Shown in pieces: positions 1-64,000 of a stretch of DNA of 64,000 nt. Origin of the DNA: Rhizophagus irregularis (Eukaryota > Glomeromycota > Glomeromycetes > Glomerales > Glomeraceae); contig NC_089440.1 of assembly GCF_026210795.1 (NCBI RefSeq), positions 2,170,001-2,234,000 on the forward strand. The letters are read 5' to 3'. Position 1 is the stretch's first letter, and every line of letters starts with the position of its first letter. The notes beneath the pieces were generated by a model that had not been told where the DNA came from, searched no databases, and saw nothing but the letters and a program-made list of their open reading frames with translations. The translations under genes were made by a program, and so were the position numbers.

Positions 1-16
1 CTCTAATTTGTATTAG

Positions 17-1674
17 ATCGATAGTGATGTTGACTATCAGAATATGATTGATTCCGCAATGCCCGATCGGGAAGAATCAAGTTCTCCATTGCCTATTACA
101 CCTGCAGACTATGATGATGCAACATCTCTTGATGGCAGTATTAGTTCTAGAACAAATTATGATTGTGGATCCCATCGTAACAGGGCACTTGTTATAAACA
201 GACTTGTATGTAGAGGCAGAATATGGTAGATCATATATTATTTAATTTAGCTAATAATATATTGCTCATTTGTAGGTGAGATCATCGACGGGGGAATCAA
301 TGTGGACAAAGACGCATGTTACAGACCCAGCTGTAATAAATGCATATATTAATCAAAGACAAATTATTGAAGAACAAACGACAGCGTAAATAATTTTTTC
401 AAGATAACTGGTTTCCTTAGTAATGAGTTTTGTTTAATCATTATTTATTTTTGTAGTGCTGAGTTATTGGAGCCTACAAATGATGAAGAGAGGAACAAGA
501 GATTAAGGAAAAGGTTTATAATATAAATTATCTTTTTTTTTTAGTTATTTTTTTATATATAACTAACTTTTAATAATGGTACTTAGGATTCAAGATCAAT
601 TGGCTAAATTACGAAGGAATCAAGAGAGACGTCAACAGCGTAAAGCTGCTCGTGAAGCTGCAAAGGCTTCGTCAACAGGAGATTCTACATACGGATTATC
701 CAATAAAGACAAGAAAACAGACACTATTGTAAAATAATTTTTTAATTAATTTTAATCTTGTTAAATTCCAATTAATTCACTTTGACTCTCTTAATAGAGA
801 CGCTGTGGCAATTGTGGTCAAACCGGACACATGAAAACCAATAAAAAGTGCCCTCGTTATGGAATGAATGCAATTGATCCTATGAGCCCCACGTTAGCTG
901 GTCCATCTGAATCAGTCGCCGATGTTAAAACGGAGAGGAGCAGAATTCTGATAAAGTCAAAGGCAATAGAGAAGTGAGTAAATTGTATCACGTGATTAAA
1001 AATAATTTCTTCCGTGCTTTAATTATATCTTTTTCTATTAATTAGACCTCCCGAAACAACAAGAATAAAAATTACATTACCTTCAAGTATGTGTATCTAA
1101 TATATTGTTCTTTTATATTGTTAAATTATACTTAATTTTAAAATTTAATTTTTTTAGATGAACGTAAAAGACCAGCACCAGACTTAGATTCTGCTACTGA
1201 TCGCAAACGGCCATTTATCGATGTAACCAGTTTAATCAGTAATACAATTAAAACTCTCTGGGACACAGAAAATGTAACCATTTTTTTTTTTAAAAAAAAA
1301 ATTTATCAATCGGCATTAATTTTCTTATATTGATTTAAATTTTCTAGGCGCATCATTTTCATTACCCAGTTACTGCTGAAATTGCACCCGATTACAGTAC
1401 AATTATAAAGGAACCTATTGCCTTAATACAAATGCAAAATGTTGGTATTTTTTTTGAATTTATTTTCAATGTAATCATAATAAATTTAATTTTTTGTTTT
1501 TGATTGTAGAAAAATTCTCGCGGTGAATATAAAACTATAGGGGAGTTTATGCAAGATATGAAATTAATGGTTAATAATTGTCAAATATATAACGGTGACG
1601 CTAGTGGCTATACTATTATTGCTAAAAACTTATATGCTAAGGCAGAAGAATTAATCAGAGAAGCCGGATTTTAG
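17..1674 (+). CDS. TAF1: TAF1-like TFIID subunit, C-terminal part (9 exons)
   Basis: Partial gene; its 5' end lies before the window. I read exons 17-205, 276-385, 457-513, 587-728, 798-973, 1046-1086, 1158-1273, 1348-1440 and 1510-1674. All junctions are GT-AG, phases agree, and they join into one 362-residue frame ending in TAG. Seen: 'ALVINRLV' and 'DPAVINAY' segments typical of the TAF1 core; a basic coiled-coil stretch (QERRQQRKAAREAAK); a zinc knuckle RRCGNCGQTGH near 803-835; and a C-terminal bromodomain over the last two exons (FHYPV, then PDYSTIIKEP, then NNCQIYNGD with the acetyl-lysine-binding asparagine). TAF1 is the scaffold subunit of TFIID, acting in the nucleus at core promoters. 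Budding yeast Taf1 lacks the bromodomain and supplies it through Bdf1; here it is still attached. Only one bromodomain is visible, whereas animals have two. The family assignment is strong. Confidence 0.9.
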
Positions 1675-2065
1675 CGAAAGTTTACTACTTTAGAGTTAAT
1701 ATTATGCTATTCTTATGTTTGTAATATTTTTTTTTTTTTTTTTCATGGGGCAGTTTATAGGGTGAATGCATCTGATTGGCATAATGATGAGGGGCTTAGC
1801 TTTAAATTCAAATGCATATTATATTATGTCATGTAGGTCAAATAATTTATGCTAGTTATGAAAGTAGTAATGATTTACAAGGGTAATTTATTGAATGCAT
1901 TTTGTATGGAAGTTTCTCGAACAAATTCGAAATATTTAGATCATAATCACTAACCAAATAAATACTAAACTGAAAAAAAATGGTAAATATATGTATATAA
2001 GTTTTCATACTCATTCTAATTTCCCTTTCTTTCTTTCTCGTGAATCATATTTTATATTTTTTAAT
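1675..2065. other. Intergenic: TAF1 3' region and F-box gene upstream region
   Basis: No gene is seen. The stretch holds the TAF1-like 3' UTR, including a T-run near 1729-1743, and the A+T-rich upstream region of the next gene. A TATA-like 'gtaaatatatgtatataag' lies near 1982-2000. Confidence 0.5.
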
Positions 2066-3649
2066 ATGTTGGCAACATTACCAATTGAATGTCTTGAAGA
2101 AATAATAAAAAATCTTGATTATAAATCATTGCATTCTTGTATATTAGTGAATTGTTTGTTAAGTGCTATCGCTGTTCGTTATTTATGGAAATTTCCATTT
2201 GGATATTTTAAAGAACCAAATAAATTGATAATTCAAACATATTTATCTTGTCTTCCTGAAAGTTCCAAACTAATATTGCATGAAAATGGTATAGAGATAC
2301 CTTTATTTACATCATCACAATCATATAAACCTACTTATAATTATCCATCATTTATACGAAAAATATGTATCAAATCATTATTTATTACAACTGAAACTTT
2401 ATTCGAAAAATATGAAAGAACATCTGTTCTTTTAATTGTAAGAGAACTTTGTAAATTATTTATTGCGAATTCGGTAAAAATAGAACGACTTGAACTTACA
2501 TTTGATCATTCTAGCTTAAAAAACATTCCAAAAGATTATCCAGTTTATGATTGGTATTTATTATTACCAACATTCCCAGGAGCAAAAGAATCTTTATCAA
2601 ATTTAAAAGAATTAATATTAGATTCAAATTTTGATCAAAGAGGAATTTTATTTGCATTATCAGAAATATGTCATAAGATTGAATATTTAGATATTTATTA
2701 TGATGAACATACTATTAATGATTTAACAATAGAAAATTTAGTTAAAAATCAAAGAAATTTTAAAATATTTTCAACATTCTTATATGAAGGAAACTGGTCA
2801 ATTGGACCATCACTTTGGCAACATAATAATAGTTTGAAAGAAATAATTTTTCATAGAGTAAATTTTAATGATTGTATATCATTACTTGGATTAGCAAAAT
2901 GTATTAATTTAGAACGATTAATTTTTAGAGAATCATTTAATCTTCAAAAAGAATTATTTGATGAATTTTTAAGAGAAAGTAATTTACCAAAACTTAAAGA
3001 ATTTTCATATGAGCTTTCATTTTTAGATTTTGATATAGATGATATAACATATGATATATCACAATTATTAAAACGTACAGATCATAATCTGAAACGTTTA
3101 ACTTTTAATGATTCATTCAGGAGTGTTCAATCACAACTTTGGGAGATTTCAACACCTTATATGAACATTCAAAGTATTGAAACAATTACACTTTATTGTA
3201 AAAATTTAGTTTTAATTGATGCGACAATTATGAAAGCAACAGCAACACCATTTTTAGCAGCACTTTCTTCATGTAAGAAACTTCAAGAACTTAATATTTA
3301 CTTGAATAATGATGTAGAACTTGAAGAATATTTACCTGATATTGGAAAGAATTTAGCAAAGAGTTTAAAAGTATTAGAAATTTCGACATTAAATGATTTT
3401 TCAGTTGAATCATTAAATGGATTATTAACTAATTGTAAAGCAAGATTATCAACATTAAATTTATTATACTCTAGATGTTTTAATGATCAATATTTGGAAG
3501 TGGTTGTAAAATATGCGAGAGAAATTGTTTGTTCTTCGTTAGATGAATTGAAGTTATTTTCCAAAACAAAAGTATCTAATGATGCATTGGAGAAAGCAAA
3601 AGAATATATAAAAGTTGTGGAATTGATTGAATTTTGTAATTTGACTTAA
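2066..3649 (+). CDS. F-box protein with LRR-like C-terminal region
   Basis: Single-exon gene of 527 residues. I chose the ATG at 2066 rather than the in-frame ATG at 1991: the 25 extra residues are a T-rich 5' shadow, and the F-box domain starts immediately after 2066. Residues 4-45 (LPIECLEEIIKNLDYKSL ... VRYLWKFPF) fit an F-box, with the LP..CL..I...L pattern and the terminal LW..PF. The rest is a series of degenerate leucine-rich repeats (for example LKELILDSN, LERLIFRES, LKRLTFNDS, LQELNIYLN, LKVLEIS). F-box proteins dock substrates to SCF ubiquitin ligases through Skp1, and the LRR-like region would be the substrate-binding part. The frame is fully intact. Expanded F-box families are known in arbuscular mycorrhizal fungi. 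The substrate is unknown. Confidence 0.85.
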   Translation: MLATLPIECLEEIIKNLDYKSLHSCILVNCLLSAIAVRYLWKFPFGYFKEPNKLIIQTYLSCLPESSKLILHENGIEIPLFTSSQSYKPTYNYPSFIRKICIKSLFITTETLFEKYERTSVLLIVRELCKLFIANSVKIERLELTFDHSSLKNIPKDYPVYDWYLLLPTFPGAKESLSNLKELILDSNFDQRGILFALSEICHKIEYLDIYYDEHTINDLTIENLVKNQRNFKIFSTFLYEGNWSIGPSLWQHNNSLKEIIFHRVNFNDCISLLGLAKCINLERLIFRESFNLQKELFDEFLRESNLPKLKEFSYELSFLDFDIDDITYDISQLLKRTDHNLKRLTFNDSFRSVQSQLWEISTPYMNIQSIETITLYCKNLVLIDATIMKATATPFLAALSSCKKLQELNIYLNNDVELEEYLPDIGKNLAKSLKVLEISTLNDFSVESLNGLLTNCKARLSTLNLLYSRCFNDQYLEVVVKYAREIVCSSLDELKLFSKTKVSNDALEKAKEYIKVVELIEFCNLT

Positions 3650-5734
3650 TTTGACTTATAGATATCCTAAAATTTTAGGATAGGGAATTTATCAGAAACG
3701 CATTTCTCCTTCTATCTTGTTTGCTACTTGGCATATAATGTACGAATGCGAGTTATAATATCGTGAATTTATACATTTGAACGTAGATTAACGAGTAACG
3801 AGAGTCGAGAAAAAAAAGGTCATTAAATATGGTGATGTGACTGATGCGTGAAGTGTAAAGTTAAATGGTAAATATCGAAATCTTACAATATATATAGTTA
3901 TATAGAGTTATAATTACTGTATATCGTAAAATGGTAAATTTGAATAAGTTATGTAAGGTACTTTCGAAATTCAATTCGTCAATCCTCTTATCAAAATATA
4001 TATCGTAAGTCAAACCAAAGTAGATATCCCTTTGATATAAAGTTATCATACTTTAAAACTAGATTAAAGATTCGACTGTAATACAGTATTACTTTTTTTT
4101 TTTTATATTATTTTTTTATTAAATTTGTAATCACAATATAATAATAAAAAATTATTTTTTTTTTCGGTTACATGTTATAATTTAGAGAGACGTTATAAAT
4201 TTAATGAAATAAATAATATCACATTGACACATTGACATCATTTTCATGTAGTCCCCAATATATAATGGTATATCAATATATAATGGTATATACAACATAT
4301 AATGGTATATACAACATATAATGGTATATACAACATATAATGGTATATACAACATATAATGGTATATACAACATATAATGGTATATACAACATATAATGG
4401 TATATACAACATATAATGGTATATACAACATATAATGGTATATACAACATAATGGTTAAATCATCATCCCCGGTGATATCGATATCGTAATATCTAATAT
4501 CTGATTTATGATCATAAACAATCTTGAAACGTTTGCACCCATTTACAACCTAATCAATATAATATTTACCATATACTGATATAACGTAATGTAACATCAA
4601 TATATGGTTAGATTGACTCAGATATCTCGGCGAATTCAGTCAAAGAGAACGAAAATGAAACCTGATTAAGAACTTCTATCGGGTATTTTAGGCATTAAAC
4701 GATTTATCATTATAAAATATTTTATTATCAGCATTCTTAAAACAGGAATATCTTATAATTGTGAAACCAAATTGCATTTAAACGCATTTAAACTGATGTA
4801 ATCGCTCGGAAATGGTAATAATATATCGGATATGATTTACACGTTTTATATTTATGCATTTTCGGGCATTGGCATTTCCATTTTATCTATAATTCTTTAA
4901 AATTATGACGAAAATGATGAAACGCGTCTTACTAACTTTGCATTTCATTATTCGCTCATACCCTATTAGGGTTCTTTTGTGCTATAGTTCATTAGTCATA
5001 AAAACTTTTAATATTAAAGTCATGGTATTACTAGATTAAAAAAGATCAAAAAGATCATAATTTTGGAAAATTTTTTGAACATAATAAAATAATTTATTAT
5101 ATTAATTACTGTATATTAATTAATCTAATTGTGAATTGAGTAAAATCTTATCCATAAAAGATATAAAACTGTGTATTATACATATACATGCTGGCTTACA
5201 TTTTTGACATCATTATTTACTTTTTTTATCACAAAGATTTTTTATTGGATGTGATATATAAAAAATGTATGTTGATGCCTATTAACGATCCATTACATTT
5301 ATTATACTGTTTTCGTTTTATTTGATATAACGTAAAAAGTGTATGCTAAAAATAAAATAAGACGAATTTAAAGTGATTACATATACGTACATGCATGCAT
5401 TATTATTAAACCCTGCATCTCCTATTACATACTTTTTTTTTCTACGAGATCTACGCAATTTTTGACAGTTTTTTAAATCATAGCAACGTATCTTGTATAA
5501 CAAACACTTTAATAATTGTGGTATATTGATACGATGTGATAATTGGGTGTTACTTTGAATTGAGTTCAATAAATGCAAATTTCACGTCTATGAATGGATA
5601 TATCTTTTTTTTTTTAAAAAAAAAATAAAATAAAATAAAGACTCCTTAATTTACGAATAAATATAACATTTATAGTTATGTAAGCCTTAAAATTAATTTT
5701 AATTCAACGAATCACGTCTTTATTATATCGAAGT
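3650..5734. other. Gene-free A+T-rich intergenic stretch
   Basis: Apart from the 19-bp minisatellite listed separately, I see no coding region or RNA gene. The small open frames here lack domain, splice or composition support. A 10-bp direct echo 'aattttagga' follows the F-box stop near 3670. Confidence 0.5.
4262..4450 (+). repeat. Minisatellite, 19-bp unit, about 10 copies
   Basis: Near-perfect head-to-tail copies of ATAATGGTATATACAACAT. The motif 'aatgg' starts at 4264, 4282, 4301, 4320, 4339 and on to 4434, so the period is 19 except for the first step of 18. The first unit is variant (tatcaatata) and the last is truncated into 'acataatggtt'. There are no spacers, so it is not a CRISPR array. 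Open frames on the minus strand are an artefact of the repeat. Confidence 0.95.
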
Positions 5735-5880
5735 GATTTACACATTAGTACCCTCCGATCATAGTAGGTTACTTAGTACCCCGTTTAGAATAGTACCCCC
5801 AAAAACTTGGTAAAGTATATCAGTAGTACCCCAAGTCCAAGATAGAACGACCAGTTAAAAAGTGATCGGATGTAGTGTGA
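5735..5880. repeat. Short inverted segment with four AGTACCC motifs
   Basis: AGTACCC(C/T) occurs four times in about 100 bp (near 5745, 5775, 5794 and 5824). The segment is bracketed by 'ctccgatca' and its complement 'tgatcggat', which suggests a decayed small inverted-repeat element or a hairpin. No coding potential is seen. Confidence 0.3.
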
Positions 5881-8800
5881 TTAAGTAATATTCAAAATCC
5901 GATGAGTATTTTCTTATTAAGTGCAGATTTTTTTTAGATTTTTTGATCAGATAATCATGCGTTATCAGTTTAGTTATCAGATAGATAAAAAACAGAACTA
6001 AGCACTGTATGAGTAAAAGTAACTGTAGTAACTGAACCAATGAGTAAGTAGTTTTTTTTTTTATTAAAAAAAAAAAAACTATACAACGAAGTAGAATCAA
6101 TAAAAAAAAAAAAATACACAAATATAAAAAAAAATAAATAAAATTTTCGAGACATAAAAAAAAATAGAATTTTACACATATATTTAGGATCTTAAAAAAG
6201 TATATAGTTTAATTATAATTTACAATTTTTTTTATAATAAATAAAAAGTGGAAATTTGATGAAACAAAGTGTACAATTAAAAAACGTTTAGTTGAGTAAA
6301 TTATTGAACATTTATTAGGTTGAATCATCAATTCACGGTATTACTTTTAGTTTATATTCAGATTTATACGCGAAAGAAAATAAAATATATAAAAATCTAA
6401 ATGAAACGCGAAGAAATTTAATTTAGTACATTTTTCATTTTCATGAGAATGATATATAAAACTTTATAAATACAAATATAAATTACATACCAAATACTTT
6501 GCCGAAGTATTATAGATTATGCAAGAAACGAGATTTCATAAACTGTCATTTATTTTAATAAAATGACAACGAACGATAAAAAAACGATTCCGCAAATAGT
6601 TGTTTGATCGATTTCTCTAGTTCTATTCTAAAAAAGGTAACTAAGATATCCAATAAAATAAATTAACATATCATACGAGAGAAATAAAATCAAAGTTCTT
6701 GTTATTTATATACTTACAAATTCGAAAAAAAAAGTTTTTAACAAAAATAAACGCGTTAAAAATAAATCATCACAAGAGACATATTAGAATCATTCAAAGT
6801 GTTCGTCTATAATATGGTTTTTGATCGTTAAAGAAAAAATTGTTTTTTTTTTGGTGCCTTTGAAGATTCTTTTTCGTCAAGAAAAAATTTGCTTTCATTA
6901 TCTATTTATTTTTTTTTTTGGTTTTTTTTTAAAAATTTTTTATTTCATTTCAACACATATTATTTTCCTCTTTTCATTTTTAAATATCAAACTTAAAAAA
7001 AGAAAAAAAAAGAAAAAAAAATAGTGTTAAAGGTGAGCACATGAAAAAATTCCAAACATGTTTGTGATGATGAGGATTTTTTCCTGAAAAATCTTTACAC
7101 GGTAGAAAATTATCGGAAATATTTATATAAAAAAAAAAAAATATTTTTGTGGGAAAATTTCAAATTAAGTAATTTATTTTTTTTTAAAGTTTTCGCCTCA
7201 TTTCTTAATGATATAGTTCACAGATTGAAATGAGTATAATTTAAGATAAGCGCATTAGACAGCAATTTCTATATTTGTTAGTTAAAGATAATGTTCGGAA
7301 AGAAAAGCAATTGTTAGCCGTGTTTATAGTTTATGTGGGGAACTGCAGCCACTCGTAAATTATTTTCTTTGACCCCACAAACATCAAACCCCACATCTGA
7401 ACCCCACAAATAATTGTCAAATTTTGCCATACTTCGCCGAAAAAGGATAAATTTCTTGAACATCTGTTTAGTTGAATGAAATTATCTATTTTGACGCGGA
7501 GATATCATCTTTTATTATCTTGATCAATATTTTTTATTATAAAGATCTAAAAAATCATGTTTTTTTTTATATTAAGGATTATATATATATATATATATAT
7601 ATAATAAATAATATATATATAATTTTATAATTTTAATTTTTATATTTAAATGATTTTCATGAAAAGATGTTCAGATTTAAATGAATTTCGTACATTATTA
7701 ATTCTATCACGAAGAAAGAATATTTTAATTTCTTTAATTTTTTTTTTTCTTTAATATTTACTGATAAAGTTTAGGCGTAATTATTATTTTTGTATCAAAA
7801 AAAATTTAATTAATACTTTATACTATTTAAAATAAATAAATAAAAAAAAATCTTAAAAAAGCTTTTGCCGGAATAATCTTTTAAATACCGAATAATGAAT
7901 AGAATGACACCCATTGTTCTTCGATAGCCAATAAAGTTGATAAATTGCTTATTTGACATATTTTTTTTTTTCGATGATATCATGTATTATTTAAGATTAG
8001 GGTGTCTCACTATTATTTGAGCGCAAATAATAAATCATCGTAAGTTTAAACGGCTTCTATTTGTCACCCCAATGCATATTAATTACAAAGTACGGATGTT
8101 TAATTTGGACGTGATAATCAATAATAGAAATACAAAAAAACTAATATACACTATTATCTTTATTTTGATACCTCATTTAAAAATTGTTACCAATTTTGGT
8201 CATTAACTTGACAGGTTTTTTGTTTATGTTTTGTTAAAAATATGAAAAGGTTTTTTTTTTTACCTTAAACCCAATAACTTGGAATTTTATATTAAACTAA
8301 CCATTTCTTATTTCTTGTGAACAACAAATTGGAAAAAGGTTTTTTTTTTTTTTTTGAAAAAAAAAAAAAGTCTGCGTAACAATAAGCAAATAAAGGCTAA
8401 CGAGGCACGTTTGTTTACTTGTACGACAATGACTTGATCATTTGACATGGAAAAAAAAAAAAAAAAAAAATTGAGATTTTATTAGGATAATGTACATTTA
8501 TTCTTCTATAACGATGAACAGATCTTTTGCTACTTTGCAATGTTTCTATCGTTTTCTTGTCGCCCTTATTTAGACGGTACTACAATGAGGTCTCATTTTA
8601 CAATAACTTGTAAGATATTTTATAAAAAATAGTTACGTAAGATAATTTGGCTGGCTAAGCCGGCGTGACTTTAAAACTCTACATTTTTAAGGCGGCTGAG
8701 GTTTTTTAATATGATCGGAATAATATTAAATGATGTGATGTTTCCTATTTATGATGTCGAATCACCATTGTGATGTGATGTGTGATAATTTGATAACATG

Positions 8801-10553
8801 ATAAAATATATTATATTATATTTATTATACATAAATCATAAATCACAAATTATTATAAAAGATAAATTTTCTTTCAAGTCTTATGATGGATGCATACGTA
8901 ATTATAAATCATTTAAATAATTCGATGATTTATTTGTGTAAATTAAAAATCTTTTTAGAATTCTTTCATGGAAAAAATAAATGTGCATTATTGTTTTTTT
9001 TTTCTTCTTCTTTATAGAGAGGTTTCACAAATACTATTTCTTTTTATATATTTAACGTTTTTTTAATCATTTAAAATATTCAATCATACAGTTAAACTTG
9101 TTTTTCGTGAGAAATTTTTAAAAAAAATAAAATATTATGATGTAATTCAAAAGAAATAATAATAATAATAATATAATAATAATAATAATAAATATTAAAT
9201 AAAAAATAAAATCGGAATTATCATTTCGATTTTTGTAAAGGATTGCTTTTAACTAGGTCATCTTTTATAAAGAAAATTAAATCGGATTTATAAAAAAAAC
9301 ACAGACCAAATCCTGCACTGCAAACCTGACCCTGCATAAATGAAAAAAGTCATCTTACAATAACAAATATGCAAGCGTTTTGCCCCTTTATATATATAAT
9401 TAAAAAAAAACAAACAAATATATATATTTTTTTTATCCCACGACATAAAAAAAAATCAATTTGTTTATTTCCTGATATCATTGATTGTACGTTCATTATT
9501 TTAAATAAATTTTACTTATAAATTTGATGCTTTTTGCTCTTTTCTTTTTGTTCTTTAGATTCAATAGAATCTCATTAAACTTGAAAGAAAAAAAAATTCA
9601 CGTAATATTATTAATGAATGATGAAATGACATTGTTATGACCTTTGATTTTAAAACTTTATTTAATCGTATCAATCTCGATTTATCGGCTACCGTAAATA
9701 TCTTTTCCTCTGGAAGGAATCAAATCGTTTTTCTTTTCTCCTTCGTAAAATCGATCGTCGAAATAAAAAATATACAATGTATATTTTTAAAACACTCATT
9801 GTTTCGTGAAGTATTTTATTTTTATATTAGTTATTATTACACGTAGCCATTCTCTTTTTACTTATAATCGTTTACTATATTTTATCCCGGTGAAATTTAT
9901 GTTCGGTTCTTTTTTTACTTGTAATAATTTTTCCAGAATTTATTAAAATTTCGTTTTCCCTATTGTATATTTCTTTTTTTTTTTTTTTAATTAATTTCGT
10001 TTTATATTATCTCTAATAGATTTTTCTTTTTCTTTTTCTTTTTCTTTTTCAATTTCCTTTTCGAATTTCTATTTTCTTTTTTTTTATTTTTATTTACTTA
10101 TTTATTTTTTTTTTGTTGAATAAATATATTTATTATACAAAAATATATATATATTTCTTTTTGTATACTCCGTACAATAAAATATATATTTTTTAAAAAA
10201 AAATCGAATTATTTTAATTGCGCGTAAATTCACGTGGTTTATTATTGTTTGTGTTACAAATTTACTAATCATGGTTAGTGACTCCCCAGTGAAATTTACA
10301 TATTTTATATAAAATACTACATATAACAAAAGAATAAATAATATAGGCTGCATCTCTGCATCTAAGTGTGAAAACGACTATAATGGTTTTAAAAATTTTT
10401 CTTTCCCTTCTAGCTTATTGATTCAAATCTATACGTTACACTAATGCAAGATTACATTCTGTTACACAAAGCTTTAAGAGAATAACTTAATGGATGACTA
10501 TTTTAGTAATAGCCAAAATCCCTATAATATTTACTTTCTCAAACTTAAAATAT
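5881..10553. other. Gene-free A+T-rich intergenic stretch with simple repeats
   Basis: No gene is recognised. It contains many A/T homopolymers, an (AT)n run near 7579-7602, an (AAT)n run near 9158-9192 and a (TTTTTC)n run near 10021-10050. Around 7336-7410 the motif CCCCACA appears three times with one inverted copy (TGTGGGG). The open frames at 5855-6179, 6821-7024 and 9637-9846 are low-complexity and unsupported. Confidence 0.5.
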
Positions 10554-11340
10554 AAGCCAGTTGTGGATGCAGTATAAATCTTCAAATCAATTTATTATAT
10601 ATGTAATTATATAATAATTTATTTTAAAATTATAAAATATTTTATTAATCCTATTTTTAAATCATATATTTATAGTAAAAAAAAGCTAAAATTAGTCATT
10701 ATAATTCAATATAATTAATATAAATTATATCAATAAAATAAATTAAATAAATTACAATATTAAATGTATATTTAATTATATTATTAAAGATATAAAGTAA
10801 AAAAATGGTTTTTATATTTAATAAAGTTTATAAAGTTTGAATTATTATATATTTTAAAGTTTTACAATTGTATAATCTATTATAAAATAATATATTTCTA
10901 TTTATATATATCAATTTAAAAATAAAGTAATAAAAACCTGTTATCAAAAGTATTATACGTTTAAAAAAAAATAAAGCAATAGTTGTAAAAATCAATTATA
11001 TATGTAAAATTAAAAGTTAAAATAATTTAAAATTATATTATATTATATAATTCAATGACTTTTTTTACTTTTGAATATTTTATTTCCTTTTTATAAACTG
11101 AAATATATTTAAAAAACTGTTTATCTGTTAAATAATTATAAAATAATATAAAAATTCAAATTCCAATAACTTTATCAATATTACTTTTAATCAGTTTCAA
11201 ATATATAGAAATTATATAAAATTTTCTTCTCTAAATGCTAATGCATATTTTTTCAAATTGAATATTAATACTAAAATAATTAAATTTAAATTTTAATTCC
11301 AATAACTTTATTAATATTAAAATTATAAATTTAAAATATA

Positions 11341-11911
11341 TAAGTGCCGCTCATTATAATGACATCTTAATTAATTGACATATGATTATAATGATAAAAT
11401 TATTAAAAACAAATTTTACTATATTTAAATTTACTTGTTATAATGATATTATTATAAATATTAATATATATATAATGACTGTGACACAAAATTCTGATAA
11501 ACTAATTTTACAAAGCCACAATCTAGCTTGATATAATGACATCATAAATATAAATTAAATACTTTACAGAAACTTCAAGATCGTAACGATGACTTAATGA
11601 GCAGTAACTGTGTTATAAATACATAGTGACCACATTATGTAATCGTAAAGAAATTACATATATGCAGTTACTGCACATTAAGCCATCGCTACGATCTTGA
11701 AGTTTCTGTAAAGTAATTATACTTGTATATTGCAATTTCTAATAATAAACTGTATTGCAAAATTTCAATTATAAAAAAATTCAATATATAGCGACACACT
11801 ATACTATTTTATAAATATGTCATTATAAAAAAAAGGCTTGTTATAATGACATCTCATTATAATGACAAAAATCTCTGGTTTCGGACGTGTCATTATAATA
11901 AGCAGCACTTG
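11341..11911. mobile_element. Non-autonomous TIR element (Tc1/mariner-pogo type, TA duplication)
   Basis: The ends are near-complementary: left TAAGTGCCGCTCATTATAAT, right complement CAAGTGCTGCTTATTATAAT. TA lies immediately outside both ends (11339-11340, 11912-11913). The motif CATTATAATGACA recurs inside on both strands. There is no transposase, so this is a MITE-like derivative about 571 bp long. Superfamily assignment rests on the TA target site and TIR style only. Confidence 0.65.
11561..11714. repeat. Internal foldback, about 50-bp arms
   Basis: The left arm starts ACTTTACAGAAACTTCAAGA (11561) and the right arm ends TCTTGAAGTTTCTGTAAAGT (to 11714). The arms pair almost perfectly over about 50 bp around a 50-bp loop. 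It sits inside the TIR element at 11341-11911, either as a nested foldback insertion or as the element's own hairpin. Confidence 0.85.
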
Positions 11912-13700
11912 TATATTATTAAATTTCTTTTAATAAAATAAATCAAATAATATAAAATCATTTAAAATAAATTATTAAATATTAATACTAAATAATTAAA
12001 TTTAATTAATATTAAAACTATAAATTTAAAACATATATCAATATTATTTTTTTTTATTTTATAAATAATTAATTTTAAATTATATAATTTTAACTTTACA
12101 AAAAAAAATCAAATCAAATTAAAATCAGTATAATTTAAATTAATAGATATAATATTATTTATTTTTATTTTTATTTTTATTTGTATTTTGATGATTACAT
12201 CCTACTAAATGGATATAACTCATGATAATTTGTTTATATAATATATAAACTTAATATTAATATTAATAAAGCATATATAAATTTATAAATTATTTCAATG
12301 TTATTTTGATATTTATTTCAATATTGTTTTAATGTTATTTCAATGTGAATATTATATAAATTATATAATTATAATATAATAATACCAGAAATTTTAAAAT
12401 CATTATACCCATTAATATCAAAGATATTAAATTTAAATCAAGAAAATTATGCAAAATTTTAGGTTTAAATATAGTTATATATATAAAAATAAATAATTTT
12501 ATACAAATCCAAATAATTAAATTTATAATATAATTTATTTAACTATATTGCAAAATTATATAATTAAAAATACAATATAAATAATAATATATAATTATAT
12601 TTTAATATAATAACTAAAATTTTTTTTAATATATTTTTTTTTTATAAATTTATTTAAATTAAATACATTTACTTAAAATATTTAAAATTTTTTTTTTTTT
12701 AAAAAAAATATATTGATTTATTATTAATTGAATTATTAATATTAAATATAAATTAATTAATTTTTCTTTTAAAATTAGTAAATTAGTAAAATTATAATAT
12801 TTTATTTTATTTGAAATTTAATCAATATATAATATAAAAAATTTTATAATTCCATTATATTTATAAAAAAATTAAGTAATTTTATATAGAGTATTACACT
12901 AGTATTACTAACTTTAATTAGAAGAAAAATTAACTAAATAAGGAATTATATTAATTCTAGTATAATTTAATTTTAAAACTTAATTTGGAATTATATAATT
13001 CTATTTACTAGTTGATTTTCCTTTTTTTCTTTTGGTTAAATGTAATTATTATATATATATATATATTTTTAATATTTACAAATAAATTTATTTTATATTT
13101 TTTATATAAAGCATTCTATACACTTAAAAGAAAAAAATTATAATTAACTATTTTATCATATTAAAATATTCAGATCTAAAATAAAATATTTGGTTTAAAA
13201 ATCAGATATAAACTTTTATTAAATACTAAAAGAATTTAAAATATAAAATTTAAATTTGTTTTTACAAACTTGACATATTAATATAGATATTTAAGTAAAA
13301 AATACTTTTAAAAAAAAGAAAACATAAAGATATTATTAACCAGTAATATTTATTTTACTTTTAAGTAAAATATTTTTGATTATATGTAGCTAATAATTTT
13401 TCTTTACAAAATGTATACCTAAAGTTTTTACACTCCTTAAAATACTAGTTAATTAGTCTTAATCTTAGTTTTAGATCTAGTTATTATATCAAATTAAAAT
13501 AAAAAAAAATAAAAAAAAAAAGATCTAGTTATTATTGACCTTATTACTAATAATAAAATCTTGGACTTATTAATAATCAAAAAATATTATTATTAATAAT
13601 TCACATATTTTATCTTTAATATATCTATTAATTATAAACCCTTTTTTATTTGAATTTAGATAGAAACTTTATGTTAAAAGATCTTGATAGGCAACCACGA

Positions 13701-16476
13701 TTTTTTTGTGATCAATTTTTGGTCCGAGAATCGGGAAAAATAGTAATTGTAAACAGTTTAATTAAGGTTCAAAGAAGAAAAATAATATTTAATAATAGTT
13801 AGTTGTTCGATATATATATGTAACGTTTTATGCAGTAGATTTTTTTTTTATTACTTGTTCCACTTATTTATATCGATTGAACTGATAACACAAAACAAAA
13901 AAAAAAAAATTATTAATGCATATAATAGAAGAGATTTCATACTATTATATTGATAGATAATATTAACATTTTTTTGAATATTTAATTTTACAAGTTAACA
14001 ATCGGGAATAAGAATTAAGATTTATGAATGCGATGATGAAATAATAAAAGAATATGGATATTATAATAAACACAATGAGAATAATAATCTGTACAATGTA
14101 CAACATAATAACAATGAGATGATAAAAAAAGATCTTTTAAAATCACATGGAATGCACATTATATATTATATTTCATCTATAACAACTTTTTGAATAGTGA
14201 TCCAGATCTTTACCCGTCGTTTGTGTTGCCTCAAACAAAATTCATTTACTGATAAACTTTTGATAATAAATAGCTTAAAGCTTTGTATTTCCGAATTAGT
14301 TAAATAGGATGACAAACTTTAATTATTGAACAATAATGCTTATTAAGTTACAATTTTTTTACGCATTATAATTCAATGGTGTCGCGTTTTTTTAAGTATT
14401 TAAACAAGGTGATTTCTCACTTTTTTTTCTACATGAAATGAAATAAAGAAATTCGAATTAATTCTTAATGACCCTTAATAAAATCTAACTAGCGTGTATT
14501 TAAAATCATAATGCCTCATAATGATATTTAATCATTTTTTGTTATAATTTAATCTCCCCATGAAAAAAAACCAAAAAAAGAAATAAAAGAATAAAATCAA
14601 AAAAAATTAAAAAAATTAAAAAAAAAAACCAAATGTTTCTTTTTCCTATTCATTAATTATCATTAATAACCGACGTAATAATCAATCTTCATCAATAAAC
14701 GCGTTTTTATGACTTACCGTCCGTAAAACCTACCCCCTAATAATCACCAAATACATCTAATTTTCCTAATTTTTTCCTCCTCAATCTTCATACGAAACGA
14801 CATCGAAAGAAATCTCTTGCTTATTTGTCATATCGGGCAATTTAAAAGATTTTTTCTTTATTTATGATTAATTTTTTAAGTTTACATCACATCGCATACG
14901 GTTTAAATATTGTAATACTTTTAACAAATTTTTTAGTTTTGGAAAATTCTAGCATAATTTTTATATAGATTTGTTTATTAACTGTTAGTTAAATTAAAAT
15001 TCTTTACTAAAAATTTTTTTTTTTTATTCTAAATTTAATTTCTCTGGCAGGAAAAATGACAAAAAATTTCGTTTAGGTTAGAATTTGAAATAACTTCGAA
15101 ATTTGTAATCTTTTAATCTCCAAACTTTTTTTTTATTTTTTTTATATTTAATAAATTAAACATTAATCTTTGGTGTAAAACCAAATAAAAATTACGCGCA
15201 AGTTAATATTTATGAAATCACGTGAATTGTAATACCTTTGATACCTTTACGATAACCTGTGCTCCCTTGACACAAAATAGCTTTGGCGCAGCCTCAATGC
15301 CTCATATTTTATATTATAAGCAAATACATGTGAACTTTTTTCGAATTTTATTTTATTATAATATTTATTATTTTTTATTTATTAGTTCCCTTTTAAATTA
15401 TTTACGAAATATCTATTTTCGAACAATCTTTAGAAGGTAAGATTATACTATTACGAAATGGGCTGATTTTTTTTTGATGCAATAAAATGATCAGATTTGT
15501 AAAATTCATTTTACTTTGTATAAATAAGCCTTATCTCTTTTTTTATACAGTATTTAATTTAAACTTTTAAATAATTCTCACGGAATTGATTATTTAAACA
15601 ATATTTATTTCAGACAATCCTTAAAAGAATTGGAATCAGGATTATTCTCAAAATATTAACTTGTTCAGGCTGAGGATAAAAAAAATATAAAAAAATACAA
15701 TAAATACAATAAATACAATAATAAATTTTTCGGAATAACCTCACAGATGTTTAGGTGATATGTTTCTTTTGTGAAATCCCTCCACATTCATGTTTCACCT
15801 AATATAATCATATTTGAAATTGATTACGCGTTTAAAATTAAGTTTATTTTTTAAAGTAAGATTTTCGGAGTTGTCATATTTTATCTCCATTTGAATTTAT
15901 TTGATTTATATTGCTTGAATAGTTATAATATTGTATATATATAATACTGTATATAAATACGATCACGCATGATTCTTTTATTTACATCAAAACGCGTCTC
16001 AGTCTCTCAGTTATCACATTTTTTAAAGTGATTGACCGATTATATATTGTGTCAGTATCAGGTATGTTATATTGTATTATCTCTCTTTACTCTTTTATAA
16101 TATTCTTTTTATTTTAACTAAAAATTGTTAATGGGCTGAGAATATCATGCATTCAATCCAAATTCAGTAAACCATTCAACGAGGGAATTAGGAAGTTACT
16201 CCCGTCTCGATAAGAGATAAGAAAGTGTTTTAATTTGGAATAAATAGTAAAATGTTAACTTAATTTGTAATTTCAATGATCCAGAACTACTTATCAAAGT
16301 TTATCTAAATAAAAAAAGCCATACTTTTTCGTACTTTTTAATTTTGTAAATATTTAATCCAAAAACGATTTATAATTTATCCTTATTCTTTTTATATTTG
16401 TGTACTCAAAATACCATAAACGAATTAAAGTACAAAAATTTTACATGTGTACTATATATATTTTATACTCTTAATA
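13701..16476. other. Intergenic, possible 5' region of the next locus
   Basis: No gene is recognised. An (AATAC/AATA)n microsatellite lies near 15690-15725. A TATA-like 'gtatataaata' near 15949 is followed by 'tatcag/gtatgtt' near 16060, which could be a 5' UTR exon end with a GTATGT donor. Confidence 0.35.
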
Positions 16477-17078
16477 ATGTTCCAGAAAATACTCGTAAAT
16501 CCCCGTCAACATACGTCAATAGCAACGCTATATCGTCACGCGTAAGTAATAAGAACTTAATATAATTAAAATCAGTCTGATATTCAATTTATATAATTTA
16601 TATACCTTTTTCCTACTACACTGTGTATATCTTAATATATCTAAACATACATACAATAAATACATTTATATGTGTTTGTGTTTATTTAGTTATTGTACAT
16701 ATATATATATTAGACTATTAAGTTAATGTTTATAAACGGCTAGTTATATTTCCTTAATTTATATAATCATGCAATTGTTTTCTCCGTTCTATCTCCTTAT
16801 TTTGCCACAGAAAACCCCTTGCAGACTTTCTTACACTGGATCAAAGCTTCCCACCAATATTATATACCAAAAAAAAAAATAATAATTGCACTTCATTTAC
16901 CTTATTGTTTTGTTGTGCCAATCTTCTCATTATTTGATTCTCATTATTTAACAAAGTGCCAATCAAATATTTACATTGTTTTAGCCCTGCCGATCTAGGA
17001 ACAAAGAAGCTTGGCAAGTTTATGCGAAATGAATGTAAAATACCGAAGTTATTACGGGTTTACAACATAACGCCATAA
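16477..17078 (+). CDS. Candidate small two-exon protein with an LYR-like motif (weak)
   Basis: A tentative model: exon 16477-16541 (ATG start, donor CGC/GTAAGTAA), a long intron, and exon 16985-17078 after the acceptor 'gttttag', ending TAA. It joins in phase to 52 residues. The first exon ends in ATLYRHA, which resembles the start of a LYR motif. The second exon is K/R-rich (PADLGTKKLGKFMRNEC). Both exons have more G+C than their surroundings and clean splice sites, which is why I list them. An alternative middle exon after 'ttttgccacag' at 16810 would soon reach a stop. The LYR reading is speculative; the locus could be a relic. Confidence 0.3.
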
Positions 17079-17429
17079 TACAACATGGATCGGATAAGTA
17101 TGCGATATAAATCAAGTCCACAAAAAAAAAATGTGTGCATATTGTTGCATATTAATTTAATTGTTACACCATATACACCATACTATATTATTATATTCGA
17201 ACATTCGAACAAAAAAAAAACTATTCTTTCTCATATTCGAATCTTTATCTGAATTTCGAACGAATGCTCTTAAACCTTTGAACCATGTATTTATCTACTT
17301 ACTAATTGTTACTAATAGTAATTTAGGATCAACAAAGAAATTTATTTCTTTTTATTTTCTTTTTTTTCAATTTCTTTATTTGAAAAGAATTTTTATTCGA
17401 TCGTGATACATATAGCAATGTCATAAATG

Positions 17430-17642
17430 TCATACAAGCTGGGAAGAACGCGTTGAACATCGAGTCACTCCGCCAGGCAAATTATCAAATGTATTCCATT
17501 CGAAGTCGGGATTTGGAATTTCTAATTTACCTTTTACCCAATTTGTCGATCTATGTGATGTTACATCATGATTATGCAAATATGCAAAATATGCAAATAT
17601 GTAACACCATGCAATAAACAAGGGCGTAAAAATTGACAACAA
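17430..17642 (-). CDS. Hypothetical 70-residue ORF with hydrophobic N-terminus
   Basis: Minus-strand ATG at 17642. Residues 1-22 (MLSIFTPLFIAWCYIFAYF) are hydrophobic, like a signal anchor. The C-terminal half (GKLEIPNPDFEWNTFDNLPGG) has a balanced composition and a local rise in G+C, unlike the low-complexity frames nearby. It would be divergent from the ATPase gene, with only 63 bp between the starts. I do not recognise a family. It may be an exon of a larger gene or chance. Confidence 0.3.
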   Translation of the reverse strand: MLSIFTPLFIAWCYIFAYFAYLHNHDVTSHRSTNWVKGKLEIPNPDFEWNTFDNLPGGVTRCSTRSSQLV

Positions 17643-17705
17643 AAATTTCTCAACAAAGCCTTATATTAAAAAAAAAAAAACTTTCTTTGAAAAAAGAAAA
17701 AAAAA

Positions 17706-19753
17706 ATGTTGTTGAAGAATTCTCTATTAAGAATAACTTACACTCGACAGACTCTCGTACGACCTTATTCATTACAACGTAAATCATTTCCAATATCATA
17801 TTATAATACTATCCATTCTCGTAAATTATCAATTATTGGAATTATAAGAACAATAATTGCACCTTTATCATCATTTCTCTCTCAATCACCACAAAAAGCG
17901 ACACAAGAATTGGAATCTCAAGCATTATCAACCTATGAAAAAATAAAATTACCAATAACTCATACATTTAATAAAACCCCTGGATTTTTGGGAAGAGAAA
18001 AGGAAATACTCGTGATAAATGATTTATTAAGTAGAGATCCAAAATTTTTGATTGTAAATGGTTCTGAAAGGTTCGTTAAACCAACACCCACAATGAATAT
18101 AATGATGTTAAAACAATTTAATTATAAAATATGATTAATAACTAGTGTTGGAAAAACCGCTTTACTGCGGGAAATTTTAGCAAGTAACCAATATCATGTG
18201 ATTTATATTGATGCACGTGTTCCAGGTAAAGGATAAAATAAAAATAAAAAATAAACAACCTTTTGAAAGATAAAAATTTCAATAATTCTATAATTCTCAT
18301 AATAGGTTTCGCGGATGTTCGTTCATTTACAACTGAGTTTGCAACACATTTAGAATCATTTTTTAATCAAATTGTATCATACTATCCAAATTTAAAAGTA
18401 TTTCGAGATGTATCAATTGCTTTTAAAAGTTTACGATTGAGTGGACCTGAAAGTTTTGAAATAAGACAAGATGTTCAATTGAATGCTGATTTTGTTGCAA
18501 GTCAAACCCGAAATGATTTGGCTAAATTGTTGGAAAAGTTACGTATTGGATTATTAATGTATCATGAAGCTGATCTTTATGAAAAGAAGGAAAAGAAGGA
18601 AAAGAAGGAAGAAGAAGAAAATATAGATAAAATTGAGCATCGGATATTCGATTATGATGGTAATTATCGAATTATAGAAAATTTGAGTTTTTTTTTTTTA
18701 TGATCATGCAAACTTATTTATGTTTCTTTATAGACGCAAGGCGAAAGAAAATTCCTATCATAGTCTTTGATGAAGCTCATAAGTTGAGACATCTTTTGAA
18801 TGATAAGGAAGCTCTTCAAATGTTATTTGATGCTTTAGTGGTATTTACGACACAAGATAGATTATGTCATGTGATTTATATTACTTCGGATTCATTTTAC
18901 GAGAAATTATTGGCGAAAAGTACGTTATAAAAAGTTCACATTATGTTTTTTGTATTTGGTTAAAATTTTTTTTTTAAAATTTTTGATTATTTTTAATTAA
19001 CGGAATAATAAGATAATATTTGTAAGTATCAATTGTTAGGATATGCTGTTTAATTTACACAATTTTATTAGCTGCATTTCTATTACGTAAAAAATTACTT
19101 AAAAAGTTTTCTGTATGTTCATATTTAGTACACCATACAAAATCGTTGATAATTGGAGATTTATATCAATCGGAGATCAGCAAATATTTTCATGGAGTTC
19201 TGGTACCATCCATTCCACAAGAAATACGTGGAAGAATTTTAAAAATGGAAAATGATCTTCATGGAATTTTTGGAGGAAAAATTTTACACTGGAAATCATT
19301 CGTTCAAGATTATATTGTTTCTCGCGGAAAATTGACAAGTAAAAAATTTTTATTAGAATTAATTAAATTAATTAAATCATTAAAACTTACAATGTACTTT
19401 TTGAAATAGTTGAATCATTTGAACCATTCATTCGAGCGAAACATCAACTTACATTACTTTCGAAAAATTTACCACCTAATGATGATTTAATTCCTATTGA
19501 TCCAATTATAAATATATGTCATTATTTTATTAAAATGAATAAGGTACCCTATTATCATCTATGTAAAGAATTCACTCAATCCGTGATAGATGCGTTAATT
19601 GAGGAAAGAATTTTAGAATATAGATTGATTGATGAAATTGGAGATGTGAGCGATAAACCTGAGGGTAGACCTTTTGTTATACCTTCAAGTTGTTTAATGA
19701 AGCACGCTATGAAATCTTTTGTAAAGAAGGGAAATGATGATAAGAATAATTAG
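17706..19753 (+). CDS. P-loop ATPase (archaeal-ATPase/AAA+ type), probably mitochondrial
   Basis: Six exons join in phase: 17706-18070, 18146-18225, 18306-18659, 18734-18919, 19129-19338 and 19410-19753, giving 512 residues. All introns are GT-AG and 71-209 nt long. The N-terminus is rich in R, S, T and Y without acidic residues (MLLKNSLLRITYTRQTLVR), a typical mitochondrial presequence. Residues 93-97 (FLGRE) open the ATPase. Walker A is residues 119-126 (GSESVGKT), split by intron 1. Walker B is IIVFDE at 275-280, followed by AHKL. Then come sensor-like strands (CHVIYITSDS, SLIIGDL) and a winged-helix-like C-terminus. Residues 242-253 are a K/E low-complexity insert. This matches the fungal ATPase_2-like group of STAND/AAA+ proteins. 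The substrate is unknown, and a role in mitochondrial quality control or DNA/protein handling would be a guess. Intron 1 splits the Walker A motif, so the exon 1 frame alone looks truncated. Confidence 0.85.
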
Positions 19754-22700
19754 TAGATAGTGATATTTTTATTTGTTTTAAATTAAGTTTGAATTAGTAA
19801 GTATATATGACATACTAAAAAAATAAATTACAAAGCACGTGATCTACAATATGATTAATAATTTTTATTTGACAATTCCTTTTATTTTTCATTATTAATT
19901 CTTGATTCTTTGATTCGTAATATCAGTAAAATTTCTATGAGTTCATTTTACGGATATGTATAACAATATGCTGCTAATTTGGATTATTTGCAATTTCTTT
20001 GGTAATCCAAATTCTTATTCTAGATCTTCGGTTCGAAAATACGATCAAAAAAAAAAAAACGTATGAGGTATTATTAATGTAGTACGGTATTTCTTTTACA
20101 GATAAGAATATAGATCTAGGAATTTTTCGAAATTATATGTAAATAATTCAGTGAATCAATAGAAAATAAAACAACCCAGACCGAATTTATGTACTTGCGT
20201 TTTTATTGGTTAAAAATTCGCTTATCTAAAGATACCACTTATAATAAAACTTGACTTATATTGGAAATGAAAATAAAAATGAGAGTCCTAAAAATTTAAT
20301 ATTAAAGGGGTACGACATTATTGTGGCTATGGTTTAAATTACTGCGGTTATTGGCAAGATATCCGAGAATGTACTTTATAAAGTTAAATTATTATCATTG
20401 ATTTTAAAAAAGATTAAAAAGATTTTGAATAAATAATTTTTTATTGGTTCTCGTATGTTTTATCTCATTTAAGAAAGATCATTATAAAATAGATTCTTTT
20501 ATATTTGTAAAACAATAAAGTTAACTAATAGATTTTTTTTTTAAAAAAAAAAATTATATATTCATTGCTTTATCTTAAAGAAATCATTACTGTATATAAA
20601 AGATTACAACTTATTATACGTAAATGTATATGTGTATTTTTTTTTTTATCACAAAAAACAAACAAAAAACTTTCTAACATCACCATTAAACAATATTCGA
20701 CCATTAATTTTTTTTTTTAAAAAAAAAATTATCGATAGATCTAATCAATTGATACCGCCCACATTGGGATTCAAAAAAAAAAAAAAAAAATATTTTTTTT
20801 TCATTTCTATATTTTTTACACGTATGAAATTTTTTTTCATTTGTTTTCATAATCAGACACGAAAAAATCGTTGCGGATCATATAGGATGCAAAGGTCATG
20901 TCATAATCATCATATTCATCTTATAAAATTTATTAATAATTCAGAAGAGAGTTTTTGCGGTTGGGTAAGTTCACTCTTTGAACTAAAGGTGAAATAGTAT
21001 TCATTCAATATTTATCAATCTTTAACGATCGTCTTCAAGTAATGAATTAGATTTTTTGAAAAATCCACGGTACTAAGATATCGAATTGATTGAAAAATCC
21101 AAATTGATATAATACCGCGTTGTATGAATATATTCAAAGAATTATTAGTTACAATACTTTCTACTTTATTTTTTAATATATTAAGTAAGTTTTAAAATCT
21201 CAATTTTGAAAATCAATTTTTTAAAATAAAACACGTTATTGACATGTTATTGACATGTTATTAAAATATTCTCTCTCTCTCTCATATTATACGCCCATTA
21301 TTTAAAAAACCGTTAATTTTATTGAATTTATATTTATTGAATTAAAAAAAGGTAAAAAAAGGTAATGAATCCTCAATTTAGTTTTCAAAATGAAAAAATG
21401 ATATAGGAACTTAATTATCTTAGGTATTAAAATCTCACATTTAGAATCCAAACCTAATAGCAATAGGTTATTTGTTTTTAGGTAAGTTTTTGATTCGTTT
21501 AAAATTTTAAATAATACTCCGAATTTCTTTATCGTTTGGTTCGTATTTAACAATTGATAACTTTCTACTTTCTTGATCATCCTTCAATAAGTTCTTGATA
21601 TTTTATTATTAATTATTTCATAATTCTCTTCAAATCGGTAAAAGTATTAATTAAATCTTTTTTAACTTTACAAATTACGAGATTTTTAATCAATTCATCA
21701 ATAAATTCAGTAAAGACTATGAGCCAATAATTCATTAAGTTCCAAATTGAACTTTTTTATCATTGGACTGTTATTTAAAAAAATATATCTGTATTTTATC
21801 TTTTGTTTCGTTATTTGAATAATTGAATTTTTGAATTAATAATTTCAATTATCAAAATTAGTAGTTGAAAATCATTGCAGTGTAAGGTTCTCGATTGAAA
21901 ATTAGAAGCTCAACGAGTATTAATTTGGGATAATCGACAATTGGTTGGGAAACATTCAAAGATTTTCAAATTTGACGAATGGTGAATGGTTTTTTATCTT
22001 ATCAATTCTATATTTGAATCGAATTTTAAAGACGAGATTAATTTCCGTTATATTCGCATTCTCATTTTGTAAACAGTTCAATAATTTGTAAGTAATATTT
22101 CTGTCTTTTAATAATAGATGTTAAATGAACTTTTAGTTTCTCAACGAAATTTTCTTCCATAATTTTAAAAATTGTTAAATTATTTTATATATTTAATAAA
22201 GAATTAAAAATATTTATTTTAGTAATTCTACTATACAAATTAAAACAATTTTAAAGAAAAATAAGATAATAAACTTTCAATTTTTCAATCTTTTTTCATG
22301 AATAGATAAATACAAGTATAATGAATGTATCATTCTTTATTTTCTTCTAGATTAAGGAATAAAGTAATATCATCTTCATCCAAGATAAGTTCCATCATTA
22401 TGGATCTAAATCACCAAGGGCTTGGCTCGCACGTGATCAAACATTTATTAATCTGCATATCCAGTGCCAAACGATAGATAAGTTCAATTGATTGATAAGT
22501 AATTGATAAATTTATTATTTTTATTCTCCTCTTCAATTCGTCATAGATACTGTATGCTAATGACTTGATGAAAATAAATATTCAATCCAAATGATTGATT
22601 CTGTAACACACCCCAAATTTTATTAATAAGAAAGTTCGAGTTTCAAAATACGTGCAACCATTTTAAGATTAAAAACAATTACTATATCTACTTACCGTAT

Positions 22701-22925
22701 TTACGGAAACAGGGGTGAAAATCATTATAATCCGATAATAGAATTATGTTACTATGTTACGTTGCATAATTAAATAAAAATGTGTAAATACGCGACATAT
22801 TAAATTTTTAAGTTTGAGTTTGATAATATATAATACAAAAGGGTATTTGTTTTTTGGTTAACGAGAAAAACTTTACAAACGAATTGAGCAAATTAATAAT
22901 TAAAATTGTATGGTTATGAATATAT
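19754..22925. other. Intergenic, no gene recognised
   Basis: A+T-rich spacer with homopolymers. The open frames at 20632-20997 and 21302-21580 are F/K/N/I low-complexity without splice or domain support. A CT run lies near 21271-21283. Confidence 0.45.
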
Positions 22926-22928
22926 ATG

Positions 22929-23115
22929 TCCAATCAATTCAATGATTTCAATTTTATTGAGAACTTTTTTTTTTAAAACGCGTAATTTTCTATTGCACAG
23001 CCCCAAAAATTTTAATTGTACGTATATATTTATCTATATATATCCAACCAATTAGAATAATTTCAAATTTTATTGAGAACTTTTTTAAAACGCGTAATAT
23101 TTTATTGCTCAGCCA
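22929..23115 (+). repeat. Direct duplication, about 114-bp period
   Basis: Two diverged copies (22929-23003 and 23042-23115) share 'attttattgagaactttttt', 'aaaacgcgtaat' and 'tattgc.cagcc'. This is a simple local duplication. Confidence 0.75.
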
Positions 23116-23338
23116 TGATGATCTTTGCAATTTTTTATATTACTTTATCAAAAAAATAAAAAAGAAGCTCGGTAAAAAATTCCGGATTTTCAAAACAATT
23201 GACAAATTATAAATCAATAAATTCAAATATATTAAATAACTACGAATAACTTTCCCAAGGTAATAAGATTTTGCAAAGTGATTGGTGTTTGTTAAAAGCT
23301 ATACTTACTAATTAGGAATAAAATATATAACTCTAATC

Positions 23339-23440
23339 ATGCTGAAACTGAACCCTTTGCGTCTTTTTACCATATTTGTGATTGCGGTGATTGCGGCAAC
23401 TGATAACGATTTGAGTCCTAACAAAAATCTCGATATCTGA
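23339..23440 (+). CDS. Candidate short ORF with signal-peptide-like start
   Basis: A 33-residue frame: MLKLNPLRLFTIFVIAVIAA, then a short hydrophilic tail ending in TGA. Codons are GC-richer (GCG GTG ATT GCG GCA) than the surrounding DNA. It has a hydrophobic core and an A-A site, as in a secretory signal. It could be the first exon of a small secreted protein gene whose remainder I cannot find, or chance. Confidence 0.25.
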   Translation: MLKLNPLRLFTIFVIAVIAATDNDLSPNKNLDI

Positions 23441-26079
23441 AAATAGAATTTAGGAAGTTTCGTCGATTAAAATATTTATAAATTGTGCTTATATCCTCTC
23501 TTTTTTTTTCTTCGTGTTCTTAACACCAATAAATTTAATGACAATATGTAATATTCCTTTCACTTTTATATATTTCTCTTCCTTTCAATGGTTTGTTAAT
23601 TAAACAAATTTATTACCCCCTCTATACCTACCATCAAAATTTCCCACTCATGTTACATCAAATAAATCATAAAACTCCGTAATCGGTTCTTTAAAAAAAC
23701 GCTATTTCTTAATTATGTAAAAGACGCATTTAACGATTATTTTTTTCGATAACTTTTAAAAATCTTTTATCACGATTATTTTAAAAAACGACGATGAAAT
23801 TAATTTCAAAAATTTTTTCTTACCAATCGATCGAATAAGTTCTTAATCGCAACAGCATAGCAACAAATCGTTCGCGTTGCTAATTATTAATTATTATCAA
23901 CTTCACTATTTAACTTTATATATATATAAAAATTCAGCTTTTTTTTTAAAAAAAAAACCAATGATGGTACAAAATCCCCTTTATCCCCCTTTAGTTTAGT
24001 GATACGATCAGAACTTGATCCTCAGGATTTTCTGACATAAGAACACATTTTCTTTTCTTTTTTTTTTCTCAACTCTTTTTTTTAATTAAAAATGTATTCG
24101 TATCACAGTGGTTTTTTCCTGTATTTAATCGATTTATCCCTTTTTTTAAAAAATTATTTATTTATATTTGAAAGAATCTAGTTACGTATTATTTTTTTTA
24201 TTTTAATATGTTACAGATATATACTGAGAGTATATTCTATATGAAAAGTTTCTGTTGGATTAATGTATAACTTAGGTTAAAAATTATGTAATTACATCTG
24301 CTTAATAAAGTTCTATCATGTATATAACAAAAACTTCTGTTACTGTTAAATTGTTATGAATAAAACTGATGATAAATAATATGCATTAGTCAGTTTAGTC
24401 ACGTGTTCGTACAATATTCCTGAAAAGAATATTCTTCCGTACAGTACTCTACCTGTTATTTGTAAATAATAATAAAATACTATATATATGTTTTGATATA
24501 GGATTTTAATCTTGTAAAATTTTTAAATTTATTATCAAATAAAAGTATTGCTGTTTTTTTTAACTAATATAATTTTTTAAATTTTATTATCAAATTCATC
24601 TAAATTTTTTAGCATATAATATACAATATCATTGTGTATTCTGTACACTTGTAAATAGTATATCATTTTTTTACTATATTAGAAGAACTTTTGGAGGTTT
24701 CAACTGGCTAAATTATAAATTGATTATATATGTTTAATAAAATATGCCTAACAAAAGTAGTATATCAGGATCTATTTCTGGGTAACTTAGCTTATTAAAT
24801 TGCATTATTTTCATTTTAAGCTAATAAAAATAAGTCTAATAGTTCTTATTACCCCATAATTAAGTTTAATTATCCCAATTTCCTTCATAAATTTAATAAA
24901 AATATGTATAACAGAAAGTAATTTCTATACACATTAGCTCAATAAATAGTATAATAATTAATAAATCTAATAAAATTTATATAGCAAAAACTATTTTAGA
25001 ATGGATTAGCTTATTAAATTGCATATTTTATCACAAAAATTGTTTTAATTTCCCTTAAAATACACTGCTCTGTAAGATAAATTTAATAAAAAATAGTGTA
25101 TTAAAAATTAGTTTAACATAGTTATTAGCATATTTTTATTATAAATATAATGAAAATTTTGCAAATAAATCTAATAAAATTATATATATTAAAATCTATT
25201 TTTATTTAAATTTACTTAATAAATGATATATTGCTTATTTAAGTTTAATAAAAAAATTGCCTTAATTGAAAGTTTTAGATTAATAAAATATATGTTATTC
25301 TTTAAAGTTTAATGAAAATTGTTCCAACATTTTCACTAGCAGAAATGCTTTAGTAAATTTCAAATTAATAAATATATATATATTACTTTTAAAATCTAAC
25401 TTTTAAAATTTAACAAAAATTAGCTTAATTTTAAAATCCCAAATGATACTGATACAACTTACATTTGAGTTTATTTAGAGTTTATATTAAAATTTTTTAA
25501 AAGTGTGTATTACAAAGGTATTTTTAACACAATCAGTAATCCAGTATAGTAATTTGATTTTAATAAAATTTATATTATTAAATTTATTTTAATGTCACAT
25601 TTTTAACTTTAATATTGATAGAGTTATATTATAAAATGTATTAATATTTAAAGTTTATTTATGAGTTATATTAATATTATTCAGATCCTCTATCTTTTTC
25701 TAGTAGAAAGCATTTTAGATTTTAGCTAGTATTTAAAATCAAATATATTTAACATTTATATTAATTTAAAAAGTATATTTAAATAATAATTTAATAAGCT
25801 ATTTAAATATGATTTAAAGAATTAATTTAAAATTTACTCTAAGTTATTTTTTAATTTTAATCACCTCAAGTGAAATTCACCCCTTTGATTTGTGTTACAT
25901 TTCACAATTTTTTATTTATTTATTAATCATGTTATGATTATAAAAAAAAAAATTTTTTTTTTAAAAAAAAATTTCAAAAGCTTTATTATTAACATATATT
26001 AAATACTTTGACTCAGTTTTTTTACTTGTATTTTATGATGTTGCAGGTATTTTATATATAAATTTATAATTATGATATT
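23441..26079. other. Gene-free, degenerate interspersed repeats
   Basis: No gene. Between about 24700 and 25430, degenerate motifs such as 'ttagcttattaaattgcat' (24785 and 25006) and 'tttaataaaaatatg' recur irregularly, like the subterminal region of an old transposon. 25431-25485 is one copy of a repeat also present at 29401-29453. Confidence 0.45.
25431..25485 (+). repeat. Direct repeat copy 1 (partner at 29401-29453)
   Basis: The segment 'aaatcccaaatgatactgat ... catttgagttt.ttagagttta' recurs at 29401-29453 in the same orientation with about 10% differences. The two copies bracket the nested transposon cluster. Confidence 0.8.
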
Positions 26080-26099
26080 TATTTCTAAATTTCTTTTAT

Positions 26100-26870
26100 G
26101 TTATATTTCTAATTTTAAAATGTAATTTTACCATTCTAGTTAAATGAAATCAACTTTCTTTATTAAGTAAAAGTTATTCAATAATGTAAAACTACTTATA
26201 TCTTAAATATCATAAGCGTAGGTATAATACTTGTGGAAATATTCATATTTTTTATAATAATAATAATTTTTAAATTTTTTAGTTTTCTGTTTATTTACTT
26301 TAGAGCATAATTTCACTACTTTAGTCAAATGAAATTAACTTTCTTTATTAAATAAAAGTTGTTTAGCAATATCTAAACTACTTATATCTTAAATTTCATG
26401 AGTATAAGTATAATATTTGAGAAGATATTTGCATTTAGGGAGTTACATATATTACGTAATATTCAGTTTAATATAAACTTACTCCCCCCCCTTGTCAGAT
26501 TTAATAACTAATCAAATTATAATATTTATAAATTATATATTTTATTAAGTGTAACGTAAGATTTTGGTTACCCCCTCCCCTTTAATAATTACGTAATATG
26601 TGTAAACTCCCTTACATAATAGCAATAATTTTTAAATTTTTCATTTTTTGTTTATTAAATTCAGAGCGTAATTTCACTACTTTGCTTAAATGAAATTGAC
26701 TTTTTTTATTAAGTGAAAATTGTTCAGCAAAGTGGAAAACATTTACATTTTAATTTTCATGAATGTAAGTATAATGCTTGCAAAAATATCTGTATTTTTC
26801 ATAATGGTACTAATTTTTGAATTTTTTTTGCTAAGAATATAATTTCACCATTTTGGTTAATATTTTAGCT
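26100..26870 (+). repeat. Tandem repeat, about 185-bp unit, three full copies plus one partial
   Basis: The anchor 'aaatgaaat.aactttcttt' starts at 26142, 26328 and 26688. The first spacing is 186. The second is 360, but becomes 183 once the 174-bp MITE and its 3-bp duplication are removed. A fourth partial copy begins near 26830 (aatttcaccattttggtt). No coding frame is conserved between units. Confidence 0.85.
26438..26611. mobile_element. Harbinger/Tourist-like MITE, 3-bp TTA duplication
   Basis: The 174-bp element has ends GGGAGTTACATATATTACGTAAT-like and the complement GGGAGTTTACACATATTACG. TTA flanks both sides (26435-26437 and 26612-26614). Removing it restores the register of the 185-bp tandem repeat, so the boundaries are well supported. 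The 3-bp TTA target points to PIF/Harbinger. No coding capacity. Confidence 0.8.
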
Positions 26871-27041
26871 ATCAAATTTTATAATGCTTTAATAAAGTAA
26901 AGAGGAAAATTTGCAATTTATTGGCAATTTTAGTTAATATAATTTATTAAAAAATCAGTTTTACTTTACATGTATAAATTTTAAAAATCATATGACCAGA
27001 TGATTTTCACTTAGGGTGAACATTAAAATTACTCTTATCTA

Positions 27042-27150
27042 AATATTATTTGAATATTATCTGAATATTATTCAAATAAATTTATTAATATTATTCAAAT
27101 AATATTTAGATAATATTTAAATAAATTTTTTACATTATTTAAACAATAAT
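27042..27150. repeat. A+T palindromic hairpin segment
   Basis: Alternating 'tatttgaatattat' and 'ataatattcaaata' motifs can fold into an extended hairpin just outside the Mutator-like element. Confidence 0.5.
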
Positions 27151-27455
27151 AATAAATTTATCTAAATAATTATATAGTTTATTCAAATAAATTAATTGCC
27201 GATTCGCCACTTAGCGATACAAATAAGGTTACTTGCCAAAACTAGGGGGTTTCGGCAGAACGGCGTACGTGAAACTGCCGAAACTGTCGAAACTGCCGAA
27301 ACTGTTTCGGCGTTTCGGCGTAGTATATCATATGACATGCTATAGTTTCGGCATTTTGATAATCTATTGATAAAAACTGGCCAATTAATCTATTTTTTTT
27401 TATCGGCCAAAATTTTTTTTAATAAAAAAATAATTAAAAAAATTATTTTTAATTA

Positions 27456-27690
27456 TTTCTTTTTCGGTTTTTTAAACCGAAATTTTTTTTTTATATTTCT
27501 TTTTCGGCTTTCTAAACTGAAATTTTTTTTAAAAAAATTTTTTTTTTTATATATTTCTTTTTCGGTTTTCTAAAACTGAAATTTTCTTAAAAAAAATTTT
27601 TTTTATATATTTTTTTTTCGGCTTTTCTAAAACTGAAATTTTTTAATTTTTTATATATTTCTTTTTCGGTTTTCTAAACTGATTTTTTTT
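27456..27690 (+). repeat. Tandem hairpin units, five copies
   Basis: Five units of about 45-50 bp, each containing TTTCGGTTTTCTAAACTGAAA-like imperfect palindromes separated by T-runs and 'tatattt'. The first unit is a perfect palindrome (TTTCGGTTT/AAACCGAAA). They belong to the hAT-like element. Confidence 0.8.
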
Positions 27691-27708
27691 TTGGTTTTAT
27701 TTTTTAAG

Positions 27709-28382
27709 TTACCGGACTCATTGGAATGAACTGGACTTAGAATGTAAGTTGTAAAAAGGGCGGATATATTTTTAATATTAAAGAAACGTTACTAACGTTT
27801 CTTTCTCTATCTTTTTTAGGTTACTGGACTCTTTGGACGAATGTGGATTCTATTGGAATAAAGTAAGGGCAGTTTTTGGTCCTTCCTTAGAGTGAAGTAT
27901 GTGGTAAGTGATTTGGGTGGGTGTATAATATGAAATGGCGTTATAAAACAATACTAACAACATTCTTTTTTTTATCTTTTTTTAGATTTTCGGCTGTAGA
28001 ATATGCGGTAAGTGAAGTTTGGGTGGGTGTATAATATGAAATAGCGTTATAAACAATACTAACAACATTATTTTTTTATTTTTTAGATTTCTGGCTTTCT
28101 CTTGAAGTGGGATATGCGGGTAGGTGTTTGAGTGGTGTGTGGTTGTGTGTTTTTAATATCAAGAATCATTCTAACGTTTTCTTCTACTTTAGGTTGCCAG
28201 AATTCTAAGATGAGCTGTTGGCTTTGAATATAAGTTAGAGGGAGAGGGGAAATATTTCTTAATATTTTAAAGAAACATATTAATGTTTCTTTCTTTGTTT
28301 TATTTCTTTAGGTTGTCGGATTTTTGGATAATGGGGAGTTATATTTAATTGCGTAAAGAAATATATATTTTTTTACTTTTAG
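27709..28382 (+). ncRNA. Tandem intron-like/mini-exon array (putative spliced non-coding RNA)
   Basis: A plus-strand series of intron-like units: 27744-27819, 27904-27985, 28008-28086, 28120-28192, roughly 28230-28311 (donor decayed to ATAAGT) and 28353-28382 (shortened). Most start GTAAGT/GTAGGT and end TTTTTTAG or CTTTAG. Several have TACTAAC or TTCTAAC 20-35 nt before the end. Units 2 and 3 are near-identical (GTGGGTGTATAATATGAAAT shared). Exon-like pieces (27709-27743, 27820-27862, 27986-28007, 28087-28119, 28193-28230, 28312-28352) also resemble each other (GTTACYGGACTC, ATTTYNGGCT) but encode no continuous frame. Unit 1 and unit 5 place the branch motif in a hairpin (AAGAAACGTTACTAACGTTT). 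Transcription is inferred, not shown. Confidence 0.55.
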
Positions 28383-29400
28383 GACATGAACTTAAAGGCA
28401 TATCATTGATTTATAAGAAATTTATTATTATTACAATAAAATAAAAAATACAATAAAACAATAAAATAGAATATGTTGATGTTTTTTATTGAAGTGTAAG
28501 TGAAAAAAAATAAAGAATGCCAAAACTATGCGAAACTCATATAAAATATTATTATGTATTATGCCGAAACTATGGATAAATGAGGTTTTGCAGTTTTGCA
28601 AGTTTTGGCAGTTTCGCAGTTTTGGCCAGTTTCAGCATTTCGGCATTTCGGCAGTTTCGCTACTATATACGAGTTTTGGCATTTCGCGTTGGGCCAAATG
28701 GGTTTCGGCAAGCAACCTTAGATACAAAATAATTGGCAATCTATAATTAATCTCGTCGAACATTTTTATATTAAATACTATTGCTTCTAAATGGTGTTTG
28801 CACAAGTTTGAAACATTTTGTTGTAATATAAATGCCCTAAAAATACATTAAAAAAAGGTGTTACATTACTTAGGTATAGTTTTATAAAACTGGTAAAACT
28901 AAAACATTGCCAAAAAAAAAAAATTTATTTTATTTATTTTATTTTTTTTTAAAACATTATTTTGTTAATCTAAGCAAGAATATATCATATATTATATAAT
29001 AATACAAAAAAACCTTGTAAAATTTGCAAAATTCGCGAATAATTGGTGTAAAGTTACCTAAAATATGAGTTGGAATGGTGACTTCCTCCAAAGTAAACTC
29101 TTTAAATTTTATAGCAAACGAAAAAAAATTTTTTTTTTGTGACATATTCACGTTTTGCATTATTAATTGGTAAAGTATAGTTACATTAAGCATGACTTAT
29201 GTAGGACAAAATCAGAGTTGAAATATGCCGATCAACATCATTCATATAAGAACTTGCGATGGATCTACTAATCAATTTTGTATCGTTGAGTGGCGGATTG
29301 GCAATTAAATAAATTAATACATAAACTAAAATTTTTACAATATTTATTTGTAATAATTATTTATTTATTAATTATTTATAATTAAAGTTATGGACTAAAC

Positions 29401-29453
29401 TAAAATCCCAAATAATACTAATACAATTTACATTTGAGTTTGCTTAGAATTTA
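29401..29453 (+). repeat. Direct repeat copy 2 (partner at 25431-25485)
   Basis: Same orientation and about 90% like copy 1. It ends exactly where the inverted-repeat element at 29456 begins. Confidence 0.8.
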
Positions 29454-29455
29454 TA

Positions 29456-30320
29456 CACCCACCTGCCAAAAGTATCCAGACACTTTTAAAATATGACCAT
29501 TAAATTACATTATTTCGACATCCAGTAATCAGAATTTAACGATTTATGATTCATTGGATTCGTCTAATTGAGACGCATCTAACCGCAGTATTTTTAAGTC
29601 TGTAAGTTCAATAGATCAGAAGTTATTGCTGAATGTCTAAAAATAGTAAAATGCAAATAACTTTTGATCCATCAATTCTAGAGACATGAAAATAATAGAT
29701 ACAATGTACCTTAACAAGATAAATCTAATGAATCATATTTCATAATTCTAAGTTTAATAGGGAAGAAAATGTTGTAAAATTTGTATTTGCTAAAGTTTTA
29801 AAAATAAAAAATGAATTACTTCATAAAGTTAAATCACATTATTTCAATAACCAGTAAACAGAATTTAATTATTTATGATTCAATGAATTCATATTATCAA
29901 GATGCATCTAATTGCAGTGTTTTATGTCTCTAAATTTGATGGATCAGATGTAATTCTCAACAGTAAAATGCAAATAATTCATTATTTACTTTTAAAAATT
30001 TGACATATACAAATTTTAAAACGTTTTCTTCTTTATTGAACTTAGAAAGATGAAATATGATTCATTCAATTTGTCTTGTTAAAATACATGGTATCTATTA
30101 TTTTCATGTCTCTAGAATTGATAGATCAAAAGTTATTTGCATTTTACTATTTTTAGACATTCAGCAATAACTTCTGATCTATTGAACTTACAGACTTAAA
30201 AATACTGTGATTAGATGCGTCTTAATTAGACGAATCCAATGAATCATAAATCGTTAAATTCTGATTACTGAATGTTAAAATAATGTGATTTAATGGTCAT
30301 ATTTTAAAAGTGTCCAGAAA
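29456..30320. mobile_element. Tc1-like element with long (about 290-bp) inverted repeats
   Basis: The left arm (from 29456, CACCCACCTGCCAAAAGTAT) is mirrored by a right arm ending near 30320 (complement TTTCTGGACACTTTTAAAAT). Pairing continues for about 290 bp. A third, diverged copy of the arm lies inside in direct orientation with the left arm (about 29826-29970). There is no transposase. TA precedes the left end; the right end is less certain because the homology fades and a GCCAAGCAACCTTAG end-like motif follows at 30336-30350. Confidence 0.7.
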
Positions 30321-30350
30321 GTTAAAATGAGTTTAGCCAAGCAACCTTAG

Positions 30351-32078
30351 TTTAAATTATTGATAAAATGTTTCAATATTGTTTAAACTTAATAATTGTT
30401 TAAACTTTTCAACATATTTATTATTATAATTTTAATATAATTTCAATAATTATTATACTTTGTAATTAAAATTTTATTATATATTTAAACTTATTATTTG
30501 CTAAATTATATATAAATTATATAACATCATAGTATGTATTTTTATGAAAACTATAGTTTAAATTAAAAAAGTCATTCTAATCAAAATTGTTTAGTACCTC
30601 TGAAAATGATCAGAAAAAGGTTACTTAATTAGTAATCCATGTACCAATCGGACCACCCCTTAAATCTGCATTTCCAATATAGGAATATCCACCAATTTTT
30701 AATCGAATAGATTGAAATTTTTAATGAAAAAACTTTGACATTTGCTTTATTTTATTAAAGTATCAAAAATAGCTCTTAAAAAAGTCAAACTTTCACCAAT
30801 AAACTTTAAATTTCTTCAATTCGTAATTTGTGTAACCATCGACACAAAACCGAAAAATTTTTTCACTTAATAATTTGAAAATAAATGCTTTAAATATGTT
30901 CAGAACTTATATTTTAAGATAAAATTACCATTTTTAAATTCCTAAAGATTGATTTATAAAAGTTTCATATAAGCATTAAAAATGGGAAAATGGATTATTG
31001 TTAGTTAACCTTAAAGTAGGAAATATTTTTACATTTATTATATCATTTTTTTTTAATATTCTATTAATATATGTCCAAAGTATATATGTGTGAATTTTGA
31101 GACTTCTTGCTAGTACTTTTATTAGAAAAAAAAATGATAAATAATTTTTACTAAAATTTCGCTAATTGATGATATTTAAAAGCAATTCGCAAAATTTTGA
31201 GTTTTGAAATACTTAAATTTATATTTTTACAAAATAGATTTAATCTCTAAGTTTTTTTTAAAAAAAAATTTAATTGGTTTGGCTAAAAATTGACCGACTT
31301 TACTTTTTTTGGAAGTGGAGATTTGATTTTGCCGATCTTGAGGCCGATTCATTCGTGGATCGGCAATTAATACTTTTTTTTTTTTATATATTACAAATAT
31401 TGTAAAATAAAAAAAAATTGAAAAACTAAGAAAAATATATGAAGTATATGATATAGCATTAAATATTGCAATATAGATTATAATATTTTATTAATGAAAA
31501 TATCTTAATTAGACTATTAATAATATAGAATAAAAAAATTATATAATAAATAAAAAAATAATTAATATATATAACTGTGATGTTAAATATCAGTGAAATG
31601 ATTTATAATTTTTGAAATTTTATTTGCTAAATTATATTAAATTATATAATGCAAATATATCTAAACTTTATAAAGTTTTCATATTTACCAAATTTTTTTA
31701 CAGTTTCACATTTTTTAGCAAAATAGTTTAAATAGTTTTAATTTTGATATTATTTAAACTGCTAAATTTTACTTGCAACCTTATTTATAATATTAAAAAA
31801 TTAAAATTCAGGTAGAGAGAAATATTTATTTGTTTATTAGTAATATTATTACTTATTATTAATGTCTAAAGAAAGTCGTTTTAAAGAAATAAATGTTATA
31901 CAAATATTTAAATATTTATATGCAATTGAAGCTAAAATTGTAAACTTTTTTTTTATGTAATTTCTACTATTCAAAAGAGTCTGTTTTTTTTGTCTTCTTC
32001 ATTTATTTTAAGATATTTATTAATTTTTTTTTTACTATGATCTAGTTTCTGGATGGTCTATACTCTATAGTAAATAAA
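30351..32078. other. Gene-free A+T-rich stretch
   Basis: No gene. Near 31325-31365 lies 'gccgatc..ggatcggcaatt', resembling an isolated end of the same Mutator-like family that starts at 27194; I cannot find its partner. Confidence 0.4.
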
Positions 32079-32079
32079 T

Positions 32080-32160
32080 ATATTGCAATAAGAATATAAT
32101 TAGTGAAATTTACTGAGCGTAGTTCAGTAAATTTTACCAATCATATTGCTTATTGCAAAT
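32080..32160. repeat. Long imperfect hairpin, about 37-bp arms
   Basis: The left arm TATTGCAATAAGAATATAAT..AAATTTACTGA pairs with the right arm TCAGTAAATTTTACC..TATTGCTTATTGCAA across a 6-nt loop (GCGTAG). It could be a tiny foldback MITE or a hairpin RNA source. Confidence 0.75.
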
Positions 32161-32862
32161 ACAATAGTTACTCAGCTATTTTATTTTAAACAACATATCT
32201 ACATTCCAAAATTTAATAAACTTTTATTTTTTATATTTTCACTTATATGTTTCTAAATTTTTTTTTATTATATAACATTTTTATAAAAAAGTTTACTATA
32301 CTGATTTTTTTACTATTTTTTTTGACTACTATAATCACAAAATGCAACCTTTTAATGAAAATTAAACACAATTTTAAATTACTAATTATATAAAAAAATG
32401 ATTAAGATAGTAAATTTTATTTTATATACAAAATTCTTATTTTATTATAATAATATTGGTATAAATTAAACATATAACTGACATATAAATATATTTGTTA
32501 TTACAGAAAATATATCTTATTTATCTTTATAGTAATTTCATCATTCTTGCACTTTTTTTTAGTCTAGATCTTTAATAAATATTTACAAACAGAAGCAATA
32601 GTATCATTTAGCAATTTTTCTTTATATACTTTTAATATAAAAAGTATTTTCTCTTTAATAGTTTAATACTTTTTCTGTGTTTAATTATATTAGATGCAAA
32701 TTGATTTAAATTTTCATCAGTATTTTTTTGTAATGATTATAAAAATCCAATAATAAATTATTTTTTATTACTATTGTAATCTTATACTTTTGTTTTAACT
32801 ATTTTTATTACTTTTTTACCTTTAATATTACTGCTTTTTATTTTTAAAATCTTCTGTTAATA

Positions 32863-33221
32863 TGAGCTCTTTGCAATAGAAAGAAGGAAAACTGCTAAAA
32901 AAAAATTTTTTTAGTTAATATTAATTCTGACAAATTATAATATTTGAAGTATTTTTAATATATAAATATAAATTTAATTTTTTTAATAGTTTTCTCTATA
33001 TATATTGCCCAAATTATTTTAAGTTGCCATAATTATAAGTAAAATTCCAAATTCAATTATGGCATTCCAAATTATTTTGGCACTTATATAGTTAAAATAA
33101 GTAAATTATATATAAAGTATAAACTGAATGAATTATGGCATCTCAAATTATAATTATAACTCATCCCAAAATAATTTGGGCAGTATATATAGTTTTCTCC
33201 CTTTCTATTGTAAAAAGCTCA
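32863..33221. mobile_element. MITE with TA duplication, carrying a nested MITE
   Basis: Ends TGAGCTCTTTGCAATAGAAA (left) and complement TGAGCTTTTTACAATAGAAA (right), flanked by TA. It contains the complete smaller MITE at 33005-33183. Confidence 0.65.
33005..33183. mobile_element. Nested 179-bp MITE
   Basis: Ends TTGCCCAAATTATTTT (left) and complement CTGCCCAAATTATTTTGGGA (right). TATATATA lies on both sides, so the target duplication is TA-type but its exact length is ambiguous. Confidence 0.7.
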
Positions 33222-33418
33222 TATATCCTTTTGATTCTTTTTAATTTATTTAAATAATACACTATAAAATGATTAAACTTCTCTTAGTTCATTTCTGTAA
33301 ATAGATATTTCTGAAATAATTGGTAAGGAATAATGAATTATCTATTTTAAATATTACTATTAGGTTATTAACAAATTCCTATAGGAATTCTTAACATAAT
33401 TTTATTGCTTTTTTACTA

Positions 33419-33711
33419 CAGTCAACTCTCTATAAATGCATCCTCTATAAATGCACACCCTCTATAAATACCTTTTATCTACCCCAATTCCTTTAAAACC
33501 TTTAATGTTAAATGCACGGTTTTTATATATATGTATTCTGTAAATGCACCCTTTATAAAAAAATTTTATATAGTTTACTTATAAAATTTTTGTATTACCT
33601 TAATTTTAGATTAATATCATATAGATTTATATGTATTCTATAAATGCACATCCTCTTTAAATGCACTCTTATATCTGGTCCCAAGGGGGTGCATTTATAG
33701 AGAGTTAATTG
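33419..33711. mobile_element. Pogo/Tc1-type MITE, 293 bp, TA duplication
   Basis: Ends CAGTCAACTCTCTATAAATG (left) and complement CAATTAACTCTCTATAAATG (right), with TA at 33417-33418 and 33712-33713. 'tctataaatgca' is repeated internally. CAGT-start TIRs plus TA fit the pogo/Tc1-mariner group. No coding capacity. Confidence 0.8.
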
Positions 33712-33713
33712 TA

Positions 33714-35727
33714 TATGAAATTAAATTATTATTAAGATATTTGCTTATTAAAAGATTTGTTCTTTTTCTTTTACTTTAATTTAATTTTAAAATTTTTTTC
33801 ATCAGTAACATTTTCACTTATATTTTTTTGATAAACTTTACTTTAAATATTTCTAAAATCTCATCAAATCTAAAACAAATATAATATAAACCACTATCAA
33901 TATTATATGAAATTTTAAAAGCACTACAATAATTTAATTTTTCTTCTAATTGGAAATAAGCTATTATAGTGATAAGAAAAATACTATGCTATTGCTATAG
34001 TTTGATTTTACAGTATTTAAAAAGGTTTAACAAAACCCGTTTACTTATAAAATACTAGGTCATGCTCAAGCCTAAGGTAAAAATCATATATAAAATTCTT
34101 TGCAGATTTTATTATAAAAGAAAATTTTATGTTACATTGTTATGATTTTTTTCCTTTTTAGCTAATTAACCAATAGAATTTAAGAAAAAAGTAAGGTAAA
34201 AACTATTAGTAAAAGGCTAATTTTCTACAGTTTATTATAAATAAGCGGATCCTAATCTAGTTACAATAATAAAATCCAAAATTTCTAATATGTATTTTTA
34301 TTCAATAAGCTTTTCAAATTTCAGTTTATTTATAATACAAATACTAAATCTGAATAGAAAGTAAGTTATTTTATTAATTAATTTTTAATATATGATTATT
34401 TTAAAATAAATATGGTTATTTTCTTTATTATTTATTATTTTAAAAAATAATATTTCTTTTTAATAATATATATATTTATTGCTACTTCTATTGTTATTTT
34501 ATTAATACCTATGCTGTTGAATAATAATTTATTACAGATTCAAACTTATCCAAGAAATGAATATCTAGGCAAAATATTAGATTTAATAAACTATAACTAG
34601 AAAATAGAATTAATAATACTAAACAAAGGTCTTTTGATATATACTATTAACCTAAAAGAGGTTTTATATATAGTAGCTATTTTTTTTAACATTTAATTAA
34701 CTAGCAAAATATTGCTGTATTTATTATAATATCTAAAAAGAATGATTTTTCATTAAAAATCCTTCTTGTACATTTTGGCAATATTTAATATTTTATTATT
34801 CAAATTTAGATTTGATCCTGATTTTAGAATTACAATATTAGAAGATTCATCACAAAATCTATAATATAATCTATTAAGTATTTTATATTTGTTTTTGCAT
34901 CAAAATTTGTATTGTATATAAATTCTTCATTGATTTTTTTAAATTTTAACAATTCTTATATTATTTATTGAAAAATTGTTAATACATTTTCAATATTCTG
35001 ATGGTTAATTCATCCTAAATAATGAAGTTTCTGCAGTTAATTCAATAATCTGTTCTGGATCAGTTTTTACTTTAATTAGCAATTGAATTTAAAAAGCTAT
35101 TTAAAAGATTGCATAAAAACTATACTAAATATTATCAAATTTAAAGGTTTATTCTTTAAATCAATATTATCAATAAATTCCAAATATTTTTCCTTTTAAT
35201 TAGATATTTTAATGGATTTATTTTATTTATTTTAATTTTTACAAGTTGTCATTCATATTGATCTGTATAAGATGATATATGACAAATTCTCAATAATTGT
35301 TAAAAATAATCTAATAATTGTGACATATGACTGAAACTAGTTAAAATTTAAGGTATCTAAATTTTTAAATAAAAAAAGCTAAATTAATAATATTGATATA
35401 ATAAATGTTACAATTTTTATTATTTCTTTTAAAATTATAATTTTTGTAATATTTTTTTATTTAATATTGCAAATTTTCATTTTTTTTTAGAGTTTTACTA
35501 ACTTACCCTCTAGGTTAAATAACCCAGGTTAAATTACTCCCCTAAAAATTTTATATTTTTATATTTTACACCAATCAATTTTGATTAGTTAATTTTAATT
35601 TATTTTCATAACACTTTTATTTACAAATTTTTTTTTGTATTATAATGGTTTAAAATCATTTAATTAAAATTTATTAACTATCAAATTCATACTTTATTTA
35701 TTTTTAACAGGACTAGTAATTATGGTA
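33714..35727. other. Gene-free A+T-rich stretch
   Basis: Nothing recognisable on either strand; no frame of useful length and no clear repeats. Confidence 0.4.
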
Positions 35728-36658
35728 CAATACCCTCCAATAAGTCACCGGTCACCTTTAAATTTGTATAACTATTGCGCAAATATGGTTATATGTAAAC
35801 TTTTTTTTTAAATAATGAACCTGCTTTTTATCGTATATAAGTAAAGTTAGTCATCAAGTTGAATTACATTTACTCTAAAAATTATATGTAATTTTAATAA
35901 GAATTGGCCATTATATTTTAAATTTTATCAGAAAATTTAAGATTTCAATAAAAATCTTTAGGTATTATCATAGTATTAAAATAATTTGTTTTATCATAGT
36001 TTTTTTTTTTAATAAAATTGTTTACCATGATTTTTAGTACATTATTATAAAGTATTATTATAAGTTACATATATTTTACAAACATATTTTACACCTACCT
36101 ATTATTAATAAATTATCAAGTTAAAAAGTAAATTATAATCTTGAATTTTATTATGATAAAAAAATTTAAGATAAATAGCTGTAACTTCAAATATTTTTGG
36201 AAAAAAAATTTGGCCAAATTCAATGCATTAGTTAACGCTAAAATTTGGTAAATAATTTGGTGATAATTTACAAATGATCGGCAAATGCCAGCTAAATGTG
36301 CACACTTTTCTAATCATTTCATTAATTTTGATGATACTTTAACAATAATATGCCATAAATTATAGCAAACAATTTTATTAAAAAATTAAAGTATCGATGA
36401 ACAAATTTTTTAATTTTTTATTAATATCTAAAAACCTCTATTAAAATCTTAAATTTTCTAATAAAATTTAGAATATAATGGCCAATTCTTATTAAAATTA
36501 CATATAATTTTTAGAGTAAATGTAATTCAACTTTATGATTAACTTTAATTATACGATAAAAAGTAGTTTTATTATTAAAAAAAAAGTTTACATATGATCA
36601 TATTTGCACAATAGTTATATAAATTTAAAGGTGACCGGTGACTTATTGGTGGGCACTG
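35728..36658. mobile_element. Tc1/mariner-type element, 931 bp, about 230-bp inverted repeats
   Basis: Ends CAATACCCTCCAATAAGTCA (left) and complement CAGTGCCCACCAATAAGTCA (right) with TA at both borders (35726-35727 and 36659-36660). The arms stay paired for about 230 bp (through GGCCATTATATT). No transposase is left. Confidence 0.8.
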
Positions 36659-36660
36659 TA

Positions 36661-37330
36661 CATATACACAAAAAAATACATGATAATAACAAAGTAAATA
36701 AAAGAATAAAGTTATAAGAATAAAAAATAAAATGATGATGAAATCTATGAAATCAAAAAGTAAAATTCATGACAGAAAAGTAAAACATATTAAGTCAAAG
36801 AGCAGCATAGAGTAAAGAAAAGATAGTTAGTAAAGAATAAAAATTAGAAAATAAGCAAAAACCTAAAGATTAAAGAATAAAAAAAAGATACCCACTACAA
36901 AAAAAAAAGAAAACCCCCGTAATTAAATTTAAGAGTAAACTTATAAAAAAAGTTAATGACCAAATAAAAGCAAGTTAAGAGCAAAATATGTCACATAATG
37001 TTGAAAAGAAAAGAGTTAAAAAATAGCATAAAGAAAAGAAAATATAGTTAGTAAGAAATAAAATTAAAAAACAAAACCAGCAAAAAAGAGAATGTATTTT
37101 TTTAATACATTAAAATATAATACTATATTAGAAATTGTAAAATCCAGAAGAACCTAAAGATCTAAAAAAAATATATTAAAGAAAAAAAAAGAAAGCAGAT
37201 AAAAATAATAAAAAAAAAGGAAATGGAATGGAAAAAGAAAGAAAAATAAAACAAAAAGGAAAAAAAATAAGGGGAAGAAAAAAATGAAAAAAACAATATA
37301 AACAGATAGTAAAAATAATGTAACTATAAA
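36661..37330 (+). repeat. Strand-asymmetric A/G-rich block with internal duplication
   Basis: The plus strand is very rich in A with frequent 'aaagaaaag' and 'aaaataaa'. 'aaagaaaagatagttagtaa' near 36813 recurs as 'aaagaaaatatagttagtaa' near 37034, a duplication of about 220 bp. No gene. Confidence 0.55.
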
Positions 37331-37401
37331 TATTAGTCAACCCAATCAAATTTATTACATGATAATTTATAATTATATAAAATTTAGGAAATAATAATTT
37401 T

Positions 37402-37543
37402 ACGCAGGTGTGTTTGAACGCATCCCCCTTTTTTGGAAATTATTAAATAGTAAATTTGCTGATCATAACGTGATCATAAATGATCGACAAATTTACTAGT
37501 TAAAAATTTTCAAAAAAGGGGGTGCGTTCAAACACAAGTGCGT
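37402..37543. mobile_element. Short palindromic MITE, about 140 bp
   Basis: The left side ACGCAGGTGTGTTTGAACGC followed by ATCCCCCTTTTTTG is mirrored on the right (CAAAAAAGGGGGTGCGTTCAAACAC). The centre TGATCATAACGTGATCA is itself palindromic. It forms one long hairpin. Confidence 0.75.
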
Positions 37544-38329
37544 TCAAATTTTAAACCCTAAAATTTATTAGGTTAAAATTAGTCTTATACTTTTTTTTAA
37601 TATAATTTATCAATCATTTCAGAAAAAAAATTATTCAAAAATTTGGAAAAAGCATTATAATATTTTTAAATAATTTGTGATGATTTTATGGTAGATTTTT
37701 TTAAATTAATATTTAAATGTAAGTTCCATAATTTTTGCCTAAATACACATTCAAATAAATTCCTATTATAATAATAAATAAATGTTAAAATATATTTTTT
37801 TAAAAAAAATAAAAGAGAAATATTTGCTTTATAATTACTAATTTTATTCTTTTTAATTTCTTTTTCTTTAAAAATTTTTATAAAAAAAAATTTTATTATA
37901 AATAAACTGGAAGGTTTATTAAGAATAATTTTTTCTTATTTATATATTAGTAGTTGAAATTGGAATTGTCAATTGTAGTCAACTAGTCATGAAATCAGTA
38001 TAGATTTTACTAAATATTAGTGAAAGAAGAATTTCAAAAGTTTTAATTAAAATATTTTTTTTAATTTTATTTATATTAATAGATTTCTTATAAATTCAAG
38101 CCTTTTTTTTGTATTATCATTGTATAATTTTCCAGTAATGCATGTTGTTGCATTCTTTTCTCTAATTCCAGAGTAATAATAAATATGACTATTCAAATTC
38201 TCATAATATAAGCAACAAATACTTTGAAATCTTTTAATATTCTTATAAGTTCAAATATATAAATTAGAATATAATTGTAATGCTTCATATTTATATTGTT
38301 CAATACATGATACTTGAATAGTTTTTTAT
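37544..38329. other. Gene-free spacer
   Basis: A+T-rich, with no feature seen. It may contain the eroded downstream part of the minus-strand relic at 38330-38765. Confidence 0.35.
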
Positions 38330-38765
38330 TTAAATACAAAAGTGTATAATGCATTCTGTGCCTCTGGAAAAGAAAGTTATATATTTATTGCAAAAAATAC
38401 ACTGACACCATTGAATAATTCCTTTATTAAAATCCTTGTTTTTTTACTTATTGATTGATGCAAGTATTTATTGTCAAATTGAAAATGCAAATCACATACT
38501 CCTAATTTTGATAAATTATTATCAACCTCTTTAATGGCATTCCTGTCAACTTGCCATATGCCAAATAAATTGCAAAGTTGTTTTAATTTTCCTGTTACTT
38601 TACACTGTTGAAATTTTCCTCAATAAAATCAATAATTTTCATACAGTGTAAAATTTTGTTGTTTTAAATATTCTATAATTTCATCCATTTTATTACAAAT
38701 TTCCTGTTCTTTAATTTCCTCCTTCAAATACTCAAGTTCTTTGAAGTCTATGTCACTAAGGTACT
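38330..38765 (-). pseudogene. Relic of a cysteine-containing repeat-family gene
   Basis: On the minus strand, broken frames read like one protein: DIDFKELEYLKEEIKEQE near 38750, LKQLCNLFGIWQVDRNAIKE near 38560, then VCDLHFQFDNKYLHQS near 38490, and a cysteine cluster (C-x-C-x2-C, then C..H..C) near 38370. Frames shift between these pieces and stops interrupt them. It looks like an eroded copy of a multi-copy, possibly transposon-borne, gene family. I do not know its function. Confidence 0.4.
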
Positions 38766-39397
38766 AGTATTATCAGTATCATCATTAATACAATCTAACA
38801 ATTCAAATTTTTACATTGGCAAATATATTAAAAAACATTTGACCTTAATTTTTGGAGATATTTCTAGTGGTTGCTAATATTTTTTTCATTAGAATTTTTA
38901 CAATTTAATTGAATATTAATGATAGTAGGTTTTCATTATATAGTAACTTAATCTATAATTAATGTTAGTGGTTAATTCTATTTTTATAGAATGAATTAAT
39001 CAATAAGGATATAAGGAAAGAAATGTTATCTCTATAGTGGTAGAGACTTGTGGAAATATAATTTAATATGCAATTTAACTGCAGTTACAGAGAAATAGAA
39101 ATATATTTTTTTGTATCGTTTAATGCTTTCAAGTTTCACAGTATATGAATTAAGATGTACAGTAGTACAGATTGTCACATTACATCAATATACACGTGAC
39201 TTATAGAGTATTAGGCTCGCGAAACCCGTTTTTATACATGCAAAAATTAATGGGCGAGACACAGCTCATTTCCAATATATCAATGCTTTATTATTTATGA
39301 AATAAATCATTACTGGAAACAGCAATCATCACCCGGGTATATGAGGACGTGAATAGGATTTCTTTCACTATTGTCTTGAGAATAAGGGGCCCTTTCT

Positions 39398-40010
39398 ATG
39401 AGAGCATTGATACACAAGGTGGGAAATAATAAAAACTATTTACAGAGGAGACTAGGTTCGAGAAAATTAACTTCATATAGATCGAAGTTTATTCTCATCC
39501 AGAACTCCAACAGTCAAATTATTGACAATTACTACCCTATAAAAAAAATTCTGGAAAGAACTCCGATAAAACTCAGACACGTGATCATTTTTCTGAAAAA
39601 TTTTTTATAGGGCTATATCGAAAATACTATTGACAGTCTCGCCACGAAGTCGAGTCAAATGGAAGACATTTTGATTCCTAAATACAAGGACCTATGGTGA
39701 GTATTTTTGCTCTCATGTAAGCATAACTTCTGGCATTCTCATACCTTAATTTTTTGCAGGGCCGAGTTTGCTTGGGATAGTGATTCCGCTTTATGCGTCT
39801 TAACAAATTCGCAGGAATGTTGGCCGAACTTCCACAAGTTCCTACATACTTTATATCTTGCTGAGAAAAGAATTATCGCATGATGCCAAGAGTTCAATGA
39901 AAGCACATGAATATGGAATTTACCCCTCACGTGGAGATCCTGCAAGACGCAAAGTTGGACCAACGTCTTGAATTGCGAAGTTCTCAGCCCTTCATAACAT
40001 ACTGCTGTTT
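39398..40010 (+). pseudogene. Decayed multi-exon gene fragment
   Basis: A G+C-richer island. An open frame at 39398-39610 (MRALIHKVGNNKNYLQRRLG) continues past TAG as GYIENTIDSLATKSSQMEDI. A canonical intron follows (donor ATG/GTGAGT near 39698, acceptor 'ttttttgcag' at 39760). The next exon reads AEFAWDSDSALCVLTNSQEC and then YLAEKRIIA, hits TGA, and continues with further stops. Splice sites and composition indicate a former gene. I do not recognise the family; a transposon-encoded protein is possible. The minus-strand frame at 39739-40020 is its shadow. Confidence 0.45.
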
Positions 40011-40770
40011 TTGGCATCACTATTTATTTATGAGGTAGGTCTTATTTTTTTCACATTTATTAGGACATATTCATTTCGTATATTTTTTTCTTTTTTTCTC
40101 ACTTTTTATAAAGTTCTGCCAGTAAATGTTGAATAACATAATATGGAAAAAAATCAGCATTTTGTGTTAAGTCAGTTAAATCTAAAAAAATGCCTATTAT
40201 ATACTGTATGATTTTTAATACGATAACAAATGATACAAATGAAAGCTGTCAATATGTTTGAAATTTTGAAAATACTTTCAAGTGGTTATGAAAAAGAAAT
40301 ATTCAATCAAGAACAAGCGAAAATTTTAAATAATCGATAGCGTTTATTCTGACAATGAAGAACACAGTCGTTAAAAATTTATGTAGAAAACGTGGGCAGA
40401 TGCAAAAACTTTTGGTATAAAAGTTGTACAAAACTAGTTGGGTATTGCTGCGCAGATAAATACCATCCGAAAAGTCTTGCTTTAAGTTCTGAATATCAAA
40501 GAAAAACATAATAGAAAATGTTGTCAAAAAAGTCATAATCAAGCAACTTGAAAATTGTCATTGGTGAAACAAATTAATTACTAGATAAAGACAACTTGTT
40601 ATTTTTATTTTATTTGTAATTAAATGTACGTGATTTAATTTATAAACATGCTTTTAATTTAATATTAGATTAGAGAGTTAATAAAATTGATTTGTTAAGT
40701 AAGGGTATACAATAAATAAATAGTTTAGATAAAAAACTAAAGAATAGAAAACAAAAGTACATTCCATTAT

Positions 40771-41056
40771 TCAACGACCTGGTCCACAACAATAAATAGG
40801 AGGCATCCAGCAACAATTAATAGACACTGAATCGCATGTTCCATCTTTAGTACATTTACCGCTGGGGCAATCACCATCAGTTTTACAGCGTTTCATGAGA
40901 CGATCAGGTTCAGCTATTAATAATGAAAATGTTAAATTAAATAAATGTTATAAATGAAAATAATTAATTCAATTTTTTTTTACCTAGAGGTGATGCGTGA
41001 ACTGTTAGGCCATGGACGATGCAAATAAGAACAACAAGCAAGAAAAAATATTTCAT
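40771..41056 (-). CDS. Small secreted cysteine-rich peptide (effector candidate)
   Basis: Minus-strand two-exon gene: exon 1 is 41056-40984 and exon 2 is 40913-40771, with a 70-nt GT-AG intron between (GTAAAAAA ... TTAATAG). The phases join to 71 residues. Residues 1-21 (MKYFFLLVVLICIVHGLTVHA) form a clear signal peptide. A short pro-segment ends in MKR at 31-33, a Kex2-type dibasic site, and the remaining 38 residues carry eight cysteines: C34-x5-C40-x4-C45-x5-C51-x6-CC58/59-x6-CC66/67. This pattern suggests a disulphide-knotted peptide processed in the Golgi and secreted. Such short secreted proteins are frequent effector candidates in mycorrhizal fungi, but its target is unknown. A TATA-like run lies about 100 bp upstream. 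Confidence 0.8.
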
Positions 41057-41147
41057 TGTAAAATATCGTTATTAGAGATTAATATTATTTAGAGATATTT
41101 ATTTATATTTGAATTTTGGTTTTTTGTTCGGAACTCCTTTTGATCAG

Positions 41148-41163
41148 TCCCTATATATATATT
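41148..41163 (-). promoter_or_regulatory. TATA-like box of the secreted-peptide gene
   Basis: On the minus strand, AAATATATATATAGGG lies roughly 95-105 nt before the ATG at 41056. It is a plausible core promoter for the gene. Confidence 0.4.
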
Positions 41164-42690
41164 TGTTTTTTCAATCAATGATAGAAGAATTCGCATGTGC
41201 ATGAAGGAAGTCAGAAGCTAAATATGGTGATTCCGAAGAGCAAATCTTGACAAAGCTAAACGAATGATTTTGTATTCATTTAAAAGGAGAACCTTGCTAA
41301 TCAAAGTTTAATAATATGATTTTCCTTTTTAAAAAAAAGAAAAAAAAATCAGTCGATCCGCATATGAACGGAAGAAATTAAAGTAACAAAATCGGTAAAT
41401 TTGATTCGTGTTTTATACTCCGATAGCGGTTTTTTTGCTAATATTTCTATAGCCCTTAAATCAAGAAATTTTAAATTGAGACATGTGCGATCGATTTCTT
41501 TGATAGTCATATCGGTAACGTTACAAAAGCTAAGGACAAGATGTTGGTAATGTAATCACACCCTGACACCCCCTAAGATCAAGATATTCATTCTAAACGT
41601 TTGATCGACAATCAATTTCACCCCACATTACGGCATAACTCCGGCCATTATGTTTATACATCACAAGTGTTGTCGGTGAAATTGATTGTCGTGCTGTCGG
41701 ATGTCGGTAAAATGGACCGGACCAAATACGTTAATATTTTTATTATTATATATCTGATATGTTTTTATGTTCATTTAAACTTTGTTAATTAATGTTATTT
41801 TATTTTAAATTTTGTAATCAAATGATCTTTTGGCAGTCAATCATTTTAAATGGAATGGGTTAAAAAGAAACCTACACATCTTTTATTAATCCAATAAAAT
41901 GTCCATTCGGGAATAGGGAAATTGCTTGGGAAATGAAATCATTCTGTAACCGATCTAATAATAGATATAATTTCGAAAAAGCGGCCGTGATGGCCGTGAT
42001 GTCCTAACTCCTAAAATCAAGATATTCTATACTGAGGCATGTTTGTATTAACATATTTACATCATCGATTTTTCTACGGCTATACGCAATATTGAGGCTG
42101 GTTATATGATAATACAAAGATACAAATCGTTCCCAAATCAGACAATACCAAAAAAATTGAAAAATTTAGATCAAATGAAACTCTTTTTTCTCCAGAAAAA
42201 ATTAATACGTATACGAATTTTTTATAGTAAATTTTGTTGCTTATCAATATATTATTAAATACATCTGCAGAATGCATGTGATAATAATTTTTGCGCTGGT
42301 CCATGAAAATCCACATGATCGAACGATAGTAGATATTCATTAACGAACTCATGATTTTGTTGATCGTTTAATTCGTGATTCTAAAAAAAATAAACCATAA
42401 AAATTATCAAGAAAAAGAATTTGTAGTTTTATTATTTGAAAAGAAAGAATAAAATAGTAATTACCATATATACTTTTTGTATTAAAACCATAGATGCAAA
42501 TGGTAAATTCTTTTCTTACCATTATAAATCATAATAATTTATTTTGCTGCAATACAGATTTAGGACATTTATAATAAGCCAAAGAGTGAGAATTTTTATA
42601 TCATGATACAGACATCACATTATTAATCACTAATTGAAATTTGAATAGAAGTTTTTCATTTACTATAATTTGTGAACTTTCTTTGATTTC
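41164..42690. other. Intergenic with a short inverted repeat
   Basis: CGACAATCAATTTCACC (about 41606) and GGTGAAATTGATTGTCG (about 41675) form a 17-bp stem with a 50-bp loop. A minus-strand frame near 42080-42400 after the acceptor 'tttttttag' (reading HELNDQQNHEFVNEYLLSF) might be an exon relic. Nothing more can be supported. Confidence 0.35.
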
Positions 42691-42692
42691 AG

Positions 42693-42886
42693 TTACTGTT
42701 GTAATTCATTTATAAGTTCTTTTACTGGTTTTTCTCCCATCTGAGCAGGTTTGAACCAATAATCTGTAATTTGAAATTAAAAGAAATGTAGAAAAAAAAT
42801 AAAAATAAAAGGGTAATAATAAATGATATTACCTTCATTATTATTACAAAATTGCAAGTAAAATACATCTTTACAAATTAGTGCTT
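42693..42886 (-). CDS. Possible last two exons of a small gene
   Basis: On the minus strand, the exon 42886-42833 (LICKDVFYLQFCNNNE) ends at donor GTAATATC. The next exon, 42763-42693, follows the acceptor 'aaattacag' and reads YWFKPAQMGEKPVKELINEL before TAA. The phases join (GAT across the junction). No start codon was found upstream; the preceding acceptor would be 'aataaaaag'. I recognise no family. It could be a gene 3' end or a relic. Confidence 0.3.
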
Positions 42887-43305
42887 TTTATTAAAATAAA
42901 GCTTATAACTTGAATAACAGTATTGATAATAGGTATTGAAATTATTTCAACTTTAAAATTAAATTTATTTAAAATTTCTAATTATATTTTATATTTATAA
43001 AATGTAATATCTATTTTTTTTTAAATTTAGAGTTTATTAAAATGGAATACTTTGCTTTATACAAAAATATAAAAATTGGCCCTCCATCCTGCTGTGCAAT
43101 GAGAATGCATTGATAAACTTGGTATAAATATACCGCTACATCAAAGAAAATAGACATAGGAAAAAAAACAAAAAAAAGGAATCCCATGTACAAATACAAA
43201 AACAAAAAAACAAAATGTAAAAATAAGCAAACAGCCAGTAACAAAGCCACCTTGCAATAACTATACTTCTAAAATTAAGACTATCTGAATATTCTTTTGA
43301 ACTTA

Positions 43306-43512
43306 TTAAGATACTTCTAATTTTTTTAGCATTGATCTTATTTCTGTTAATACTGTAAGCTTGTCAATACCGTCTAAGACTTTATCAATCTTCTTAATTT
43401 TTTTAGTCACCTTTATTTGCTTTTTACTTGGCTGAGAGTTAATAATTATTAATTGAATTTTGGAGTCATCTTCTTGATTTACCTTCTGATGGTATCTTCT
43501 TTTTTGTTTCAA
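43306..43512 (-). CDS. Hypothetical basic ORF, 68 residues (possible gene relic)
   Basis: A minus-strand frame with K/I/Q/D composition (MKQKRRYHQKVNQEDDSKIQ, ending in MLKKLEVS). Just upstream, a related-looking frame reads ENVIDKSFNLKEFTVIG and then stops. Together they resemble a broken gene more than random DNA. Family unknown. Confidence 0.3.
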   Translation of the reverse strand: MKQKRRYHQKVNQEDDSKIQLIIINSQPSKKQIKVTKKIKKIDKVLDGIDKLTVLTEIRSMLKKLEVS

Positions 43513-43729
43513 ATTAAGGGTAAAGTATCTCAGCCAATCACAGTAAATTCTTTCAAGTTAAATGACTTATCAATAACATTTTCAAAGTCAGCTTATGATT
43601 TATAGTAAATAATTAACTTACAGGTGTTCCAGTTTTGAATTAATTTAAATGTTTTACACCCTAAAGGTGTAAGAATAGAGTGAATAGAGTTATCTGAATA
43701 CAGGTAGAATAGTCATAATAATAGAGACC

Positions 43730-44057
43730 AGTGTGGAAAAAAACCTTGGAAAAATTTCAGAAAAATTCCAGTTAAATATAAAAATTCCAGAAATTTATTT
43801 TTTCAACCGGTACATATGACCGGAATTAAAAATAATTCCAGTTTTAGATAGTATTACCAAATATATAATAATCTTTTATCTTTTTTTTTATTTGTGCATA
43901 TACAATATGAAAAGATATACTGGCTTTAAATAATTATATTGTAATAAACTACTGAAATAATAAATAATAAAATTAAAGATAAAAAACTTTTTTGCGATAT
44001 AAATTTATTAAATGAAATTTCCGGTATTTACAAAATATTCTGGAAATTTGCTACACT
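43730..44057. mobile_element. Possible MITE next to the Plavaka element
   Basis: The left end AGTGTGGAAAAAAACCTTGG and the right complement AGTGTAGCAAATTTCCAGAA are loosely inverted. CCGGAATT and CCGGTA motifs repeat inside. No clean target duplication, so this is tentative. Confidence 0.35.
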
Positions 44058-44544
44058 ATGACCGGAACAATTCTGGGATTATAAGATTTTACCAGTTTTA
44101 TCAGAAATTTACCAAAAAAACTGGTTAAATTCATTGGGAAATTTTTTGGGATGCAGATCTGCGCAGATCTGCAAGTGACATTTTTGCGCAGATCTGCGAC
44201 CCTGTCGGTAGTCTTTGGAAAAAAAAATTCATCAAAAACTGCGCAGAATTTCAAGAAACAAAATTCTGCGAAAATTTTTAAAAAATAAATAATGAAATTC
44301 TACGAAGATTATAAAAAAACAAATAACGAAATTCTGCGAAGATTTTTAAAAAATAAATATTCGAAATAATTCAAATATATTTAATTTCACTGATCATCAC
44401 AATTATTACAAACAATTTTATATATAGTAATTTATTTAATATGTAATTTATTTAATAAAATATATTCAAAAAAAAATTGAAGAATTTCAAATACAAATTT
44501 CTGAATTCTGAAAATTAATGTAATACGAAGAAATTTGACAAATG

Positions 44545-46342
44545 TTAAGAGAATTTCGAATCTAAACTCTTGAGCTGTAAATTTTTTTGATTTAGATTAG
44601 TAAAATAAATTAACGCGGTGTAAAAATCATTATATACCAGATAATAACTTTGACTTACTAATTCTTCGTAACTACTACTATTACCATCATCAGCATCGCT
44701 CGATTCTTCGATCATAGACGAAATCTCTGGACTTTGTTCTGAATCTTCTTTCGCTGCTAACTCCTGCAATAAACGCAGAGTTACAGTAACTTTATTTTTG
44801 ATCGATTGCTGATACATTAATATTTGCGAAATATTTAAAATTTTTAACTTCAAAGTACTGATGAACGTTATTATTACCATAAGAAAATCAACTCTCTTTA
44901 AAACTAACTTGTCGTTGCATTTAATCCCCGGGGCTACTGGGATTTAAGACAATATCGCAGATGGCGAGTACATAAACCCAGTATTCTGGAGGAAGCTCAC
45001 TGCCTTTGTATGATTTGAAAACAGAAGAGGTTATTTTCGTGAGAATACTTTGATTTTTGAAAAGTTCTCGATATGCTTCTCACGGTTTTGCACTTTTTTT
45101 CCATTTGGCAATCTTTTTAGAGAACGCACTGCTATCCACATGTTCTAACTTCTGCTCACCGAAGTTAGAAAACATAGTATTTCGAATATTTGCCGCTAAA
45201 TCATTTCGCTTGCTTCGGCATTTGTTTTTTATCTTAATAATCAAATAATTTTGGATTATTATTATTATTATTATTATTGATTATTATTAATGATTTCACG
45301 TACTTCTGGTAATAACTTTGATTCGAATAGGAAAACTCACGTATTTCTTCTGAGATTTTCAATATAATGACTGACATGTTCAGTGAGGTATCTCTCTAAA
45401 GCTTCACGGTACTCCGTATCTGAGAGAAATAGGATCTTTGGAATAAGTTCTTTGGACACCTTTTTATATGCGCGCTGTAAAGACAATCAGTTATTTTTAA
45501 ATATCTTGAGATCAAATAAAGTTGCTAAATATATTAAAGTAACTTACGTTCTAAAATTCATCCGAAAGCTCGTCGACCACTACAAGTCTCTGTATCGTTT
45601 GAGAATCTAATCGTTATTGCTCACTAATACGTCAGCACAATCGATATATTGAAGTGATTTTTTTGTCTAATAATTTCATAGTATAGTTGAATTTTTCGAT
45701 TGTAAGGTAACGTTCATCACGTTCTTCGAAGTTACAATATTCGTCATCAATTTGCATAGGTGTGATAGGTGTAGAAGTTCTGATAGGTGTGGGTGCTCTG
45801 ATAGGTGTGGAAGTTCTTCGGTTTGAATCATCATCGGGTTTAGTTGAAGAATTTTCAAGATTTCTTGTTGAATTATTACCAACAATGGGCGTTAATGATC
45901 TACCCCGATTTTTTTTTGGCTTGCCACTTTTGATACTTTTTGTAGGATTATTGGATGTTGAAGACTTGAGAATTTCATCTGGAACAACCAACACAAACGG
46001 TCCTTCGGTATGGGGTGTTGAAGTTAAAATATTATCGTAATCAGGGCCAGTACGAGTTTCAGTATAAGATGTTGAAGCTGAAGCATTATCATCAACATTT
46101 CCTGTATCTTGTGATGATACATCATCAGCTGTTGGTGTCAATTGAACAAGCGAAGATTAATTATAATATTAAATTAATGTAAGAAATGCAATTTCTTGAC
46201 GGACTGTACCTGATAAAATTTGAGATAATATATTTCCAGTTTTTTGAGAAGCTTCATTTTTTTTTTCCGGACTATTATGGGAAACTTTCATTTTTTTCTT
46301 TGCATTTTTTCCAGTTTTTTTCTTAGTATTTTTCGTTGACAT
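44545..46342 (-). pseudogene. Accessory (second) gene of the Plavaka-like element, broken
   Basis: Minus-strand gene starting at 46342 with a lysine-rich N-terminus (MSTKNTKKKTGKNAKKKMKV). Exon 1 ends at 46210 and exon 2 starts at 46128. It contains a low-complexity S/T/P region (RTSTPIRAPTPIRTSTPITP) and a coiled-coil end (QRLVVVDELSDEF). Further exons with good splice sites follow (about 45480-45345, 45235-44905 and 44775-44655), ending near 44545 in an acidic tail (EESSDADDGNSSSYEEL). In-frame stops at 45632, 45614, 45551, 45080 and 44921 are all explained by C-to-T or G-to-A changes (CGA, CAA or TGG originals). The middle exons resemble a small DNA-binding (BEN-like) domain, but I cannot confirm that. 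It probably acted as a second element-encoded protein. Confidence 0.6.
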
Positions 46343-46504
46343 TATTAACAAGTAACAACTAATTTAGAAAATTGTATAGGAAAAAATATACTTGAAATTT
46401 ACGAAACAATTTAAATAAAAAATTGATTACCGAAATCAATAAAAAAATCCAAAATCTATAAATTAAATAATTTAATTATCAGTAAAAATATTAATTAAAA
46501 TGAT

Positions 46505-46757
46505 TAAAATCTGTAAATTAAAATGATTAAAATTTAAAAATAGAAATAGTTAAAAATCTGTAAATTAAAATGATTAAAATTTAAAAATAGAAATAGTTAA
46601 AAATCTGTAAATTAAAATGATTAAAATTTAAAAATAGAAATAGTTAAAAATCTGCAAATTAAAATGATTAAAATTAAATAAAATAATTAAGAAATCTGCA
46701 AATTAAAATGATTAAAATTTAAAAATAGAATGATTAAAAATCTGTAAATTAAAATGA
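46505..46757 (+). repeat. 47-bp tandem repeat in the divergent promoter, about six copies
   Basis: The unit contains CTGTAAATTAAAATGATTAA and ends 'aaaaatagaaatagtt'. The CTG anchor is at 46511, 46558, 46605 and 46652 (period 47), then about 46696 and 46742 (shorter, decayed). It lies between the two divergent transposon genes. Confidence 0.9.
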
Positions 46758-47006
46758 TTGAACCTCTACGCCAAAAATGTAAAAAAATCAAAAAAAAAAA
46801 AAAAAAAAATTGAGAATTCACACAAACGAAAGAAATATCAAATTCTTCATTAAAATTCGCAAATTCACAAAATTCATAATTTCGCATTAATTAAAATAAT
46901 CATTAATAAAATCACTAAAATTCGCTTAAAATTAGCAAAAGAACAAATAAAAATAAATATTTACTATACCGCAAATAAATCCTCATAAATTGTTCTTCAA
47001 ATAAAA

Positions 47007-50000
47007 ATGGTTAGATATCAATGCCAAATTTGTAAAAGAGAATTTTCAACTTACGGCGGTTTAAAACAACATGCCAATGCTAAACATCACGGGAAAATGA
47101 GATCCTCTCAACTAAATGAGTCACCAGTACAGCAAAGATCTTTGTTGCAGCCATTAAGAGAAATGATAAGATCAGAACATGATGCAGAACTTTGGAGCAC
47201 GTCAATTATTATGCCAAACCCAACTACTTCGCAAGAAAAGCTTACATCACAGGATGATGATGATGAGATGAAGCAATTTGAACCTTCATCTTAAGATGAA
47301 GACTTAGTAAATATTGCAAATGAATTAGAAGATGAACCACGTTATCATTTGCGAAAAAGGTTACAGTCAGAAGAGAGGGTCGAAGCAAATTTTGAAGAAT
47401 CGGAAGCAGAATCAGAATTAGTAAACTTTGAAGATACTGAATTCATTGATCCTGAAGACCTTCAGGGTGTGTCATTAGATGATGCTATAGATGTAGTTGA
47501 TGGAAAACCCACACCAGAGTGCGTAGTAAAATGGCCGAATGATGCATATCGTGACTTTTTGGAGTTGATAGTAGAGGGTAATATCTCTAATAAGATAGGT
47601 GATAAAATAATAAAGTTTTTCAACAAACATAGTAATTTAGACAAATCACCATTGCCAAGTTCAACGAAAAATGGCAAGGATTATCTTAATCAAATAAATT
47701 CACCTTTAATAGACTTTAAAGAAAAGGTTGTTGCAACCTATAATGAAATTAATTTTACTCTCTACTATCGCCCACTTTTTTGTGCTATTCAAGCTCTTCT
47801 GCAACGACCAGAAGTAGCCAATAACTTCGTCCATAAAGGAATCCAAAATAAAATGAAGGTCTATATAATAATTTGATTTCCGTCTGCAATGATAAATTAC
47901 ATTATTTATGCTTATTTAGTTGTTTATATTCTCAGGATGATAGAGGTGAAATAAGAATAGGACCCCGGATATCTAATATAAAGGTCATAATGGACTTTTG
48001 GCCAAAAACACCCCTTTTTGCTGAAACTCAAAAAATCGTTTTTTGTAAATATCTCAGCATCCAGTAATTCAATTTTAATGAACTTTTTTTATTTTGTAGC
48101 CCTCATTTAGCTCTACAATTTAAAAAAAAGTTCATCAAAATTGGACCACTGGATGCCGAGATATTTACAAAAAACGATTTTTTGAGCCCCTGAAAAATGG
48201 GCCAATCTGCCGAAAGTGTGACTTATGACCTGTTTTGGAGATATCCGGGGTCCTATAAGAATATTTGGCAAACCTTTCGAAGGTAACTGGTGGTTAGAAA
48301 CTGAAAAGAACCTTCCATCATTAAATCGACTATTGTCCATCATCTTATACTCAGACGCAACAACTTTCGATGAACTTGGGAAATCATCAGGCCATCCAGT
48401 TTTTTTAACTCTTGGTAATATTCCAAATTGTGTTCGAAATTTGCCGGAGGCTAAAATTCTTTTAGGATTTCTCCCTAAAGTCCAAGATACAGGAATCAAA
48501 ACAACAGAAAGTTTTTGAAGCTTACAGCGCGATGTATATCATAAATGCTTCAAAATTATGCTCCAACCTTTATTAGAAAAATCTGAAGCGCTATATTTTA
48601 GAATTAATGGACAAGTGATTACTTTCGCTGCACGGATATCTTTTTTTCTCGCAGATATGCTTGAAGCTGATGATATAACTGCGACATATAAAGGAGCGCG
48701 GTGCAAAATGCCATGCCATACTTGCATTATTTTGCAAAGTGATCTGAACAATATGAGTCTTAAACTAAAGAACGTACCTCATAGAACTCATGAAAATATG
48801 AAGCAAGTAATCAACAATGGCCAAGAAAAGGAATATTCTGTGCATTCTGTTGAAAATTCCTTCTGGAAATTTCTGTAAATATTTTTATATTTCTGTAATG
48901 AATTTCAAAGATGTAAATTTTTACGCACGTATAATTTGTTTCAGAAATTTGAATATATACGAAGCCTGCGTTCCTGACCGTATGCACCATATTGATCTTG
49001 GACTCTTCAAATTTACACAAGATATTTTGAAGGCAGTCGGAGGAATAGAACTACAAAAAAAATTTGATGATTGACTTCGTCAGATTCCTCGCTTCCCGAG
49101 TCTTAAACTCTTACATAAATTAGGACATTTAAACGTATTTATTGCGTCAGACTATCATAACATAATGAAAATTGCCCTTTTTGCCTTAGATGAAATTTTT
49201 GAAGGGAACGAAATAACCTGTAAAGAACTTTGCGAACTTTACGCAAAGTTTAGTAAGATGTACATAATGAGCAGGAAAAAAATGTACACTGAAGAAGATC
49301 TGAAAATTTTTGAAGTAAGTCAAAGTTCATAAAGTCACGTTGGAAATCATCAACACACTAAAGATTATCAATTATAGTCAGCAATTATTGATTGGTGCAT
49401 TGATTTCAAAAAGATCTTCTCTCCATTGTCCACTACTGATTGCAATTTTCTGAAGTTACACAGTTGGCGGTATTACGCAGGTAGGACGCTAGTAAACATA
49501 TAGTATATGATTTTATCCTAATTTATTTTGATTGTTTTCGGTGCCTGCTATTAGAAAATATGGTGCATTGAATGGGTTGTCAACGGAAACGTACGAAACC
49601 CTCCACAAATCATATGTCAAAACCCCATATCGGTTATTAAACAGAAAAGACGTAATGAGACAATTGGTGAACGCTGTTAGTTGAATCCGACATGACTGAA
49701 ATCAATTTCTTTGAAATATACATACATTTAATTATAAATTCTAATATTTTTTATAGGTAAAACACAAAGAATTGACATCTTCTGCTAAAAAAGTTATTCA
49801 TCGTAAAGCCAAAGGATTTGGAAAAGTACTTTGGGAACTAACATTAGATAATATCGACCAAAAAATAAAATCGTTGAAAAAATCTGAAAATCCACCACAT
49901 TCAAACTTCATTGAAATGTTATCGCAATTAATTTCAACTTTAGATACCTTTCTGGACACATCTTCACAGGAGTCTGAAAGTGACAAATTTTACATTAAAA

Positions 50001-50437
50001 TTTATGATTCAGTACACCTGGAAGATAAACATATTTTAAGAACGACAGGAGAATTCCAAGGTAAAGAATGGTTCGGTAATATTGCGGTAACTCCTGCGGA
50101 AGATCAAGAGCAATACAATTCGGATGAGGGAGCTTAGTATAGAAAAGTAAGTGAATGATTAAGATTGATAAAGTGTTGTATGTCATTAATCAATTTTCTT
50201 TATAAGGTGTTGTTATTATTTAAATTCTTCCGAGGTTCTTTCAAAGAGCCATATGAACTTGCTCTGGTTCGTTGGTTTAATATTATTACGGAGGAACCTG
50301 AACTGTACGGGTATCTGCAGTTGTATTACACCAAAGAATACAACACAATACCAATCAGTTCAATTAACCAAGAAGTTCATATAGTTCCAAGGTTTGGCAA
50401 AGTAAATCGTTATTTGTTAAATAAATACATGTTTTAA
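47007..50437 (+). pseudogene. Plavaka-type transposase, disrupted
   Basis: The protein starts with a C2H2 finger (C6, C9, H22, H27: YQCQICKREFSTYGGLKQH). Exon 1 ends at 47858 and the next starts at 47936. Conserved parts follow: GEIRIFGKPF..NWWLETEK, the catalytic-type SDATTFDELG..PVFLTLGNIP near 48350, RCKMPCHTC near 48705, VPDRMHHIDLGLFKF near 48980, YGALNGLSTETYETLHKSYV near 49570, and the C-terminal EVHIVPRFGKVNRYLLNKY. In-frame stops occur at 47292 (TAA), 48516 (TGA) and 49072 (TGA). A 296-bp MITE at 47959-48254 interrupts codons that rejoin perfectly when it and one 8-bp duplication are removed. The phase at the intron ending near 49554 also seems shifted. It would have cut and pasted the element; it is now inactive. 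Confidence 0.85.
47959..48254. mobile_element. hAT-like foldback MITE, copy 1 (8-bp TSD ATAAGAAT)
   Basis: Ends AGGACCCCGGATATCT and exact complement AGATATCCGGGGTCCT, with a perfect 8-bp duplication ATAAGAAT at 47951-47958 and 48255-48262. The interior folds back on itself (GTAAATATCTCAGCATCCAG against CTGGATGCCGAGATATTTAC). It sits in the transposase gene of the Plavaka element. Copy 2 is at 53290-53586. Confidence 0.95.
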
Positions 50438-50960
50438 AAATTACTGGAAAACTTTAACGAAAGTAAAGTCAGAAAGTTTAAAAAATAAAATTTGTAAATT
50501 TGTTGAAAAACTTTAATGAAAGTATTAAAAAAAAACTATTAAAAAACTTTAGCGAAAATAAATTGTCAACGGAAATGATCGAAAAACTTAATTAAGCTTA
50601 ATTACTAATTGAAATCGAAAAGTTTAATTAGTTAGTTACTCAAAGTTTAAACGCAATTATAAACCCGCAATTTTGAGTTAAAGAATTTCGCAGAGTTTCG
50701 CAAAAAAAAAAGGACAAAAAGCGAAGATCTGCTATTTCGCAGAACTTCGCAAAACTGGCATGTTTTAAATTTTCTGTTAAATGAAATTCTGCAAAATTGC
50801 AGAATTTTGCAGATTTTATAGATAAAAATATTCAATTATCTGCGAAGTTGCAAAGTTTGCAGAACTTCGCAGAAATACACAAAAAATGACAAAAAAAAAG
50901 CGGAGATCTGCTAATTTTACAGATCTCCGCAGTTCTGCACCCCAAAAAAATTTCCTGATG

Positions 50961-51624
50961 TTATAATGGATTTTCTACGCTGACAGAGACAGGAACTCCT
51001 TTGAGTACAGTCTGAAATCTTTCCTGTTATTTTTTTATTTAAGATCCCAGTTAGTCAGAAGGGTAAATTTTTAAGTGAAGCATTATTTGGTTGTATAAAA
51101 TATAATATTAATACCACTACTCTTTTTTTTAAATTATTGGATTTTTAGATTATAATACTCTTTATTTTAAAGAGTTAACTCAAAAGTATTGTTTAAAATA
51201 TGCATTGTATAAGTCTTCTTGGTAAATCTAATTGCATTGTAAAATAATTAGTAATTTTCTTAATTCTTCTTAAATAAAAGCATTTGCTTCATATATTTTA
51301 TCCAATTTCTAATCAACTAAATATTTAATTTGCTAATAATTGTGTTATATAGTAATTTAAAATATACATTTTTATTTATAATTTTTTGTGAATTAATTTT
51401 AAAATATATATTAATAAATTAATATATAATAGCAAATTTTATTAATTATACTGAATATTCAGCTTTTTATATAAATAAAAACAAAACAAATTAATATTCT
51501 ATTTTTTTTAAAAAAAATTCACATTTAAATAAACTAATATTTATAAAAAATGTCAAGTATACTAATTCAAATACTTGTAAAATTATAGTAGTTTTAATTA
51601 TAATATTCAGATATTTCTGATATA
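50961..51624. other. Spacer between the Plavaka-like and the 4.3-kb TIR element
   Basis: A+T-rich, with no gene or clear repeat recognised. Confidence 0.4.
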
Positions 51625-53289
51625 CTTTGCAGAAACCTCTGGTTTTCACAAAATATGTTATACATAATCACTACATGTTACTAACAGATAGTATAAATAT
51701 GTTCTACATATTTTAATATACGTAATATGTTTGTAATATTAATAAAATAATGTTATAATATTTTTAATATATGTTGAAATTTAAACTTAAACTAATATAA
51801 TGTAGTAAATATTTTTGTAATATGAATAAAATAAATTTACAATATTTTCGAATATGTACTTAAATTAATGATATAGTGAATAATTTGAATACATTGTTAA
51901 TATATTTCAAATATGCTGTTGATATATTAATAACATATTTTTTGAATATTGTTGTTAATATATGAATAATATATTTTGAATATGTTGTTGATATATACTG
52001 AAACTGTGACTTTAACACTTCTAGCATGTATTGCTCATCCTTATTCTTTCAGGTCATCAAGGTATTTTTTTCGTCTCGATTGTCCAGTTCAGTGCATCAC
52101 TACTTTATATTGTCTATATGAACAATTTTTTTTAATTTTAAATAATACAACTATTTTTTTTAAAAAAAATTTAAATTATAGATTTTATCCTTTTTTATCC
52201 TTTCACTTCAACTTGACAATATAGAAGCAATAATAATGTTAATACAATATTAATCCATTAATGAAAATACTATCTGAAAATACGTAAAAACTTTGATTGG
52301 CTTTGCCATTTATAATAACATTAATGCATTATTATAATATAACAAGTCACTCAGTCATTATTTAGCTGTTAATTTATTGATATAGCAATAATGTATAATA
52401 ACATAAATAAATTGTGTAATTAAACATAGGATATATTGGAGTTTACTTAAGAATCATAAACTTCGTAGCCACGCTTAATTAAGGCAATGTATTACTAGAC
52501 CTACACTAAAGATAACTTTAGCAAGGCTTTCTTTGTGAATTAAAAGAAATTTCATACACTTTGCCAGCTGGTGGGATAGCTTATGACCTTTAACCTCAAG
52601 TCTGTTTATACTAATAAACCCAGAATGCTTGCATCACTAATAAAAAGTATAGTTAAGATGCTTCAAAAAATCCCTAAAAAGAAAAAATAAAATAAATGAA
52701 CAATTAGTAAACATTCATCAAATTTAAAATAAAAAAAAATACATTCATTATTGTTTATAATCACATAATATCAATTGAGATTAATTTGCATGACTCCAAC
52801 TTGTACAGACAATCCCTTTAAAAGCTTACAGCCAAGATAGCTAATATGATCTATATACCAATTACCACCAAAATTTTACATATCTAGATCCATTTAAAGA
52901 GCAAATATTCATCGGAAATCCAAAATTTTAAGCTTCTTACTCTAGTGGTATACAGAAATATAAAAATATTTGTGTTTCAACAAGCATAAAAGATTAAATA
53001 GTAGAAGTATTAGTAAGAGGAATATTGAGAATAGCCTACAGATAATATAGAAGAAATTTGGAAAGGATACCTCTGACCTTTGACGTTGGCTGCGAGAGGT
53101 GCAACAAAAATTTTTACATGAAAATAACACAACGTCTAAGAATTCAAGTAATTGTACTAACTAAAAAAGTAAATAATCCAGAAGATGAAGAATTGGTGAT
53201 TTAATATATTATGATAACCGTTAAGGATGTTAAAAAAATTAGGTATAAGAATAAAAAGCAATTTAAAATTCAAAGAGTAAGAACCTATA

Positions 53290-53586
53290 AGAACCCCGGA
53301 TATCTAATATAAAGGTCATAATGGACTTTTGGCCAAAAACACCCCTTTTTGCTGAAACTCAAAAAATAGTTTTTTGTAAATATCTCAGCATCCAGTAATT
53401 CAATTTTAATGAACTTTTTTTTATTTTGTAGCCCTCATTTAGCTCTACAATTTAAAAAAAAGTTCATCAAAATTGGACCACTGGATGCCGAGATATTTAC
53501 AAAAAACGATTTTTTGAGCTCCTGAAAAATGGGCCAATCTGCCGAAAGTGTGACTTATGACCTGTTTTGGAGATATCCGGGGTCCT
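53290..53586. mobile_element. hAT-like foldback MITE, copy 2 (8-bp TSD AACCTATA)
   Basis: Nearly identical to copy 1 at 47959-48254; I see only a few single-base differences and one extra T. The left end has one substitution (AGAACCCCGG). A perfect 8-bp duplication AACCTATA lies at 53282-53289 and 53587-53594. Confidence 0.95.
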
Positions 53587-54225
53587 AACCTATATAAAAA
53601 GAAACCCTTAAAAGTAGAAATAGTGAAGAGAGAAGTACAGTCTGTACAGACTTAAAGGAGAAGAGGGGATTACAATTATTCACACAGAGCTATATGGAAA
53701 CAATTTTTTTTAAAAAAAAAGAGATGATGAATTTGCACGTTAATTTTCCCTATTTACATGCAAAATACCAAGAAATTAAGTGAAGAATTTAGGGTATTAT
53801 CAGATGCAGGCTTTAGTTTTGTATAATAAGGTTCCAGTATACTTAAGCAGCAGCGTTTAACTTACAAGTTAACTTGAACTTTATTAAAAAATAATACTTA
53901 GAAAAAGATATCAGAGGTGGAAAAGGTAAGTATAAAAGAGGGTAAAAAGCATTTTATTGTTGAAGAGAAGGAGAAAAAGAAAAGCAATTACAGGGAAAGG
54001 GGAAAAACAAGAAGATGCATTAAATAGTAACGTATGTATAGTCATAGATAGTATTTGTTTCTTTTAGATAGATAAAATTAGTTTATATAAGAACTAAATG
54101 TTATTTAATTGCTGTAATAATTATATAAACTACACAATGGTTTCTACATTATAAAAAAGAAATGAAAAAAAATTTTTATAAAAAACTTTTTTATCGGAAA
54201 AATGAGACTATATTTATATTAAATT

Positions 54226-54404
54226 ATCACGTGTATCACGTGATTTAATACTTTTTTAAACAAAAAAGTCTAAAGTATAAAAAAAAGTTTAAAAAAAAGT
54301 TTAAACTCTCATTTTCACCTTTCCTTTTCTTTCGTAATTCCCCTCCTTCATTTTTCCCTTATCTCTCTCTTTCATACTTTCTCTTTCCTTCACTTTTTTT
54401 TTAG
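54226..54404 (+). promoter_or_regulatory. Paired CACGTG boxes and pyrimidine tract (putative promoter)
   Basis: TCACGTGTATCACGTGA near 54228-54244 contains two CACGTG palindromes, typical of bHLH/bZIP sites. A C/T-rich tract at 54308-54400 ends in TTTTTTTTTAG, immediately before the intron-like array. In many fungi a CT tract marks the transcription start. Confidence 0.45.
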
Positions 54405-55340
54405 ACAAATGTAAATTTCCGTATTTTTTGAAAGTTCTTGGACAAGGATTTGGTAAAGAGGAATATTTTTAGCCTACCTCTTGAAACAATTATTGATATT
54501 TCATTTCATTTCTTCTCTAGGCAGCTTTTTGGTTCTCTGAACGTGGAAGTTTGGTGAGTGTATTATTTTTTTTAAAAATTTTATATTTCGTCTTTTAAAA
54601 AATGATTACTAATTTCTTTTTTCTTTTTTTCTTTTATTTTAAATGGCTTGGACACATATGATTTCAGTGAGAAATCAGCCTCAGGTTTTCTAATTTTAGA
54701 GAAGTCTGGATATGCAGCAGCACAGAACAGGTAAGTTTCAAAGAAGCACGCCTTCACTAACCAGATATGTGTTGGTATCTAACATTTTGAATTGAGTGGG
54801 AATAATTATTTTCGTTACCAGATCCTTCTGCGACTTGAAAGTTTTATATTTTCACTTCGGACATCACACTGACAGAAATTTGAAACTTTAAAAAAGTTTT
54901 CTTTTTTTCTATTTTTGAAGGGAAATCAGCTCCGCTTGAAAACTGGAATCCTAATTAGTAGTAAGTTTCGAAAAAAGGAACTTAAAATTTCATACAAAAG
55001 ACTTTTTTACCATTTTCTTTTTTTTTTAGGGGAATTAGCTCTGATGTGACTTCCCAAGTGAGTTTTTGAAAAGGAATTTGAAACTATAAAAAAAGTTTTT
55101 ATAGCTTTTTTTTCCTTTTTGTAGGGAAATTGGATCCAACTTGGAAAAACAGAATCCCAGATACTTGAGTTTCGAAAAAAGATGTTATAAAGTAAAAAGT
55201 TTTTTTAACAGGTTTCCCCTTTTTGTATAGAAATTAACTTCGTTGTGGGCATTGGATTCTCAAGTGAGTTCCAAAAAAAAAGTTTCAAAACTTTATTATA
55301 ATACAGCTTTTTATTAATATTTTTCTATTTTCTTTTGTAG
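54405..55340 (+). ncRNA. Second tandem intron-like/mini-exon array
   Basis: Exon-like pieces at 54405-54452, 54521-54553, about 54700-54730, 54921-54960, 55030-55057, 55125-55167 and 55231-55263 are separated by segments beginning GTAAGTTTC, GTGAGT or GTAAAG and ending TTTTTTTAG, TTTTGTAG, TTTTGAAG or GTATAG. Several pieces are alike (GGAAATCAGCTC, GGGAATTAGCTC, GGAAATTGGATC, AAATTAACTTCG), showing that exon and intron were duplicated together. TACTAAT and CACTAAC occur in two introns. One donor has decayed (CTTGAGTTTCG). No continuous protein frame exists. A spliced non-coding transcript is inferred. Confidence 0.5.
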
Positions 55341-55920
55341 GACTTTTTATTTTGGAACTCTTGTGAAAAGTCGTCAATTACAGTAACTTCATCTTTCACT
55401 TTGTAGGTCTCCTCTGATTCATTATCAGAATTCGCAAATTCCCTAAATCAATCATATACACAAATTTAATTTAACGAAAAAGACAAGAAAAATCAAAATA
55501 TCTTTATAGTACAATCGTTGCATTATTTTATATTATTGACACATGATTATTTTACTATTTTGTTATTATTATTCTGTTTTTAATATATTTTCATATGTAT
55601 AATCGTTATAAAATTAAATATCTATTATATTATTGATACATATTTGACATATGATGACCATAGAAAATTGGCATTTCGAAATAATGTTTTTATCATATCT
55701 TTGATACATATTCGACATATAATAGCCACATTTAAAAAAATATTTTTACCATATATATAACATATAGTTATTATATAAAAATTAGATTTCTATATTATAT
55801 GTTCAGCATATTGTCAACATATAGTTAAAACAGAGTTAACATAAATATGAATATCATATGTTTGGTATATTTTAAAAATATCTCTAACATATTTTTTATA
55901 TTGATAGGGTTTCTGCAAGG

Positions 55921-56685
55921 TAGTTAATGTCTTATTTGATAAATTAATTCTGAAATCATTTCTATTAATAACTAATTCCAGAATTTTACAAATATATATT
56001 GGTCATTTAATTTGCAATTATATTTATTATTTTTGCTTATATATGATGTAGAGTTAATTTTGTTAAGATCATTGAGATGGTAAAGGTTGCTGGTATTCTG
56101 GTTTCATTTTTAATTTCAATTATTATTGTATCAACAATATATAGAAATATGTATGTAAACTTTTGTTGAAATAAATATCAATTGCTTATATATAGTTTTT
56201 TTAAGATTAAGAAATTATAGATCTTGTATAATTGGTAATCTGATATAAGAATAATCTAAATATTATATGATTGATACAATACCTTATCAGTATAAATTTT
56301 ATATTCAGTATAAAATTCTAGAATTTGTTTTTCTAAATGATAAAAAATTTATTAGACTCCATTTTGTTCAGAAAATTTCTGATTATAAATGGTATAATAA
56401 AAAATAGATGTGTTATATTCAAATTTAAAATGAATATACCTGTAACTAAAAGTATTAGTTAATAATAATAAAATAATAACATGATAATAGAAAATTATGA
56501 TAAGTTCTCATTTTTTTTATGATGAGCTTAATTTCTTAAGAATATGAAATTTTAAATTGTGTTTTCATACAAATAATAAGGTCATAATACATTCTTATAG
56601 TTGCTGATAACTGATGTTTGTTAGTCTGATGAAAACGGATTGTTCTGATAGATAGCACATAAACTTAAGTAAAAAAGGTGTAAAA
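55921..56685. other. Intergenic spacer
   Basis: A+T-rich. A short frame at 56077-56169 (MVKVAGILVSFLISIIIVST) could encode a membrane microprotein but has no other support. Confidence 0.3.
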
Positions 56686-56689
56686 ATGT

Positions 56690-56815
56690 AAAAATGAGCG
56701 TAAAATGAGCATAAAATGTAAAAATGTAGACGCATAAAGTATAAAAATGTAGATATGTAAAAACATAAAATGTAGATGCGTAAATATGTAAGATGTAAAT
56801 GTAGAAGCGTAACAA
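56690..56815 (+). repeat. Degenerate minisatellite of 'aaaatgtaga' type
   Basis: Irregular repeats of TAAAAATGTAGA, GCATAAA and GCGTAAA units, about 11-24 bp. The minus-strand frames with repeated YIFTFL-type residues are artefacts of it. A G+C-richer island with no recognisable gene follows at 56815-56945. Confidence 0.7.
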
Positions 56816-57704
56816 CTATTGTAAGAAGGTACATAACCAAATCCCTCCTCGGGAATTAGTAGACTTAAAATGCATGGAGGCCTGTGTCGCAAATCACGAA
56901 AGATCACGAGGATAGGAGAGTGGCGCAGAATCACATGAGAGTTATATTTTCGTAGTTACTGTATCCTTTCTACACTGTGAAATAAAAAAAATAATAAAAA
57001 CATATGATTACAATACTTTCAAATTACAAGATTTGTTTCTTGTTATTTTTAGCTATATCAAACAAAATAAAATCATTTTATAAATAAAATGACCAGGACA
57101 TAATATGTTTACGGTTCTTTTTAAGCTTTAATTATTGTTTTTTTTTCTTTAGAAATACTCTTTTTCTTTGATCGATAATTTTAATATAAAGGTATAAACA
57201 TTTTTGGTATACTATATTTATTTATGGTGAAAATGTGACGCGCAATGACGCAACCTCATAAATAACATAAATAAAGGACAAAAATAGAAACAAAGAGACA
57301 ATAGAAAATTGACAACTTGAAAACAATAGATGTTTAAAGTAAAAAATGAAAAATTCATGTTAATTTTAACAAATATTGTACGGAAAATAGATTTCTTTCT
57401 TAAAGATTTCTTTATTTATTTCCTAGCAAAGAATTTTTTTATATCCAAAAACGTAAAACACGATTCAAACACTTGAGACAATTATTATATGAATAAATCA
57501 GATGATTAGATAGTCTTATAATTCTTTTAGGTATAAATAAGTTCACTTTTTATACACTTCAGATTCCTCATCATCATCGAATATCGGATGATCACGAATT
57601 CATATGATTTATTAATGTTATGATCCCATTAATAAATTCATTCAACGATAAAAACGTAAACCGTAATTTAATACTTATATCTTACATACACACATTCATT
57701 TTCC

Positions 57705-57808
57705 TCGAACAACATTTTTCCTCGAACAATATTTTTTTTTCGAACAACAATATTTTTTCCTCGAACAATATTTTTTCCTCGAACAATATTTTTCCTCGAA
57801 CAATATCC
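57705..57808 (+). repeat. Tandem repeat of TCCTCGAACAATATTTTT, about six units
   Basis: Units of 16-22 bp starting with 'cctcgaacaa' or 'tcgaacaa'. They generate mirror low-complexity frames (SSNNIF on plus, FEEKIL on minus) that are not genes. Confidence 0.9.
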
Positions 57809-58617
57809 ATATTAAATTTATAAACGAATATTCTTTTGCTGTTGTAAACATTTCGTTTAATTAAAATCATTTCGTTTAATTAAAATCGGTATATCGAAAT
57901 ATTTTTTTCTTCGTACATAAATTTAAATAAATATATTTTTTTAAATCGCTCGTGTTCGCATTCGAATATATACATATTTAAACCCGATATATTTTTAATG
58001 CTTATAAAACTATTCCTTCCTCCTTTCTGTTTTGTTTTATTACAATTTCGATATTAAATATACATCTATCTATATACGTATTATTTACATATATGTTTAA
58101 AGAAATTCCTGAACAATAAGTTTAAAAGACCAAATATGCGAAATCGTATTTTAGGAGTTTAATCATTTTCTTCGCGATTTTTAATTTTAATTCGTATTAG
58201 ATGTTTATATCGTTTTTCAAATTATATCACCGCAATTTATGTAATAAATAAATAATAAAGTATATAACTATTTATCATAATTTCCATAATTTCCTCATCG
58301 TGATAAAATACAACCAATGCATCGACCGATATTACTATTACTAAATGAGTTTGAAAACATTGTAATAAGACTTGTACAACTCCCAAAGTATTGTTGAAAA
58401 AATAAGGCAGTTGCTTACAAAAAGGTTTATTTTGTCCAATTGTATAACCAAATTAGTGTTGTTTACAACAATAAGATAGTTAAACCTCATAGTATCTTAA
58501 GTGGTTTATCCATTTTAAATAACTCAGCCAAAATTTAGTCAACCCGATTAAGTATCACAATGGATAACCATAATATGATATAAAGGATGAAAAAAAAATA
58601 GTACTTTCAAAAATTTA
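57809..58617. promoter_or_regulatory. Upstream region of the first MIR gene
   Basis: No gene. A TATA-like GATATAAAGG lies near 58577-58586, about 35 bp before the ATG at 58618. The rest is A+T-rich with no clear repeat. Confidence 0.35.
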
Positions 58618-59834
58618 ATGAGTATAATGATTGACTTACCGCCTCGATATGATGGCACTCTTCATCCGGAAGTTTGGATTCAGGACTTGCGTTTCTTTTG
58701 TACTCTTATGGGTATCCACGAACAAGCTACTATATTGAACATAGCCATTCTAAGAATAGATCACAATATTCCAATCCCAAAAGATATTAATTCATTTAAA
58801 TCTCTTATCAATGTTCTCAAAGACCATGTTACTCACTCCGTATTCCGCGCAGTTTCTCTTGAGAAACTTAATAAATTGAAATGTGAGCGTAGTATAGACA
58901 TGTCTGAATTTATTGCAAAGTTCAATTCCCTCTGCAGTAACGCAAACATCACCAACCGGGAAGAGAAAAAGGATTATCTACTTCGAAGCATGCCAGACAA
59001 TATTGTTCGGGATGTACTCAGGAACAGAATTGAAAAATTAAACTCATTTGATAAGGTGATCGAAACTTTTAAAGAAGTGATGCTTGATCATAGAAGCCAG
59101 GTTCGCTACGGTTCCAAAATTGCACTCAAACATGTTGTTACCGGACGTTTTTTATCTAGTAAAGATATCAGATATGACACCGGATCAAAGCAATATATGG
59201 TTAGTATACACTTGAATCTCTTATAAAGGCTATACGAATTCAAATAATAATTGGTATTTTTGCGTGAAAATCCAGGTATATTGCAGCAACTGGCAATCAG
59301 ACAAGCGAACAGATTTTTGGATTGTAATTCCACCTCATAAACAATACTGCAAGCCAGGAAATCCAGTTGCGTTTAATTCTATTATTGAATTGAAACATCA
59401 GCAGACCAGTCGAAATTTGCATTCTCATGGTGGTATCGAGTCACCAATAACTAAACAACAAGAAGGTAAAATTCTTAGCTTTTGGTGCTTGAAAGTCAAG
59501 TAATGTATAATGACTAATTAGCTTTGACTTTGCAGTCACTTGTTATTCGGGTACCGATAACAATAACAATTGGCAACTACAACGCCATAGCACCACCAAC
59601 AAATATGACAATTCAGGATATTGGATGATTGGTGACACGATTAGTTTGCGCCATGTTAACACAAAAAAATTACTCTCAAGCCATGATTTCCTATTTGATG
59701 ATGGAAACCAAGAAGTCACTTGTCACTCCTATGGCCATGAAGAAAACAATAAGGTGAATTAAGTTCGTATTATCTAATATTGGGTTGTTATTGACTATTT
59801 TTATTCACAGTGGTGTATAGAAGTTCTTGAGTGA
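58618..59834 (+). CDS. Gag-like domain fused to MIR (SDF2-like) beta-trefoil, paralogue A
   Basis: Four exons: 58618-59199, 59276-59465, 59536-59753 and 59811-59834, all GT-AG and in phase, giving 337 residues. Residues 1-160 (LPPRYDG..PEVWIQDLRFF.., EKLNKLKCERS..MSEFIAKFNSLC, LRSMPDNIVRDVL) have the layout of a retrotransposon Gag/capsid domain: a W in helix 1, an 'xxYI.+F..L' helix and a 'LP..i+' turn. From about residue 164 (YGSKIALKHVVTGRFLSS) to the end there are MIR-type beta-trefoil repeats (IELKHQQTSRNLHSHGG, ISLRHVNTKKLLSSHDF, QEVTCHSYGHEENNKWCIEV), as in SDF2 and protein mannosyltransferases. There is no signal peptide or membrane segment, so it is probably cytosolic. The second ATG (58627) aligns better with the start of paralogue B. 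Function unknown; the Gag reading is my inference. Confidence 0.75.
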
Positions 59835-60450
59835 AGACCCTATCCTAACTGAATGCGTTTCGGGTTCAAACACTGACGTTGACTTTGGGTAACATCTATT
59901 TAGGAAATATTTGCGCAATAACTTGTAAAGTAATTTAAAGTAATTTATTAACAAAAATCTCGAGCTTAATAACAAAAATAGATGATGAAAAATATCTTCC
60001 AAAGTACTTATAATAAATTCAGACTATAAACGAGTTGTCAAAATAATTTTCTAAGTAAATGAGTAGCAAGTAGGGATCGAGCATTAGATAAAACGAATCG
60101 TCTTGCACTCTAATCCTATTTTTTACAAAGAGTCGGTGAGAAAGAACATCTTAACCTACTCATTGTGGGTCTTTGATATAAATTGAATTCTTTTGTTTAT
60201 AAGGAACACTAAATATCGTTAATTTTATTCACATGATTAAAAGCAACATTTTTAAATTAACTTTTAAAATAGTTATACAGTGAGTTTCCGGCAAATACAA
60301 AATTATTTTTAATATCACCATTTGCAAATACCAAGAAATACAGATACTATGCATTATAAAAATTTAAATTCTGCTCTTCTTTGTAATGTTACATACTTGG
60401 GCGTTAGAAAATTATTTAATTAAGATAAAATTAAGCATGCAGTTTTAAAA
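59835..60450. other. Spacer between MIR gene A and its relic
   Basis: A+T-rich, with no gene seen. Confidence 0.4.
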
Positions 60451-60690
60451 ATGGTTGACTTACCATCTGGATACATAGGTTCAGTTCTTTTGTGCTCTTA
60501 AGGGTATCCACGATCAAGCCACTGTTCTGGATATTCCGATCCTGAAAGACATCGATATCACCTCATTTAATTCACTTATTCTTGTTCTCGAGAGACCTAA
60601 TAAATTAAAATGTAAGTGTAATATAAACATGTATGAATATATTGCGAAATTCACTTCTCTCTGTAGTACCCGCAATTGTTAAACGATATT
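60451..60690 (+). pseudogene. 5' relic of a third Gag-like/MIR paralogue
   Basis: It starts ATGGTTGACTTACCATCTGG, aligning with the LPPRYDG start of its neighbours. Shared DNA such as 'ttcttttgtgctctta', 'ggtatccacgatcaagcc', 'aataaattaaaatg' and 'atattgcgaaattcact' follows, but with internal deletions and stops. The MIR half is missing. It shows that the locus once had at least three copies. Confidence 0.8.
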
Positions 60691-61687
60691 GAGTATATAC
60701 CTCCGATGTTGTATAGTATAGTTGACGAAAATCTATACAGTATAGTTTTTTATATTATAAAAAAGTGAATTCATAAAAATTTTGTATTTCAAGATTAATT
60801 GTTTTTCTGAAACTGGAATAATAGGTAATCACTACATGTATAAGATTTTATGAAAGATCAAAGCACGTCATATTAAAATTCGAACATACGATTTCGTTCC
60901 AAGTAAGCTTAATTCATCTTCCATCAGTAAATGTTTAACTAATTAATTGCTATCTCTTTCCTTATAATTACGTTAAAAGCTGAATTCATATTAATCATGT
61001 TTATACATTTTAATCATTTATCAATTAGCGTAAAATGATTCGCAGACAATATATAATTATTATGCTATTCTGGTAGCTCAAATAGTAAATGGTGCATATA
61101 AAACTTTTGTGTCGGACTTTAAATTATTTAAAATTAGGAAAACGGGATACGTTAAACTTCGCATATTACTGTATATTGCGTTTTTAAATTTATAACGATC
61201 GTAAGAATTTACTATGTTGCTATTTGATCACATTTACTATTAACCTGATCTGCAAAACTATAATAACTAATTATCAATTTGGACAAATTCACGTAAAATG
61301 TTATTTTATATATAATAAATGATACTAACATGGAAAAAATCCAAATTTTATATGAAATATATGCTCAATTAGTATTGTTAGGCAAGCATATAAACCATGT
61401 AAGAAAAAAATTCGATACATTATGCTTTAATGATGGTCATTGCTTCGATATGATTTGGGTCTAAGGACTTTCAATTTTTTTAATCACATGATAAAATTGA
61501 TCAACATATACGTACCATAAACGTATTTATTTAAAACAATCTATTTAACGTTTCATATTGTTAAAGAACCCAGTTTGTGTTTGTTCATTTCTGATTTTGT
61601 TAATATGTAAATGCACATGGCGTTAGACAACATAAAACCTATATAAAAAGTTAATAAAACCAGCATATACGCATATACATTTTAATA
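60691..61687. promoter_or_regulatory. Spacer and upstream region of MIR gene B
   Basis: No gene. A TATA-like CCTATATAAAAAG at about 61640-61652 lies roughly 40 bp before the ATG at 61688. Confidence 0.4.
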
Positions 61688-62919
61688 ATGGAGAACTTAC
61701 CACCTCGATATGATGGAACCATTCAGCCAGAAGTATGGGTCCAGGACTTACGTTTCTTTTGTGCTCTTCGGGGTGTCTACGATCAATCTACTATTCTAAA
61801 TATTGCCATTCTAAGAATAGATCCCGATATTCCAATCCCCAAAGATACAAACTCATTTGATTTACTTATAAGTATTCTCAAAGACCATGTCACTCACTCT
61901 GTATTCCGTGCAGATTCTCTTGAGAAACTTAATAAATTGAAATGTGAGCGTAATAGAGAAATGTCTGAATTTATCGCGAAATTCACTTTCCTCTGTAGAG
62001 GCGCAAATATCACTGGCTGGGAAGAGAAAAAGAGATACTTACTTCGGAACTTGCCAGACGATATTGTTCGAAATATATTCAGGAGTCGAATTGAAAACCT
62101 AAACTCATCTGATAAAAACTCATTTGACAAGGTGATCGAGACTTTCAAAGACGTGATGCTTGAACATAGACGCCAGATTCGTTACGGCTCCAAAATTGCA
62201 CTCAAACACGTTGCTACTGGACGTTTTTTGTCTAGTAAGGATATCAGATATGACACTGGGTCAAAACAACACATAGTTAGTACACAATGGAACTTCTTGT
62301 AACGAATATATTTAATCAAATAACGATTAATATTTTACATTTTGTTTCACTGAAAATCTAGGTATTTTGCAACAACTGGCAGCCAGATAGACAAACCGAT
62401 TTTTGGATTGTAATTCCACCTCATAAACAATACTGCAAGGTAGGCAATCCGGTAGCGTTTAATTCTGCTATTGGATTGAAACATCAGAAGACTAGTAGAA
62501 ATCTGCATTCTCATTCAAACGAGTCACCGAAAACTAAGCAACAAGAAGGTAAATAATCAACGAAATTTTTTTGTTTGAAGTCAAGTAATAAAGACTAATT
62601 ATCTTTGCAGTCACTTGTTTTTCGGGCGCCGATAGCAATGACAACTGGCTATTACAACGTCATAGCATCAATAACGATTATGACAATTCAGGACATTGGG
62701 TGATTGGTGACACAATTAGTTTGCGCCATGTTAACACAAAAAAATCGCTCTCAAGCCATGATTTCCTATTGGATGATGGAAACCAAGAAGTCACTTGCCA
62801 CGCCGATGGCCATGAAGAAAACCATAAGGTAAAGTTTGAGTTGCCCAATGACTATTACAGTAATTTGATCGTTACTGACTGTTTTTAATTCTTAGTGGAT
62901 AGTGGAAGTTTTTGAATGA
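61688..62919 (+). CDS. Gag-like domain fused to MIR (SDF2-like) beta-trefoil, paralogue B
   Basis: Four exons, 61688-62275, 62362-62548, 62611-62828 and 62896-62919, join to 338 residues with the same intron positions and phases as paralogue A. It starts MENLPPRYDG; the first half keeps the Gag-like helices (VWVQDLRFFCALRG, EMSEFIAKFTFLCRG, LRNLPDDIVRNIF). Relative to A it has a 15-bp in-frame duplication (NSSDKNSFDK instead of NSFDK). The MIR half contains YGSKIALKHVATGRFLSS, IGLKHQKTSRNLHSHS, ISLRHVNTKKSLSSHDF and a final WIVEVFE. Intact and close in sequence to A, so this is a recent tandem duplication. MIR modules bind sugars or mediate ER quality control elsewhere; with no signal peptide here, that role is doubtful. 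Confidence 0.78.
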
Positions 62920-64000
62920 AAATTACACTGACATAAAATTTACTGACTTCACTATTGGCATGAATATGAAATTTTGCTTGTCATTAAAGTTTTTTTGAAA
63001 ATATTTTTGTATTTATTGCTTCTAATCTTTTACCAGATTAAAATTGGCTAAATAATTTTAATTTGAATGTACAGTAAATAAGCCTATAATTTTATTAAAA
63101 ACAGTAAATTTTATTTGAAATTAAGACACAGCAAGGAGTGAAACATAACTGACTGATGAATTTATTTTCAGTAAAATGGAAGTCAGCAATAATGGTGTAT
63201 TTGTTGAATGATTGTCTAAGTATAGAAAATATGTATAACAAAGAATATATCATTAACAACTCCGTTTTAAAATTAATTTTTAATCATTGCACTCTGACTA
63301 TCATAATTTAGTAAACACAATAATAGTCTATGATCAATTATGTTGTAAAGGATCATTTTAGGGCAAAGAGCAGTGTACTAATTCTTTATATTAAAGGGTA
63401 TATACTAGGTTATAAGTACTACTTTATAATAATAATCTGATTACTGCTATAATCACTGAATATCTCAGATATAATCTGATTGCTGTATCATAACCTAATA
63501 ATCACTTCCTAATCTATTCATTGCCTAATTATTTTGATATAATCTAATTTCAAAATCTGATTATTATACCAATATCCTATTGCTGATTATTTTTTAGTAC
63601 TCTAGCTTATATATGCTACTCAAATTCAAAATTGCCAATTTTAAATCCAAAATCCACAATTCCAAATTCCAAATTATATTGAATTTTAGCAATACTTTGA
63701 TTATTGATTTAGACTTTTTCTGCTATCCTTATTTATATTTTATTATTATCTATTTATAACTCTATAACCTAATAATTGTATTTAACTTATTAGTATTTTG
63801 CATAAATTTATTTATAATATGATGTAACCCTAATTAATCCCAAAGGGTAAAAATGTTTTTTACAAATTACTTTTGATCTATCAGTCTTTTTTATTTTAAT
63901 CAGAGCAATGAAAACTATCAATTAAAAAAAATCATTTAAATTTGATTACTAGATTACAAAATATTATTTTTTGGAGTTTAAATTAATCCAAATTAAATTG
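62920..64000. other. Downstream intergenic stretch to window end
   Basis: No gene. Near 63405-63600 the phrases 'aatctgattactg', 'cataatctgattgctg' and 'taatctaatttcaaaatctgattatt' recur, an irregular short repeat. Confidence 0.4.

Follow-up and report, generated by a model that had tools for sequence, protein, structure and literature searches.

Rows of intron-like units and mini-exons inside DNA transposons of Rhizophagus irregularis

Introduction

Why should the body of a DNA transposon look like a row of spliceosomal introns separated by very short exons? This arrangement is found at positions 27709 to 28382 of a 64,000-nucleotide stretch of contig NC_089440.1 from Rhizophagus irregularis, which we call the window. 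According to excerpts of two published studies, about two-thirds of the transposable elements of this fungus are unclassified (PMC11075540) and unclassified repeats cover 32% of its genome (PMC8647823), the expression counts in the latter excluding such repeats. If spliced, arrays of the kind described here would bear on the content of that large unclassified fraction.

Results

A hAT-like element carries the array

A sequence-only reading of the window had proposed a hAT-like transposon as the host of the array, and in this it was right. The element has terminal inverted repeats (TIRs), is flanked by an exact 8-bp target-site duplication (TSD), and shares its ends with a longer partner that codes a hAT domain. 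TIRs, TSD and partner also uphold the proposal that a mobile element has multiplied intron-exon modules. The array does lie inside the element, but the element itself runs from 27224 to 28720, beyond the interval 27709..28382 given at first. Its features are as follows.

27216..27223: left TSD GATACAAA, 8 bp
27224..28720, plus strand: non-autonomous hAT-like transposon that carries the array, 1,497 bp
27224-27237 and 28707-28720: TIRs TAAGGTTACTTGCC and GGCAAGCAACCTTA, 14 bp, one mismatch
27440..27690: imperfect tandem repeats of 40-58 bp (CTTTTTCGGTTTTCTAAACTGAAA, rich in T), placed between subterminal repeats and array
27744..27819, plus strand: intron-like unit 1, 76 nt, GTAAGT ... ACTAAC ... 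TTTTTTAG
27780-27804: branch hairpin of unit 1
27820..27903, plus strand: exon-like piece, 84 nt
27904..27985, plus strand: intron-like unit 2, 82 nt
27986..28007, plus strand: mini-exon, 22 nt
28008..28086, plus strand: intron-like unit 3, 79 nt, a close copy of unit 2
28087..28119, plus strand: mini-exon, 33 nt
28120..28192, plus strand: intron-like unit 4, 73 nt, GTAGGT donor and TCTAAC branch
28193..28229, plus strand: mini-exon, 37 nt, the usual exon length in loci L010 and L025
28230..28311, plus strand: unit 5, donor decayed to ATAAGT (AT for GT)
28269-28292: branch hairpin of unit 5
28353..28382, plus strand: vestigial sixth unit, 30 nt
28721..28728: right TSD GATACAAA, exact match to the left one

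The array-bearing element is mobile. Three further array-bearing copies have the same ends as the window element and exact 8-bp TSDs of their own (L009, 1,718 bp, CTTATATG; L014, 1,616 bp, ACAGGATC; L033, 1,787 bp, TAATGGAC). The TSDs match at seven of eight positions in L010 and L011 and at six of eight in L012, which likewise bear arrays and have these ends. With at most one mismatch the ends occur at 544 + 576 places in the genome, so that array carriers are probably a minority among the elements that have them.

The longer partner, L085, is an array-free element of 4,480 bp with ends common to the window element and an exact 8-bp TSD; our intron score finds one intron on its plus strand and none on its minus strand. 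It codes a Dimer_Tnp_hAT domain (PF05699, E 1.9e-5), the transposase frame being interrupted in that copy, and a Myb/SANT protein (PF13837, E 2.9e-10). As read from its sequence, the Myb exon leads through a GT...AG intron into an in-frame arginine-serine (RS) repeat region, which hints at a possible link between this RS-repeat protein and the splicing of arrays. The Myb/SANT gene occupies 500-1177 of L085 on the minus strand, with the RS repeat as its second exon. The genome holds 152 matches to the Myb exon, many of them nearly identical and with open frames; an RS part was observed only in L085 and L093.

Non-autonomous hAT elements of the MITE-like type likewise have TIRs, 8-bp TSDs and the ends of a longer element with a hAT domain. 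The window element differs from them in its body, which is a tandem array of introns and mini-exons.

The window copy retains four intact introns

At least six introns had been counted in the window. Four are intact, each with a GTAAGT or GTAGGT donor, an ACTAAC or TCTAAC branch motif, a T-rich tract and a TTTAG acceptor, and the borders assigned to them (27744-27819, 27904-27985, 28008-28086 and 28120-28192) are exact. The fifth has a decayed donor, and the sixth, only 30 nt long, is too short for a spliceosomal intron. This copy of the element is partly decayed; the donor of unit 5 is still GTAAGT in L009, a sister copy 96% identical to it. Exon-like pieces of 22, 33 and 37 nt agree with the 22-43 nt noted earlier, but the 84-nt piece does not, and it probably holds a partly deleted further unit. 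Units 2 and 3 are indeed near-duplicates, with 36 nt at 97% identity plus 34 nt at 88%. The extra length of L009 in unit 4 is an inserted foldback repeat, not an additional module; this repeat (ATGCCACCCAAATTATTTTGGG..., roughly 185 bp) lies beside the branch motif.

Chance does not account for the row of introns in the window. Introns were counted with a fixed generic score, and dinucleotide shuffles (1000) served as control. At the strict threshold of 11.5, the window array holds four introns on the sense strand and none on the antisense strand, while the shuffles hold at most one (n = 1000). At thresholds of 10 and 11 the shuffles reach three introns and never four. At threshold 11.5 the tile that begins at 27651 ranks first among the 362 on both strands of the window. 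At a loose threshold of 7.5 the shuffles reach five introns and the antisense strand two, and thus only strict matches count as evidence. The array units have donor, branch point, polypyrimidine tract and AG in the order and at the spacing of introns.

The same polarity is seen in other arrays. Over 24 array loci, some of them near-identical, 102 strict introns fall on the strand assigned as sense, compared with 11 on the antisense strand and 4.4 in shuffles; in L046 and L047 the strand assigned as antisense scored more introns. A sample picked regardless of introns, namely ten exact places of the tail motif described below, yielded as a set 20 introns in sense and none in antisense at threshold 10, with a shuffle mean of 3.4 and a maximum of 8. 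Because L076 is near-identical to L079, and L078 to L081 and L084, the ten places amount to about seven different sequences.

Related arrays occur throughout the genome and in a second transposon chassis

The genome searched comprises 146.7 Mb in 32 contigs. Array-like modules are present at at least 122 of its loci, more than 5 kb apart, most of them counted from matches alone; this number, from extended place lists, and the 92 obtained from the first lists both exclude two places that match outside modules. A palindrome whose loop carries the branch motif is found at 162 + 155 places (at most two mismatches; reversed control 0), many of which, being palindromic, match on both strands. Within arrays, mini-exon length is constant while introns vary: L010 has ten introns of 74-83 nt and all nine of its internal mini-exons measure 37 nt, and the first array of L086 has nine scored introns of 79-81 nt, with 32 nt in seven of eight mini-exons. 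The strand-specific splice grammar persists across subfamilies whose exon and intron sequences are very different. One subfamily (L019-L024 and L027) has modules on both strands, in two arrays that point inward. At L020, a satellite of short period based on CATCACTCCATATCGCTC is found on one side.

At least two unrelated transposon types serve as chassis for the arrays, one hAT-like with 8-bp TSDs and one CACTA-like with 3-bp TSDs. The second is represented by L054-L056, which are about 98% identical over 3.5 kb and, in three copies judged by eye, have CACTGGTC ends and 3-bp TSDs (GCA, TGA and AAT). We assign them to a CACTA-like chassis on account of these CACTR-type ends and short TSDs. Their left end has 17 exact copies in the genome, and the L056 insertion sits within a transposase gene that is seen unoccupied in L085, giving an occupied/empty site pair. 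L054-L056 resemble CACTA/EnSpm elements in their CACTG- ends and 3-bp TSDs, as does L086 in starting with CACCG-; they and L086 differ from such elements in their long array body, inside which no transposase was recognised. Inspection by eye places a short hAT-like MITE, flanked by the 8-bp duplication TTCATGTC, at L086:3829-4062, where it interrupts the CACTA-like element between array and tail.

The branch point is the best-kept splice signal

Conservation was measured on modules collected with a profile started from L010. The given loci supplied 277 units, of which 143 were full-length and 56 remained below 88% mutual identity; exon statistics rest on 35 exons with at least 33 aligned letters. 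The T and the A of the branch are each present in 56 of 56 non-redundant modules, whereas the other two loop bases average 0.70, and YTNAY is kept in 55. The first AG after the branch, looked for from the seventh base past the branch A, is TAG in 53 of 56, in most cases about 20-25 nt further along. The donor is still GT in 45 of 56, and these two columns reach no higher than ranks 25 and 27 among 111, so the branch provides stronger evidence than the donor. Mean column conservation is 0.85 for the donor, 0.66 for the intron body and 0.74 for the exon; the hairpin arms, at 0.87 and 0.91, are as conserved as the donor. Stem CpG positions are among the more decayed ones. The module profile itself contains the splice signals, and these values may therefore be inflated.

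Donors and acceptors had been expected to survive between copies better than background, and the outcome is mixed. Comparison of the window with L009 shows no change at any of the 36 donor and acceptor positions in the four intact introns, with 1.7 changes expected from 32 changes over 672 array positions, a difference that is not significant alone. In copies at 70-74% identity to the window, several donors are lost or have become GC and most acceptors remain. L011 and L012 have several donors lost or changed. In the branch pentamers, L009 and the window disagree at 3 of 20 positions, more than the average over the array, and one of these changes breaks YTNAY; the key T and A are unchanged at all eight positions. 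Overall, the module drifts over much of its length and its splice signals persist, the branch point most of all. The view that the array is neither an ordinary gene nor a plain satellite is supported by its anatomy and by this module conservation.

Hairpins surround some branch points and donors

Two window units were thought to present the branch motif in a hairpin loop. Units 1 and 5 do have such hairpins (folding z of -5.2 and -3.6), but the branch A of unit 1 is part of the 3' arm. By the same measure, window units 2, 3 and 4 have no stable branch hairpin. Among 147 non-redundant introns, some of them from flanks, the branch region has z below -2 in 44%, and the donor region gives no folding signal (median z -0.03).

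Covariation at the branch stem is weak, with at least 9 of 11 pairs formed in 13 of 220 25-mers (5.9%) compared with 1.8% for shuffled partners; these 220 non-redundant 25-mers come from 431 introns, 329 of them distinct, and include pseudo-introns from flanks. A stem that starts with the donor, GTAAGTTTCG...CGAAACTT, is found in some subfamilies, and its inner pairs vary between copies in a compensatory manner; in other cases the exon end pairs across the donor. Inner-stem cells at the donor are paired at a rate of 0.788, compared with a shuffled mean of 0.70 and a maximum of 0.793 over 1000 shuffles, so that at least one shuffle beat the observed covariation. This set began with 107 donors, 50 of them distinct, of which 35 had a downstream arm and 25 were usable, giving 23 distinct stems. 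Hairpins straddle donor-like sites in 26 of 297 cases (8.8%) and have their base there in 40 of 297 (13.5%), the corresponding values at other positions being 3.1% and 5.3%.

No excess of G-U over A-C cells was found in the stems, either in the 56 modules (16 versus 30) or in all distinct units (45 versus 54), and selection on the hairpins at the RNA level is thus unsupported. The stems may be kept at the DNA level, or may simply be young.

The exons carry no sense-specific coding signal

No open frame runs through the joined exons, with stops in every joined frame of six arrays. Stop density in the exons is 0.035 in sense and 0.027 in antisense, compared with 0.050 in shuffles (minimum of 0.041 among 200). 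The exons are thus without a coding signal specific to the sense strand. One joined frame of L010 is open for 99 codons. Exons are joined at array junctions of this type in two public gene models of R. irregularis, P0001 (95 aa) and P0002 (75 aa); they are the only two protein matches to the joined exons of a sister array, and they may be ab initio predictions.

Two known kinds of gene were considered and set aside. The exons do not behave as SP7-like effector repeats, given the stops in joined frames, the stop density that is not sense-specific, and the different intron layout of SP7-like genes, which in excerpts of PMC11333574 have one conserved intron, ahead of the first repeat. Genes for the AGL surface proteins of Glomeromycotina are also unlike the arrays, having only one or two introns according to excerpts of PMC8786786. 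ARAGORN found no tRNA gene in four loci, and Rfam no known RNA family in five, with arrays and tail motif covered.

A 52-nucleotide tail follows many arrays

In several subfamilies a conserved tail lies downstream of the last module. It occurs at 79 + 75 places with at most two mismatches (reversed control 0), is 52 nt long and folds to a three-way junction with modest stability (z of -1.8 in sense and -1.9 in antisense). Its antisense strand resembles a tRNA T-arm, but ARAGORN finds no tRNA in four loci. Array-like sequence was seen by eye upstream of the tail in nine of ten exact places, L075 being the exception. The window element is without this motif. The tail has the form GTTGTTTGTTGGAATCGAACCAAC...AACCATTAACAAC in L054, L075-L084, L086 and L093, with a base difference at its start in L076, L079 and L093, and a diverged form is present in L063.

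At L093, a multi-exon coding gene reaches its stop and is followed by an array and then by the tail. The second exon of this gene has seven genome matches at 95-100% identity, and the tail lies 683-684 bp downstream of the second-exon end in seven of seven copies. The array in this seven-copy group, read whole in L093 and at its end in L079, looks like a spliced 3' UTR. The gene, at L093:2424-3411 upstream of array and tail, has a coiled-coil-like exon and no Pfam match above curated cut-offs.

Discussion

What, then, are these arrays? We think it reasonably likely that they are intron/mini-exon modules amplified by transposons, probably transcribed in sense and spliced to give a non-coding RNA or a UTR. 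In the window, tandem modules, each an intron of spliceosomal type plus a mini-exon, make up the body of the non-autonomous hAT-like element, and near-identical neighbours (units 2 and 3 in the window; L010 and L086) point to their amplification by tandem duplication inside the element. Transposition spreads the array along with the element. Conservation of splice signals together with strand polarity leads us to infer sense transcription and splicing. With splice signals kept while the module drifts, and exons that lack a coding signal, the arrays are most likely transcribed and spliced, which would yield a heavily spliced untranslated RNA, either standing alone or as a UTR, and would imply selection for splicing. 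Transposon transcripts that are poorly spliced can be silenced in fungi. A speculative benefit, the likeliest one for the element, is that the transcript passes as a properly spliced, exportable RNA and so avoids host RNA silencing of aberrant transcripts. A wider proposal, which we advance tentatively, is that mobile "splicing arrays", long rows of minimal modules on DNA transposons of several superfamilies in this arbuscular mycorrhizal fungus, are selected for splicing and yield spliced non-coding RNA or 3' UTRs, often with the 52-nt tail, and that the Myb-plus-RS protein of the hAT partner might act in this process.

The splice signals could instead be inherited relics, in a neutral satellite that arose when a captured intron-exon pair was multiplied by slippage within transposons. 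The near-identity of neighbouring units, the decayed donors and the branch pentamers that differ between the window and L009 fit such a history, and young arrays such as L086 are too alike to test it. Relics would nevertheless not be expected to keep the branch T and A invariant in 56 divergent modules while neighbouring bases vary, or to keep a strand-specific grammar in subfamilies of very different sequence, and we regard this explanation as rather unlikely. Less probable still is an array that works as DNA, its palindromes binding a transposase or host factor or serving replication, with splice-like motifs that are incidental. The palindromes are near-perfect, the stems show no G-U excess, compensatory donor stems could stem from palindrome maintenance in DNA, and one subfamily has inward-pointing arrays at both ends. 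Yet window units 2-4 have donor, branch and acceptor and no stable hairpin, the introns are strand-asymmetric, the invariant T lies in an unpaired loop, and a T-rich tract followed by TAG is not palindromic.

Protein-coding repeats, with mini-exons that encode a repetitive product such as an effector, are very improbable. The two gene models and the 99 open codons in L010 speak for them, as does a stop density below that of all 200 shuffles. However, mini-exons of 37 or 32 nt shift the frame from one to the next, stops occur in all joined frames of the six arrays tested, stops are rarer in antisense than in sense, and the single intron of SP7-like genes precedes the repeats. The least probable account, suggested by the sequence-only reading, makes the arrays a source of introners, single units that jump into genes as new introns. 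The units do resemble self-contained introns in a mobile element, and a share of the known introner families show TSDs or TIRs in excerpts of PMC9860276. This suggestion found no support in 18 palindrome places, isolated among the matches listed, of one palindrome type and judged by eye: none resembles a solitary intron within an ordinary gene. Each place is part of more array-like sequence, adjoins it or marks where an array ends, though for L058 and L063 this is only partly true, and at threshold 10 the score finds one or more sense introns in 16 of the 18 (none in L063 and L069). Moreover, TSDs flank whole elements and not single introns.

The arrays differ from their nearest known counterparts. 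Introners are also mobile DNA with functional-looking introns, but here the introns are tandem in one element, and the 18-place sample showed no solitary copy in a host gene. The sister stwintrons of Xylariales, as excerpts of PMC12403724 describe them, are likewise fungal introns that recur and have inverted repeats close to their splice signals. They sit at gene positions, whereas the arrays sit in transposons and have their stems at the donor or branch. Satellite DNA and transposons with internal tandem repeats share the head-to-tail amplification of units inside an element; the array unit differs in its strand-specific splice grammar and invariant branch bases. We found no earlier report of such arrays in the open-access literature; their transposon chassis is of a known kind. 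If spliced, the arrays would be selfish DNA with splicing itself as cargo, multiplying introns without insertion into genes, and would bear on how introns spread and on how transposon transcripts pass host RNA surveillance.

Other features of the window

By eye, the array element appears to be inserted into the left end of a longer outer element at about 27195-29310, with ends AATTGCCGATTCGCC and GGCGGATTGGCAATT and a possible 9-bp duplication AAATAAATT. A long inverted repeat at about 29480-30349, also seen by eye, ends in GCCAAGCAACCTTA and probably represents a foldback form related to the hAT-like family of the array element. Two similar ORFs about 3 kb apart, at 58591-59226 and 61658-62302 (...PPRYDGT...EVWVQDLRFFC...), have a gag-like look. 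Tandem repeats lie at 46506-46759 (47 bp) and 4256-4451 (19 bp).
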